Source: Nitrospira sp. (GTDB lineage: Bacteria > Nitrospirota > Nitrospiria > Nitrospirales > Nitrospiraceae). From it: 49,795 bases of DNA. The translations under genes were made by a program, and so were the position numbers. Location of the stretch: the NCBI GenBank assembly GCA_020846195.1, contig JADLEJ010000025.1, positions 1-49,795 of the forward strand. Direction: 5' to 3'. Positions 1-49,795 of the stretch are shown one piece after another. Every line of letters starts with the position of its first letter. The stretch's first letter is position 1. A model generated the notes under the pieces. It ran no database searches. It was not told the origin of the DNA and was given only the letters and a program-made list of their open reading frames with translations.

Positions 1-1064
1 AGAAAAGCGGCCGCCAGCAGGATGCCCAGCGTAATGGCATACTGCTGAAATCCAGATTTCCCCTTCCCGGCTTCTTCCTGCGCCAGCCCCTTGGTCCCGC
101 GAGTCAACGGCGGTTGGTCGAAACGAACCTTGGCCAAGTCATCGCCTCGCTTAAAGTCCGCATTCGAGAAATCGGCCGCTTGGAGAAATTGCGCCCCGGC
201 GAACCGCGCTTCGCCGGAAAAGACCGTGAAGGCGAAAAACGCTTCCTTGCTGAAAATCGCCTCAGAGAAATTGGCCAGCTTTTTAAATTGCGCGCCGGAA
301 AATCCGGTCCCAAGGCCGAACCGCGCCCGCTCAAAATTAACCGGCGCGTCGCAAACCACTTCAAGAAACTCCGCCATGCCATCGAAGAGACTGCCCTGGC
401 ACTCCACCGGCCCGCGAAAGACCGAACGATGGAACCGGGTGTGCGGACCGAATTTCGTTTCCGCACACCGCACCCCTTGCGCGAAATGCCCTTGGACAAA
501 ATACGCTTCTCGCTCGAACTGCGCGCCATCGAGCGTCAGCCCTCGCTGAAAGACCGACCGCGAGAGATCCACGCCGTCCTTAAATTTCGTGCCGCGAAAA
601 TCGACTGCTCCCTCGAACTCCAGCGTCCCTTTGCCTGATCGATGCCGGAGGGCTCCATCGACCACCGAATCCCGAATGGTCAGATTTCCAGCCACAATCC
701 GCAGCTCATCGTCGTTCAACGCGCTGAGCGCCGCCTGCTGCTCAGGCGTCAGGCCTTGGGGAATTTTGGACTTCTGAACCGGCAATTGATCGAATATGAG
801 ATCGCCCTGCAGAAGCACACCGGCCACATCCACCGCCTGCCCCTGCGCCAGCGCCTTCATCACAGCCGCTGCGGACACGGCATTCGCCGCACGGTCGGCA
901 TTCGTACAGTCTAGACTGAGATGCTTCATGAGCGGGCCAGGGGCTCCGCCGGGCGAAGACTCAACCGTGCAACCAGCCTCCGCCACAGCGACCTGGAATA
1001 CGCCGCACAGCATTAGCAGTGCGCACAGCGACACCAGCCCATATTGTCGTAATTCATGCATCAT
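1..1064 (-). CDS. Pentapeptide-repeat exported protein, C-terminus cut by window edge
   Basis: The frame is open from tandem ATG codons at 1059-1064 to the left edge, so the C-terminus is missing. The first ~28 residues form a signal peptide (LVSLCALLMLCGVFQVAVAEA). After a globular stretch of ~110 residues comes a run of imperfect five-residue units such as AVDFRGTKF, GAQFEREAYF, SLFDGMAEF, ARFGLGTGF and ADFSNADFK, the A(D/N)FxxA pattern of pentapeptide-repeat beta-helices. A hydrophobic helix (YAITLGILLAAAF) starts just before the edge, suggesting a membrane anchor after the repeat domain. Exported pentapeptide proteins usually act as scaffolds or binding surfaces. No enzymatic motif is visible and the function is unknown. 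Confidence 0.85.
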   Translation of the reverse strand, partial: MMHELRQYGLVSLCALLMLCGVFQVAVAEAGCTVESSPGGAPGPLMKHLSLDCTNADRAANAVSAAAVMKALAQGQAVDVAGVLLQGDLIFDQLPVQKSKIPQGLTPEQQAALSALNDDELRIVAGNLTIRDSVVDGALRHRSGKGTLEFEGAVDFRGTKFKDGVDLSRSVFQRGLTLDGAQFEREAYFVQGHFAQGVRCAETKFGPHTRFHRSVFRGPVECQGSLFDGMAEFLEVVCDAPVNFERARFGLGTGFSGAQFKKLANFSEAIFSKEAFFAFTVFSGEARFAGAQFLQAADFSNADFKRGDDLAKVRFDQPPLTRGTKGLAQEEAGKGKSGFQQYAITLGILLAAAF

Positions 1065-1123
1065 GGCCGCCGTTATACGAGATGCGCGGAGGCAAGGCAA
1101 GGCAGGAGTTTCACGGCAGCGCG

Positions 1124-1567
1124 CTAGCGAAGCGATGATACGAGGGCTCGATACTCATCTTCCGTCAAACGATGCATTCCCAGACTCAGCCGCCGAGTCA
1201 GCTCCGCCTGATCCTCAATCTTGAGCACTGCCTGCAACAGGCTATGGCTCTCTTGCGGCGTCGAGGTCCACTGCTTCGTCAGCTCCACCCGGACGAACCC
1301 GAACCGCGCTTCGGTCTTGAAATCCTCGCGCAGAAACTCATCCATCTGCTGCAGCGGAATCACCGGAGAGACAATCTTCACATCGGCGCAAATCCCCGCC
1401 TTCAGCACATAGATCAGAGCATGAGAATCGGACGTGAGAAACGTCGTCAGATTGTCGCGGATCAAGGCCGTGCAACAACCCCACAGCCCGTGAGTCAATT
1501 GGAGCGAGGCGCTTTCCGGTGAGCTGCGTTCGCGAAGGGTGCCCGCTACAAATAGAAAATGGCTCAT
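1124..1567 (-). CDS. Conserved-looking hypothetical protein
   Basis: A 147-residue ORF with an ATG start and normal composition for this genome. It begins MSHFLFVAGTLRERS and has a central hydrophobic stretch (HALIYVLKAGICADVKIVS) followed by a charged helical C-terminal half. There is no signal peptide and no motif I recognise. It lies ~110 bases from the histone-like gene, on the same strand. It is called a gene because of its length, coherent composition and lack of a competing frame. No function is assigned. Confidence 0.6.
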   Translation of the reverse strand: MSHFLFVAGTLRERSSPESASLQLTHGLWGCCTALIRDNLTTFLTSDSHALIYVLKAGICADVKIVSPVIPLQQMDEFLREDFKTEARFGFVRVELTKQWTSTPQESHSLLQAVLKIEDQAELTRRLSLGMHRLTEDEYRALVSSLR

Positions 1568-1677
1568 GGATGTTCGGGGTCAACAACCGGGAAGGAATGA
1601 GACGGACGCTCTACTCAACTGAGCCGATCCTTCTCGATCTCCGGAAGGACCGGCGCAGGCAATGGGGAGACGGTCTG

Positions 1678-2280
1678 TCAGTTATTACGATAGTCGTCCG
1701 TGTCGTCCAGCAGGTCTTCGGACTTCTCAAGGAAATCGGCGGCCTCATCGTCATCGCTATCGGTGAGCGCCAAGTCTCCTTGCAGCTCTTCTTCGATATC
1801 GCCTTCGGCCTCTCCGTCACTCTCGCTTTCCAAGTCATCCTCGGCCAGCAACTCTTCATCCTCATCGAGGTCATTCGGCGCAGACACCGGAGCCGGCCTG
1901 GCCGCCGCTGACGGCCTCGAAACTTCCTCAACTGGAGGCGCGGCCGGCTTCACTTGAACAAGGGGCTTGGAGACTGAGGGGGGTGCAGGCGGCTTCGCGG
2001 CGACGGTTTTCTTAGGCGCCGCCTTGGCAGCCGCCTTCTTTTTGGGAGCCGGCTTGGACGTCTTCTTTGCAACGGCCTTTTTAGCAGGCTTCTTCGCAAC
2101 CGTTTTCTTAGCCGATTTCTTCGCCGGCTTTTTCGCGGCGGCTTTCTTGGCCAGTTTCTTGGCCGGCTTCTTAACCGACTTCTTAGCCATCGCTTTCTTC
2201 GCCGGCTTGGCGGCCTTTTTCTTGCCTGCCGGCTTCTTGACAGCCTTCTTCGCCACAACCTTCTTCTTGGGCTTCGCCAT
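1678..2280 (-). CDS. Histone H1-like Lys/Ala/Pro-rich protein with acidic tail
   Basis: A 200-residue protein in two opposite halves. Residues 1 to ~100 are a low-complexity run of KKPA, AKKA and KKSAKK units like the C-terminal tail of histone H1, or bacterial AlgP/Hc1-like DNA-binding proteins. Residues ~125-195 are strongly acidic (DLDEDEELLAEDDLESE, then LTDSDDDEAADF). The basic arm should bind DNA or RNA. The acidic tail could self-neutralise it or recruit partners, as in nucleoplasmin- or HMG-like proteins. The start is supported by an AGGAGG eight bases upstream. A nucleoid-associated role is inferred from composition only. Antisense ORFs here are shadows of the repetitive codons. Confidence 0.85.
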   Translation of the reverse strand: MAKPKKKVVAKKAVKKPAGKKKAAKPAKKAMAKKSVKKPAKKLAKKAAAKKPAKKSAKKTVAKKPAKKAVAKKTSKPAPKKKAAAKAAPKKTVAAKPPAPPSVSKPLVQVKPAAPPVEEVSRPSAAARPAPVSAPNDLDEDEELLAEDDLESESDGEAEGDIEEELQGDLALTDSDDDEAADFLEKSEDLLDDTDDYRNN

Positions 2281-2595
2281 CAGAGTTCCTCCTGATCAAG
2301 TGCACAACGCCTGGCGTTTCGCATTGCGGCCTCCATCTAGCATGAACCCATAGCGTCTTGCAACCGGCAGAATAACAGGCCGCCTCCTGCGCAGTATTGG
2401 CTAAGGTGTGCTTCAGCGCCAAGGGCCTCGACAGGCTCTCTAGGCCAACTCGACATCCAGACAAAGACTCGCTTCCAAAGACGACGGCCATGGTAGACTA
2501 CAGACGATACAGAGCATCGCACGATGAATCGAGTGCAAGGCGCGTCGCTTTCATCAATTCACTTCCGCACGTTAAGAAAGAGGCCCCGTCAATCC
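2281..2595. other. Intergenic region between divergent genes
   Basis: About 315 bases between the start of the histone-like gene (minus) and the cupredoxin gene (plus). It must hold both promoters. A TAGACT hexamer near 2490 could be a -10 for the cupredoxin, but no convincing -35 is seen. No ORF, repeat or RNA gene is supported here. Confidence 0.4.
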
Positions 2596-2973
2596 ATGAC
2601 ACGATCTCTGACCATCGCCGCCATAAGTTTATTCGCGACCAGCCTGGCCTGGCCGACAACCGCCATGCCCATCGCCACACAAATTATGATCGAGGACGGC
2701 TCTCCGTACTTTGCCCCGGCAAAAGCCGTGGCCACCAGCGGGAGCCCCGTGCGCTGGGAGAACCCGACGCCCACCGATCATACCGTGACCCATAACGGCT
2801 GCGTCGAAGACGGCACTCCCTGCCTCTTCGATTCAGGTATCATCCCTCCAGGAGAACAATTCAGCATTCAAGGGCTCCCACCAGGCCGCTATCCCTACCA
2901 TTGCCGCATCCACCCCATCATGCGCGGGGTGCTGACCGTGACGGATGCCGCCGCTATGCCATCCCAGCTCTAA
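2596..2973 (+). CDS. Secreted plastocyanin-like cupredoxin
   Basis: A 125-residue exported small blue copper protein. The start is placed at MTRSLTIAAISLFATSLAW, which gives a clean signal peptide ending near TAMA/TTAMP. An in-frame ATG at 2524 would put 24 arginine-rich residues in front of it. The type-1 copper ligands are visible: His in the TDHTVTH segment, then Cys-His-Met in YHCRIHPIMRG (YHC, IHP, M). The SGSPVRWENPT segment is the usual strand before the first ligand. It should carry single electrons in the periplasm or protect against copper. It stands alone on the plus strand, and no partner oxidase is next to it. Nitrospira genomes are known to be rich in cupredoxins. Confidence 0.88.
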   Translation: MTRSLTIAAISLFATSLAWPTTAMPIATQIMIEDGSPYFAPAKAVATSGSPVRWENPTPTDHTVTHNGCVEDGTPCLFDSGIIPPGEQFSIQGLPPGRYPYHCRIHPIMRGVLTVTDAAAMPSQL

Positions 2974-3063
2974 CTCGCCCGTCATTTCGTGGTCTGTCCG
3001 CTCTTGCGCGTTCACTGCCCGCTCAGGTAGGCTGCGCGTTCCCACGGGGTAGGACCACACATC

Positions 3064-4554
3064 ATGAAGCCCGTTGCCGCAGTCCAAGAACCACTCCAGC
3101 TCACCGGCGAAACGCTGCATCTCCTGGCCTGGCATATTCCCGACCTCGTGGCCTATCAGCATCGCGAAGATGAATACTGGCTCGCCCCGCTCGACGACAA
3201 TTTCCCCTTGATCCGATTGAACCTCACCGGCATCGAAATGCTGAAGTCGATGAACGGGCACATTACCGTCGGCGCCCTGCTGGAAAAGTACGGCAACAAA
3301 GTCTGCGGACCGGACGGCCAGCCCGGCCAATGGCACCTGGCGCGCTGGGCCACCCCGAATTACTCGCTCTGTTACTTCGGCACGGAACCGCCTGGCGGAC
3401 ATCGCCACCAGGCCAAGTGGGATATTCTGCTTCAGCAGATCCGCGAGGGCTGGTCTGGCCAGGACGGCTTCGAGGGCGAAGAACACCTGGAAGATTTCCA
3501 TCACCATGAACTGACCGAGAGCGCCGAAGACGACGGTCACTTCGACCTGATCGAAACCACCGTCTCCCATCTGTTCCGTGAGCCGAACGAAGCGCTGAAC
3601 GGCTTGACCTATGGGCGGCTTCTCATGCGGCAGCTGCGCCAGCTCGGCTGGTTTAACCCCAAACCTAAAGTCATCGTAGAGATCGGCGGCGGGCTGGGCT
3701 ACGTGGCGCGCGAACTCGCCAAAGAACTGCTGCCGTTCGAACGACAGAGCATCCGGTACATCTCCCTCGACATCACCAGCCCATTTTTAACGCTTCAGAC
3801 CAAGCGGGCTAAAGAAGGGGGATGGAGTGGACTCGGGACCAGGGCCAATGCCGAGGCCCTGCCCTTCACGGACAACTCCGTCGATCTGGTGATCGACAAC
3901 GAGAACATGGCCGACATGACGCCGGTCAAACTGACGCGCACTGAACTGCTCACCAACAAGGGCGAGACGGAGCAACATCAAGAAGCGCTCGATTGGATCA
4001 GACGCCTCCGGCTCCCGATTGAGGCCACTCCACCCGACGATGTGATCTTCAACCTGGGACCGATCCGCTTCGTCGCCGAGCTCTGGCGGGTGTTGAAGCC
4101 CGGTGGCCATGCATTCCTCACCGAATTCGGCGTGGAAGAAGGCTGGCCGGCCTCAGTGAAACTGCCGGGCCATACTGAATATGAAGTGCAATACAGCCAT
4201 CTGCGGCAAGCGGTGCGCTGGCTGGGCTTTCAGGAACGCTATCTCTCGCTCCCGCAGTTTCTCGCCATGAAGCCGGATACGAAAGTCCTCTGCACCGGAG
4301 CGGCCTATACGATTCAGCGGTTCTGCCAGGCGATGAACAAGCCCTTTACCGTTCGGGCCTACACCGAGCGCGAGTTAACGCAGACCCTCGGCGATGTGCT
4401 TCCCAAAATCCACGGCGCCCATTACCACGACGTGGTCGATCCCGCCTGGTTCGGCCTCATCGACTTCAAAGTGCTGTTATTGGAAAAGCCTGGCGGCGCG
4501 CCGAAAGCCCAATTCACCGAAACCAAAGGCTTTCGCTGGTATTCGCAACGATAG
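3064..4554 (+). CDS. Large SAM-dependent methyltransferase with PqqD-like N-terminus
   Basis: A 496-residue protein. Residues ~200-330 carry a class I methyltransferase fold: motif I VIVEIGGGLGYVAREL near residue 203, an acidic LDIT at the end of strand 2, and ALPFTDNSVDLVIDNE as motif II. The insertion before FVAELWRVLKPGGHAF (motif III) is long. Residues ~35-80 (LAPLDDNFPLIRLNLTG, then HITVGALLEKYG) resemble a PqqD/RRE-like winged-helix domain, which in RiPP enzymes binds leader peptides. That resemblance is weak and inferred. The substrate is unknown. A degenerate second copy of its last ~19 codons lies at 8672-8729. The gene converges on the Gcr-family gene with ~50 bases between stops. 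Confidence 0.75.
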   Translation: MKPVAAVQEPLQLTGETLHLLAWHIPDLVAYQHREDEYWLAPLDDNFPLIRLNLTGIEMLKSMNGHITVGALLEKYGNKVCGPDGQPGQWHLARWATPNYSLCYFGTEPPGGHRHQAKWDILLQQIREGWSGQDGFEGEEHLEDFHHHELTESAEDDGHFDLIETTVSHLFREPNEALNGLTYGRLLMRQLRQLGWFNPKPKVIVEIGGGLGYVARELAKELLPFERQSIRYISLDITSPFLTLQTKRAKEGGWSGLGTRANAEALPFTDNSVDLVIDNENMADMTPVKLTRTELLTNKGETEQHQEALDWIRRLRLPIEATPPDDVIFNLGPIRFVAELWRVLKPGGHAFLTEFGVEEGWPASVKLPGHTEYEVQYSHLRQAVRWLGFQERYLSLPQFLAMKPDTKVLCTGAAYTIQRFCQAMNKPFTVRAYTERELTQTLGDVLPKIHGAHYHDVVDPAWFGLIDFKVLLLEKPGGAPKAQFTETKGFRWYSQR

Positions 4555-4606
4555 CGCAATCAAGACGATCCACTCATCGGCCGCACAGACCCGTTCCTCG
4601 CTCAGC

Positions 4607-6766
4607 TTACCCTTCGGCTTTCTCTTCTGTCGCAGGAGGAGGCGCAGCCGCCCGCGGCGGCAACACGAAGTCGAGCGGCGATGCGATGAACCGCTTGAGC
4701 AGCCGGTGAAGGAGTTCGAGAATATCCGACTTGGGAAAGTCGTACGCGCGCAACGCGGTGAACAACGAGAGCGAAAAGCTCACGCCTAGGTTCAACACGA
4801 ACATCACGCCGACCCCGGCGAGTGCATAGAGCAAGCGCCCATCCCCATACCAATCGCCCTGCAACGAGGCGATCGCCAGTCCCAAGGTCCCGCTGTTAAG
4901 CGTCACATGCCGCACGTCCAACGGCGCGCCAAAAAAGAGTCCGAGCGCCGGCGTCATGCCCAGCATCACCCCTAACGAGACGTTCGTCCCCCACCCGGCA
5001 ATATTGTGCGACAGACTCTCTGTCCATCGGCGCACCCGGTCCGCTCCCAACAAGCGATTTCCCAGCGCATGTTCGGCCAGCGCTTGGGGCAGCCGGTGAT
5101 ATACCGTCCAGTTTTCGATCCATCCGCCCGCCAAGCTCGACAGCCACAACACCACACCGGTCAAGACGGCAAACGGGACCGTTCCGCTATGGAGGGGGTT
5201 GAGGCTGTCATAGACATGCTCGGCGGCGTGCGCATCGATGATCGGTCCGCCGGTCGCCATTCTCCAGCAGGCATCCAGCACGTAGGCCGATAGCGCAACC
5301 ACGATGACGTTGCTCACGGCCGCAGCAATCTGGGAATGGGAGATCTTGGTGATGACCTCCACAATATCGTCCAGCCGCGATGGCCCCGGCCGCTCGCGCA
5401 TAATCGTCGCCAGAGTGGCCGCCGTCATGGCCGGCTGTTTCGTGGCGAGCATGAGCCCGAAGGTCTGCATGAGGAGAAAGCTCACCGCATAGTTGAGGCT
5501 GTATCCAAAGCCCTCGATAAATGGCGCCAGCCCCCATCCGAGAATGGCCATTTTGTTCGCCGCGGTGAAGGCCGTCAGCACGCCGCCGCCGGCCGCCGCG
5601 CTCCAGATATGCCGGTATTCCTGCCGATCGTGCGCGATATAGTGTTCGCCCGTGGACCCGGATCGATCCACGATTTTTCGATGCAGCAGCTTGGTGTTTG
5701 TTTGAACCAGGTGGCTCACGCTGCCTTCATTCACACTCACCTGGATCAGAATCTTGAGGAAGTCCTGCACCGCCCGGGCATAGGCCGCATCGTCGCGGGC
5801 GATCATAATATCCACCGCCGCCGACATGCGGATTAAACAATGCTGCAGCACCTCCAGGCCATACACAATATCGATGCTGACGCCCGCCGATTCCAATTGA
5901 TGGCGAATCCAGCGGATCTCGTTCTGGCACTCCGTCACAATCTGCCGCCACGCCGCCTCACTTGGCGCCACGTCCCGCCCGTCCTGCCAGCACAGCGCAA
6001 TCTGCTCGCTCAACTGGGCCAGTCGATAGAAGGGAGACTCCATCACCTGCGAAGGCCGCCGGCTTCGCATCCGCAATTTATGCGACAGCCCCTGCCCCTC
6101 CACACGAATGGCCAGAAGGCGGAAGCCATCCGCAAACGCCCGTGTCAGCGGGCCTGGCTGCTCCGCTCTTCGTGGAGGCATCAGCGCCTGCAGCACCCGG
6201 GTGAACAGGCGCGGCGGGATCCGTAAAAACCATTTCACTTCGATCGGGCTGCGATATTGCCGTTGAAACAGATGCGTCAGGTCCTGATCGTTCCGGATAG
6301 ACGGCAACACTTTATTAAGCAGTCGCAGGGACACTTCGGTGAGAAACCCACGGACGGAGAGCAGCCCCGCCTCGCCCACCAAGTTGACGGCGTCCGTTTC
6401 TAGAAGAATACGGTTGATCGCCGCCTGCACCTCCTCGCGCACCGACGGCTCCTGCTCCAGCAGATCCAGCAGAAGCTCCCAATACAGATAGGCTTCCCGC
6501 CATTGCATGCGGGCGCCGAGCACCTGCAGGCTGCGGCTGGTTCCGACCCTTGTCCAGTGGATCAACCGAAGCCAGGCATCAAGCCGGTCGCCCAGCGACT
6601 CCGCGCTCACGAGCGCCTGCAAATGATCGGCCAACGCCACTCTGGTCGCATTGTCATGGCTGGCAGGGCCAAAGAAGGCAAGCACCCGTTCGCGAACGGT
6701 TCCCACAGCGCCAGTAATAGCGCCTCCCGTCACAATGGTCGGCTGGTCTCTTGCATCATCGCTCAC
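4607..6766 (-). CDS. Gcr-family membrane protein ('site-specific recombinase' Gcr)
   Basis: About 719 residues. The N-terminal half is soluble and alpha-helical, with segments such as YLYWELLLDLLEQEP and NLVGEAGLLSVRGFLTEVS that I associate with the family annotated as site-specific recombinase Gcr (PF10136). The C-terminal half has about seven hydrophobic segments (for example GVLTAFTAANKMAILGWGL and FAVLTGVVLWLSSLAGGWI). Despite the family name, no tyrosine- or serine-recombinase motif is visible and it reads as a membrane protein of unknown role. The GTG at 6766 is preferred because AAGGAG lies five bases upstream. The GTG at 6772 is too close to that site. A 28-base repeat shared with 7616-7643 lies just upstream, in the likely promoter. 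Confidence 0.75.
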   Translation of the reverse strand: MSDDARDQPTIVTGGAITGAVGTVRERVLAFFGPASHDNATRVALADHLQALVSAESLGDRLDAWLRLIHWTRVGTSRSLQVLGARMQWREAYLYWELLLDLLEQEPSVREEVQAAINRILLETDAVNLVGEAGLLSVRGFLTEVSLRLLNKVLPSIRNDQDLTHLFQRQYRSPIEVKWFLRIPPRLFTRVLQALMPPRRAEQPGPLTRAFADGFRLLAIRVEGQGLSHKLRMRSRRPSQVMESPFYRLAQLSEQIALCWQDGRDVAPSEAAWRQIVTECQNEIRWIRHQLESAGVSIDIVYGLEVLQHCLIRMSAAVDIMIARDDAAYARAVQDFLKILIQVSVNEGSVSHLVQTNTKLLHRKIVDRSGSTGEHYIAHDRQEYRHIWSAAAGGGVLTAFTAANKMAILGWGLAPFIEGFGYSLNYAVSFLLMQTFGLMLATKQPAMTAATLATIMRERPGPSRLDDIVEVITKISHSQIAAAVSNVIVVALSAYVLDACWRMATGGPIIDAHAAEHVYDSLNPLHSGTVPFAVLTGVVLWLSSLAGGWIENWTVYHRLPQALAEHALGNRLLGADRVRRWTESLSHNIAGWGTNVSLGVMLGMTPALGLFFGAPLDVRHVTLNSGTLGLAIASLQGDWYGDGRLLYALAGVGVMFVLNLGVSFSLSLFTALRAYDFPKSDILELLHRLLKRFIASPLDFVLPPRAAAPPPATEEKAEG

Positions 6767-6802
6767 AGACACTCCTTCTCAAGAATGACATCGGACTGGG
6801 AC

Positions 6803-6830
6803 TGTACAAGACTCCAGGAAGCGGAGCAAC
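6803..6830. repeat. 28-base direct repeat, copy 1
   Basis: Matches 7616-7643 at 27 of 28 positions. On the minus strand it carries a TTGTAC hexamer, which could serve as a -35 for the Gcr-family gene. With copy 2 it brackets the nucleotidyltransferase module at 6870-7579. Confidence 0.85.
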
Positions 6831-6869
6831 GGCCACAGACTTTCGGCAGTATTCGCAGAAGTAGAGGGG

Positions 6870-7403
6870 CTATCCAGGAAGACCGAGCTTGGCCTTCCAC
6901 TCCTCGATATAGGGCACATCCAGATTGAGTTCGCCCTGACGTGCCCAGATCTTTTCAAGATCGGCTCGATCTTGAAGACGGCCAGCTATAGTCTTCAGCA
7001 CAACCAGATCCTCGATCGTCAGAATCGGAACCTGAAGCGTGCCGAATGCAACCGTTCGCCGGCGGGCAAGCGCAGTCCTGAGATACGCGGAGTTCGCCAA
7101 GAGGATATCGACGACAACTTCTTGACCTCCCGCAATCCCTACACAACGCCAAATTGAAACCCCTTGAAACACCATGGGCGCAGGATGCACGACCGTTGGG
7201 TCGAAGAGAGAGGAGAATAAAGATTGGAGGCCTTCACGGGAGGGCTGTTCCACTAACATCAAGAGCTCGATGTCTGTCGTCGCCCGCGGCTCAACTAGAG
7301 CACTGAACGCCCAGCCTCCCGCCAGTGCATACTGAACCGCGCGTCGATTGAACTCTGAAATCAGGGTGGCCAGCGACCGAACTAAGAAAGACTCTGCTGC
7401 CAT
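6870..7403 (-). CDS. AbiEii/MNT-type nucleotidyltransferase, probable toxin-antitoxin component
   Basis: A 177-residue minimal nucleotidyltransferase. YALAGGWAFSALVEPRATTDIELLM (written here in two parts: YALAGGWAFSAL and RATTDIELLM) is the G-G-x9-12-D-x-E catalytic signature near residues 25-48. EVVVDILLANS near residue 95 supplies the third acidic residue. Such proteins are AbiEii/AbiGii-like toxins or stand-alone nucleotidyltransferases of toxin-antitoxin modules. Its start overlaps the 3' end of the 65-residue gene at 7382-7579 by 22 bases, which indicates translational coupling. TTDIE instead of the usual TDDID is a mild deviation that keeps the acidic pair. Confidence 0.72.
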   Translation of the reverse strand: MAAESFLVRSLATLISEFNRRAVQYALAGGWAFSALVEPRATTDIELLMLVEQPSREGLQSLFSSLFDPTVVHPAPMVFQGVSIWRCVGIAGGQEVVVDILLANSAYLRTALARRRTVAFGTLQVPILTIEDLVVLKTIAGRLQDRADLEKIWARQGELNLDVPYIEEWKAKLGLPG

Positions 7404-7579
7404 GCCCGCTCTTTCGCGCGACGAATCTCACGCATCACATTTGCCATGGCCTCGTCCTCAGACTCATCCCGTTGCAACACCGACCGGCGCAGGGCCAACC
7501 CCAGTTCCGTCAACTCGATCGCGCGACGCAAGTTGTCCGCGATCTTCGCATCCTCGATGTGGTGAGTGTGTTGTCGCAT
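7382..7579 (-). CDS. Small antitoxin-like partner of the nucleotidyltransferase
   Basis: A 65-residue, mostly helical charged protein beginning MRQHTHHIEDAKIADNLRRA. The ATG at 7579 is preferred to 7642 because the upstream extension is encoded by the 28-base repeat. It precedes and overlaps the nucleotidyltransferase, the usual order for an antitoxin. Homologues of this kind are typically annotated as hypothetical proteins next to AbiEii-like enzymes. The antitoxin role is inferred from position and size. Confidence 0.6.
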   Translation of the reverse strand: MRQHTHHIEDAKIADNLRRAIELTELGLALRRSVLQRDESEDEAMANVMREIRRAKERAWQQSLS

Positions 7580-7615
7580 TGACAAAACCCTATGGCAGCA
7601 TGGATCTGCCTGAAG

Positions 7616-7643
7616 TGTACAAGACTCCAGAAAGCGGAGCAAC
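7616..7643. repeat. 28-base direct repeat, copy 2
   Basis: Second copy of the repeat at 6803-6830, with one mismatch, in the same orientation and 813 bases away. It lies just upstream of the two-gene nucleotidyltransferase module. Confidence 0.85.
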
Positions 7644-7735
7644 CGAGGTTAGGATTCGCGATGAGAGAGCCCCGCGGCGCGGCGAAGACCTAGCTCGCCG
7701 AGGCCAAAGGCTATCCAGAAATAGGAAGCTCCGCG

Positions 7736-8151
7736 TTAGATCAGTCCCGCAATAACGGAACGGAAGGCGCGCAGGTCATCGAGCCTCGTGGTGATAACCT
7801 CATACACCTGGCCGAAATCGATCTTCCTGTACACATGCACCAGCAGATTTCTGAAGCGCGCCATTTGTTGCAAACGGCCCGAAAGGTCCGCGGGAATGAG
7901 CCCTGCCCGCTCTAGACCGCTGAAGCAGCCGGCATATTCTTCAGGAACTTGATGGGATCGTTTGGCCGACACGTGAAAGCAGAGAGCGAGGGCCGCCTCG
8001 ATTGCAATGAGCAACCGATAGCAGGCGACATCAAGCCATCCTGGCTGGAAAGAAACTGTTCTCGCGATAGACGACGAAACTCTTCAAGGCGAGCCAACGA
8101 CGCATCGATCTCAGCGCAGCGTGCCCGGATGAGGTCCGGATTCAGGCTCAT
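7736..8151 (-). pseudogene. hepT: HepT-like HEPN RNase toxin, frameshifted
   Basis: The N-terminal part (MSLNPDLIRARCAEIDASLA, start 8151) and the C-terminal part (LLIAIEAALALCFHVSAKRS to the stop at 7736) are in different frames. They join into one HepT/DUF86 protein if one base is restored near 8031-8038, where the other frame reads DVACYRLLIAIEAAL. The C-terminal part keeps the HEPN active-site motif Rx4HxY as RNLLVHVY. HepT is the RNase toxin of the MNT/HepT pair and is held inactive by AMP transfer from the antitoxin. Its start overlaps the stop of the MNT gene (ATGA at 8148-8151). Unless this is a sequencing error, the toxin is inactivated. Confidence 0.85.
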
Positions 8152-8579
8152 GCCGCGAAGGCGTCCTTCGTGCCTTGACGGAGGAACGGCGCGAGATCGA
8201 GATAGCGACGGGCAACATCCTCCAGAATCGCACTCAAAAGCTCTTCATCGTGGCAAATAAGGAGACGTCCTCGCAGCACATGATAGACAAACGCCAACGG
8301 CGCATCATTCAGCACACGAACGTCCACAGGAATTCTTGCTATGCCTGTAAGCCGAGAGGACAGCTCTGTCTCATAGCCAGAACCTCTTTCATTTTCAGAC
8401 TTACGCAAGCCCAGACCGACGTCAATATCGTGAACCGTTTCGGAGTCAAGCGCCGATCCGTGCAGATAGGCAAATCCGATCTCAGGCTCTTTCCCCAATT
8501 CATCCGCAAGGCGGCGAATCAGTGCTTCACGGGCGGGCGGCTGAATTATGTACCGCGTGGTCTTCATCGAAAACACCAT
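8148..8579 (-). CDS. mntA: MNT-type nucleotidyltransferase antitoxin of an MNT/HepT pair
   Basis: About 143 residues (139 if the ATG at 8567, MKTTRYII, is used). AYLHGSALDSETVHDIDVGL near residues 38-57 is the GS-x8-DxD signature of minimal nucleotidyltransferases. VDVRVLNDAPLAF supplies the third acidic residue. MntA-type antitoxins transfer AMP to a tyrosine of the HepT toxin. The reading frame is intact while the partner toxin is frameshifted, the order expected when a toxin is lost first. Confidence 0.8.
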   Translation of the reverse strand: MVFSMKTTRYIIQPPAREALIRRLADELGKEPEIGFAYLHGSALDSETVHDIDVGLGLRKSENERGSGYETELSSRLTGIARIPVDVRVLNDAPLAFVYHVLRGRLLICHDEELLSAILEDVARRYLDLAPFLRQGTKDAFAA

Positions 8580-8671
8580 TCCAAAGTGCCTTGCAAAAGC
8601 ACAACGCGCATCTTACGCCGACTCAGAAAGAAGGACAAGAAACGCAGCTCTCTCTCCGCCACTCAAACCAA

Positions 8672-8729
8672 GCGGCGCGCCGAAGGCCCAGTTCACCGAG
8701 AACAACGGCTATCGATGATATTCGCAGCG
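8672..8729 (+). pseudogene. Relic of the methyltransferase 3' end
   Basis: About 49 of 58 bases match 4493-4550, the last codons of the methyltransferase at 3064-4554. Translated in that frame it reads GAPKAQFTENNGYR, stop, YSQR, against GAPKAQFTETKGFRWYSQR in the intact gene, so the Trp codon is now TGA. No further homology is seen on either side. It looks like the surviving 3' end of a lost paralogue or of a recombination event. Confidence 0.8.
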
Positions 8730-8763
8730 GGGACCTTGGCGAAGAGAGAGAAGAGTCTCCCCT

Positions 8764-9105
8764 CTAGGCCTCAAGATCATCATCAACCAAGATGTCATCC
8801 ACGACATCTTCAACGACCGAGTGCAGCTCAACACTGAACCATTCCCGAAAGGTCTTGAAGTCACGTTTCTTCGGCCAGGCTGAAGTATCGGTATGTCAGC
8901 CATCAAGTTCCCGTTCAAATATTTCGGCATAGATGCGCTGTAGAATCCGCAGCCCTTCCTCATCGCTTTCAAATTCAGGAACGAGATAGACGGTTTGTTC
9001 GCTCTCCGCATCTGGAACCAAGCCGAAATCATCAAGGCCAGCAGCCCAATCAAGAAACGGCTGTTTCGGGCGAACAATCGATGCAGCGCGATTCAACATA
9101 TCCAC
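8764..9105 (-). pseudogene. Hypothetical protein interrupted by an in-frame TGA
   Basis: A GTG start at 9105 (MDMLNRAASIVRPKQP) opens a 113-codon frame ending at TAG (8764-8766), with one internal TGA at 8896-8898 (codon 70). Coding character continues in the same frame after the TGA: HTDTSAWPKKRDFKTFREW, then VELHSVVEDVVDD. The context ERELDG-stop-HTD suggests that a TGG (Trp) codon became TGA. The protein type is a small acidic hypothetical whose function I do not know. It follows the XRE antitoxin gene on the same strand. Confidence 0.75.
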
Positions 9106-9144
9106 AACCCTGTTGTCGAATATGGCGCTCGGCCACGACTCTAC

Positions 9145-9429
9145 CTATGCCGCAAATTCGATCCGGACTGCTCGTCCGAGCCGTGCTTCCAACGTAATGA
9201 GCATCTCCAGGCTAAACTTATCCCACTTCCCACGGACAAGATCCAAGACGCGTGATTGGGCAATGCCAAGGCGCTTGGCCGCTTCCGCCTGGGTGAGCTT
9301 CTGCTTCTCGATATAGAGGCGAAGGTCGCTCATCAGACTGGAACGCATTTGGAGTACTGCGGCCTCGGCCGGATCGAAACCGAGATCCGTAAAGACATTG
9401 CCGCTGGACTTCGTCGTTTTCTTTTTCAT
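9145..9429 (-). CDS. XRE-family HTH antitoxin, apparently orphan
   Basis: A 94-residue protein with a Cro/C1-type helix-turn-helix at residues ~38-75 (LTQAEAAKRLGIAQSRVLDL). The N-terminal extension (DLGFDPAEAAVLQMRSSL) is typical of antitoxins that follow a RelE/Gp49-like toxin. Such a toxin would be expected upstream, but none is readable at 9430-9758. Promoter autorepression is expected for the family. Confidence 0.82.
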   Translation of the reverse strand: MKKKTTKSSGNVFTDLGFDPAEAAVLQMRSSLMSDLRLYIEKQKLTQAEAAKRLGIAQSRVLDLVRGKWDKFSLEMLITLEARLGRAVRIEFAA

Positions 9430-9513
9430 GATCGACCCCCGATCAGGCAGTACCGCTGACGCGCCAACTCAATTGCAGACTTTTACCTTTTTGCGCCACA
9501 TGGCAGATGGTAA

Positions 9514-9694
9514 TCACCTACCCACACCAATCGCTGCACCGCCACCTTGCCTGATGGACTTTCCCTTCGCGTCGAAGACGTCCACCACCACAGAGGGCGC
9601 CCCCTGCACAAAAATCTGATCAGGGTGTTCCCACAGACGGCAAAAGAGCAATAAAACCTACAGCCAATATATGACGCCGACTCTGAAATATCAT
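9514..9694 (-). pseudogene. Possible broken small exported protein in a 330-base gap
   Basis: The gap 9430-9758 holds no intact gene. On the minus strand, AAGGAGAGGTC precedes an ATG at 9694. It opens a signal-peptide-like stretch (MIFQSRRHILAVGFIALLPS) that stops at 9620. The adjacent frame continues plausibly (HPDQIFVQGAPSVVVDVFDA) to a stop at 9514. A small deletion in a lipoprotein-like gene would explain this. The evidence is only the ribosome-binding site, the hydrophobic start and the frame change. Confidence 0.3.
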
Positions 9695-9758
9695 GACCTC
9701 TCCTTCGCAATTGACTAATACTGGACATGCTCAGAAAAGCATAAAAATATGTGGCGTT

Positions 9759-10049
9759 TTATTTCTCTGACAACCTCTCGATGAGTAGCGAGAGTCCTGG
9801 CGTTGCAAGGTTCAATTTAACAACTAATCGCTCTATCACTGCATCGGTTTCTTCCTCGGTTTCGCTAGTGATGACAGCAACATAGAGTGAATTATCTTTG
9901 ACGGTTGAGGAATAATGATCCGGCAGGATGGTACACAGGCTATTAAGTAATGTCCGCACACGATCAGGCGATAGCGGCTTGGTGGCAAAGGGGTCATCTT
10001 TAGAAGGTCCCAGATACTCATAATAAACGCGGTACTTGAAGTTGTTCAT
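9759..10049 (-). CDS. Small hypothetical protein
   Basis: A 96-residue protein beginning MNNFKYRVYYEYLGPSKDD. The ATG at 10049 follows a strong GAGGGGGGAG site with six bases between, which supports a real gene. It reads as an alternating alpha/beta domain (YVAVITSETEEETDAVIER) with no motif I know. It is AT-richer than the flanking genes and sits among toxin-antitoxin genes, so horizontal origin is plausible. Confidence 0.6.
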   Translation of the reverse strand: MNNFKYRVYYEYLGPSKDDPFATKPLSPDRVRTLLNSLCTILPDHYSSTVKDNSLYVAVITSETEEETDAVIERLVVKLNLATPGLSLLIERLSEK

Positions 10050-10096
10050 GTGCTCCCCCCTCGATTATGGTACTTATGCGCGCCCGCATCCCCGGG

Positions 10097-10231
10097 TCAA
10101 TCAGCATCTTTCATTGCTCCCAAGTCACTCACCACACATTCCACCTCACCTACAGTTTCCATCACCATGCGGATGGTTGCAGCTCAGGCGGCGATGACTT
10201 CCTTGCAGCTTTTCTCGAGACGGGATATTCC
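10097..10231 (-). pseudogene. Relic of a Ppx/GppA C-terminus
   Basis: In the minus-strand frame this reads EVIAA, stop, AATIRMVMETVGEVECVVSDLG. The intact phosphatase at 10900-11850 has EVIAAGALIIRTIMETLGERECLVSDLG at the matching place (first part EVIAAGALII, then RTIMETLGERECLVSDLG). About 40 codons are recognisable. An internal stop and a terminal TGA show that it is dead. The HigBA pair lies between this relic and the intact gene, so the toxin-antitoxin pair is bracketed by two copies of the same 3' end. Confidence 0.85.
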
Positions 10232-10243
10232 AGCAAACACCCG

Positions 10244-10510
10244 TCAGGCGATCTTTCTTTTTCGCATTGCTTTATCGAGATCGAACGTAGCCTGGAGATT
10301 CATCCAGAGCTTGGCGGATGTCCCCAGCACACGTGCCAGATCCAAAGCAGAGTCCGCCGTAATATCGCGCTTGCCTTTGACCAACTCATTGAGACGCGCC
10401 CGTGTCCAGCCTAGCTTCTGAGCCAGTGCAGCCTGGGTCATCTTTCCGGGAACGAGAAACTCCTCAAGCAGCATTTCGCCAGGATGAAAGGGATTTGGGG
10501 GAAGTCTCAT
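10244..10510 (-). CDS. higA: HigA antitoxin
   Basis: 88 residues from the ATG at 10510, chosen because GGAGGAG stands six bases upstream. MRLPPNPFHPGEMLLEEFL is the hallmark N-terminus of HigA/VapI antitoxins. It is followed by a Cro-type HTH at ~25-65 (MTQAALAQKLGWTRARLNEL) and KRDITADSALDLARVLGTS. It lies 27 bases downstream of higB, in the toxin-first order typical of HigBA. It should neutralise HigB and repress the operon. Confidence 0.93.
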   Translation of the reverse strand: MRLPPNPFHPGEMLLEEFLVPGKMTQAALAQKLGWTRARLNELVKGKRDITADSALDLARVLGTSAKLWMNLQATFDLDKAMRKRKIA

Positions 10511-10537
10511 GGCTTTCTCCTCCATATATCTTGAGTT

Positions 10538-10828
10538 TCAATGATAATCGACGACTTGAACCTCATAAGCATTGCCGGCCTGCCAACGAAAGACCACCCG
10601 CCATTGGTCGTTGATCCGAATGGAGTGACGACCCTTCCATTCGCCTTTCAACGCCTCCAGTCGATTTCCCGGAGGCTCACGAAGGTCCACTATCTCCGAC
10701 GCATCGTGCAAATAGAGCAGCTTTCGACGAGCGACTCGGATTAAATCCGGCGGAAAGCGCAGAACGGCATTCGATCGCCGATCATCGAACAAGTCTTCCG
10801 CAAGTCGATTGGCAAAGGATTCAATCAC
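10538..10828 (-). CDS. higB: HigB toxin (RelE superfamily)
   Basis: A 96-residue RelE/ParE-fold protein starting with GTG at 10828 (MIESFANRLAEDLFDD). KLLYLHDASEIVDLREPPGN, RLEALKGEWKGRHSIRIND and WRVVFRW are the conserved HigB segments. The family cleaves mRNA on the ribosome. The frame is intact and the antitoxin gene follows directly. There is no clear ribosome-binding site, and a TAACAT-like -10 stands close upstream, so the message may be leaderless. Confidence 0.92.
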   Translation of the reverse strand: MIESFANRLAEDLFDDRRSNAVLRFPPDLIRVARRKLLYLHDASEIVDLREPPGNRLEALKGEWKGRHSIRINDQWRVVFRWQAGNAYEVQVVDYH

Positions 10829-10837
10829 AAAGATATG

Positions 10838-10854
10838 TTATCGAATCTCGATAA
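10838..10854. promoter_or_regulatory. Palindromic operator upstream of higBA
   Basis: TTATCGA-ATC-TCGATAA: two perfect seven-base arms with a three-base spacer, ten bases from the higB start and covering the likely -10. It is the expected position for HigA autorepression. Confidence 0.7.
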
Positions 10855-10899
10855 CTTCAGGCAAGAGGGGGTCGAACAGTTACATCATCGGCACACAGG

Positions 10900-11850
10900 T
10901 CACACTGGACGCTTCGCAAGATCAATCAACACCCCTTCCCTCAACCCCAGATCACTGACCAAACACTCCCTCTCCCCCAGCGTTTCCATGATCGTGCGGA
11001 TGATGAGGGCGCCGGCGGCGATGACTTCTTCACGGTTGTTTTCCAATCCTGGCAGGCCGACTCGATCCGCTTTCGCTCGGCTGAGCAGGGTTTGCTCAAG
11101 TTGCTGAATCGTTTCAAGTTGCAGTCTGTAGTTATGGATGCGGGCCGATTCATAGGCTGGAAGCTTCTGTGCCATGGCAGCCAGGGCGGTGACGCTGCCA
11201 GCCGTGCCGACAAAGGTGACGCCTGTTGGGCGCGGCATCGCGGCGGCGGCGGTCTCCGTCTCTCTGCGCACCCAGTCCCGGGCCTGCTGAATCTCCTCGG
11301 CGGTCGGCGGATCGTGATGAAGTATCCGTTCGCATAGACGCACAACTCCGATATCGATGGAACGGACAACCGGCTGCTGGCCCGGCCGGTCTAGAATGAA
11401 TTCCGTGCTGCCGCCGCCGATATCGAGCGCGAGTATATCGGTCACGCCGGTAGGAAGCCCCGAACGAATACCGAGCAACGTCCGCCAGGCTTCTTCCTCG
11501 CCGGTAATGACTTCAATGTCGAGTCCGGCTTCGCGTTTCGCGCGGTCTAGAAACTCGGCACGATTGGCGGCATCGCGCACCGCGCTCGTCGCGACCACGG
11601 CGCAGGCATCGACGCGATAGGTTTCAATGACGGACTTCCACTCGCGAAGACAGTGGATCACCCGATCCATCGCTGCCTGGCTCAAGCGCTTATTCTGATC
11701 GACGCCTTCGCCGAGGCGCAGGATGCGCCGCTCGGATCGAAGTTCTTTGAGGGGGACGCCGGGAGAGAGGTCCGCGATGAGGAGGCGGCAGGTCAGCGTG
11801 CCGAGATCGATGCCGGCAAGCCGGCGCGGGCGGACGGATGGAGGAATCAT
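10900..11850 (-). CDS. ppx: Ppx/GppA-family exopolyphosphatase / pppGpp phosphatase
   Basis: A 316-residue protein of the ASKHA fold. AGIDLGTLTCRLLIADL (residues ~12-28) is the phosphate-1 motif, VATSAVRDAAN the following signature, and LALDIGGGSTEFIL near residue 142 the phosphate-2 motif. FVGTAGSVTALAAM gives the adenosine-like motif. It is the short form, with the first two domains only. It hydrolyses inorganic polyphosphate and/or pppGpp, and the sequence cannot separate the two. The start overlaps the stop of the preceding coiled-coil gene (ATGA at 11847-11850), so they are co-translated. A decayed copy of its 3' end lies at 10097-10231. Confidence 0.92.
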   Translation of the reverse strand: MIPPSVRPRRLAGIDLGTLTCRLLIADLSPGVPLKELRSERRILRLGEGVDQNKRLSQAAMDRVIHCLREWKSVIETYRVDACAVVATSAVRDAANRAEFLDRAKREAGLDIEVITGEEEAWRTLLGIRSGLPTGVTDILALDIGGGSTEFILDRPGQQPVVRSIDIGVVRLCERILHHDPPTAEEIQQARDWVRRETETAAAAMPRPTGVTFVGTAGSVTALAAMAQKLPAYESARIHNYRLQLETIQQLEQTLLSRAKADRVGLPGLENNREEVIAAGALIIRTIMETLGERECLVSDLGLREGVLIDLAKRPV

Positions 11851-12170
11851 TGCTCGTTCCTGATCTCGTCCATTTCAGCGTCGAGTTTCTTCCGTGCGTC
11901 TTTCAACTGCTGAATCTCACGGACAACGCGCCCGATTTCTTCGTCGTAGGTCACCCGTTCAGCCGTCTCGCCCCGCTCTTTCATCTCCACCGCCCGCTCG
12001 CCGATGTCTTTGTAGAGATCGGACAATTGCTGATCGATTTTCCTGACCTCTAGCCGTATCCGGAGTAATTCCGTCTCTTCCAGCGCGCGGCCGGCGACAT
12101 GCGCCGTGCCCAACCGCAAGGTGGCCAGCCCTGACCGAAAATCGTCTTTCAACCGCTGCAACAATCCCAT
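11847..12170 (-). CDS. Coiled-coil hypothetical protein
   Basis: A 107-residue, highly charged and almost wholly helical protein (MGLLQRLKDDFRSGLATLRL at the start, then VVREIQQLKDARKKLDAEMD). Heptad spacing of Leu/Ile/Val predicts a coiled coil from ~35 to 105. It starts eight bases after the recG stop and overlaps ppx by four bases, giving an operon recG, this gene, ppx. No enzymatic residue is seen. A larger upstream in-frame start would run through recG in another frame and is not credible. Confidence 0.72.
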   Translation of the reverse strand: MGLLQRLKDDFRSGLATLRLGTAHVAGRALEETELLRIRLEVRKIDQQLSDLYKDIGERAVEMKERGETAERVTYDEEIGRVVREIQQLKDARKKLDAEMDEIRNEQ

Positions 12171-12178
12171 GCCTCTCC

Positions 12179-14710
12179 TTAACTGATCGACCCCAGCTCC
12201 AGCTTCTGCTCCCACTTCCTCAACATCGCGTCCTTCAATCCCTGATGCCCCGGCGCGCTCAGTTGCGGATCCTGTTTGATCAGTGAAAACGCCTCCAGCC
12301 TGGCTTGCTGCAACAAATCGCCATCGCGCACGATGTTGGCCACGCGAAACTCCGGCATGCCCCACTGGCGAAACCCGAAAAATTCTCCCGGCCCCCTGAT
12401 GCGCAAATCCTCTTCCGCGATCACAAAACCATCGTTCGACTGCACCAGCGCATCCAGCCGCTCCCGCGCATTGGACTGTGGCTCGTCCCCGCCAAGCGGA
12501 TGCCGCCCCAGGGTTGGACGATTTCGCCCCAGCCCAGCCGCCATCAACAAGCAATAGGATTGTTCCGCGCCGCGCCCGACCCGGCCGCGCAATTGATGGA
12601 GTTGCGCCAAGCCGAAGCGCTCGGCATGTTCGATCATCATGATCGTTGCATTGGGCACATCGACGCCGACTTCAATCACCGTCGTGGCGACAAGCAGATG
12701 GATCTTCCCTGCCTTGAAATCGGCCATCACGGCTTCTTTCTCCGCCGATTTCATGCGTCCGTGCAACAAGCCAACCTTGAATTCGGCGAACTCGCCATTC
12801 TGCAATGCCTCGGCTCCTTGGATCGCCGCCTGCAAGTCGGTCTTTTCAGATTCCTCCACCAACGGATAAACGACATAGGCCTGCCGCTTATTTCCCAATT
12901 CGTCTTTGAGAATCTGATAGGCCCGGCGGCGCTGCGCGTCCCCGAATAAGAAGGTCCGCACCGGCCGGCGGCCAGGAGGCAGCATGTTGATGACGGAAAC
13001 ATCCAGATCGCCATAGACCGTCATGGCCAGCGTGCGCGGGATCGGCGTCGCCGTCAGCACGAGCACATCCGGTCGATACCCTTTATCGATCAGATTCTTC
13101 CGCTGCATCACGCCAAACTTGTGCTGCTCATCGACCACGGCGAGCCCGAGACTCTTGAACGCGACGCCTTTCTGAATCAACGCGTGCGTCCCAATCGCCA
13201 CCTGCACCTCTCCCGAAGCCAGCTGCGCCGCTTGCGTTTTTTTCACGGCCGCCTTGTCGCTCCCGCGCAGCAATGCCACGCGCAAGCCCAGCGCCTCCAA
13301 CGTCCCGGTGAGATTGCGATAGTGCTGCTCGGCGAGAATTTCCGTCGGCGCCATGAGCGCGGCCTGGTAGCCGGACCCGCAGGCCATCACGATGGCATGG
13401 AGCCCTACCACGGTCTTTCCCGATCCGACATCGCCTTGCACCAGCCGGTTCATCGGCTTGGGCGAAATCATGTCGCGATAAATCTCTCGGATGACCTGAT
13501 CCTGCGCGGACGTCAAGCGAAACGGCAGCAAGCGGCTCAGCTGATCGACAATCGGCGCCCGCGGATTGAACTTGAGCCCCTTCGGCTGCTCCCGCATGGA
13601 CTGTTGCCTAGAGGCCAAGGCCATCTGCAACAAAAACAATTCTTCAAACGCGAGCCGGCGATGCGCCGCCGTCTTCCCCTGCTCCAACAAGCGAGCGTCC
13701 GACCCGCTTTTCGGGAAATGCACGTCTTGAATGGCCTCTTGAATCGGGATCAACCGCTGGCGGGCGCGGAGCGGCACGGGTAGATGATCGCGCAAGGCTC
13801 CGGCATGCTCATCCAGCAATCCCTTCACCAGCACGCGCGACTGCCGGGACGTCCAGCCTTTGGTTTCGTGATAGATCGGGACAATCCGGCCGACGTGGAG
13901 CGCCGACTCCGCGGCCTCGCCCACCACTTCGTACTGCGCCACGTCCATGCGCGGAACCATCCATCCTTGCTTTCCCGCAATGACGCGGCCGCTCATCATG
14001 ACGACTTTTCCGACCGCCAAGACGTCCTCAAGATAACCCTGATTGAAGAACACCACCTGCATCTTTCCAGTTGCATCCTCGACGCCGACTTCCAGCACCG
14101 ACAGGCGGCGATTCCTCGTACGCTTGGCGTCGCATTTCGCAATCGCGCCGCAGATCGACGTCACCATCCCCGGCACCAGATTGCCAATCGGCGTCATCAC
14201 GGACCGATCTTCGTAGCGCCAGGGAATTGTCCATAAGGCGTCTTCAACCGTCGCCATCCCAAGCCGTTGCAATAGGGCCATGCGTTTCGGCCCCACGCCT
14301 TTCACAAACTGGACAGGCACATTCCACACGTCCTCTCGCCCCGGTCCAGGAGATACGGACGCCTCGCCGGGCAGGCTCTCGCGACTCGACAACGGCTCAG
14401 GGGTTGCTTCACGAAGCCGCCCGAGAATGGCGCAGGCCGCTTGAAGCCGCCGCTGTTGTTCGCCGATTGGAAGGGTCTGCTGGAAATCGATGAAGAGCTC
14501 TCGAAGCGAGCGCAGCCGGGATTCAATCGCCGGAGGAATCCATTCCTGCGCGAGCGCGGATTGAATCTGGCCCGACACAAAGCTGCTGAGATTCTTGACG
14601 GCTCCGGCGTGGGCGCACTCGTCCTTCGTCGCAAACTCAATCGGCCGCGCAAGGCGATCGAGCCACTCGTGAAACGTCGCAGGCAAACTGGACTCGGCGG
14701 GAGGCTCCAT
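12179..14710 (-). CDS. recG: ATP-dependent DNA helicase RecG
   Basis: About 843 residues from the ATG at 14710; a GTG at 14731 would add seven. All RecG landmarks are present: a wedge/OB domain (PVQFVKGVGPKRMALLQRLG), Walker A GDVGSGKTVVG near residue 425, the DEQH box VVDEQHKFGVMQR, TATPIPRTLAMTVYGD (motif III), and LLHGRMKSAEKEAVM with TTVIEVGVDVPNAT in the second RecA domain. The C-terminal QLHQLRGRVGRG motif VI is also present. It remodels stalled replication forks and Holliday junctions. The ~140-residue extension before the wedge domain makes it longer than the E. coli enzyme (693 residues), as in several other phyla. Confidence 0.97.
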   Translation of the reverse strand: MEPPAESSLPATFHEWLDRLARPIEFATKDECAHAGAVKNLSSFVSGQIQSALAQEWIPPAIESRLRSLRELFIDFQQTLPIGEQQRRLQAACAILGRLREATPEPLSSRESLPGEASVSPGPGREDVWNVPVQFVKGVGPKRMALLQRLGMATVEDALWTIPWRYEDRSVMTPIGNLVPGMVTSICGAIAKCDAKRTRNRRLSVLEVGVEDATGKMQVVFFNQGYLEDVLAVGKVVMMSGRVIAGKQGWMVPRMDVAQYEVVGEAAESALHVGRIVPIYHETKGWTSRQSRVLVKGLLDEHAGALRDHLPVPLRARQRLIPIQEAIQDVHFPKSGSDARLLEQGKTAAHRRLAFEELFLLQMALASRQQSMREQPKGLKFNPRAPIVDQLSRLLPFRLTSAQDQVIREIYRDMISPKPMNRLVQGDVGSGKTVVGLHAIVMACGSGYQAALMAPTEILAEQHYRNLTGTLEALGLRVALLRGSDKAAVKKTQAAQLASGEVQVAIGTHALIQKGVAFKSLGLAVVDEQHKFGVMQRKNLIDKGYRPDVLVLTATPIPRTLAMTVYGDLDVSVINMLPPGRRPVRTFLFGDAQRRRAYQILKDELGNKRQAYVVYPLVEESEKTDLQAAIQGAEALQNGEFAEFKVGLLHGRMKSAEKEAVMADFKAGKIHLLVATTVIEVGVDVPNATIMMIEHAERFGLAQLHQLRGRVGRGAEQSYCLLMAAGLGRNRPTLGRHPLGGDEPQSNARERLDALVQSNDGFVIAEEDLRIRGPGEFFGFRQWGMPEFRVANIVRDGDLLQQARLEAFSLIKQDPQLSAPGHQGLKDAMLRKWEQKLELGSIS

Positions 14711-14821
14711 AACTGGGCGGGATCGTAACACACCGCCGCGAGGCGCTCAATGAAGCCCTCCGGCGCTCACAGAGAGTTCGCAAACCGCGCTCCGGCCGAC
14801 CGTCCACATTGCAGTGAATTC

Positions 14822-14850
14822 TTGGCCCTATTCTTCTCAGGTGTTACACT
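14822..14850 (+). promoter_or_regulatory. Candidate sigma-70 promoter for the TPR metallopeptidase gene
   Basis: TTGGCC, a 17-base spacer and TACACT, ending 17 bases before the ATG. This predicts a very short leader of about ten bases. Confidence 0.45.
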
Positions 14851-14867
14851 GAGCCACCCTAACGACT

Positions 14868-16298
14868 ATGTATCGCCGCAACATCCAACATATCCTCATT
14901 CCTCTCGCTGTAGGCTTGGGCTTCTTCCTCGCCTATCAGCTGTACTTCAAAGCCCTGTGGACTACCGTGCCGGTGTCTCAGGCACCGGCTCAGGCAACCG
15001 GCGAGCCGTCAGAGCCGCACACCGCAGGATTGCAGAGCGAACCGCCGCCGACCGATGAAGAGATCAGACAGGTGCGCGGGATCGATCCTGCCATCGTGCC
15101 GGAAACCGACTCCAGCCGATTATTGGAAACCATTCGAGACGAGATCGATAAAAAGCAGCTCCCCGTTGCCGAGCGGCACCTAAAGAATCTTGCCCCGTCA
15201 ATCCTTGCCGATGCGAAGGCCAAGCCGTATGTCGCCATTCTCTGGAACAATCTTGGATTGGAACAAGAACGGCTCGACGGAACCAAAGTATCTGTTAACG
15301 CGTTCAAGAACGCCGCCGCACTGGACAATACCAACCCCATTATCCAATTGAACCTGGCTCATGCCTATTGGGAGCTGCGCGATCCAGCGTTGAGTCAGGA
15401 TTTTCTGACCGGATTAATCGCGCTCGCTCCACACGAACCCTTTCCGCATCTCGCTCTGGCGAATCTGCTCTACGAACAAGACCGGCTGAGCGAAGCCACT
15501 CAACACCTGGCGCAGGCGACCGAACGAGCCGGCAAAGATCCGCGTATCCAGTCCTACCTCGCGACCGTCACGAGTAAAGTGCGCCACACCGATACGGTGG
15601 AATCCCGCATGAATGCCAGAAGCAGCAGCCACTTTCTCGTGAAATACAATGGAGCGGAAGATCCACAGACCTGGACGGTGGTGCTGGAAATTTTAGAAGA
15701 AGCCTATCGCGAAATCGGCCAGCGATTGGGCCATTTCCCCGCCAAACCCATCGTGGTGGTCTTGCATACCAAAGATACGTTTCAAACGGCCACCGGCAGC
15801 CCAGCCTGGGCCGACGGCCTCTACGATCCGACGCTCGGCCGCATCCAAATTCCGACGCAAGGCGCCACCACCGATACGAAGTGGCTCACCAATGTCTTGC
15901 GCCATGAGTATGTGCATGCCCTTCTACATGATCGACTGGAAGGCCAGATCGGCTCGCTGCCGGTATGGCTCAATGAAGGGCTCGCGATGCAACTGGCGGG
16001 CGGCTCCTGGCCGGACCTCGACCAGGCCATGCCGAACGGCGGCTCAGTCCTGCACTTGCGCTATTTGGAAGGGGGATGGGGGCAGATGCCGCACGATGTG
16101 GCGACCCTCGCCTACCTTGAAGCCAATTCCGCCACGCACTACCTGATCGAACGATTCGGAATGAGCCGCGTAGTCGATCTTCTGGATGCGTTCAAAGCGA
16201 AGGCCACTGTTGCCACCGCGCTCCAGGATAAAATCTTTCTCACCTACGATCAATTCCACCAACAATGGCTGGATACGTTTCTCTCAAAGCGCGGCTAG
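14868..16298 (+). CDS. Membrane-anchored TPR zinc metallopeptidase (MA-family)
   Basis: A 476-residue protein. Residues 7-26 (QHILIPLAVGLGFFLAYQLY) are a signal anchor. Residues ~90-250 form TPR-like helices (AILWNNLGLEQERLDGTKVS, IIQLNLAHAYWELRDPALS). The C-terminal domain is a peptidase: LRHEYVHALLH contains HEYVH (HExxH), with LPVWLNEGLAMQLAG ~25 residues later providing the third zinc ligand Glu. This matches the peptidase MA / DUF1570 type. It probably acts in the periplasm on misfolded or cell-envelope proteins, with the TPR part giving substrate or partner contacts. The substrate is unknown. Confidence 0.85.
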   Translation: MYRRNIQHILIPLAVGLGFFLAYQLYFKALWTTVPVSQAPAQATGEPSEPHTAGLQSEPPPTDEEIRQVRGIDPAIVPETDSSRLLETIRDEIDKKQLPVAERHLKNLAPSILADAKAKPYVAILWNNLGLEQERLDGTKVSVNAFKNAAALDNTNPIIQLNLAHAYWELRDPALSQDFLTGLIALAPHEPFPHLALANLLYEQDRLSEATQHLAQATERAGKDPRIQSYLATVTSKVRHTDTVESRMNARSSSHFLVKYNGAEDPQTWTVVLEILEEAYREIGQRLGHFPAKPIVVVLHTKDTFQTATGSPAWADGLYDPTLGRIQIPTQGATTDTKWLTNVLRHEYVHALLHDRLEGQIGSLPVWLNEGLAMQLAGGSWPDLDQAMPNGGSVLHLRYLEGGWGQMPHDVATLAYLEANSATHYLIERFGMSRVVDLLDAFKAKATVATALQDKIFLTYDQFHQQWLDTFLSKRG

Positions 16299-16312
16299 CC
16301 TTTGCGACCCTC

Positions 16313-17200
16313 TTAGATCGCTTCTTCTTGTAGCGGCCGTCCCGTGTGGCCGGACCAGGTCGGTAACTGCCAGGCCTTCTCCTCCACCGCTTCCGACTCA
16401 GCGACCTCTTCGGCTTCAGTCTGAGCGAACCGGTCCTCCCAAAGAATATGGCGGCCCTCGTCCTCGGACATTCTGATTCTGAAATCGAACGAGCGGCTCA
16501 GTTCCGGCTTGTCGCGATCCCCGCTCGCCAGTCGATCCGCGATCCGCTCCAGCTTGGCGCGACGGGTCCCATCCGTTGAAAACTCGTCTTCCCATACCAG
16601 CCCGCCGGTTTCAGCATCGAGCGCGCGGAGCAAGAAGGACGGTTGGGAAGACGCAGCCTGCCTCTCGTGAATTCTACTCACCGTCGCGTGCCGCGGCACC
16701 AGGGTCGAGACCAGCTGCCGCGAACTCTCCTCATCGTGAGGCGTCAGATTCAAATTCCCTTCCCATTGAAACTTTCCGGTCGTCGCATCGTAGACCCGCA
16801 ACACAAAATTGGAGAGATCCGTCGCGCCCGAGCCGACTCCCCCGGCAAAAATCCTCGCTGGCGGCTGCGCCCCATTCGTCGCGCGCTCTTCCTTTACATT
16901 CAACTCATACGTGTCGTCCGACAGCACCTCGCCGCTCTGCGGATCGTAGATCTTCACCGTGATCGTCGAGACATCCCCGACTTGATACCCAAACCCGGCG
17001 GCGACAATTCCCACTGTGGCCGGAGCAACTTCAGCCCACCCCAGCGACGGGCCGAGCATGACTCCCACAAGCCCCCAGGCCAGACTTTTGATGGAGTGCC
17101 GCAGGCGGCGAGACGAGTGGCGCTTCTTCACCTGAAGCTTGGGAGACATGGCGCCGGTCACGGACTGAAGAAGATGGCTGATCCAAGAAATGGTTGGCAT
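16313..17200 (-). CDS. Exported hypothetical protein with four strand-loop repeats
   Basis: A 295-residue protein (279 if the ATG at 17149 is used). A basic N-region and a hydrophobic stretch (SLAWGLVGVMLGPSLGWAEV) form a signal peptide. Four similar units follow: VKIYDPQSGEVLSDDTYEL, LRVYDATTGKFQWEGNLNL, LRALDAETGGLVWEDEFST and FRIRMSEDEGRHILWEDRF. The pattern YDxxTGxxxWE recalls PQQ-like beta-propeller blades, though four units are too few for a propeller. It converges on the metallopeptidase gene. No function is assigned. Confidence 0.65.
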   Translation of the reverse strand: MPTISWISHLLQSVTGAMSPKLQVKKRHSSRRLRHSIKSLAWGLVGVMLGPSLGWAEVAPATVGIVAAGFGYQVGDVSTITVKIYDPQSGEVLSDDTYELNVKEERATNGAQPPARIFAGGVGSGATDLSNFVLRVYDATTGKFQWEGNLNLTPHDEESSRQLVSTLVPRHATVSRIHERQAASSQPSFLLRALDAETGGLVWEDEFSTDGTRRAKLERIADRLASGDRDKPELSRSFDFRIRMSEDEGRHILWEDRFAQTEAEEVAESEAVEEKAWQLPTWSGHTGRPLQEEAI

Positions 17201-17347
17201 GGCCCCTCCGTAATGTTGGGGTCATTCTGCCTGCATCGCACCCGCCGCGTATATTCCCCACTGTGGGAAGATTCCCCTCGAACGAGGGGGGGAGAATAGG
17301 ACTACGAGACTGCACACACCTCTTGCCTACAAGGCAGAGAGCGCCCG

Positions 17348-17376
17348 TTGTTGCCGCCGCATGAACCGGCTATAGT
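17348..17376 (+). promoter_or_regulatory. Strong sigma-70 promoter giving a leaderless transcript
   Basis: TTGTTG (17348-17353), a 17-base spacer and TATAGT (17371-17376) stand six bases before the ATG of the small membrane protein. Transcription would begin at or next to the start codon, and no ribosome-binding site is present. Confidence 0.6.
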
Positions 17377-17382
17377 GCCGGC

Positions 17383-17736
17383 ATGACAAGACCCTGGGCA
17401 CTGCTAATCAGTTTGATCGGCTTAACCGCCGTCGGCATGGCAACGCTGTTTCTCGTAAATCGGCCAGACCAAGCGGAACCAAGCCGTTTCCTCATCGGCT
17501 TTCTCATCGGCCTGCCGATATTTCTGTTGATTATGGTCCGGCTGGGGTATCGATGGGCGACGATGGCGAGTGTGATCTACGGAACAGTGGGGCTGGCGCT
17601 GGACTTATCCACGATGGTACAGCTGATTACGAAAGATCAGCCGACCGTCGCGGCCCTGACGGCAAGCGGTCTCAGCGGGCTGTTGAATTTTCTCGTGATC
17701 TCGTTCGGCGGGCGCGCGTTTTTGACAAGAGACTGA
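17383..17736 (+). CDS. Small integral membrane protein
   Basis: 117 residues with about four hydrophobic helices (ALLISLIGLTAVGMATLFLV, RFLIGFLIGLPIFLLIMV, then two more to the C-terminus). No family signature is recognised. The stop codon lies at the edge of a family-2 palindromic repeat (17731-17914) that separates it from the convergent methyltransferase gene. Confidence 0.65.
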   Translation: MTRPWALLISLIGLTAVGMATLFLVNRPDQAEPSRFLIGFLIGLPIFLLIMVRLGYRWATMASVIYGTVGLALDLSTMVQLITKDQPTVAALTASGLSGLLNFLVISFGGRAFLTRD

Positions 17737-17914
17737 AAAAGCCCGTGCAGCGTCGTTCTCGCTGCGATCAAAGGCTCAACGTATACAAGAGTCGACTTGA
17801 GGCAAAGAGCCTATCCGCTCGCATGTGATCGAAGCGAGCGGGTCAAGCGAAGCTTGGTATGTACCTCCTCGCCTCTTCACTTGCTACGGCCTTGCTGAAC
17901 GGGATTTTTGAGTC
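17731..17914. repeat. Family-2 palindromic repeat between convergent genes
   Basis: Outer arms GACTGAAAAAGCCCG and, at the far end, CGGGATTTTTGAGTC are complementary apart from two positions. Inside are the family-2 boxes: GCTCAACGTA, and CGGCCTTGCTGAACG on the other side. The middle is longer than in other copies and imperfect. It supplies the stop codon of the plus-strand gene and the last ~12 codons of the minus-strand methyltransferase (RLKNPVQQGRSK). It probably works as a bidirectional terminator. Confidence 0.75.
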
Positions 17915-18938
17915 TCTTGCTGGACAAGCCCCCAGGCGCCACCGCCTCCAGGATCCCGTCCTCCCAATCCTCCGTTCCCGGCTTCATCCGCAACACCTTA
18001 GTGCGGCTAAATCCGGCTTCCTTCAGCCAGCCGCGCGTGGCCGCCGCCGTATATGTATTGCCCTCTTCCGTAAAGAGCAGCATCGAGACGGCAAAGAGAT
18101 TCGCTTCGGCTGGGCGGAGCCCCTCACGATCGTGCAGAAAGGCATCCTGAATCAGCAGCCGCCCGCCTGGATTCAAAGCCGCGAGCGCGCGCCTGAAAAT
18201 CGCCCGGTTCGTCTCGGGCGAATAGATATGCAGCACGTTGGAATACCAGATGACATCGTAGGTGCCGGGGATCGCCTCCTGCGTAAAATCGATCGGCACG
18301 TAGCTGAGCCGGGAGCCGGCCTTGTGCGTCGCGGCAATTTCTCTGGCCACTTCAAGAGCCGCTGGACGGTCGCCGACTGTGGCGCGCAAGCGCGGGTGTT
18401 TGGAGAGAAACGCCATCGCATACGTGCCAGGCCCACCACCGAGATCGAGCAACATCGCCGCGCCGTGCACATCCACTTGCGCGGCAATCTTCGGCGCCGT
18501 CTCCACCGTCCGATAGTGCATGGCCCAGGTAAATCGCTGGCGATAACCCGGCTCTTCTGGGACATCCTCATCCAGCTGGCGCCCTGTCCGAACGGATTCT
18601 CCCAGGCGGCCCCAATCCTTCTCGTGGTTCATCATGAGATCGAGATAGTTTTTGCGATACGCGGCATGCCGGGCATTCAACGCGGTCGCCGCCAGCCGGC
18701 TGTTGCGGTAGCTCTCACCGGTTTTCGTCAGCAGGCCGGCCATGGCCAGATTGCGGCACAGGATCGAGAGCCCCCGCTCGCTGACGGACAGCGACTTGGC
18801 CAATTGCGGAATTGTCCATCGCCGCACGCCAATCTTTGTAAAAAGATCCAGCTCCAGCGCCATGATGAGGATTCTCGGCAGCCGATAGGCCGAGACGGCG
18901 TCGCGAAATTCATCGAACGTGGCGATGCGCCGCGTCAT
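17877..18938 (-). CDS. SAM-dependent O-methyltransferase-like protein (winged-helix + class I fold)
   Basis: 353 residues from the ATG at 18938, which overlaps the stop of the upstream gene as ATGA. Residues ~15-90 form a dimerisation/winged-helix domain (WTIPQLAKSLSVSERGLSIL, CRNLAMAGLLTKTG). MLLDLGGGPGTYAMAFLSKH near residue 160 is motif I. DVIWYSNVLHIYSPETN and ALNPGGRLLIQDAF are later motifs. This is the layout of plant COMT-like and bacterial CrtF/TcmN-type O-methyltransferases. The catalytic His is not certain; LHIYSP is the likely place. The last ~12 residues come from a family-2 repeat. The substrate is unknown. Confidence 0.85.
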   Translation of the reverse strand: MTRRIATFDEFRDAVSAYRLPRILIMALELDLFTKIGVRRWTIPQLAKSLSVSERGLSILCRNLAMAGLLTKTGESYRNSRLAATALNARHAAYRKNYLDLMMNHEKDWGRLGESVRTGRQLDEDVPEEPGYRQRFTWAMHYRTVETAPKIAAQVDVHGAAMLLDLGGGPGTYAMAFLSKHPRLRATVGDRPAALEVAREIAATHKAGSRLSYVPIDFTQEAIPGTYDVIWYSNVLHIYSPETNRAIFRRALAALNPGGRLLIQDAFLHDREGLRPAEANLFAVSMLLFTEEGNTYTAAATRGWLKEAGFSRTKVLRMKPGTEDWEDGILEAVAPGGLSSKRLKNPVQQGRSK

Positions 18939-19372
18939 GCCGCCCCGCCGATCTGTCGCAGGCACCAGCGCATGAGATCCTGCACTTTAGATGGATTCGC
19001 GATATCCACCGGGCGCGCGAACGTCGCCGCGACGAACTCGTCGGTCATCTCCGTCTCTTCGGTAAACCCCGACTGCTGCAAGAGCGCGCGGTATTTCCCG
19101 ACCGCCGGCTGAATAAAATATTTCGCCTGCTTCGCCACCTCATCGGTTCCAAGATCTTCCGGCGTCCCGTCGGACATCAACGCCATGACATCGTCCATCG
19201 CGACCCCGTACTGACACAGCACCAGTCCTTCCGGCTTGACCTCAAGCAACCAGCCATCGGTTCCAAGATCCATCGCCAAGGCTCCGCCCGGTTCTAATTC
19301 ATAGAGCTGGGGGAACGCGCGCATCAGCGCCGTGCGAAGTTGCGGCCAGGCGGAAACAGCCGGATCGTTCAT
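18935..19372 (-). CDS. Hypothetical protein in a six-gene operon
   Basis: 145 residues, acidic, with no signal peptide. It reads as an alpha/beta domain (GGALAMDLGTDGWLLEVKPE, LVLCQYGVAMDDVMALMSDG). It overlaps both neighbours by ATGA-type junctions, so it is translated with the TPR protein and the methyltransferase. I recognise no family. Confidence 0.68.
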   Translation of the reverse strand: MNDPAVSAWPQLRTALMRAFPQLYELEPGGALAMDLGTDGWLLEVKPEGLVLCQYGVAMDDVMALMSDGTPEDLGTDEVAKQAKYFIQPAVGKYRALLQQSGFTEETEMTDEFVAATFARPVDIANPSKVQDLMRWCLRQIGGAA

Positions 19373-20193
19373 GCATGCGACTCGCGATAAGGCGGAGCGG
19401 AATCGGTCTCCGCCAGCCGGGCACGGAGATCCTGAAGGCGCTTCGTATTTTCTTCGAGCTTGGGCAGCTGGTATTTGCGGTCCATGAGCACCACGAGCTC
19501 CAGAAGATCGGCGGCGTCCTGCAAACGGCCAATCGCTTCATAACACTGGGCCAGCACATATCGCGCCCCGCCGGTCCGCAGTTCATCGCGAGACCGTTCG
19601 GCGATCGACTGGCTGGTTTGGCAGCAGGCAATCGCATCGTCATACCGTTCTTGCATCAGAAACGTCCGGCCGATCATCCGCCAGGCATCGGCTACGCCGC
19701 CCTGATTGCCCAAACGCCGCATCAGCACCAGCGAATACTCGTAGTAGTGAATCGCTTGCTCGTATTGGCCGACCTCGCGCGCCACGAGGCCGAGATCCGA
19801 CAACAGCACCGCCTTCGCCGCTTCATCGTGCGTCTTGGTCAAGAGATCCAGCGCTTCCAGATAATAGGCGCGGGCGCGCTCCCATTCGCCGGCGTCGGCG
19901 CGCAGGTTGCCCAAATTGCCCAGCGTCGTCCCGATGCCCTTTTCGTCGCCGAGAATCTTTTGCAGCTCCAGCACTTCCTGATAATACGTCTGCGCCGAGT
20001 CCCGCCGGCCGCTGACCGCGCAGATATTGCCGAGATTCCCAAGCGTCGCGGCCATGGCCCGCTGATCCCCGGTCATCCGGTCGCACTCCAGCGCCTTAGC
20101 GTAACAGGTATAAGCTTCCGTATAGAGGCCGCGCGAAAAATGCTCGTTCCCCTGGCGGTTCAATTCTTCGGACAATCCGTTTCGTAATGGCAT
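19369..20193 (-). CDS. Tetratricopeptide-repeat protein
   Basis: 274 residues almost wholly made of TPR units: LNRQGNEHFSRGLYTEAYTC, ATLGNLGNICAVSGRRDSA, TTLGNLGNLRADAGEWERA, LLSDLGLVAREVGQYEQAI, DAWRMIGRTFLMQERYDDA and GARYVLAQCYEAIGRLQDA, spaced about 40 residues apart. This longer spacing and the LGNLGN consensus match the TPR_12 / LGN type used for protein contacts. There is no export signal. It is translationally coupled to the next gene. Confidence 0.88.
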   Translation of the reverse strand: MPLRNGLSEELNRQGNEHFSRGLYTEAYTCYAKALECDRMTGDQRAMAATLGNLGNICAVSGRRDSAQTYYQEVLELQKILGDEKGIGTTLGNLGNLRADAGEWERARAYYLEALDLLTKTHDEAAKAVLLSDLGLVAREVGQYEQAIHYYEYSLVLMRRLGNQGGVADAWRMIGRTFLMQERYDDAIACCQTSQSIAERSRDELRTGGARYVLAQCYEAIGRLQDAADLLELVVLMDRKYQLPKLEENTKRLQDLRARLAETDSAPPYRESHA

Positions 20194-20205
20194 AGGACAA
20201 TTCCG

Positions 20206-20799
20206 CTATTGCAGCGCCTGCTCCAGAATGGGTTTCGCCCCAGTCAGGATCGAGGCGCCATCGCCGGCTAACACCGAATCGAATGAATACTTCAACAAAC
20301 GCCGCAATCCTTCTCTGGCCTTTTCACGATCGGCATATTTCTCAGCCGGCAGCATGGACAGGGCGCCGGCCGGTTTGCCGATCAACGCATCGCCGAGGAT
20401 CAAGACGCCCTTGCCCTGCTGAATGAACAGCGCCGACTCCCCGGGGGATTTTTGATCCTTCAGATGAACGACCCAGATTCCCCCGGGAAGAAGCTCCTGA
20501 TCCTTGAACGTCTTCGTCGCCTGCACATCCATCTGCGCGGCATCCGCCTCCGGCACGAACAGCTGGCACTTGAACTCCGCCTGGACCGCGGCTGACTCAC
20601 GCACATGATCGCGGTTCGTCACAATGATGTAATCGACCGGGCCGTTCCGGCGGATCATCGTGCTCGCCGCCGCCGTCATCGGAGGCGGATCAACGAGAAT
20701 CTTGTGCTCGCCGACCGTCAGAAACAAGCCGTTAAAATCGATCTGCTTCTCGTCGGAAAACCACGACCACTGCCAGATGCTTGGTAAGAGAGGTTTCAT
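20206..20799 (-). CDS. Metallo-beta-lactamase-fold protein with degraded metal site
   Basis: A 197-residue protein with the early strands of the MBL fold (NGLFLTVGEHKILVDPPPM) and the later LFIQQGKGVLILGDALIG, where a metal-binding Asp usually sits. The HxHxDH motif is reduced to VTNRDH: the first two His are Thr and Arg, and only the DH pair remains. The fold assignment is an inference from strand order. The loss of two metal ligands suggests a non-hydrolytic or altered role. It lies in the TlpA-to-methyltransferase operon. Confidence 0.65.
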   Translation of the reverse strand: MKPLLPSIWQWSWFSDEKQIDFNGLFLTVGEHKILVDPPPMTAAASTMIRRNGPVDYIIVTNRDHVRESAAVQAEFKCQLFVPEADAAQMDVQATKTFKDQELLPGGIWVVHLKDQKSPGESALFIQQGKGVLILGDALIGKPAGALSMLPAEKYADREKAREGLRRLLKYSFDSVLAGDGASILTGAKPILEQALQ

Positions 20800-20807
20800 A
20801 GCACCCG

Positions 20808-21068
20808 CTACAACGCCGCGATGGCGTCGGTCACCGTCTTGGTGACCTTGGTGAGAATGCCGGCGTCATTGGGAAGATCCAGGATGTCGTCTTCGGACAC
20901 CGTGATGAATTTCCGGTTCGGCCCCTTCGTAAGGGAGATCAAAAACATGCTGTTCGATGGCGTGACAGGAATCACCACCTGCACCGCCCCATCCACCGCC
21001 TTGATGACCTCCAGGAACTTCTGCTTCCCCGCTTCCATCTCATCCATCGCTGACAATCCTTTATTCAT
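20808..21068 (-). CDS. Small hypothetical protein
   Basis: 86 residues from the ATG at 21068 (MNKGLSAMDEMEAGKQKFLE). A longer frame to 21149 would overlap the TlpA-like gene and is not preferred. It reads as one alpha/beta domain (VQVVIPVTPSNSMFLISLTK), with strand-rich middle and helical end. The family is not recognised. Spacing of nine bases to the MBL-fold gene places it in the operon. Confidence 0.6.
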   Translation of the reverse strand: MNKGLSAMDEMEAGKQKFLEVIKAVDGAVQVVIPVTPSNSMFLISLTKGPNRKFITVSEDDILDLPNDAGILTKVTKTVTDAIAAL

Positions 21069-21102
21069 CGGCCCGCCCGCCACATCGAACCGCCGCACGG
21101 CA

Positions 21103-21633
21103 TTACATCTTCGCGGGATTCGCCAGCAACTTCTCGACCTCTGCCGCAATCACATCGGCCGCCGCGAGGTCCATGTTCCCAACACGCTGCCAGCGGATCA
21201 CTCCGGCCTGGTCGATCACATAGACATTGGGAATGAACTTGCCGCCGCCATAGAGCTTGTCCGTCACTTTCCCCGGATCGAGCAGATAGGGATACGTCAC
21301 CTTGACGGAAAACGCCGACAGGAACTCCCCGACACTTTTCTTGGCATCCCCCGACGAATTCACACCGACCACCGCCACATCCTTGCCTTTGGTCATCTCG
21401 GAAACTTTTTGCAACGTCTCACCCTGCATCATGCAGGGATCGCAGATGTGAAACAACCCGAGGACAATGACTTTCCCTTTATAGGCATCCATCGCCACGG
21501 TCTCGCCAGTAATGGCCGTCAGCGTGAACGGCGGCGCCTTCTCGCCGACTTTGAAAAATCCAGCCGCCAGCGCCAGGTGAGCCGCGAAGACCGGAAACAG
21601 GAGCGCGCCGAGCACCCACAGAGATCGCTTCAT
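21103..21633 (-). CDS. Exported TlpA/AhpC-like thioredoxin-fold protein
   Basis: 176 residues from the ATG at 21633 (MKRSLWVLGALLFPVFAAHL), which starts a signal peptide. An upstream ATG at 21651 adds only six residues. The mature part has the thioredoxin fold of TlpA/peroxiredoxin proteins: GEKAPPFTLTAITGETVAMD, then VIVLGLFHICDPCMMQGE with a CDPC active site near residue 75. PNVYVIDQAGVIRWQRVG carries the beta strand after the cis-Pro region. It should handle thiol-disulfide exchange in the periplasm, perhaps in cytochrome maturation. It is the first gene of the minus-strand operon ending at 17877. Confidence 0.87.
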   Translation of the reverse strand: MKRSLWVLGALLFPVFAAHLALAAGFFKVGEKAPPFTLTAITGETVAMDAYKGKVIVLGLFHICDPCMMQGETLQKVSEMTKGKDVAVVGVNSSGDAKKSVGEFLSAFSVKVTYPYLLDPGKVTDKLYGGGKFIPNVYVIDQAGVIRWQRVGNMDLAAADVIAAEVEKLLANPAKM

Positions 21634-21771
21634 AAGAGCCTCCTTCGCCATCGATCGAACAACCGAATGAACGACGAACGCTATCCTACCATGCAGAATT
21701 TTTCAGGGGCAACGGCAGACCGCAGGTCCAGCGCTCTCGCGACGCGCGCACTCATTGCGCCGCGGCTCGAC

Positions 21772-23028
21772 TCACCGATGGAATAAGGCACGGATCGAAG
21801 CCGGAGGAGAGAACCACCGTGAGAGCGCCTGAATAGGACTCATCGCGCGAGCGAGCCAGTGCAACGACCGGCGCCAGCGGAACCACGCCGGGGGTGCATG
21901 AATAATAGGATCGTGACTGCGACATAGCGCAATTCCATATCGCCACCGCGCACGCCAGTCGTCTTGGAGAGTAAATAACAATGCCCCGGCCTCCCGTTCG
22001 TCGAGCCCATCCTGCTGCTGCAACAACAGGCTTTTCGGCATGCGTTGGGCAAGGCTCACAACATCTGAATCGGCGGCAATTAGGCTCACGATCTGCGGAG
22101 GGATGGGCGCCTCCATGATTCGATGAGATAGCGCCAGGCCAAGCAAAAGACTCCGATAGCATTTCCATTCCAAGGCCGTTGCGATCACTCGCCTCCAGTT
22201 CAACCGCCCGCCATGGATGAGTCCGGCTATCTCCGTCACGAAACTGAGCTGGCTCCAGGCCTGATGCGCTCCATGCGCGCACAGCAGGAGCACCGCCTCC
22301 TCCGGAGCCATTCCCTTAATCTTCTGGCCATTCAGCGAGATCGGCCTGGTATGCCCCCAGACCTCCGGCCGATCAATCGAAAAAACCATACCCGCATGTT
22401 TCACCGCCCACATCAGCTCGATCCGATGCGGCATGTTGGCATGGACGTAGACGAGCGCCCGCTCGCTGCCCCCGGCATCGACCGCACCCTCTCCTTCTCT
22501 TCCTCGCACAGAATAGCCCTGCGAGACCAATACTCGATGGGCACCTTCGAGTTGGCTCCGGCGCACGAGCATAACCGGATCTGCGGGAGCGCAGAGCGTG
22601 AGATCGCCATACATCATGGCAGCCAGGCCGGCGCCTCTGACGGGAAGCATCGCGATTCCGGCTTCATCGAAGCATCGAGACAATTGAAGCAGATCTTCCG
22701 CTCTGGCTCGATTCACGGCGGCCGCCGCCACCGTTCGCCGGCGAAGCGCATCGAGATCCGCCAGAGGAACAAGATCGGCGCACAGTCCGGCGAGCGTCTT
22801 GGCGAGCAAGGCTTCGACGCCGTGAGCGTTGGCCAGCTCCAGCAACAACTGCCAATTCAAGCCGGCTTGCGCGCCTTCAAGAATCCGTCGGCGGAGAGAC
22901 TCTGGCACTGCCGCTCTGGCGCACCAGATAAGAAATTGGGCTTCCCGGAAACGCACGGGGTTCCCCCATCCAGCAGTCACCGCGGAGGGCACCGTCCCAT
23001 CGACCGGATGTCGGAACGAGAATCCCAT
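21772..23028 (-). CDS. NTP_transf_5-like nucleotidyltransferase with lost catalytic Asp pair
   Basis: 418 residues, clearly paralogous to the protein at 30165-31388. Matching blocks include LLLELANAHGVEALLAKTLA and the end of the gene (WRARWRYGIALCRSHDP). In the intact paralogue the active site reads YGDLTLRDFSDLDLLIP. Here it is YGDLTLCAPADPVMLVR (~residue 140), so the DxD pair is gone, and the KG before it is RG. The family (PF14907) is common in lasso-peptide clusters. This copy is likely inactive or repurposed. It is the last gene of the RiPP locus and starts two bases after the short hydroxylase stop. Confidence 0.8.
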   Translation of the reverse strand: MGFSFRHPVDGTVPSAVTAGWGNPVRFREAQFLIWCARAAVPESLRRRILEGAQAGLNWQLLLELANAHGVEALLAKTLAGLCADLVPLADLDALRRRTVAAAAVNRARAEDLLQLSRCFDEAGIAMLPVRGAGLAAMMYGDLTLCAPADPVMLVRRSQLEGAHRVLVSQGYSVRGREGEGAVDAGGSERALVYVHANMPHRIELMWAVKHAGMVFSIDRPEVWGHTRPISLNGQKIKGMAPEEAVLLLCAHGAHQAWSQLSFVTEIAGLIHGGRLNWRRVIATALEWKCYRSLLLGLALSHRIMEAPIPPQIVSLIAADSDVVSLAQRMPKSLLLQQQDGLDEREAGALLFTLQDDWRARWRYGIALCRSHDPIIHAPPAWFRWRRSLHWLARAMSPIQALSRWFSPPASIRALFHR

Positions 23029-23030
23029 CG

Positions 23031-23810
23031 CTAGATTCGCCTTTCAGGCAACCCAACCAGCGTGTGAACGGATCTTGCCACCGGGCTTGTATACAGGCTC
23101 CAGACCGTCTCAAACTCCCGTGACGCCGCATCGAGCAGCCCGACCCGCAAAACCTCCGGCTGCCTGGGCTGGTAATGCGTGCCGAACAGCCCATCCCAGA
23201 TCGACAGCTTGCTCCCGAAATTCTTATTCCAATGGCGCGGATCGACACTGTGATGGATCTGATGATGCGCCGGACTGATGAACAGCCGATTGAACACCCG
23301 GCCATACGAGAGCCAGATGTGCAAGTGGCGCAAATGCATGCCCATCAGTGCAATTGCAAAACCGCCGGCCGCCATGACAATCGCCGTCGGGGAAAGAGCG
23401 CGGGGCGGCTCCCATCCCAGATGCCCGACCAATAACCACGACATCCCTTTTGCGCCCAGCATTCCGAGCCCCGTCATGATGGGAACGTAGAAAAGAAACG
23501 TCAGCACAATGTCGATGGCCGCGAACCGGACATCCAGCAAAGTCGACTGATGACGATACAACCGAGCAGGAAAAGCAAACTCTCGAAAGAACCCGTCCGC
23601 CAAGCGGCCCGCCCGCTTCGCCACAACATACACCGCCCAGGCAAAGGCCAAACTAGAGAGGAGATACGGCCAGGCCAATCCATTCGACAAATTGACGAAG
23701 ACACGAGGAATTTGCCCGATGGTTGCCGTGAACTGCTCCCAGGCAGAGACGGCGGACAGAGCGTATTCTGCCACGCGCTCTAAGAACCATCGTACTGTAT
23801 CAATCCCCAT
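23031..23810 (-). CDS. Fatty-acid hydroxylase-like membrane protein with internal deletion
   Basis: A 259-residue paralogue of the protein at 23889-24965. It aligns at both ends (MGIDTVRWFLERVAEYALSA; then HHQIHHSVDPRHWNKNFG), but about 85 residues between AAGGFAIAL and MGMHLRHLHIWLSYG are missing. The lost block contains the HDxxxxxxH and HxxHH boxes that hold the di-iron centre, so hydroxylase activity is not expected. Transmembrane segments remain (AWPYLLSSLAFAWAVYVVA). The reading frame is otherwise open, so it may still be expressed. Its start overlaps the truncated precursor gene at 23800-23865. Confidence 0.82.
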   Translation of the reverse strand: MGIDTVRWFLERVAEYALSAVSAWEQFTATIGQIPRVFVNLSNGLAWPYLLSSLAFAWAVYVVAKRAGRLADGFFREFAFPARLYRHQSTLLDVRFAAIDIVLTFLFYVPIMTGLGMLGAKGMSWLLVGHLGWEPPRALSPTAIVMAAGGFAIALMGMHLRHLHIWLSYGRVFNRLFISPAHHQIHHSVDPRHWNKNFGSKLSIWDGLFGTHYQPRQPEVLRVGLLDAASREFETVWSLYTSPVARSVHTLVGLPERRI

Positions 23811-23865
23811 GCCCCTCGATTCTGCGGTTACACTGTATGAACGGCTCCTTCTGCTGTTGTGTCAT
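23800..23865 (-). pseudogene. Truncated RiPP precursor gene
   Basis: The ATG at 23865 follows AAAGGAGGTGA and starts MTQQQKEPFIQ, matching the MEQQQKESYTEP leader start at 25192. After 11 codons the similarity ends and the frame runs into the leader of the hydroxylase gene, stopping at 23800. The YxxP motif, DIT box and core are all missing. It is a dead copy of a precursor. Confidence 0.7.
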
Positions 23866-23888
23866 GTTTCTTCACCTCCTTTCGTTGG

Positions 23889-24965
23889 TTAAAGTCCCTC
23901 AGAACGCACGGCATTCTGAGAGCGCGCAAATGGACCGGAGGCAAGGCTTCGGCGAATGAGCCCTCCTGCACGCTTAAACGGTCCGACATATAGCTTCCCG
24001 ACCGTTGCAAAATCCTCCTTGTTCGCGCCGGCAAGCCCGAATTGAAGACGCTCGTGGCGAGCCGGCACACAGAGCGTTCCGAAAATCCAATCCCACAACG
24101 CAAACTTCACCCCGAAATTCTTGTCGTGATGCCGCGGATCATTGCTGTGATGTGTTTGATGCACGATCGGAGTCACGAGGATGCGATTGAGCAGGGGGCC
24201 ATAGGAAATTGGAAGGTGCGAGTGCTGTAAATGAAATCCGGAAATTCCATACAGAAATCCCACAAGACTCACCCCAAACACAGCCGTCGCAGCGATCTCC
24301 TGCGCCGGGATAGCTTGATAAAACACGAACGCCAATCCAATCACGGGCGCGCGAAGCGTCGCAGTGACAAAAAATTCCATCGGGTGGGCGCGATAGGCCG
24401 AAATCGGGGTCAACACGTCAGCCGAGTGGTGAACCTGGTGAAACGCCCATAACAGCGGCACTTTGTGAAGTAGCACATGACTCCAGTAATTCATGAAGTC
24501 GTGCAGCAGATAGAAACCCAGTGCTGCAGCAAACAGAGCAGGCACAGACAAGGTGTCAGGAGGTGCCCACCCCGCATAATCGACTAAGACAACCCTCCCA
24601 ATTTTTCCGATAAGGGCGCTGAACCCAACCAGCATAGGAACACAGAGAAATACATTAATAAGAGTGCTCACCACATAGAATCGGTAATCCAGCTTCGCAG
24701 AAGGATGGGCAAGCACCTGCGCAGGGAAGAGAAAGGCCGAAAACGATTTCGTAGACCACGCGGCACGCGGCTTGGACAGGAGATACCCTCCCCCGGCGAC
24801 CGTCATGCTGGCCAACACATACGGCCAAGCCAAGCCGCTGGTAAGCTTCGTAAACGTCCCGCCGATTTCACCTAAGGCTGCCACCACACCATTCCAGGAA
24901 GAAAGGGCTGACAGAGCATATTCCGAAAATCTTTCGAACAGCCATTGCACAGTCTCAATCCACAT
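23889..24965 (-). CDS. Sterol desaturase / fatty-acid hydroxylase-superfamily membrane protein
   Basis: 358 residues from the ATG at 24965, preceded by AGGTGGAGGG. An upstream ATG (25040) would include a terminator hairpin. The His boxes of the di-iron membrane hydroxylases are complete: HDFMNYWSHVLLH (~155), WAFHQVHHSADVL (~175) and VHQTHHSNDPRHHDKN (~270). Several membrane helices precede and separate them. It may hydroxylate a lipid or, given its place between precursor genes, a peptide. The latter is only an inference. The last codons (SEGL, stop) and the bases after them match the 3' end of a pqqD-like gene, so the end of this gene is a fusion junction. Confidence 0.87.
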   Translation of the reverse strand: MWIETVQWLFERFSEYALSALSSWNGVVAALGEIGGTFTKLTSGLAWPYVLASMTVAGGGYLLSKPRAAWSTKSFSAFLFPAQVLAHPSAKLDYRFYVVSTLINVFLCVPMLVGFSALIGKIGRVVLVDYAGWAPPDTLSVPALFAAALGFYLLHDFMNYWSHVLLHKVPLLWAFHQVHHSADVLTPISAYRAHPMEFFVTATLRAPVIGLAFVFYQAIPAQEIAATAVFGVSLVGFLYGISGFHLQHSHLPISYGPLLNRILVTPIVHQTHHSNDPRHHDKNFGVKFALWDWIFGTLCVPARHERLQFGLAGANKEDFATVGKLYVGPFKRAGGLIRRSLASGPFARSQNAVRSEGL

Positions 24966-24995
24966 TGGCCCTCCACCTTTTCCTATCATCCCTAA

Positions 24996-25023
24996 GTTGG
25001 CCGTCCCTTTTGGGCCGGCCAAC
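24996..25023 (-). terminator. Hairpin after precursor gene 4
   Basis: Arms GTTGGCCG and CGGCCAAC with inner CCC/GGG around an AAAA loop. It lies between the precursor stop (25052) and the hydroxylase start (24965). There is no T-run, so it may attenuate rather than end transcription, favouring precursor mRNA. Confidence 0.65.
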
Positions 25024-25051
25024 CCAGGAACAATCCACACCGCAGCGTGAA

Positions 25052-25192
25052 TTAGAAGGGGGCCTCAGTCCCCGTCTTCTCTCTCACCTTGTCGCTGGTC
25101 TTCACCGCGGACGTTCCACCCGTGATGTCGCGCAACATTTCATGCGCCATCAAGACAGGCTCGGTGTACGATTCCTTCTGCTGTTGTTCCAT
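25052..25192 (-). CDS. RiPP precursor peptide 4 (lasso-like)
   Basis: 46 residues. The leader runs MEQQQKESYTEPVLMAHEML then RDITG. YTEP is the YxxP motif that lasso leaders use to contact the B1/RRE protein. Thr in DITGG falls at position -2 if the core begins at the second Gly. The core would then start GTSAVKTSD, with Asp at position 9, a typical macrolactam acceptor, followed by KVREKTGTEAPF. It starts six bases after the pqqD-like gene stop, with its ribosome-binding site inside that gene (GAAAGGGGGTGA). The cleavage site is inferred. Confidence 0.82.
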   Translation of the reverse strand: MEQQQKESYTEPVLMAHEMLRDITGGTSAVKTSDKVREKTGTEAPF

Positions 25193-25198
25193 GCTTTT

Positions 25199-25657
25199 TC
25201 ACCCCCTTTCTATTGTTAAAAGTCCCTCGTGACTCAGATGGGTCACCAGGGCGAAGAGATCATCGGCAATCCGCTCCGGCGGGGCGTCGAACCGCCCACA
25301 CAATGCAGTGTGAATAGCCTGAAGAGACGCTGTTCCCGTACAGGCGTCCCAAATGGCCGTCCCCACTCGATTCAAGGTGTAGTAGCGCCCGCTCCCTAAA
25401 TCGAGCAAGACCGTTTCGCCATCCAGCGTCGTGCCCTGCACATCCGGATTAGGGCGCGGCACCGCCGACATCAGATCTTGGCGGGTATCCTGCCTCCCTC
25501 GTTCAACCTGCTGCTGCTCTCCTTCCGACAGCATCGCGCGGGCGGCTTCGGCCAACTGTGCAGTCGCCGCATGGCCCGTCGGCGATAGGTGACCGGGATC
25601 GGCCTCCACAGTCATATCCGGTCTCAAGTCGGCGGTGATAAACGGCTGTCTCCCCAT
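25199..25657 (-). CDS. PqqD-like leader-binding protein (B1/RRE) with N-terminal extension
   Basis: 152 residues from the ATG at 25657, preceded by AAAGGAGTG. Residues ~70-150 are a PqqD/lasso B1 domain: TTLDGETVLLDLGSGRYYTL, NRVGTAIWDACTGTASL and ADDLFALVTHLSHEGLL. Such domains bind the leader of the precursor and present it to the processing enzymes. The ~65-residue N-terminal extension (ITADLRPDMTVEADPGH and on) is absent from the other two copies. The following gene is a precursor peptide, six bases away. Confidence 0.88.
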   Translation of the reverse strand: MGRQPFITADLRPDMTVEADPGHLSPTGHAATAQLAEAARAMLSEGEQQQVERGRQDTRQDLMSAVPRPNPDVQGTTLDGETVLLDLGSGRYYTLNRVGTAIWDACTGTASLQAIHTALCGRFDAPPERIADDLFALVTHLSHEGLLTIERG

Positions 25658-25698
25658 CGTGACACTCCTTTGGTTACGATTCGCCCACGTCACATTCG

Positions 25699-26598
25699 TT
25701 ATGTCCGTCCGGCACACAGCAGATCGGCCACGGCATCGCCGATTCGCTGCCCCGTATAGTTCTCGAAAAAAGTAAACCCCGGGCTGGTATTGACTTCGAA
25801 ACAGTAGTAGGCGCCAGCTGGGGTCCGGCGAAGGTCGATCCCACTCAGGCTCAGTCCCAGTCCCTTGGCGAGATCGAGACAGCGAGTCTGGACGTTCTGT
25901 TCCAATTCGACCGCCCGCATTGTGCGTTGCTTGTCCTCGCGACCGGCATATCGGTAATCCGTCCCATCCGACAGCACCTCGGTCGCGAACAGGCGGTCTC
26001 CCACCGTATGCACACGCAGATCCGCGCCTGGAATCGTTTCCTGCAACTGCACCGGACAGGAACGGATATGCTCCAGCCGGGGAAAATCGGCCGGCGTGAG
26101 CGGCCTCACGATCGACCGTTCCGCGCTGATGGATTTGTAGATGACGCGCCCCTGGCACTCGTCATAGAACCGGCGCGCTTCTTCCGGCACCATTGTCACT
26201 AATGTCTTTGGGACCAGGAACCCGGCCTGCTCGATCAGCCGCTGCTGGTAGGGTTTTGACATGTTCGTGTGCCCGGCTTGACGCCGGTTGATGACTAGGA
26301 CTGGAAGGCTCTCGGCGAATTCCCAGAGTGTCGTCGCGATGATCCGCTCTCTCGGCGCCGACGCCGATCGCGCGCCGACTCCACGCAAATACACAGCATC
26401 GATACTGGCGGCATCGATAGTTCGCTGGCCAAGACGGATGCGCTCCACGACCCTGCTACCGTCGCTCGACCAGGACACATCCCAATCCTGTCCTTCCGAC
26501 TCCGGATGGACAAGCATGAGATCAGCGTTCCGGACCGCAAGCCTGGCGCACACATTCGCGAGCACTGGATCGGCCATCGGTCCCATGAGAAGAATCAT
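25699..26598 (-). CDS. RimK-type ATP-grasp ligase
   Basis: 299 residues from the ATG at 26598 (MILLMGPMADPVLANVCARL). This start parallels MILILADSTDPWAARIH of the upstream paralogue and overlaps its 3' end by 77 bases. YQQRLIEQAGFLVPKTLVTM begins the ATP-grasp domain. GRVIYKSIS supplies the ATP-binding Lys, LQETIPGADLRVHTVGDRLF the central strands, and YYCFEVNTSPGFTFFENYTG (near residue 275) the Glu/Asn metal ligands. Family members join a carboxylate to an amine or hydroxyl through an acyl-phosphate. Here it is the best candidate for the bond-forming enzyme of the peptide cluster. Confidence 0.88.
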   Translation of the reverse strand: MILLMGPMADPVLANVCARLAVRNADLMLVHPESEGQDWDVSWSSDGSRVVERIRLGQRTIDAASIDAVYLRGVGARSASAPRERIIATTLWEFAESLPVLVINRRQAGHTNMSKPYQQRLIEQAGFLVPKTLVTMVPEEARRFYDECQGRVIYKSISAERSIVRPLTPADFPRLEHIRSCPVQLQETIPGADLRVHTVGDRLFATEVLSDGTDYRYAGREDKQRTMRAVELEQNVQTRCLDLAKGLGLSLSGIDLRRTPAGAYYCFEVNTSPGFTFFENYTGQRIGDAVADLLCAGRT

Positions 26599-27514
26599 GC
26601 TGCGCCAGGCTCCTCTGTTCAGAAAGGTATTCAAGTAACTGCTCCACCATCTGCTGCTGGACATCCTGCGGGCAACGCCAGAAGTTCGGCGTGCCGCTGA
26701 TATCGAGGCACCAGATTTCTCCGCTGGGGCCAATCACAATCTGGCATTCGGCAAAGGTAAGCCCCAATGCGCGCGCGAGGTCACGACAACGCGCGGTGTG
26801 AGACGAACGCACTTCCACCGGCTGCGACACCGCCTCGCCTGAACGAAGGACCGTCGCCACCGCTCGCTCACCTGCCACATAGACTGTCGCCTGTTGCCCA
26901 GGCGGAACAGTTTGAAGCGATACCGCCTGTTGCTCCATGATTCGACTGATCTGCTCGGCCCCATCGTGCGCGTGCAGGAACTGGCCCGGCTCACTCGACC
27001 CAAGCGGCTTGAGATAGGCCGACCCGCCCCAGGTCATGAATTGCTGCAGGGCATCGGTTTGGCTGGACGTACAACGGACTGGCGGAAGGAGAAATCCATG
27101 CGTTTGCGCAAGCGGCGCCAGCAGCGGGCTTCCGGAAATCAGTGTGGGCCTGCCGCCGGGAACGGGCCGATTGATCACAGGGCAGGGCATCGCATTCAAG
27201 AACGCCAGCCAGGCCGCAGTGGCCTCCTTCGTCACATAGCCGGCATCGGCATCCGATAGCCCCTCAAGATCCACGCGTAGCGGAAACGGGAGGCGGGCAA
27301 AAATCCCAGTAAGAGATTCAAGGGGAATCCTCTGCCCGTCGATCTCCAGAAACCCTTGGACAACCGCCTCTCTGGCCATAACTGGCCAATTGAGCAGGAT
27401 CTTATCCAGCAGCTGCACGGGTTCAACCCAACGGACATCGCCACCCGTTCGCTGAACTTCTCGATGGATACGCGCCGCCCAGGGATCGGTTGAATCGGCA
27501 AGAATGAGAATCAT
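26522..27514 (-). CDS. ATP-grasp-like protein with altered metal-binding motif
   Basis: 330 residues, preceded by GGAGAGGAG. The plan matches the downstream ATP-grasp: an N-terminal Rossmann-like domain (MILILADSTDPWAARIHREV), a linker VINRPVPGGRPTLISGSPLL, SAYLKPLGSSEPGQFLHAHD as the ATP-binding region, and RDLARALGLTFAECQIVIGP. The C-terminal metal-binding segment is WCLDISGTPNFW. The usual ExNxxPGF is changed to DxSGTPNF, so the key Glu and Asn are replaced. It may be a non-catalytic partner of the second ATP-grasp or have altered chemistry. Confidence 0.82.
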   Translation of the reverse strand: MILILADSTDPWAARIHREVQRTGGDVRWVEPVQLLDKILLNWPVMAREAVVQGFLEIDGQRIPLESLTGIFARLPFPLRVDLEGLSDADAGYVTKEATAAWLAFLNAMPCPVINRPVPGGRPTLISGSPLLAPLAQTHGFLLPPVRCTSSQTDALQQFMTWGGSAYLKPLGSSEPGQFLHAHDGAEQISRIMEQQAVSLQTVPPGQQATVYVAGERAVATVLRSGEAVSQPVEVRSSHTARCRDLARALGLTFAECQIVIGPSGEIWCLDISGTPNFWRCPQDVQQQMVEQLLEYLSEQRSLAQHDSSHGTDGRSSARECVRQACGPER

Positions 27515-27638
27515 TGAAGAGGACTCCTCTCCGGCGCCTGAATTCAGAGGTGAGGAACGCCACGCCTTTGAGGAGAATAGCCCCAGCCAGGCGCCCTGCC
27601 TAGACCACTAGAAGCGGGGCTCCTACTACTTAAGTTTG

Positions 27639-27654
27639 TACGTAGGCATACGTA
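27639..27654. promoter_or_regulatory. TACGTA-N4-TACGTA repeat upstream of the ATP-grasp genes
   Basis: Two TACGTA palindromes, four bases apart, within the 252-base gap between the ABC transporter and the ATP-grasp genes. An ACTTAAGT palindrome lies about ten bases away. This is a plausible dimeric-regulator site for a promoter serving 27514 and downstream. No regulator gene is present in the locus. Confidence 0.35.
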
Positions 27655-27766
27655 TTTCTGACGGCTTGGCCGAGAGAAAGAACCGAAGGTCACTCAGCTG
27701 GATACAACACAACCGGCTCGCCAGCTCAATGCCAGCCAGGAGAACTCACGATCCCAAAGAGGGGAA

Positions 27767-29578
27767 TTACTGATAGTGCTGCGCTTGAGTGAGGAATAAC
27801 GAGGCATAGAGGCCCTGGCGGCCCATCAAGTCATCGTGGGAACCTTGCTCTACGATCTGGCCGCGATCCACGACGAAAATCCTATCCGCCATCTTGACCG
27901 TGGAGAGCCGATGGCTGATTAAGATGGCGGTCCGTCCCTGCGCCAGTTCATGAAACCGCTCGAACAGCTCCGCTTCCGCTTTGGCGTCCATAGCGCTGGT
28001 CGGCTCATCGAGAATCAGGATCTGGGAATTGCGGAGAACCGCTCTCGCCAACGCCACCTTCTGCCACTCTCCGATACTCAGCTCATGCCCCCCGTCGAAT
28101 AACTTTCCCAGCAACGAGTCGTAGCCCTTCGGCAATCGCTCAATGGTCTCATGGACCCCGGCTTGCTTGGCCGCCTGCACGACCGCCGGCAATTCGACAT
28201 CGGGCGCATGCACCCCCAATGCGATATTGTCTTTGGCGGAGAACTGAAACTTCACAAAATCCTGGAAAATTCCGCTGACCGCGCCGCGAACATCGGCGAT
28301 GGCATAGTCGCGAAGATCCGTCCCATCAACCGTAATACGACCGCTCGTGGGATCGTAGAGACGGCACAACAGTTTTACCAAGGTGGTTTTCCCCGCGCCG
28401 TTGGCTCCGACAAACGCCACATGCTCGCCGGGCTTGATCGTAAAGGTGAAGTCGCGGACCGCCACCCGCTCTTCGTGGGGATACTGAAACGACACCTGCT
28501 CAAACCTGATCCCCTGCCCAAGCGGGGCAGGAAACGGCCGTGGCTGGGCGGCTTCAGGCAACTTTGAGCGAATCGCGAGAAACTCATTCAGCGTTGTCAG
28601 AAAGAGATTGCTCTCATACAAACTCGACACACTCCAGCCCAACCCTTCGAGAAACCCCGAGGCTCGCTGGATCGCCTGAAAGAACATGACCAGGTCGCCG
28701 ACCGTCAACAGTCCATGAAACGTTCGCACTGCGACAAAACTGTAGACCCCGAAGACTCCCGCCACCCCCACAATCTGCGCAGCTAATCCAAACAACGCCC
28801 ACCGGCGCTCTAAGGCGATCCGTTCCTGGCGCAGCACCGCCCGCACCTCGCGGAACCATTCCCGCAACCGAGGCCCGAGGTTGAACAAACGAACTTCTTT
28901 GGCGGCGGTGGCCTGCGTCAACAGCATGTTGACGTACCAGGCTTTCCGTTCCAGCGGCGTCCGCTCGCGCTCCCAGGCAAACAGCCGGTTGGATTGCTGC
29001 AACCGGACAAAGAAATACGGAATCGCCGTCAGGGCAAGAATCGGAATGACCGCCCAATGCAGCCACCAGAGAATGCCTGCCATCGCCAGCAGCGAGATGC
29101 CATCCTGAAAACATTGCAAGAGCGCGTTGAGAATCGCGGTGGGGCGATAAGGCGCTTCCTGCTGCGCCCGATGCAGCGTATCTTGATACCGCGCATTCTC
29201 GTAATACTCGAGATCGACTTCAACGGACTTCGCCTGCAGCAACGCATGCATATGGTCGGTGACGACTTGAGCATGAATCCGGGAGATCAGAGACGCGACA
29301 ACCGTGAGCATGGCGCTGATCACCGCGGCCCCGGCTAGCCCCGCGAGAATCGTCGCGATGGGAGTCAGCGTGGCATCCTGCGATGGAGTCTTGAGCCCCT
29401 CGGTCACTGCGTCGATCAATAACTTCGTCAGATACAGCACGACCAGAGGCAATACCCCCTGGATCACCCGCACGACGATACTACCAACGGCAAGGCTCGG
29501 ACTGCTCTGCCAGACAAACGCGAGTGCGTACCGAAGCGTCTGAAGGAAGGGACGTATGCGGAGCAACAGACTATTCAT
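27767..29578 (-). CDS. ABC exporter (membrane domain fused to ATPase), lasso D-type
   Basis: 603 residues. Residues 1-340 hold six hydrophobic helices of a type IV ABC exporter. The ATPase carries Walker A GANGAGKTTL near 390, signature LSIGEWQKVALARA near 500, Walker B ILILDEPTSAMDA near 520 and ISHRLSTVKMADRIFVVD near 553. There is no N-terminal C39 peptidase domain, so leader removal must come from the B2-like protein next door. In lasso clusters this is the D protein, which exports the mature peptide and gives immunity. 25 bases separate it from the B2-like gene. Confidence 0.93.
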   Translation of the reverse strand: MNSLLLRIRPFLQTLRYALAFVWQSSPSLAVGSIVVRVIQGVLPLVVLYLTKLLIDAVTEGLKTPSQDATLTPIATILAGLAGAAVISAMLTVVASLISRIHAQVVTDHMHALLQAKSVEVDLEYYENARYQDTLHRAQQEAPYRPTAILNALLQCFQDGISLLAMAGILWWLHWAVIPILALTAIPYFFVRLQQSNRLFAWERERTPLERKAWYVNMLLTQATAAKEVRLFNLGPRLREWFREVRAVLRQERIALERRWALFGLAAQIVGVAGVFGVYSFVAVRTFHGLLTVGDLVMFFQAIQRASGFLEGLGWSVSSLYESNLFLTTLNEFLAIRSKLPEAAQPRPFPAPLGQGIRFEQVSFQYPHEERVAVRDFTFTIKPGEHVAFVGANGAGKTTLVKLLCRLYDPTSGRITVDGTDLRDYAIADVRGAVSGIFQDFVKFQFSAKDNIALGVHAPDVELPAVVQAAKQAGVHETIERLPKGYDSLLGKLFDGGHELSIGEWQKVALARAVLRNSQILILDEPTSAMDAKAEAELFERFHELAQGRTAILISHRLSTVKMADRIFVVDRGQIVEQGSHDDLMGRQGLYASLFLTQAQHYQ

Positions 29579-29603
29579 GGAAATAGGTGCGGATGTTCTT
29601 CCC

Positions 29604-30077
29604 TCAGATGGCTGTCATCGTCCCCTTATGGGAAGACACAGGCGGCATGGCCTCACGGTCGCCCACGCGATCGGAAGGGAATGAATAGGTGACGGTGAAC
29701 TGCTGCCAATGCTGGCCAGGTTCGTGAAACGGCTGACGATCCAGCATCAACCAAGCATGGCCATCGAGGCCAGCCTTGTCCTTTCGCACTCCGCAATGAA
29801 ACGACACCGGATAGCCCGATCGTGTGGCAAACCAATACAAGGCCAACGACCGGGGAAAGCAATTTCCTTTCGCATTGTAGGGAAGGAGCTGAAGCCATCG
29901 GTCTAGATAGTAGACCAGGTCTTCGAACCGCGCCTGATCGGGATTCCCGGAAAGCGCGACCGGATCCAGCCGCTTCAGCACTCTCGGGAGGCTCTCGCCG
30001 CGCAACCGGAAACGAATCCACGACACCACCGCAGCCACCTGCAGCAGCATCCGGTACTTTCTCACGATTCGCGTCAT
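29604..30077 (-). CDS. Lasso-type B2 leader peptidase (transglutaminase-like)
   Basis: 157 residues from the ATG at 30077 (MTRIVRKYRMLLQVAAVVSW). A GTG at 30149 would add an unlikely 24. It has the papain/transglutaminase-like triad of lasso B proteins: Cys73 in GNCFPRSLALYWFATRSG, His107 in LDGHAWLML and Asp113 in LDRQPF. The N-terminal helix (LLQVAAVVSWIRFRL) is the usual amphipathic segment. The family cuts the leader after a Thr-x pair when the leader is held by B1. Its presence strongly suggests that the precursors are cut at DIT-x. Confidence 0.9.
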   Translation of the reverse strand: MTRIVRKYRMLLQVAAVVSWIRFRLRGESLPRVLKRLDPVALSGNPDQARFEDLVYYLDRWLQLLPYNAKGNCFPRSLALYWFATRSGYPVSFHCGVRKDKAGLDGHAWLMLDRQPFHEPGQHWQQFTVTYSFPSDRVGDREAMPPVSSHKGTMTAI

Positions 30078-30164
30078 CCTGGACTCAGTCTGCCACGTCG
30101 CAAGGAATACTCCCGCAATCTCATCTCCTGCAGGCCGGCAATCTCCCACATCTTCAAGAGCCCA

Positions 30165-31388
30165 TCAACTCCCATGATCGACCCATCGATTGATCGTGCC
30201 TCGAATGGGAGATGGAACCAGATTCCTCACCGCTCGCTGGCACGGCCGAACGAGATGCGACAATTGCGTAAGCTGCCTCCCTCGGGAAAACCAGCTTGGC
30301 GGAGCATCCACAATTGAAGAGCCGTCCCGGCACAGTGCCAGACCGAACCGCCACCGTTCCCACCAGGTATCCTTCAACAAAAAATAGAAGGCCACGGCCT
30401 GTTCCTCGCTGACGCCGTTCCGAGGATTCGCGAGAAGACTCGCCGGCATACGCTCGGACAACATTCCAACATCGACATCGTCAGAATAGCGTGCTCGAAT
30501 GGATTCCGGGATCGGCGCATCCAGCACCCAATCAGCCAGCGCCAATCCAATATGCACGAGCCGCAGGCAGCGCCAGGCCGTTGCCTGTGAAAAAACCTTG
30601 GTCCAATCGAGATCCGGATGCGAACGGAGCAGTTCAGCGACATCGCACACCCATTTGAGCTGCTCCCAGGCATGCTTCGATCCATGCACACAGAGCAGAA
30701 TCAGAAGCTCCTCAGGCGCCAATGTGTGAACGGTCGATGTCCCCAGCACCATACGCGACCGATGCGCCCAGAACTCTGGACGATCCAGCTGAAAGGAAAA
30801 ATGCTGATGCGCCATCACCCACTGAAGATCGACTCTAAACAGGCTGCGCTTCTTGATAAACACATGATAGGGCCCATCATCGTGCTCGGTTTCCGCAGAG
30901 TCGGCCGAAGGGTCTTTCCGTTCATAGCCCTGAGCGAACAACACCGTTTGCGCAGCCCCAACCGCAGATTCGGGAATCAAGAGATCGAGATCGCTGAAAT
31001 CGCGAAGCGTCAGATCTCCATACGCGGACAAGGCCAAGGTCGCGCCTTTAATGGGCACGACTGGGACGCTGTGCGCGGCAAACGCGGCGCACAGGTTTCC
31101 TAGTTCCTGTGCGAGCGAGCGATTCAACAACGCACAGGCTTGTGTTTTCTGACGCAGCTTTGTCAACGTATCGCCCGGCACAAGAGCAGGACAGATAGTC
31201 GACAGATTCCGGTAGAGTAACGGAAGCACGCCGTGATACGCGGCAAGGTCCAGCAGCAACCCCCAATCCAGAGGCTCTCCGACCCGCGCGCCAATGCGCG
31301 CGCGCAGCTCTTCAGTGACGCACGTGCGCGCACACCAGACCAGCAATTCCGATTCAGACGACCAGGGGAATTGCCGTTCGGCCTTCAT
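30165..31388 (-). CDS. NTP_transf_5-family nucleotidyltransferase
   Basis: 407 residues from the ATG at 31388, which overlaps the upstream kinase-like stop as ATGA. Residues ~110-140 contain VPVVPIKGATLALSAYGDLT followed by LRDFSDLDLLIP: the KG and DxD of the nucleotidyltransferase fold are intact. HDDGPYHVFIKKRSLFRVDL and LILLCVHGSKHAWEQLKW are further family blocks. Lasso-peptide loci often carry this family (PF14907), and its role there is not settled. It may nucleotidylate the peptide or a carrier. A second copy with a damaged active site ends the locus at 21772. Confidence 0.87.
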   Translation of the reverse strand: MKAERQFPWSSESELLVWCARTCVTEELRARIGARVGEPLDWGLLLDLAAYHGVLPLLYRNLSTICPALVPGDTLTKLRQKTQACALLNRSLAQELGNLCAAFAAHSVPVVPIKGATLALSAYGDLTLRDFSDLDLLIPESAVGAAQTVLFAQGYERKDPSADSAETEHDDGPYHVFIKKRSLFRVDLQWVMAHQHFSFQLDRPEFWAHRSRMVLGTSTVHTLAPEELLILLCVHGSKHAWEQLKWVCDVAELLRSHPDLDWTKVFSQATAWRCLRLVHIGLALADWVLDAPIPESIRARYSDDVDVGMLSERMPASLLANPRNGVSEEQAVAFYFLLKDTWWERWRFGLALCRDGSSIVDAPPSWFSRGRQLTQLSHLVRPCQRAVRNLVPSPIRGTINRWVDHGS

Positions 31389-32404
31389 CGCCCCTTCTCC
31401 AGCAACGGAGTGATCAGTTTCGGCAAGTCCAGAATATCGCGGCCGAAATGCAGCCGGTAACAATCGACTTGCTGTACGAGCTTCGCCAGCACTTTGAATT
31501 CTCGCCGGGCGACCTCTTGATCGTAGACGAGCAAGGCTTGCGGCAAGAGCGCCTCCAATGCCCGGCTCTTGGGAAGCAGTTCAAGGTGGCTCTTCGGTGA
31601 ATCGACGACATGGGGAAATAACACAAGTGCGGGTCGGCAACGCTCCCCGACCGCCGTCTGATAGAGGTCTTCGGCATAAAAAAATCGCTTGGGCACACCT
31701 GGGTGGAGCACCTGCTCCGATGCCGACTTCAATTCTGGAAAGAACTGCACCGTGGCATCGGTGACATTGATCTTGATCGGAAATGGCAGCACCTCCACCT
31801 GCGCTCCGGAATCCTGCAAGAGCGGATGGTCGTCCGATAGATAGCGATAGCCAGACCGAAGCAAAGAGATAAACGAGGTGGTCTTTCCACGGCCACTATT
31901 GCCTGGAATCAAGACGCCGCGTCCGTTGTACTCCAGCGCCGTCGCATGAATCGTGTAGAGATCGCGCCGCCGCAACAATTCAATCAACGCCAGGTGAAAG
32001 AGATACTCGATAAGATTGGAGGGCAGCCGTTCTGGATTGATCACATACCCATCGGCCCGGCCTTGCGCGCCGTCGATCGCCAACACCCCGATCTCATGAA
32101 ACTCCGCGATCAGAAGCCCCTGATCCACACTCACCTTGTAGGGCAATCCGGTTGCGCGCCGGTCCCCGACGGCCTCGCCGGTACCGGACGCCAGCTGCCG
32201 AGCCGAGGCAGAAATTGTGAGAGGTATCTCCGCTCGATCCTTCACCTGGTAAAAACGAAGAGCCAGCCCCGCATCGGCATCGAGCGCATTTTCCCGGCGA
32301 AAATGCCGCAGCAACTCGTTCACCGGTTGCGCCAAAATCGGCGCATCCGTCTCATACCTGACTGCCGTGCCATAGAGTGAATACCGATATTCCGCCATGC
32401 TCAT
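31385..32404 (-). CDS. HPr-kinase-like ATP-binding protein
   Basis: 339 residues. A Walker A GNSGRGKTTSF near residue 166 follows IHATALEYNGRGVLIP. SGYRYLSDDHPLL carries the downstream acidic residues of HprK-type kinases. Homologues in lasso clusters such as paeninodin phosphorylate a C-terminal Ser. None of the four cores here ends in Ser, so the target may differ, for example Tyr, Thr or an internal site. The gene is translationally coupled to the nucleotidyltransferase, as in many lasso loci. ~100 bases upstream is precursor 1 with its terminator. Confidence 0.87.
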   Translation of the reverse strand: MSMAEYRYSLYGTAVRYETDAPILAQPVNELLRHFRRENALDADAGLALRFYQVKDRAEIPLTISASARQLASGTGEAVGDRRATGLPYKVSVDQGLLIAEFHEIGVLAIDGAQGRADGYVINPERLPSNLIEYLFHLALIELLRRRDLYTIHATALEYNGRGVLIPGNSGRGKTTSFISLLRSGYRYLSDDHPLLQDSGAQVEVLPFPIKINVTDATVQFFPELKSASEQVLHPGVPKRFFYAEDLYQTAVGERCRPALVLFPHVVDSPKSHLELLPKSRALEALLPQALLVYDQEVARREFKVLAKLVQQVDCYRLHFGRDILDLPKLITPLLEKGR

Positions 32405-32472
32405 TTCTACCCTACCCCTGGGATTCGGCCGACGTATTTCGTTCTACTATGCATCGCTGCAAGAAGATGAGC

Positions 32473-32494
32473 CGGCCCGCTGATTGGCGGGCCG
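32473..32494 (-). terminator. Hairpin after precursor gene 1
   Basis: CGGCCCGC and GCGGGCCG arms of eight bases with a six-base loop, 12 bases after the stop. No strong T-run, so partial termination or mRNA 3'-end protection is likely. Confidence 0.7.
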
Positions 32495-32505
32495 ACCCCG
32501 TCACA

Positions 32506-32640
32506 TTACTCGTAATTCCACCAGCGACGCGGCTTATTGTCATCACAGTTGTAGCCAGACTGACCCGCAGTAATGTCGCGCAACAGTTCATGCTTCACCA
32601 CTACCGGCTGGACATACTGCTCTTTCTTCTGTTCCATCAT
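32506..32640 (-). CDS. RiPP precursor peptide 1 (lasso-like)
   Basis: 44 residues beginning MMEQKKEQYVQPVVVKHELL then RDITA. YVQP is the YxxP leader motif. Cutting after DITA leaves the core GQSGYNCDDNKPRRWWNYE (19 residues): Gly1 and Asp8/Asp9, the exact requirement for a lasso macrolactam, with bulky Trp-Trp and Tyr near the C-terminus that could act as plugs. One Cys is present. A GAGGAGG stands seven bases before the tandem ATG codons. The chemistry is inferred from motif positions. Confidence 0.85.
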   Translation of the reverse strand: MMEQKKEQYVQPVVVKHELLRDITAGQSGYNCDDNKPRRWWNYE

Positions 32641-32668
32641 GCTATTGCCTCCTCAATTTTAAAATAGT

Positions 32669-32694
32669 CTGGCCAACCTCAGTAGACCGGCCAG
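32669..32694 (-). terminator. Terminator after precursor gene 2
   Basis: CTGGCC / GGCCAG hairpin followed on the minus strand by ACTATTTTAAAATT, about 15 bases after the precursor 2 stop and just before the precursor 1 ribosome-binding site. Confidence 0.7.
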
Positions 32695-32709
32695 CCCTCC
32701 ATCAGACTG

Positions 32710-32832
32710 CTACTGTTCCTGGCACTGGATTGTTCTGCAAGGCTGCTGCCCGGAGTTCCCCGCCGTGATGTCGCGCAGCAGTTGGTGCTTCACCACTACC
32801 GGCTGGACATACTGATCTTTCTTTTGTTCCAT
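32710..32832 (-). CDS. RiPP precursor peptide 2
   Basis: 40 residues. The leader MEQKKDQYVQPVVVKHQLL then RDITA is nearly the same as in precursor 1. The core after DITA is GNSGQQPCRTIQCQEQ, with Gly1 but no Asp/Glu at positions 7-9 (the only acid is Glu15) and two Cys. It therefore cannot make a normal eight- or nine-residue lasso ring, and another crosslink would be needed. It starts six bases after the stop of a pqqD-like gene. Confidence 0.82.
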   Translation of the reverse strand: MEQKKDQYVQPVVVKHQLLRDITAGNSGQQPCRTIQCQEQ

Positions 32833-32838
32833 TCTCCT

Positions 32839-33192
32839 TCACCTCCTTTCCTGTTGAAGTAGCCCTTCCTGAACCAATTCATTGGCCAGATCGACGAGAT
32901 CGCCGAGGGCTCGCTCGGATGCGACATCAAACCGGTCGCAGATCACCGCATGGATATCGACCATCGTGTTCTGCCCAGTGCAATGCTCCCAGATCACACT
33001 GCCCAACCGATTCAAGGTGTAGTACCGGCCGCTGCTGAGGTCCAGGAGAACCGTTTCTCCATCCATCGTCGTCCCTTGCACGTCGGGACTGGGCCGCAAA
33101 ACGATGCGATCAAGTTGCGTCCAGTCAATTGAGCCGTGGATCGAAGATTCTGCCGCACCGGACAATATCGTCGTAGCTGATATCTCTACCAT
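32839..33192 (-). CDS. PqqD-like leader-binding protein (B1/RRE), copy 2
   Basis: 117 residues, start supported by AAGGAGG upstream. SPDVQGTTMDGETVLLDLSS, GRYYTLNRLGSVIWEHCTGQ and ANELVQEGLLQQERR form the PqqD/B1 domain. It is almost identical in its C-terminal half to the copy at 33768, while the N-terminal ~35 residues differ. It directly precedes precursor 2. The AGGAGGTGA that ends the gene doubles as the precursor's ribosome-binding site. Confidence 0.9.
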   Translation of the reverse strand: MVEISATTILSGAAESSIHGSIDWTQLDRIVLRPSPDVQGTTMDGETVLLDLSSGRYYTLNRLGSVIWEHCTGQNTMVDIHAVICDRFDVASERALGDLVDLANELVQEGLLQQERR

Positions 33193-33605
33193 TTGCCATC
33201 CTCCTTGCCGGGCGCTGCCCGGCTTTTCGACTGCGCCTAGGAGCCGCTGTACCAGCGGCGACTACCTGCATCGACTTCCACTCGTCATCGCGACCGACTG
33301 TCGTCGTCTTCAAGAAAGGTAGCCCGATAGTGGAATCTTGCCTATACCGCCAAAGACCTGGTGAAATACCCTACCTTGGTATGTAATCAGGGGTGCGACT
33401 GCGTGCAACAAGGCCTTGAGGACAGGGCTTTCAGGCTTGTCGAGCCATGCGAGCAAGCACCTGGCAAGCATTGTGGCTCTCAGAGGAACTCTGGAATGAG
33501 GCGTGAAACAGTGAACGGGAGGCCATGGCAAGCGAATCAGAGAAGAAGATACGAGGCGAGAGTATTCCCGGCACAACAAACAAAGGCTAGGCTGCAAAAA
33601 GAAAA
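33193..33605. other. Gap of 413 bases between precursor 3 terminator and pqqD-like copy 2
   Basis: No supported gene. Frames of 103 (minus) and 141 (plus) residues exist but look like chance: odd composition, no ribosome-binding site, and the plus frame crosses the antisense of precursor 3. At 33207-33223 a perfect GCCGGG/CCCGGC hairpin ends one base before the AAGGAGG of pqqD-like copy 2 on the minus strand. It could modulate its translation. A promoter for the 33192 gene may also lie here. Confidence 0.45.
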
Positions 33606-33633
33606 GCTGGCCGATCCTCACGAATCGGCCAGC
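33606..33633 (-). terminator. Rho-independent terminator after precursor gene 3
   Basis: GCTGGCCGAT / ATCGGCCAGC arms of ten bases with an eight-base loop, followed on the minus strand by TTTTCTTTTT. This is the strongest terminator of the locus, 15 bases after the stop. Confidence 0.85.
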
Positions 33634-33647
33634 CCATTAGTCCACTA

Positions 33648-33761
33648 CTACTTGTCGCAATCCTTATCGCAACCGCGGATGGATTGCTTCGCCGTAATGT
33701 CGCGCAGCAACTCGTGCTTCACCATCACCGGCTGGACATACTGTTCTTTCTGTTGTTCCAT
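33648..33761 (-). CDS. RiPP precursor peptide 3
   Basis: 37 residues. The leader MEQQKEQYVQPVMVKHELL then RDITA matches precursors 1 and 2. The core after DITA is KQSIRGCDKDCDK: Asp8 is present but residue 1 is Lys rather than Gly, and two Cys flank KD. A Lys1 start would be unusual for a lasso ring. It starts six bases after the pqqD-like stop, and a strong terminator follows. Confidence 0.83.
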   Translation of the reverse strand: MEQQKEQYVQPVMVKHELLRDITAKQSIRGCDKDCDK

Positions 33762-33767
33762 TCTTCT

Positions 33768-34109
33768 TCACCTCCTTTCCTGTTGAAGTAGCCCCTCCTG
33801 AACCAATTCATTGGCCAGGTTGACAAGGTCGTCGAGGGCTCGCTCAGGGACAACATCGAACCGGTCGCAAATAGCCGCCTGAATATCGGTCATCGTGCAT
33901 TGCCCCGTACAATGCTCCCAAATCACACTCCCCAGCCGATTCAGAGTGTAGTAGCGGCCGCTGCTGAGATCCAGGAGAACCGTCTCCCCATCCATCGTTG
34001 TGCCTTGCACGTCGGGACTTGGTCGCAGGATCGTCTGATCTAACAGGGTTCGATCAATCGCAGGGATGGGGACATCCGATACGGCAGGTATCTGCTGGGA
34101 GTCCGACAT
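33768..34109 (-). CDS. PqqD-like leader-binding protein (B1/RRE), copy 3
   Basis: 113 residues. GTTMDGETVLLDLSSGRYYT, LNRLGSVIWEHCTGQCTM and LANELVQEGLLQQERR form the B1 domain. The ATG at 34109 follows AGGAGA. It is the first gene of the RiPP locus and, with precursor 3, makes one of three pqqD-precursor cassettes that share the same six-base junction. Confidence 0.9.
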   Translation of the reverse strand: MSDSQQIPAVSDVPIPAIDRTLLDQTILRPSPDVQGTTMDGETVLLDLSSGRYYTLNRLGSVIWEHCTGQCTMTDIQAAICDRFDVVPERALDDLVNLANELVQEGLLQQERR

Positions 34110-34357
34110 GGGATAGATCTCCTAAACTACCAGACGACGCCAATGTTCTTATAGGCAGGCTAAGATAGGCTGAAATCAATAAGGCCCACTACCCCCTCTT
34201 TAGAGTGAGGGCTCATACCTTCAAATAATTCTTAGAGATAACAGGCTGGCGCAAACGAAGAGCTGCCCCTACTAGAGCCAGACATCCACTGCTAGATAAT
34301 AAGGCGGCAGAATCAAATACCTGGTTGAATGGCAGGTTTTTGGATGAACGGATGCTG
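34110..34357 (-). promoter_or_regulatory. Probable promoter region of the RiPP locus
   Basis: 248 AT-richer bases upstream of the first pqqD-like gene. On the minus strand a TATAAG (34148-34153) could be a -10. An inverted repeat CCCTC/GAGGG with an AT-rich centre at 34194-34211 lies ~40 bases further up, at an activator position. No clear -35 is present, which would fit activator dependence. No ORF is supported. Confidence 0.35.
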
Positions 34358-34666
34358 CTAGACATCGCTCTGATTTAGCATTTGCTCCAGCTGAAGCTTG
34401 GCATTGTCCTCGAACCGCACAAACTCGATGCCGAAGCGATTCTCGCGCTGCCAGCGTACCGTCGCGATCGCGATATCGATGGGGTTGCGCGCGCCGGACA
34501 GATGGATATGGACTCTGAAGTGAGTGCCGATTTGGGCAGGAAGATCCGATGAAATCTCGCCGCCAGTAATGGTGAGATTCGTCATCGTTCCGGTTCCATC
34601 GCCACCCTCGCCACTCAGTGTGACGGGATAGTCTACTTCGACCCTCGGCCGGCCGCGTTCATGCAT
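34358..34666 (-). CDS. PilZ-domain protein
   Basis: 102 residues from the ATG at 34666 (MHERGRPRVEVDYPVTLSGE), preceded by AAGGGGGTG. The longer in-frame start at 34855 runs antisense-like through purF and is rejected. RGRPR is the RxxxR c-di-GMP motif. NLTITGGEISSDLP corresponds to (D/N)xSxxG with Thr in place of Ser. VRWQRENRFGIEFVRFED is the typical PilZ end. It probably senses c-di-GMP. No motility gene is nearby. Confidence 0.85.
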   Translation of the reverse strand: MHERGRPRVEVDYPVTLSGEGGDGTGTMTNLTITGGEISSDLPAQIGTHFRVHIHLSGARNPIDIAIATVRWQRENRFGIEFVRFEDNAKLQLEQMLNQSDV

Positions 34667-34709
34667 ATGACAGCACCCCCTTGTGACGCAGAGATCACAC
34701 CATGACCGG

Positions 34710-36158
34710 CTACATCGGTTTCTGAACCGCGGCCGATGGCTCGAACAGCCCGAGCTGCATTTCTTCTGCGCGAGTAAACGCGATGGGATACTTTTCAGTG
34801 AAACAGGCATTGCAATATTGGGACGGGACGCCCGGAGCCGCTTCCAACATGCCATCGAGGCTCAAATAGGCCAGCGAGTCAGCGGTAATGTATTTGCGGA
34901 TTTCCTCAGGCGAATGGTTCGACGCAATCAACTCTTTCTTTGTCGGCGTATCGACGCCATAAAAACAGGGTGAGACGATCGGCGGAGAACTGATCCGCAT
35001 ATGGACTTCTTTGGCGCCGGCATTCCGCAGCATCTTGACGATCTTCCGGCTCGTCGTCCCGCGCACGAGCGAATCGTCGACGACCACCACCCGCTTGCCG
35101 GCCAAGACCTCAGGCACCGCGTTCAACTTCACCTTGACGCCAAAGTGCCGGATCGACTGTTCCGGCTCAATGAACGTCCGGCCGACATAGTGGTTGCGAA
35201 TCAGCCCCGTCTCGAAAGGAATGCCCCCGCCCTCGCTATAGCCCAATGCGGCGGGCACGCCGGAATCCGGCACGGGAATAACGATGTCCGCTTCCACCCA
35301 AGACTCTTTGGCTAACCGGCGGCCCAAGGCTTTGCGCGTTGAATACACCGCACTGGCGCCGAAGATCCGGCTGTCCGGCCTGGCGAAGTACACATACTCG
35401 AACACACACATGGCCGGATCGACTTTAGGAAACGGCCGATGGCTGTCGATCCCCTGATCGCTCAACACGACCAGCTCGCCGGGCTCGATCTCGCGCACAT
35501 ACTCGGCGTCCAAGAGATCGAACGCGCAGGTTTCCGAGGCCACCACCCAGCTCCCGCGCACCCGCCCCAGGCAGAGCGGCCGCAGGCCGTGCGGATCGCG
35601 CACCGCGATCAAACCGTTATCCGTCATCAACACCAGCGAAAACGCGCCCCGCACCTGATTCAACGCATCCATCACGCGCGCCAAAAACGTGCTGGCCCGG
35701 GAATGGGCGATCAGGTGGATGATGACCTCCGTATCCGAGGTGGATTGGAAGATCGCGCCATAGGCCTCCAGCTCATTGCGCAACACCTGGGCATTGATGA
35801 GGTTGCCGTTATGCGCCAGCGCCAAATTCCCGAACGCGAAGTTGACGTTGAACGGCTGGATGTTCTTCAGATCGTTCCCGCCGGCCGTGGAATAGCGGTT
35901 ATGGCCGATGGCCATCCGCCCCGGCAATTTGTCCAGCGTCGTCTTCTTGTAGATGTCCGCAACCAGCCCCATCCCCTTATGCACATAAAACTGCTCGCCA
36001 TCGCCGGCGACGATGCCCGAGGCTTCCTGCCCGCGATGCTGGAGTGCATAAAGACCCAGGTAGGTCAGATTCGCGGCCTCTTCGTGGCCAAAAATGCCGA
36101 ACACCGCGCATTCGTCGTGAAACTTATCCGGAGAGATCATGGGAAGTTCTTTATGCAT
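34710..36158 (-). CDS. purF: Amidophosphoribosyltransferase PurF
   Basis: 482 residues. It makes phosphoribosylamine from PRPP and glutamine, the first step of purine synthesis. The nucleophile Cys17 follows a short propeptide ([20 protein letters not shown]). [13 protein letters not shown] and [10 protein letters not shown] are class II glutaminase motifs, and [20 protein letters not shown] is the PRPP site. Cys residues in [26 protein letters not shown] and [11 protein letters not shown] match the four ligands of the 4Fe-4S cluster in Bacillus-type PurF. It lies 16 bases after purL. The start could also be the ATG at 36140. Confidence 0.97.
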
Positions 36159-36174
36159 AATCGTACGCGCTAAC

Positions 36175-38415
36175 TTATTCCTGGTTCAGTTTCCGTTCCA
36201 ACGAACAACCCCAGCGATCGGCCAGGGTCGCAATCGAAAGATCGACCGTCTTCGTCGTCGACCGGTCGTCCCCCAAATAGATCACCAGCGACGCGCCCCC
36301 CACGGCTCCGATTACTCCAGCCGGAACGCCCATCTGTTGAGCCAGCTCCAGAATAGCCTGCCGTTGAGCCGGTTTTGCCGAGACGATAATCCGCGACTGG
36401 CTTTCACCGAAGAGCACCGAATCGTTTCTCTGGCGGCCAGGGGTTAATCGTACCACGGCGCCGCGCGTTCGATTCGGCCCCGACAGGCAGCATTCGGCCA
36501 GCGCAACGGCTACACCTCCATCGGAACAATCGTGCGCGGACTGAATACGCCCGGCCCGGATCAGCTGCAACAGGCAGCTCTGCACCGCCTGCTCCGTTTC
36601 CAGATTGAGATACGGTGGCGAGCCTTGTTCACGCGAATGCTGCACTTTCAGATATTCCGACCCGCCCAAATCTTCGCGCGTCGCCCCGAGCAGAATGATG
36701 TCGTCGCCGTCCTCCCGGAACCATTGCGTCATGGCCTGGTCGGCGGACTCGATGAGCCCCACCATGCCCAGCATCGGCGTGGGATAGATCGAGAGCCCGT
36801 TGGTCTCGTTATAAAAGCTGACATTGCCGCTCACGATGGGAATCTTGAAATGCTCACAGGCATCCTTCATCCCCTCGATGGCCATCACAAACTGCCACAT
36901 AATGTCCGGCCGTTCGGGATTCCCAAAATTCAGGCAGTCCGTCAGCCCAATCGGTTCGGCGCCTGAACAGGCCAGATTCCTCGCCGCTTCCGCCACCGCC
37001 AGCCGTGCCCCTTCATAGGGATTCAGCAAACAGTAGCGGCTGTTGCAGTCGACCGTCATCGCCACCGCTTTATTGGTGCCCTTAATGCGCACGACCGCCG
37101 CATCCGAGCCCGGACGCACCATCGTGTTCGTCCGTACCATATGGTCGTACTGCTCGTATACCCAGCGCTTGCTCGCAATCGTCGGCGACTCCAGCAGCGC
37201 CAGCAACGCCGCATTCGCATCCTTCACATCGGGCAGGGCATCGTAATTCAGATTCGTGAGCATATCCTGATAGCCGGGCGGCGAAAACGGTCGCTCGTAA
37301 CGCGGGCCGTCGTCGGCCAGCGACTTCGCCGGAATCTCCGCCCCGACTTTGCCCTGATCCAGCACACGCAGGATGCCATCACCCGTCACCTTGCCGACCA
37401 CCGCCACATCCAGATCCCACTTCTGGCAGATCCGGATGCACTCCTCTTCCTTGCCGGCTTTGGCCACCATCAGCATGCGTTCTTGCGACTCGGACAACAT
37501 CAGCTCATAGGGCGTCATGCCCGGCTCGCGGCGCGGCACATGGGTCAGATCGAGATCCATCCCATTCCCGGCCCGCGACGCCATCTCGCAAGAGGAACTC
37601 GTCAACCCTGCTGCTCCCATATCCTGAATGCCGACGAGAAGATCGCCCGCCATCAGTTCGAGGCAGGCTTCCAGTAACAGCTTTTCCTGGAACGGATCGC
37701 CCACTTGCACCGTCGGCCGCTTCTTCTCCGATTGATCGTCGAATGAATCGGACGCCATCGTCGCGCCGTGAATCCCGTCGCGCCCCGTCTTCGAGCCGAA
37801 GTAGATCACGGGATTGCCGACCCCGGCCGCCGTGCCAAGAAAAATCTTGTCCTTCCGTGCCACGCCGAGGCAGAACGCATTCACCAACGGATTGAGCGAG
37901 TAGATATCGTTGAACACGACTTCGCCACCCACCGTCGGCACGCCCATGCAATTGCCATAACCGGCAATCCCGGCCACGACGCCTTTGACGATGTGCCGGT
38001 TCTTGGCCGTATCCAGCCCGCCGAAGCGCAGCGAATCCAGCAGGGCAATCGGCCGCGCCCCCATCGTAAACACATCGCGCAGAATCCCGCCCACCCCCGT
38101 CGCCGCGCCCTGATAGGGCTCGATGAACGACGGATGGTTGTGCGACTCCATTTTGAAGACCACACAGAGCCCGTCGCCAATATCCACGACCCCGGCATTC
38201 TCGCCGGGGCCCTGGATGACGCGCGGCCCTGTCGTGGGCAGCTTCTTCAAATGCACGCGTGACGATTTGTAGGAGCAATGTTCCGACCACATGACGGAAA
38301 ACATGCCGAGTTCCGTCAGATTCGGCTCACGTCCGAGAATCTCGACGATCTTCTTGAACTCATCGTCGGTCAGATTGTGTTGGGCAATTAGCTCTTTGGT
38401 AATCACAAGCGGCAT
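36175..38415 (-). CDS. purL: Phosphoribosylformylglycinamidine synthase subunit PurL
   Basis: 746 residues: the small, PurQ/PurS-dependent form of FGAM synthase. [20 protein letters not shown] (catalytic His region), [40 protein letters not shown] and [20 protein letters not shown] are the family blocks. Two tandem AIR-synthase-like halves are visible. It converts FGAR to FGAM with ATP and PurQ-derived ammonia. It is separated from purQ by a secreted-protein gene. Confidence 0.97.
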
Positions 38416-38453
38416 CGACCCGTTCCTCTAGTGGCCATCACGCTGTCAGAAAC

Positions 38454-38786
38454 TTACTGCACCTCGATGGTGACCGCTGCTTCAGCCGCCAGGGTCTTGT
38501 GATCGTGATTGGCCGCGATCACCTTGATTTCGTGCTTGCCGGGCGCCAGGCTCTTGAACGTGCCGGAGAAACCCTTCTGATATTGCCCATCCAAATACAC
38601 ATGGGCATGCGTCGCATGCTGGCCTTTGGCCAGTTCATATTTCAATTCCAGCTGATCGCCCTTCACCACCGCGCCGTTTTCCGGGCTCACAATCTTGAGC
38701 TGGCTGCCATCTTCGTCCCCGGCCCACGCCGACACTCCCGCCACCAGCATCACCGCGACTATACTTGCCATAACCAACCGTTTCAT
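38454..38786 (-). CDS. Exported Ig-like small protein between purQ and purL
   Basis: 110 residues with a signal peptide (MKRLVMASIVAVMLVAGVSA, cut after WAG or nearby) and an AAGGAGG eight bases before the ATG. The mature part is a single beta-sandwich-like domain: IVSPENGAVVKGDQLELKYE, ATHAHVYLDGQYQKGFSGTF and LAPGKHEIKVIAANHDHKTL, with several His. This resembles exported DUF4399-like or carbohydrate/metal-binding Ig-fold proteins. It has no obvious link to purine synthesis, so the location is odd. Confidence 0.78.
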   Translation of the reverse strand: MKRLVMASIVAVMLVAGVSAWAGDEDGSQLKIVSPENGAVVKGDQLELKYELAKGQHATHAHVYLDGQYQKGFSGTFKSLAPGKHEIKVIAANHDHKTLAAEAAVTIEVQ

Positions 38787-38821
38787 ACCGCCTCCTTGTT
38801 TAGAAACAACGGCACACCGAC

Positions 38822-39520
38822 TCACACGTTCACCTTCATCGCCTTGAGCAACGACTGGAAAATCAGCTTCCCATCCCGATTGCCCAAGATCTCTTCCGCG
38901 CAACGCTCGGGATGCGGCATCAAGCCCAGCACATTGCCTTCCGGATTGATAATCCCGGCGATGTTGTCGAGCGATCCGTTGGGATTCGCGTCCGGCGTCA
39001 CCGCCCCCTCCGCGGTGCAATAGCGTAACACAATTTGCGCGTTCGCCTGCATCGCCGCCAGCGTGACCGGATCGGTGTAGTAATTGCCGTCCGCATGGGC
39101 GACGGGAATCTTCAACACTTGCCCAGGCTGGCAGGCCCCCGTAAAGGCCGTGGCCGCATTCTCCACCCGCACATGCACATCCTTGCAGATGAAATGGAGC
39201 GACCGGTTCCGCAACATCGCGCCAGGCAGCAACCCGGCTTCGAGCAGAATCTGAAACCCGTTGCAGATTCCGATGACCGCCCCGCCGTCTTTAGCGAACG
39301 CCTTCACCGCGCTCATCACCGGGGAAAATCGCGCAATCGCACCCGTGCGAAGATAGTCGCCGTAGGAAAACCCGCCCGGGAGAATCACCGCATCGATCCC
39401 CGCAAGCGACGTCTCCTTGTGCCAGATCATCCGCACCGATTGGCCCAGCACATCCTGAAACACGTGCTGGCAATCGTGATCGCAATTACTGCCTGGAAAA
39501 ACGATGACTCCAACATTCAT
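38822..39520 (-). CDS. purQ: Phosphoribosylformylglycinamidine synthase subunit PurQ
   Basis: 232 residues, a class I glutamine amidotransferase. [19 protein letters not shown] is the start typical of Pur[21 protein letters not shown] carries the nucleophile Cys, and [12 protein letters not shown] supplies the His and Glu. It releases ammonia for PurL. The PurQ stop is two bases before... the purS reading frame ends at 39523 and PurQ starts at 39520, so the two are tightly coupled. Confidence 0.97.
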
Positions 39521-39522
39521 GG

Positions 39523-39762
39523 CTAGACCAACTCGTAGCGATATTCTTCAATGATGGTATTCGCCAGCAGCTTTTCGCACATCTGCTTCACCTGTGCGTC
39601 GGCTTTGGCCTTGTCCGTTTCCTGCACATCCACTTCCATGTACTTACCCACCCGCACATTCGCCGCATTCGTGAATCCCAGCGAATCCAGCGCATGCTCA
39701 ATCGCCTTCCCCTGCGGATCCAGAATCCCCTGCTTCAACGTCACATGAATCTTGGCTTTCAT
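39523..39762 (-). CDS. purS: Phosphoribosylformylglycinamidine synthase subunit PurS
   Basis: 79 residues: [20 protein letters not shown], then [20 protein letters not shown] and [14 protein letters not shown]. PurS dimers bridge PurL and PurQ in the small-subunit FGAM synthase. Two bases separate it from purQ. Confidence 0.96.
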
Positions 39763-39810
39763 GCTGCTCCCCTCTTCTCCGTTTCGTCTTTCCTATCTTA
39801 CTTTCTCTGT

Positions 39811-39923
39811 GAAGCGCGTGGGTATGGTCCCACTGCGCGCATTGACCGAGCGCGGCCCCAAATTTCGTTTGGGTCAAATCCCGCCCGCGGGCCGCGAGCA
39901 CCCGGCCCATACCCACGCGCTTC
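39811..39923 (-). repeat. Family-1 nested inverted-repeat element, copy A
   Basis: The outer arm GAAGCGCGTGGGTATGGTCC (39811-39830) pairs with GGCCCATACCCACGCGCTTC (39904-39923), 19 of 20. Box 1 ACTGCGCGCAT (39832-39842) and box 2 GCGAGCAC (39894-39901) are identical to those in copies B and C. An inner stem of GCGGCCC/GGGCCGC type follows, plus a small CCCAAA/TTTGGG hairpin. It lies between the purS start and the small membrane protein stop, probably ending the upstream transcript or acting as a structured RNA. Confidence 0.85.
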
Positions 39924-39932
39924 GACTCCCCC

Positions 39933-40151
39933 TCACGCCCCTGTATCCGGCGGCTTCGACAGCTCTATGAGATGCCGCTTCGCCCAGGTAATCCCCACCA
40001 TCAATCCGAGGCCCAGCAACACCAGCGCCAGAAACCCCAGCTTATGCCATATCGATTCGGTCAAGATCGCAAACGCCGCCACGCATGTCGTGCCGATCCC
40101 CAAAGAAATAATGGGGCCATTATCCCGCACAAACATCACGAAACGTCTCAC
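39933..40151 (-). CDS. Small two-helix membrane protein
   Basis: 72 residues from a GTG at 40151, with GGGGGAAG upstream. Two hydrophobic helices are visible (ISLGIGTTCVAAFAILTESI and LGFLALVLLGLGLMVGITWA). It is bracketed by two family-1 elements (copies A and B). No family assigned. Confidence 0.62.
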   Translation of the reverse strand: MRRFVMFVRDNGPIISLGIGTTCVAAFAILTESIWHKLGFLALVLLGLGLMVGITWAKRHLIELSKPPDTGA

Positions 40152-40193
40152 GCTTTCTTCCCCCTCTTCCCCCCGCGTGAAGGAAGCACCGAC

Positions 40194-40297
40194 AGGCCAC
40201 TACTACGGGATTCGGTCTTTACTGCGCGCATGGAGCGACCACCGTTTCATCGTGGGGGCTCCGCGAGCACAAAGACCGAATCCCGTAGTCGCGGCCT
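40194..40297 (-). repeat. Family-1 nested inverted-repeat element, copy B
   Basis: The outer arm ACTACGGGATTCGGTCTTT (40202-40220) pairs perfectly with its partner at 40271-40289, and AGGCC/GGCCT extend it. Box 1 ACTGCGCGCAT (40221-40231) and box 2 GCGAGCAC (40263-40270) match the other copies. The inner stem here is GGAGC/GCTCC. The outer arm is unrelated in sequence to those of A and C. It lies just after the purC stop. Confidence 0.85.
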
Positions 40298-41000
40298 ACC
40301 CACAAACCCGTTTCAATACTTCCTGATACGCCTCTTCAATCTTCCCCATGTCCTTGCGAAACCGGTCCTTGTCCATCGAATCGCCGGTCGCCAGGTCCCA
40401 GAGGCGGCAGGTATCCGGAGAAATCTCATCGGCCAGAACCAGCTTATTGTGAAACACGCCAAACTCCAGCTTGAAGTCCACAAGCTGCATCCGCCGCTCG
40501 GCGAAAAACGGCTTCAGTATCGCGTTGATCTTATGCCCCAAATCCCGAAGATCCTTCAGCAACGCCGGCGTGGCAATATTCATCAGCCGCAAATGATCGT
40601 CGTTCACCAACGGATCGCCGAGGGCATCGTCCTTATAATAGAACTCCACGATGGCCGGCTGAATCGCGTCCCCTTCCTTGAGCCCCAGGCGCTTCGCGAG
40701 ACTTCCGGCAATGATGTTCCGCACCACCACTTCCACCGGCACGATCGTCACCTTCTTCGTAAGCATCTCCCGGTCGCTGAGCCGCTTTACAAAGTGCGTG
40801 CGGATGCCGGCCGCCTCCAGCAAGGCGAACAACCGCTCCGACACCTTATTATTGATGATGCCCTTGTCGACGATGGTGCCGCGCTTTTGCGCGTTGAACG
40901 CCGTCGCGTCGTCCTTGAAGTACTGCACGACTTCATCGGCCCGCTCGGCGGTGAAAATCTTCTTGGCTTTGCCTTCGTAGAGCAGCGTTCCTGTCGTCAT
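40296..41000 (-). CDS. purC: SAICAR synthetase PurC
   Basis: 234 residues. LLYEGKAKKIFTAERADEVV is the N-terminal ATP site. GIRTHFVKRLSDREMLTKKV, VPVEVVVRNIIAGSLAKRLG and LVDFKLEFGVFHNKLVLADE are the family's conserved blocks, with SPDTCRLWD near the end. It joins aspartate to CAIR in the purine pathway. The gene starts 24 bases after the chlorite dismutase stop, in the same direction. Confidence 0.97.
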   Translation of the reverse strand: MTTGTLLYEGKAKKIFTAERADEVVQYFKDDATAFNAQKRGTIVDKGIINNKVSERLFALLEAAGIRTHFVKRLSDREMLTKKVTIVPVEVVVRNIIAGSLAKRLGLKEGDAIQPAIVEFYYKDDALGDPLVNDDHLRLMNIATPALLKDLRDLGHKINAILKPFFAERRMQLVDFKLEFGVFHNKLVLADEISPDTCRLWDLATGDSMDKDRFRKDMGKIEEAYQEVLKRVCG

Positions 41001-41024
41001 GATGCTCCCTCGCTCGTGTGCGCG

Positions 41025-41816
41025 CTATTGCGCCAGCACTTCAATCAATTGATCCAGCGACCGCACGGTGCCCACCAGCGTGGGATGACCCATCCGCCGG
41101 TTATGCTTGGCTTCCTGTACCTTATTCAACGCCAAGATCAAGGCATGAAACGCTTCCGGCTTGGCCGTTTCAAAATACGTGATGAAATCGACATCGTCGA
41201 GCCCGGTCGAATGGTAGAGCTTCCGCTTCACATCCTTCTGATACGGCAGCGCCGCTTCGGTGTGCTCCTGCATCATGGCCGCGCGCTGGGCCTGAGGAAG
41301 CGACCACCACTCCGCGTCTTTGCGGATCGGCATCACCATGACATAGGGGCCCGTTTCGCTTGGGCCTTTGAGATCCGCCTTCAGCTGGTCGGAAAATCCC
41401 GGCACATAATTCGGCTTCTTGGTCAGGCCGTTGAACAATACCACGCTGGTGAGATACTTCCCGAACGCGCTGTTTTGCAAATCCAGCAAAAACTGCTGCG
41501 CATCTTTTAATTCCGTTCCATGCACTCGCAACAGAACGTCCGCATGATCCGAGAGGCCGCGCAGAAGATACGTATCGATGGCCAGCTTCTCTCGATGCTG
41601 TTCAACCACGCCTTTCATGGCCGTGAGCTGGGAAATGCGCAACGACTGCTCCAGCCGGCCCCATTCGGGATCGATGCGAAACGCGGCAAACGTGCCATAC
41701 ACACCGGGCTCGCTGAGCAACTTCTCACGATCGGCGGCCGACGCTGGAAAGGCCGCGAGACAGCCAAGCACGAACATCGCACAGGCCAGTCCAATTCCAC
41801 GCAGGCGATTCGTCAT
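41025..41816 (-). CDS. cld: Exported chlorite dismutase, Nitrospira type
   Basis: 263 residues from the ATG at 41816, with GGAAGGAGCC upstream. A 27-residue signal peptide ends AAFPASA. The mature ~236 residues match the pentameric, highly active clade known from Nitrospira defluvii. MQEHTEAALPYQKDVKRKLY carries the heme-ligand His (about residue 185) and, 13 residues later, the distal Arg (about 198). RKLYHSTGLDDVDFITYFET is also typical. The enzyme splits chlorite to chloride and O2 in the periplasm. The start overlaps the purB stop (ATGA, 41813-41816), an unexpected partner. Confidence 0.95.
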   Translation of the reverse strand: MTNRLRGIGLACAMFVLGCLAAFPASAADREKLLSEPGVYGTFAAFRIDPEWGRLEQSLRISQLTAMKGVVEQHREKLAIDTYLLRGLSDHADVLLRVHGTELKDAQQFLLDLQNSAFGKYLTSVVLFNGLTKKPNYVPGFSDQLKADLKGPSETGPYVMVMPIRKDAEWWSLPQAQRAAMMQEHTEAALPYQKDVKRKLYHSTGLDDVDFITYFETAKPEAFHALILALNKVQEAKHNRRMGHPTLVGTVRSLDQLIEVLAQ

Positions 41817-43153
41817 CGACGGCTCCTTCCAGTTCGCTTTTTTGCCGAGGTTCCCGTCGTGCGACCGAACACACGGCGATAAATCCGGTCGAGGTGGCGC
41901 AGATAATATTTCGGATTGAAACAAGCGGCAATCTCGCTCTTCTTGAGGTGCTGTGAAATGAAGGGGTCTTTCCCCACCAAATCCTGAAGCCCGCCGGCGC
42001 CCTTCCACGACGCCATGGCATTGCGCTGCACCGCTTCATACGAGGCCTTGCGCTGCGCCCCCTTTTCAACGAGCGTGAGCAGGAGCCGCTGCGAATACAC
42101 CAATCCGCCGGTCAGATCGAGATTGCGCTGCATGTTCGCGGGATAGACCAGCAAATCCTTGATGAGATCGGTGACCTTCGCCAGCATGTAGTCCATGAGA
42201 ATCGTGCTGTCTGGCATGATGACCCGCTCGACCGACGAATGGCTGATGTCCCGCTCATGCCAGAGCGCGACATTCTCCATCGCCGCCAGACTGTTCGCCC
42301 GCACAACCCGGGCAAGGCCGCAAAGATTCTCCGAAACAATGGGATTGCGCTTGTGCGGCATCGCCGACGAACCCTTTTGTCCTTCGGAGAAAAACTCCTC
42401 CGCTTCCAGCACTTCCGTCCGCTGGAGATGGCGAATTTCCGTGGCGATCTTTTCAATGCTGGCCGCCAGCAATGCGAGCGCCGTGGCATACGAAGCATGG
42501 CGGTCGCGCTGCACCACTTGATTCGAGACCGGATCCGGCCGCAGGCCCATCTTGGCGCAGACATACTCTTCAATCTCAGGCCCCTGATGCGCGAACGTGC
42601 CCATCGCCCCGGAAAGCTTGCCCACCGCAATCTCTTGGCGCACGGCCCGGAGCCGCTCCCGATGCCGGCCCATTTCCTCATACCAAATCGCCAGCTTGAA
42701 GCCGAACGAAATGGGCTCGCCGTGAATGCCATGCGAACGGCCGACCATGACCGTCATCTTGTGCCGCATCGCCTGCTTCTTCAATACATCGATCAAGCCG
42801 TCCAGGCCTTCAAGAATGATGTCGAGCGCTTCGGTCATCTGCACGGCGAGCGAGGTATCGACAATGTCCGACGAGGTAAGCCCCATGTGCAGGAACCGGT
42901 GTTCCGGCCCGACCGTGTCCATCAGCGATTCGAGAAACGCGATGATGTCGTGCTTGGTGACCTTCTCGATCTCGGCGATCCGCGCGACATTGATCTTCGC
43001 CTTCTTGCGGATCTTCGCAGCCGTGCCGCGCGGGGCTTGCCCGGCCTTCTCGAATGCGGCGCAGGCTTGCAGCTCCACTTCCAGCCAGATTTCGTACTTG
43101 TGCTTAAGATCCCAGATGGCTTTCATCTTGGGACGCGTATAGCGTTCGATCAC
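41813..43153 (-). CDS. purB: Adenylosuccinate lyase PurB
   Basis: 446 residues from a GTG at 43153, chosen because GGAGGAGAG stands six bases upstream and the protein then begins MIERYTRPKMKAIWDLKHKY. Longer starts run into a palindromic repeat. GLTSSDIVDTSLAVQMTEAL, VMVGRSHGIHGEPISFGFKL (catalytic His) and EGQKGSSAMPHKRNPIVSEN (flexible signature loop) are all present. It acts twice in purine synthesis, on SAICAR and adenylosuccinate. The stop overlaps the start of cld. Confidence 0.97.
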   Translation of the reverse strand: MIERYTRPKMKAIWDLKHKYEIWLEVELQACAAFEKAGQAPRGTAAKIRKKAKINVARIAEIEKVTKHDIIAFLESLMDTVGPEHRFLHMGLTSSDIVDTSLAVQMTEALDIILEGLDGLIDVLKKQAMRHKMTVMVGRSHGIHGEPISFGFKLAIWYEEMGRHRERLRAVRQEIAVGKLSGAMGTFAHQGPEIEEYVCAKMGLRPDPVSNQVVQRDRHASYATALALLAASIEKIATEIRHLQRTEVLEAEEFFSEGQKGSSAMPHKRNPIVSENLCGLARVVRANSLAAMENVALWHERDISHSSVERVIMPDSTILMDYMLAKVTDLIKDLLVYPANMQRNLDLTGGLVYSQRLLLTLVEKGAQRKASYEAVQRNAMASWKGAGGLQDLVGKDPFISQHLKKSEIAACFNPKYYLRHLDRIYRRVFGRTTGTSAKKRTGRSRR

Positions 43154-43172
43154 GTTACGCTCTCCTCCAAAT

Positions 43173-43292
43173 CGGCGGCTGAAAACGCCTTCCAGCTTTG
43201 TTCTCAGTCGTGCATGCCCCTCAACGTACCTGCCGGTACGCCTCGGGCCCCGCACTCCTTGCGGCCTCGCTGCCAGCCGTTTTGAGCCGCCG
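43173..43292. repeat. Family-2 palindromic repeat, copy D
   Basis: The outer arms CGGCGGCTGAAAACG (43173) and CGTTTTGAGCCGCCG (43278-43292) pair apart from one position. The core contains CCTCAACGTACC and GGTACGCCTC, and GCGGCCTCGCTGCCAGC, the family-2 boxes. It fills the gap between nusB and purB. Confidence 0.8.
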
Positions 43293-43306
43293 CGACACCA
43301 TTCCTG

Positions 43307-43756
43307 TCACCTTCGCCACACCGGCTTGTCCGGCGTGGCGCGCTTCAGCGCCAAATTCGCTTCCGTGGCCAGCACTTTATCCAGCACGCCGTTTACAAAC
43401 TTCGACGCTTCTTCGTCGCCGAAACTCTTGGCCAGCTCAATCGCCTCGTCCATCGTCACGTTCGCCGGCACATCGTCCATCCAGATCAACTCATAAAGCC
43501 CGGCCCGCAGAATATTCCGGTCTACGATCGGCATGCGGCTTATTTTCCAATTCGTCGCATACTTGGCCAGCACCGTATCGAGATCTTTCTTCTTCTCCTG
43601 CACCCCGGCGACCAATCGCTCCGCGAAGGCCTTTGTCTCGTCGTCCGTGGTCAGCGGCTTCCAGAACTCGTCGAGCCAGAGGCCCGACTTGCCGTGAATG
43701 TCGTACTGAAACAAAATCTGGAGCGCCCGCTCGCGCGCTTCGTGGCGTGATCCCAT
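43307..43756 (-). CDS. nusB: Transcription antitermination factor NusB
   Basis: 149 residues. [20 protein letters not shown] is the Arg-rich RNA-binding start. [20 protein letters not shown] and [20 protein letters not shown], then [10 protein letters not shown], are the conserved second half. It binds boxA with NusE in rRNA antitermination. It follows ribH by two bases, the common ribH-nusB order. Confidence 0.97.
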
Positions 43757-43758
43757 AA

Positions 43759-44292
43759 TTACGCGCTTCGCTTTCGTGCAGTCCGCTTGGGACGGGGTGC
43801 GGCATCCGCCGCCACCACCGGCTCCAGCGCCTTGAGTTGTGCGATCACACTCGCCATTTCAATTGCCGACTTCGCCGCCTCGCCGCCCCGGTTGAACTTC
43901 GCTGGGTCGGCGCGTTCAATCGCCTGCGCGACGGTCTCCGTCGTCAACACACCGAAAATGATCGGCACACCGGTTTCCAGCGAGGCCTGGCCGATGCCAC
44001 GGCTCGCTTCATTGCAGATATAGTCGAAATGCGGCGTGTCTCCCCGAATGACGGCGCCGAGGCAAATCACCGCCTCGAACCGCCCAGACTTGGCCAAGGT
44101 CTTCGCGACGAGCGGGATTTCAAACGCCCCCGGCACCCGCACCACCTCGATATCGGCATCGTTAACGCCATGCGCTGTCAACGCGCCGAGACAGGACGAC
44201 AACAGCTTGCTCGTGACGAATTTATTGAACTTCGCCACCACCAGGCCAAACCGCATCCCCGTCGTATTGTGCGAACCTTTACGAAGCTTCAT
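43759..44292 (-). CDS. ribH: 6,7-dimethyl-8-ribityllumazine synthase RibH
   Basis: 177 residues. [60 protein letters not shown] and [20 protein letters not shown] are the substrate-site blocks, including the catalytic His in TPHFDY. It makes the lumazine precursor of riboflavin. A ~20-residue basic tail ([12 protein letters not shown]) is longer than usual. Confidence 0.97.
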
Positions 44293-44326
44293 ACCTTCGT
44301 CCGATCCCCTTCCACACTTCTACTAA

Positions 44327-44437
44327 GCCAACTGGGCCGGCCTCAACTGCGCGCATCCAACGAGCACCGCCCACACCATTTCATATTCAATGGATCTTGC
44401 GTGCGCGTTGGGCGAGCACGAGGGCTGCCCAGTTGGC
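44327..44437 (-). repeat. Family-1 nested inverted-repeat element, copy C
   Basis: The outer arm GCCAACTGGGCCGGCCTC (44327-44344) pairs with GAGGGCTGCCCAGTTGGC (44420-44437), 16 of 18. Box 1 ACTGCGCGCAT (44346-44356) and box 2 GCGAGCAC (44412-44419) are exact. The inner stem is CCAAC/GTTGG. It lies between ribBA and ribH and ends nine bases after the ribBA stop region on the minus strand. Confidence 0.85.
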
Positions 44438-44445
44438 CCACCCAC

Positions 44446-45654
44446 TCATACCTTTTTTAAGAGATGTCCCAGCTTATGTTTCTTCGTCCGGAGATACCGC
44501 ACATTCGCTTCGCGCGGAGCGATTTCAACCGGCACCCGCTCCACGACTTTCAGCCCATAGCCTTCAATACCGACGATCTTGCGCGGATTGTTGGTGATCA
44601 GCTTGATCTGATGCAGGCCGAGGTTGACCAGAATCTGCGCGCCGACACCGTAGTCCCGCAGGTCGGCCTTGAAGCCCAGCTTGAAATTCGCCTCCACCGT
44701 ATCGCTGCCTTCATCCTGAAACCCGTAGGCCTTGAGCTTATTCAGAAGCCCGATGCCCCGGCCCTCTTGATTGAGATAGAGCAACACCCCACGGCCTTCG
44801 GCTTCGATGATCTGCATCGCGCGATGGAGCTGGTCCCGGCAATCGCACCGAAGCGACCCCAGCGCATCGGCCGTGAGACAGCCGGAATGCACGCGCACAA
44901 GCGTCGGATTCCCGCCGTCGACCTTGCCCTTCACCAATGCGATGTGCGTCACGTTATCGACTTCGTTTTCAAACGCCACGGCTTCGAAGTCGCCGAAGAT
45001 CGTCGGCATGCGCGCCGTGGCCGCCCGCTTCACGAACGTCTCGCGTTGCATGCGGTATTCGATGAGCGCCTTGATCGTCACCATCTTGAGCTTGTGCTTT
45101 TTGGCGAACTTGGCCAGCTCGGGCACACGCGCCATGCTGCCATCTTCATTCATGATCTCGCAGATGACGCCCGCCGGCTGCAACCCCGCGAGACGCGCGA
45201 GATCGACAGAGCCTTCCGTCTGCCCCGCTCGTTTGAGCACGCCGCCTTTTTGCGCCTTGAGCGGGAAGATATGCCCGGGTCTGGCCAAATCGCCCGGCTT
45301 GGCTTCCGGGTCGAGCGCGACCTGAATCGTGGTCGCCCGGTCAGCCGCGGAAATCCCGGTGGTAATGCCCTTGCGCGCGTCCACCGAGACGGTGAACGCC
45401 GTGCCGAACGTCGCCGTATTCTCAACGGCCTGCGGCGGAAGCTGTAATTCTTCGCAGCGCTCGGGAGTCAACGCGAGACAAATAAGGCCCCGCGCATGCT
45501 TGGCCATGAAATTAATCGCTTGCGGCGTCACTTTGTCTGCGGCAATGACGAGATCGCCTTCATTCTCGCGGTCTTCGTCATCGACCAGAATGATGCACTT
45601 GCCCTTGCGAATGTCTTTGATCGCGTCTTGAATACTGTTAAATGGATTCGCCAT
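44446..45654 (-). CDS. ribBA: Bifunctional 3,4-DHBP synthase / GTP cyclohydrolase II RibBA
   Basis: 402 residues. The RibB half (1-~205) has [20 protein letters not shown] and [20 protein letters not shown]. The RibA half carries the zinc motif [14 protein letters not shown] and [18 protein letters not shown], then [18 protein letters not shown]. It feeds both branches of riboflavin synthesis. No FMN-riboswitch consensus is seen in the 258 bases upstream. That gap holds a family-2 repeat. Confidence 0.97.
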
Positions 45655-45800
45655 GGTCGGATAAAGTTAACTGATTAATTTTAGGTTGAAAATCGTCTCA
45701 ACAGAAGGCCTACAGCTAACCCTGTTTGGCCCTCGCCTGTCAACGGGAAAAACGCCCTTACGAAGCTCCCCCTCTACCGTCCGTCTCAAAACTCCCACCG

Positions 45801-45920
45801 CCTGTTCAGAAAGGTCGTTCAGCAAGGCCGCAGCCGATGAAGGCACCGGAGGCGTACCCTCAGGGGTACGTTGAGGATGCCTTCGAGGCGAGAACGCCGC
45901 TGGCGACATTTATCAACAGG
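45801..45920. repeat. Family-2 palindromic repeat, copy F
   Basis: The outer arms CCTGTTCAGAAAGGTCG and CGACATTTATCAACAGG pair imperfectly. Inside, GAAGGCA pairs with TGCCTTC, and CGTACCC with GGGTACG. In copy E the matching helix is GAAAGCA/TGCTTTC, a compensatory change. The repeat overlaps the last codons and supplies the TGA stop of the NarK-like gene. Confidence 0.85.
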
Positions 45921-47100
45921 CTGGTTCAGCGCGTAGGCGGAGGAAGACCATCCCCCAGGCGCAGACCCCGAGTCCAGCAAAGAACCAGAGTCCGGCATCG
46001 TAACTCCCTGTCACCGCCTTCAACCCCGAGAGCACGAGTGGAAAAGCAAACCCGCCAACGCTTCCGACAGCGCCGATGAGGCCGGAGGCCAAGCCGATCT
46101 GCCGGGGAAAACCTTCCGCCGCCATTTGAAAGACCACCCCGTTGCCCACTCCCATCGCCCCGCTTGCCAGCACAATCATCGCAATGCCCATCGATTGAGA
46201 AGGACTGGTCACGGCGACCATCGATCCGACAATGAGCGGCAACACAACATACAGCACTCGTATGCCGCCGCGCCGGTCTGCCGCATAGCCCCCGAACGGG
46301 CGAATGACACTTCCAACCAATCCACAAAGTGCCGCGATAGCCCCCGCCGCCACCGCATCGAACCCATAGGTCTCATACAATAACATCGGAAGCACGCTGC
46401 ACAAACCAACGAATCCCCCGAATGTAATCGCATAGAGAAAGCAGAGCCAATAGGCCGACCGCTGCCGCAGGAGCGCAGCGGCATGATGCCACCACTCGAC
46501 ATCGCGGCTATGCCGGTCCCCCTGCCGACTCTCTCGTACGAGTAGCATGAAGAGCACACAAGTCACTGCGACAATACCCGCCATGATTCCAAACGCCTGC
46601 TGCCAGCCGAACGCCTCCGCCCAGCGCGGCGCAAAAAACAAAATCAGCACCGTCCCGATATTTCCCGAAGCCGCGAGCCCCAAGACAAGTCCCTGCGACG
46701 ATGGCGGATAGGCCTGTCCAGCTAGCGGCAAGGCGGCCGCAAAACTCGCCCCGCCCAACCCCAGCGACAAGGCCAGGCACCACAACCCGATCGATGCCGG
46801 ATCCGCCAGCCAGCCCCAGAACAGAATCGCGAATTCTCCAAGCAAAATGGCAACAGCCGTATTCTTGGCCCCGAACCAATCGCAGCTCCAGCCTCCCAAG
46901 ACACGCAAGAAGGCCCCACCCAACAACGGCAGCGCCACCAGCACCGACAGCTCAGTGCCGGTCAGGCCCAGCGCACCCGCCATCGGCAAACTCAACGCCC
47001 CGATCAGCAGCCACACCATAAAGCTGACCGTGAGATGCAACCAAGCCCCAAGCAACGTGGGCCAATGCCCGCTTCGAACCCTCTGCCAGATATCCGCCAC
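45913..47100 (-). CDS. NarK-family nitrate/nitrite transporter (MFS)
   Basis: 395 residues, GTG start at 47100, with about 12 hydrophobic segments. LVALPLLGGAFLRVLGGWSC, then DWFGAKNTAV, is the MFS loop 2-3 motif. GLGGASFAAALPLAGQAYPP and LAASGNIGTVLILFFAPRWA, and MGVGNGVVFQMAAEGFPRQI (the second nitrate signature), are typical of the NNP/NarK family. It probably exchanges nitrate and nitrite, or takes up nitrite, in line with a nitrite oxidiser. Two family-2 repeats bracket the gene. Confidence 0.87.
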   Translation of the reverse strand: MADIWQRVRSGHWPTLLGAWLHLTVSFMVWLLIGALSLPMAGALGLTGTELSVLVALPLLGGAFLRVLGGWSCDWFGAKNTAVAILLGEFAILFWGWLADPASIGLWCLALSLGLGGASFAAALPLAGQAYPPSSQGLVLGLAASGNIGTVLILFFAPRWAEAFGWQQAFGIMAGIVAVTCVLFMLLVRESRQGDRHSRDVEWWHHAAALLRQRSAYWLCFLYAITFGGFVGLCSVLPMLLYETYGFDAVAAGAIAALCGLVGSVIRPFGGYAADRRGGIRVLYVVLPLIVGSMVAVTSPSQSMGIAMIVLASGAMGVGNGVVFQMAAEGFPRQIGLASGLIGAVGSVGGFAFPLVLSGLKAVTGSYDAGLWFFAGLGVCAWGMVFLRLRAEPAC

Positions 47101-47208
47101 GCACAGCCCTCCAAACAGAACCCGTCACTATAGGGGAGCCTCTTTCTCCAGCGCAAGGGAAGCAATCAACCGCCTCAGCATCTAGAATGTGACCGAATTA
47201 ACCTCACA

Positions 47209-47330
47209 GGATGCTCAAAAATCTCGTCCAGCAAGGCCGCAGCCGACGAAAGCACCGGAGGCGTACCCTCACGGGTACGTTGAGGATGCTTTCGAGGGGA
47301 GAACGCAGCTGGCGGGGTTTTTCAGCATCC
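47209..47330. repeat. Family-2 palindromic repeat, copy E
   Basis: 122 bases. The outer arms GGATGCTCAAAAATCTCG and the closing GGGGTTTTTCAGCATCC pair well. The inner hairpin is CGAAAGCA/TGCTTTCG with CGTACCC/GGGTACG at the tip. It lies ~50 bases upstream of the rpoH start and in the same orientation as copy F. Confidence 0.87.
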
Positions 47331-47366
47331 GGCCTGGCAGCCTTTAGTCCAGTCAGACGGTTCTGT

Positions 47367-47372
47367 TATAGT
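47367..47372 (+). promoter_or_regulatory. Extended -10 of rpoH, probably leaderless
   Basis: TGTTATAGT: a TATAGT -10 nine bases before the ATG at 47382. A -35 is weak (TTAGTC at 17 bases). Transcription would start two or three bases before the start codon, and no ribosome-binding site is present. Confidence 0.5.
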
Positions 47373-47381
47373 CACCCACCC

Positions 47382-48386
47382 ATGAGCGGTCGCAATTCAT
47401 CACCGGACGACTCCGACAGCGCGCTGGAACCGGAAATTCTCGATCCGTCCGATGACGAAGTCAGCGAGACGGAAACGGCTCCTATCGTATTGGATGTTCC
47501 GCAGCCAGACGGACGCCAGCCGGCCGATGCCCAGGCCGTCGTCCCCGTTACCGGCCTCCAGCAATATCTCGCGGAAATCCGGCGCTACCCCTATCTCTCA
47601 AAGGAAGAAGAGCTGCTCCTCTTCCACGAATACCACGTGCAAGGCAGCCGCGAAGCCGCCGTGAAGCTCATCATGGCCAACCTGCGCGTGTCCGTGGCCA
47701 TCGCTGCCGAATATCTCCACACCGGCACCGATCATATGGACCTGATTCAGGAAGGCAACGTCGGCTTGATGCAGGCGATCAAGAAGTTCGACCCGACGAA
47801 AAACGTGCGTTTCTATGCCTATGCCGCCTGGTGGTCGCGCGCCTACATCTTGCGCTACCTCTTGAACAACTTCCGGCTCGTCAAAATCGGCACCACTCAA
47901 GACCAGCGGAAACTTTTCTATAACCTCAAGAAGGAAAAAGCCAAGCTGGCGCGCGAAGGCTTTGCCCCCGATACGAAACTCCTGGCCGACCGGCTCAACG
48001 TGCGCGAGCGCGATGTCGTCGAGATGGACCAGCGACTGGGGAACTGGGAATTGTCTCTGGACCAGCCGATTGGGGAAGAACAGGACGGCACCCTGCTCGA
48101 TGTCATCCCCTCTCAGCAATCCGGAGTGGATGAGGTCATTGCCGATAACGAGTTGCAAACCCTGTTTCGGAAGAAGCTGGCTGAATTCGCCAAGACACTG
48201 GACGAACGAGAGGAGGACATTCTACGAAACCGGCTCCTATCTGAAACGCCCCTCACGCTCGACGATCTGGGCGGGAAATACGGCATCACGAAAGAACGAA
48301 CGAGGCAGCTTGAAGCGCGCATCATCAAGCGATTACGCGAATACATCAAGAAAGACGTGAAGGACTTCGAGCAGCTCCAGCGCTAG
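47382..48386 (+). CDS. rpoH: RNA polymerase sigma factor RpoH (sigma-32-like)
   Basis: 334 residues from the ATG at 47382. Earlier codons belong to the repeat at 47209-47330. An acidic ~60-residue N-terminus precedes region 1.2 (LQQYLAEIRRYPYLSKEEEL). Region 2 has LIMANLRVSVAIAAEYLHTG and LIQEGNVGLMQAIKKFDPTK, then FYAYAAWWSRAYILRYLL. QRKLFYNLKKEKAKL is the RpoH box that separates sigma-32 from other sigma factors. Region 4 ends TLDDLGGKYGITKERTRQLE. It should drive heat-shock genes, and groES-groEL follow directly. Confidence 0.92.
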   Translation: MSGRNSSPDDSDSALEPEILDPSDDEVSETETAPIVLDVPQPDGRQPADAQAVVPVTGLQQYLAEIRRYPYLSKEEELLLFHEYHVQGSREAAVKLIMANLRVSVAIAAEYLHTGTDHMDLIQEGNVGLMQAIKKFDPTKNVRFYAYAAWWSRAYILRYLLNNFRLVKIGTTQDQRKLFYNLKKEKAKLAREGFAPDTKLLADRLNVRERDVVEMDQRLGNWELSLDQPIGEEQDGTLLDVIPSQQSGVDEVIADNELQTLFRKKLAEFAKTLDEREEDILRNRLLSETPLTLDDLGGKYGITKERTRQLEARIIKRLREYIKKDVKDFEQLQR

Positions 48387-48501
48387 AATGCTCTCTCGCC
48401 TAATTCGCCGAAATTCTTCTCTGGAATTCTTCAATCTCAATGGGTTATGATTTGAACAGTCCAGACATTGGGTTTACAAAAGAATTTCTTTTCCCGCCCT
48501 C

Positions 48502-48529
48502 TTGACTTGGACCAGCCTCGGGCTATCTC
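48502..48529 (+). promoter_or_regulatory. Candidate promoter of groESL
   Basis: CTTGACTT (-35 TTGACT at 48502) and, after 16 bases, TATCTC (48524). The CTTGA element also fits the sigma-32 -35. No CIRCE palindrome (TTAGCACTC-N9-GAGTGCTAA) is visible between 48387 and 48658, so HrcA control is unlikely. An AAAAGAATTTCTTTT palindrome lies just upstream (~48478). Confidence 0.35.
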
Positions 48530-48658
48530 TCATACTGCACGATAGACATCGCTCTGTGTTGTCGAAGAGCGTTGAGAGTCCAGCCGACGAATGCGGCTCT
48601 GCATCACATCGTTGTAACGTTCACCACAGTTTATTCATCGCACGAGGAGGGTTTGTTT

Positions 48659-48958
48659 ATGAGCTCAGCAGCGAAGGACAAGAAGAACGTCGCCAAGGGA
48701 TTCCAACCTTTGGGCGATCGGGTGTTCGTCACCTACACCGAAGAACTGGAGCGGACCGCTGGAGGCATTTATGTGCCGGACTCAGCGAAGGAAAAGCCGC
48801 AACGGGGCATCGTTCAGGCCATCGGCAAGAAGGTCGAGAACGTGAAGGTGGGCGACCAGGTCCTCTTCGACAAATACTCAGGCAGCAAGCTGCGGATGGA
48901 AGATGAAGAGTGCTTGATCCTCAAGGAAGAAGACATCCTCGGCATCTTCGCCAGCTAA
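48659..48958 (+). CDS. groES: Co-chaperonin GroES
   Basis: 99 residues from the ATG at 48659, with GAGGAGGG upstream. FQPLGDRVFVTYTEELERTA is the GroES start, GGIYVPDSAKEKPQRGIVQA the mobile loop, and VLFDKYSGSKLRMEDEECLI, then LKEEDILGIFAS, the end. It caps the GroEL ring. It is separated by 40 bases from groEL. Confidence 0.97.
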   Translation: MSSAAKDKKNVAKGFQPLGDRVFVTYTEELERTAGGIYVPDSAKEKPQRGIVQAIGKKVENVKVGDQVLFDKYSGSKLRMEDEECLILKEEDILGIFAS

Positions 48959-48986
48959 TCGATAACCACGACCACGATTGAATTAA

Positions 48987-49795
<809 letters not shown>

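What the first reader, a model, noticed from the sequence alone, without database searches (positions are those of the whole stretch)
21772..34109. A lasso-like RiPP locus without a lasso cyclase but with two ATP-grasp proteins
Seen: precursors with lasso-type leaders, three PqqD/B1 proteins, a B2 transglutaminase-like peptidase with Cys73-His107-Asp113, an HPr-kinase-like protein, NTP_transf_5 proteins and a peptidase-free ABC exporter. Apart from the ATP-grasps and the hydroxylase-like proteins this is the gene content of paeninodin-type lasso clusters. Known: lasso rings are closed by an asparagine-synthetase-like C protein. None is found between the NTP_transf_5 gene at 21772 and the PilZ gene at 34358. 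Two RimK-type ATP-grasp genes stand in its place, the enzyme type that makes graspetide ester/amide crosslinks. Inference: the ATP-grasp pair closes the ring or adds a crosslink, giving a hybrid class of RiPP.
Basis: partly seen in the sequence, partly recalled or inferred. Interest (0 to 1): 0.93.

Follow-up and report, generated by a model that had tools for sequence, protein, structure and literature searches.

The report
ATP-grasp crosslinker steered by leader adaptor
A Nitrospira gene cluster that resembles a lasso-peptide cluster has no lasso-closing enzyme, nor was one found in the rest of its draft genome, and carries instead a graspetide-type ATP-grasp enzyme, a partner without the catalytic residues and a leader-binding protein that would likely steer the enzyme to crosslink small lysine- and acid-rich peptides.

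Summary
In detail: three PqqD/B1 proteins, a B2 peptidase, HprK-like and NTP_transf_5 proteins, an ABC exporter, two ATP-grasp proteins, four lasso-leader precursors, and no lasso cyclase in the locus or the 94.9%-complete genome. The reading changes. (1) The B1-HprK-NTP_transf_5-B2-ABC half also stands alone in other Nitrospira, without cyclase and without ATP-grasp, so the ATP-grasps do not simply replace the cyclase. (2) Only one ATP-grasp keeps the catalytic triad; the second is degenerate. This pair recurs in 78 of 81 loci of many phyla. (3) The pair travels with a tag, F[IV]x4RP, on a neighbouring protein: 70 of 81 loci, against 2-6 of 81 for control patterns. Elsewhere the tag sits on proteases, a tyrosinase and others, most with Lys-Asp/Glu repeats (46 of 55). 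Here it sits on the PqqD next to the ATP-grasp: 14 of 14 such PqqDs, 0 of 33 others. (4) Precursors beside that PqqD are Lys-rich. I infer that the tagged PqqD is an adaptor presenting lasso-leader peptides to a Lys-Asp/Glu crosslinking graspetide synthetase. A 2022 survey reports peptidase-linked ATP-grasps without precursors; the tag offers a testable answer.

The parts
33768..34109 (-). B1c: PqqD-domain leader binder without the FIx4RP tag (half A)
   Evidence: PF05402 62.2 bits; no tag
33648..33761 (-). precursor of half A, 37 aa, YVQP leader, Cys-containing core
   Evidence: relative in L132
32839..33192 (-). B1b: PqqD-domain leader binder without the tag (half A)
   Evidence: PF05402 57.4 bits; no tag
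32710..32832 (-). precursor of half A, 40 aa
32506..32640 (-). precursor of half A, 44 aa, core GQSGYNCDD...
   Evidence: close relatives in L008 and L132
31385..32404 (-). HprK-like protein, Walker A seen by eye
   Evidence: TIGR04352 61.7 bits, below cut-off
30165..31463 (-). NTP_transf_5 protein (start codon uncertain)
   Evidence: PF14907 217.1 bits
29604..30149 (-). B2 transglutaminase-like leader peptidase; the only B2 match of the genome
   Evidence: NF033537 43.7 bits; single match
27767..29578 (-). ABC exporter, no peptidase domain listed
   Evidence: PF00664, PF00005
26522..27514 (-). GraspII: degenerate ATP-grasp partner
   Evidence: ATP-grasp fold predicted, mean pLDDT 84.4; triad absent
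25699..26598 (-). GraspI: ATP-grasp with catalytic triad, graspetide synthetase type (ATG at 26598)
   Evidence: TIGR04187 117.5 bits, below cut-off; 7drm E 3.6e-36; triad
25199..25657 (-). PqqDa: presumed adaptor, N-terminal tag followed by a PqqD domain (start at 25657 assumed)
   Evidence: PF05402 63.9 bits; tag
25619..25645 (-). the tag PFITADLRP in PqqDa
25052..25192 (-). precursor of half B, 46 aa, YTEP leader, core GTSAVKTSDKVREK...
23889..25040 (-). FA_hydroxylase-family protein, His clusters present
   Evidence: PF04116 86.9 bits; His clusters
23031..23810 (-). second FA_hydroxylase gene, internally shortened, likely inactive
   Evidence: PF04116 positions 63-132 only; alignment
21772..23028 (-). 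second NTP_transf_5 protein, half B
   Evidence: PF14907 128.6 bits

Best explanation
The ATP-grasp half of the locus is predicted to crosslink lysine to Asp/Glu side chains in its own small precursor (25052-25192 and its relatives), to which the enzyme would be brought by PqqDa, a PqqD-domain protein that carries the same F[IV]x4RP tag that ATP-grasp pairs of this family have on neighbouring proteins in many phyla. Steps: (1) shown: GraspI has an intact ATP-grasp triad and is related to graspetide synthetases; GraspII has the fold in prediction but lacks the triad. (2) shown: the pair and the tag go together; in this locus the tag is on the PqqD beside GraspI, not on the precursor. (3) inferred: the tag docks PqqDa on the ATP-grasp pair, as the conserved leader motif of graspetide precursors is thought to do. 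(4) inferred: the PqqD domain holds the YxxP leader of the half-B precursor and so presents its Lys/Asp/Glu core in trans. (5) inferred: GraspI phosphorylates an Asp/Glu side chain and Lys attacks, giving an isopeptide ring; GraspII is a scaffold. (6) inferred: the single B2 removes leaders of both precursor sets and the ABC protein exports the products; HprK, NTP_transf_5 and the hydroxylase tailor. Half A is a separate module without a cyclase.
For: GraspII beside GraspI, same strand, in 78 of 81 loci (domain ends within 300 nt in 61 and within 409 nt in 78; in L040 and L085 the frames are broken or overlapping, so at least 76). Tag within -3.5/+1.5 kb on the same strand in 70 of 81 loci, opposite strand 3 of 81, six control patterns 2-6 of 81. 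Fresh loci: 10 of 12 new GraspI-family loci (300 bits or more) have the tag; 0 of 19 new loci with more distant ATP-grasps (under 215 bits, no GraspII match above 15 bits) have it. Tag on PqqD: 14 of 14 PqqDs beside GraspI (13 by the script plus the window's own, which the script put in the other class because its frame is longer), 0 of the 33 others. Fusion GraspI-tag-PqqD in Nostoc. Lys-Asp/Glu repeats in 46 of 55 tagged proteins against 3 of 649 other frames of the same loci. Half-B cores: Lys 16.5% against 6.9% in half-A cores, permutation p 0.0003; K..[DE]K or KY.E in 14 of 15 against 1 of 13. GraspI to PsnB, CdnC, MdnC by profile.
Against: In the AlphaFold2 model of the Nostoc fusion the tag is not ordered (residues 301-320, block means 27 and 38), so docking is not shown; the alignment had 26 rows, 4 of them with the tag. 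No product is known. 3 of the 15 half-B cores (one each in L008, L009, L010) are of a Cys-containing CQK type, one of them without K..[DE]K or KY.E. After the tag PqqDa has a stretch unlike the Lys/acid tails and repeats of the tagged proteases, so the analogy is partial. 11 of 81 loci have no F[IV]x4RP hit; one of these (L032) has Tyr for Phe, as has one of the two fresh misses (L185).
Confidence: 0.58

Rival explanations
1. The ATP-grasp pair replaces the lasso cyclase and closes an N-terminal ring on the half-A precursors.
For: No cyclase in locus or genome; ATP-grasp of macrocyclase type; 7 of 13 half-A cores have Asp/Glu at core position 7-9 (my count on the cores listed).
Against: The half-A module exists without the ATP-grasp pair and without a cyclase in 8 of 8 wide loci; half-A PqqDs have no tag; 6 of 13 half-A cores have no acid at 7-9.
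Confidence: 0.1
2. The tagged PqqD is itself the substrate: the pair modifies its N-terminal region, and the precursors are modified by other enzymes.
For: In other loci the tag is on the chain that looks like the substrate; the tag of PqqDa is followed by a partly conserved stretch.
Against: No Lys-Asp/Glu repeat is seen in PqqDa, whereas the neighbouring precursors have Lys/acid cores; in all 14 cases the tag is joined to a PqqD domain.
Confidence: 0.13
3. GraspI adds amino acids to the precursor or to a tagged protein (RimK-like ligation) rather than crosslinking it.
For: RimK domain match; RimK structures are further hits.
Against: The graspetide synthetases score 93-128 bits, RimK-type ligases 27-38.
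Confidence: 0.12
4. The locus is a decayed lasso cluster that lost its cyclase, or whose cyclase lies in the missing 5% of the draft genome.
For: Draft genome; one hydroxylase copy is internally shortened.
Against: GraspI of the window type is in 7 of 79 Nitrospira genomes, one of them on a single contig; 24 of 24 full-length PF00733 proteins of these seven are AsnB type. The locus itself was read in the window, L132 and L007-L009.
Confidence: 0.04

Closest known systems
Graspetide synthetases (PsnB, MdnC/MdnB, CdnC, PruB)
   Same: Fold and profile match, catalytic triad; a conserved leader-type motif tied to the enzyme family.
   Different: Motif is not on the precursor but on a PqqD protein; degenerate partner; lasso-type leader on the precursor.
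ATP-grasp branches 7 and 8 of PMC8939145 (passages read)
   Same: Linked to peptidases of unrelated families; branch 8 loci have a truncated, inactive ATP-grasp; no precursor was found there. The likeness is by description only; sequences were not compared.
   Different: Here a tag and Lys-Asp/Glu repeats on the peptidases themselves are found, and a form with PqqD and lasso-type precursors. The window's GraspII is full length, not truncated.
Graspetide groups 32, 33, 34, 35 and 39 of PMC13097080 (section 7 read in full; else passages)
   Same: Groups 33 and 39 have a transglutaminase-fold protein, group 32 diverse proteases, 34 and 35 long repetitive precursors.
   Different: Whether any of these is the present family could not be told; supplements were out of reach. 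PqqD does not occur in the main text.
Lasso peptide clusters of paeninodin type (gene content recalled)
   Same: B1, B2, HprK-like, NTP_transf_5, ABC, YxxP leader with Thr at -2.
   Different: No cyclase; two sets of precursors; ATP-grasp pair.
Engineered lasso-graspetide chimeras (PMC13003496; abstract and passages read)
   Same: Both enzyme types on one peptide; the graspetide leader can be moved.
   Different: Man-made, two leaders on one chain; here a natural locus in which the motif is on a separate protein.
Rosaritide MirC partner protein (PMC13097080, passages)
   Same: A graspetide synthetase that needs a partner protein, whose N-domain weakly resembles an RRE.
   Different: MirC is a predicted PPIase-type protein; here a PqqD-domain protein with an ATP-grasp tag.

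Membership tests
lasso peptide cluster | asparagine-synthetase-like cyclase (C) | tested here: not met
   No PF00733 match in the locus; 2 full-length ones in the genome, both AsnB type
lasso peptide cluster | B1 leader binder and B2 peptidase | tested here: met
   PF05402 x3; NF033537 43.7 bits over cut-off 33
lasso peptide cluster | YxxP leader and Thr at -2 of the core | tested here: met
   4 of 4 window precursors
lasso peptide cluster | Asp/Glu at core position 7-9 | tested here: inconclusive
   3 of 4 window precursors; 7 of 13 half-A cores of window-type loci
graspetide | ATP-grasp of macrocyclase type with intact triad | tested here: met
graspetide | curated NCBIfam graspetide synthetase cut-offs (TIGR04184, 04185, 04187) | tested here: not met
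   88.4, 80.8 and 117.5 bits against cut-offs 475, 425 and 350
graspetide | enzyme-binding motif in the precursor's own leader | tested here: not met
   The F[IV]x4RP tag is on PqqDa; the window precursors do not have it
graspetide | side-chain ester or amide crosslink in the product | not testable with these tools
   needs mass spectrometry
HPr-rel-A system (TIGR04352/TIGR04353) | HprK_rel_A and PqqD_rel_X over cut-off | tested here: not met
   61.7 of 200 bits; 14.5-18.8 of 35 bits
branch 8 ATP-grasp system (PMC8939145) | truncated inactive ATP-grasp beside the active one | tested here: inconclusive
   An inactive partner is there (0 of 78 triads intact), but the window's is full length in fold; branch 8 sequences were not compared

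The most novel reading that the evidence does not exclude
A natural peptide-modification system in which the enzyme-docking leader has been cut off the substrate and fused to a leader-binding adaptor: a protein-crosslinking ATP-grasp pair, which elsewhere stitches Lys-Asp/Glu ladders on proteases and a tyrosinase marked by an FIx4RP tag, is thereby re-aimed at lasso-leader peptides. The tagged proteases are the missing precursors of peptidase-linked ATP-grasp loci.
Probability: 0.45. Interest if true: 0.9.

Novelty: new variant of a known kind. Interest (0 to 1): 0.8.

Why it matters
If true, it shows how a graspetide-type enzyme can be given new substrates by swapping an adaptor, a plug that nature already uses. 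In Nitrospira PqqD and B2 are found with a lasso cyclase, PqqD, B2, HprK and NTP_transf_5 with a radical SAM enzyme, and the full PqqD-HprK-NTP_transf_5-B2-ABC set with the ATP-grasp pair or with no cyclising enzyme at all. It also gives a concrete candidate for the precursors that a 2022 survey (PMC8939145) could not detect for peptidase-linked ATP-grasps: the peptidases themselves, marked by a short tag and mostly bearing Lys-Asp/Glu repeats. Both claims can be tested by co-expression and intact mass in E. coli.

Tried and rejected
Rejected: (a) cyclase elsewhere in the genome: PF00733 in the own genome and 17 relatives, then 43 long frames in L001, L002 and L133-L174 scored against AsnB and lasso-C profiles built here: 40 are AsnB type, 3 lasso-C type (G003, G054, G055). 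For the seven window-type genomes 24 of 24 full-length hits were read and all 24 score higher as AsnB; 23 have MCG within the first 90 residues of the frame, one (L143, a longer frame) does not. For the other genomes only part of the hits was read. My notebook (entry 7) says '30+' for the 24; the recount stands. The lasso-C profile was built from nine Nitrospira lasso loci, three of which it then recognised, so that is circular; their low AsnB scores and missing MCG start are not. (b) Membership of the HPr-rel-A system: below cut-offs. (c) Chance: control patterns, opposite strand, fresh loci. The tag pattern was chosen after seeing the first 80 loci, hence the fresh test. (d) Docking by AlphaFold2 on the Nostoc fusion: tag disordered, no support. 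An alignment with PqqD rows mixed in (A2) was misaligned and not used further. (e) A fresh test in 398 genomes of a phylum around a Zoogloea genome found the pair only in that genome, so it added nothing.

Weak points: the control genes are longest-frame calls and may include spurious frames, which would lower their repeat count. The core test used 13 half-A and 15 half-B precursors of window-type loci only; one further half-A precursor of L132, and the precursors of L013-L018, were not in it. One search scanned 51 C-terminally tagged proteins over 150 aa; four shorter or partial tagged frames (L021, L029, L062 second, L075) were left out; how many of the 51 have no peptidase match is not shown by the tally. 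Whether the tagged proteases are secreted was not tested. Of 46 Nitrospira B2 matches 29 loci were read at 3 kb; the other 17, the window's own among them, were not read there.

Literature: eight searches. Of eight papers with both PqqD and ATP-grasp three were looked into by passages (PMC8939145, PMC12710340, PMC9332814); none describes this arrangement in what I saw. The library holds open-licence papers only.
Full report
What is there. The minus-strand locus 21772-34109 holds, in order of transcription, B1c, precursor, B1b, two precursors, HprK-like, NTP_transf_5, B2, ABC exporter (half A, 27767-34109), then GraspII, GraspI, PqqDa, precursor, two FA_hydroxylase genes and a second NTP_transf_5 gene (half B, 21772-27514). 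By its closest relatives the organism is a Nitrospira (93% to a protein of a Nitrospira sp. MAG). GraspI of the window type (over 580 bits) is in 7 of 79 Nitrospira genomes, the own one included; GraspII, GraspI and a tagged PqqD are also seen in three genomes of another genus of the family (L181-L183).

No cyclase. PF00733 finds two full-length proteins in the own genome, both AsnB type with an MCG start; neighbours look like glycosyltransferases by eye. In the seven window-type genomes 24 of 24 full-length hits are AsnB type. True lasso cyclases were read in other Nitrospira, beside their own B2 (L172-L174 and nine loci).

The chassis stands alone. Of 46 B2 matches in 39 of 79 genomes, 29 loci were read at about 3 kb: 9 have PqqD and a cyclase beside B2, 4 have HprK beside B2, and 16 have the window's NTP_transf_5-B2 order. 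Of these 16, three are window-type genomes (G039, G067, G068); of the other 13, 11 have no GraspI match and two have a more distant one on another contig. Eight of the latter kind read at 9-20 kb have no cyclase, GraspI or GraspII match; 6 of 8 show PqqD, precursor, HprK, NTP_transf_5, B2 and ABC, in L125 no precursor was matched and L126 is cut before PqqD. L120 lies in a single-contig genome. The HprK-B2 loci have a radical SAM protein between PqqD and HprK in the two scanned (L128, L129). So the leader machinery is combined with a cyclase, a radical SAM enzyme, the ATP-grasp pair or none, and the ATP-grasp pair is an addition rather than a substitute.

The pair. A scan of genome contigs with GraspI gave 81 relatives, 80 kept. 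With the window, 78 of 81 have a GraspII relative on the same strand; its domain ends within 300 nt of the GraspI domain in 61 and within 409 nt in 78. In L040 and L085 the frames are broken or overlap, so that at least 76 are safe. GraspI keeps Asp, Glu and Asn of the metal site in 70 of 70 frames under 480 aa (longer frames were left out); GraspII keeps the set in 0 of 78. GraspII is predicted to fold as an ATP-grasp (mean pLDDT 84.4, nearest PruB and MdnC). GraspI's closest solved structures are graspetide synthetases.

The tag. Proteins beside the pair share F[IV]x4RP, often L..FI...LRPDLS.GAL. It is present in 70 of 81 loci; opposite strand 3 of 81; six control patterns 2-6 of 81; 73 hits in 0.46 Mb near the pair and 2 in 0.64 Mb further off on the same strand. 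In fresh loci it is present in 10 of 12 GraspI-family loci (300 bits or more) and in 0 of 19 loci of more distant ATP-grasps; five loci seen before and L180, whose region had been read as L132, were left out of these counts. L198, one of the two misses, had no GraspII match either; the other, L185, and L032 of the first set have Tyr for Phe.

Partners elsewhere. Of 51 proteins with the tag near the C-terminus, Pfam names Peptidase_M6 in 16, Peptidase_S8 in 9, Nal1_C in 8, Astacin in 4, Peptidase_S7 in 2 and single cases of tyrosinase, B_lectin and others (families can overlap in one protein). Of 55 tagged proteins (these and four with the tag at the N-terminus) 46 have at least five Lys-Asp/Lys-Glu pairs within 60 residues, against 3 of 649 other frames of the same loci. 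This is what a Lys-to-Asp/Glu crosslinker would need; the crosslink itself is inferred.

The tag in the window. Here it is PFITADLRP near the start of PqqDa (25619-25645). All 14 PqqDs beside GraspI have it, none of the 33 others read: not the half-A B1s, the lasso B1s or the stand-alone ones. In Nostoc it lies in the linker of a GraspI-PqqD fusion (P0107, L015). The precursors beside PqqDa mostly have Lys-rich cores (KYREKTSDK, GVKTSDK), those of half A have Cys in 13 of 13; the Nostoc precursor has a YxxP leader and a DKGKEKENSDKNTEK stretch.

Mechanism. I propose that PqqDa carries the precursor by its YxxP leader and docks by its tag on the ATP-grasp pair, so that the leader function is split between two proteins. 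Docking is not shown: the tag is disordered in the model of the fusion.

Known work. PMC8939145 (passages) states that for its branches 7 and 8 no precursors could be predicted, that most loci have peptidases of unrelated families, and that branch 8 typically has a truncated inactive ATP-grasp; it suggests that the peptidases cleave some other protein. The tag and repeats suggest instead that the peptidase chain is the substrate. PMC13097080 (section 7 in full; else passages) lists graspetide groups with a transglutaminase fold (33, 39) and with diverse proteases (32), without analysis in the text; overlap with the present family is possible. PMC13003496 (abstract and passages) made lasso-graspetide chimeras by engineering. 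PMC12291112 (abstract) shows that one graspetide synthetase cyclises proteins. PMC12710340 (passages) is on leader-binding domains. In the eight literature searches made I saw no paper on PqqD-linked ATP-grasps or this tag.

Noticed in passing
L120-L127, e.g. L120:7870-13207: Stand-alone Nitrospira module PqqD-precursor-HprK-NTP_transf_5-B2-ABC, several with Gly-rich cores, and neither lasso cyclase nor ATP-grasp; its chemistry is unexplained.
   Followed up: partly
L128-L131: Nitrospira loci with PqqD, HprK, B2 and NTP_transf_5 and, in L128 and L129 (the two scanned), a radical SAM protein; like-sized frames in L130 and L131 were not scanned. L128 also has a large protein with a Matrixin match.
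   Followed up: partly
L019-L086 (e.g. L020:10174-10743, L041:2-616, L035:5355-7334): Proteases, a tyrosinase and small proteins with long Lys-Asp/Lys-Glu repeats and the FIx4RP tag beside tandem ATP-grasps, in many bacterial phyla and some archaea.
   Followed up: yes
window 23031-23810: Second hydroxylase gene lacks about 86 residues with two His clusters compared with its relative in L132.
   Followed up: yes
L010:893-3898: Four PqqD genes in a row, each but one followed by its own precursor, in one Nitrospira locus.
   Followed up: no
L033:3609-5246: An archaeal (Nitrosopumilus record) tyrosinase with a KEIIKDKEKEFGDKNP repeat and the tag beside an ATP-grasp pair.
   Followed up: no
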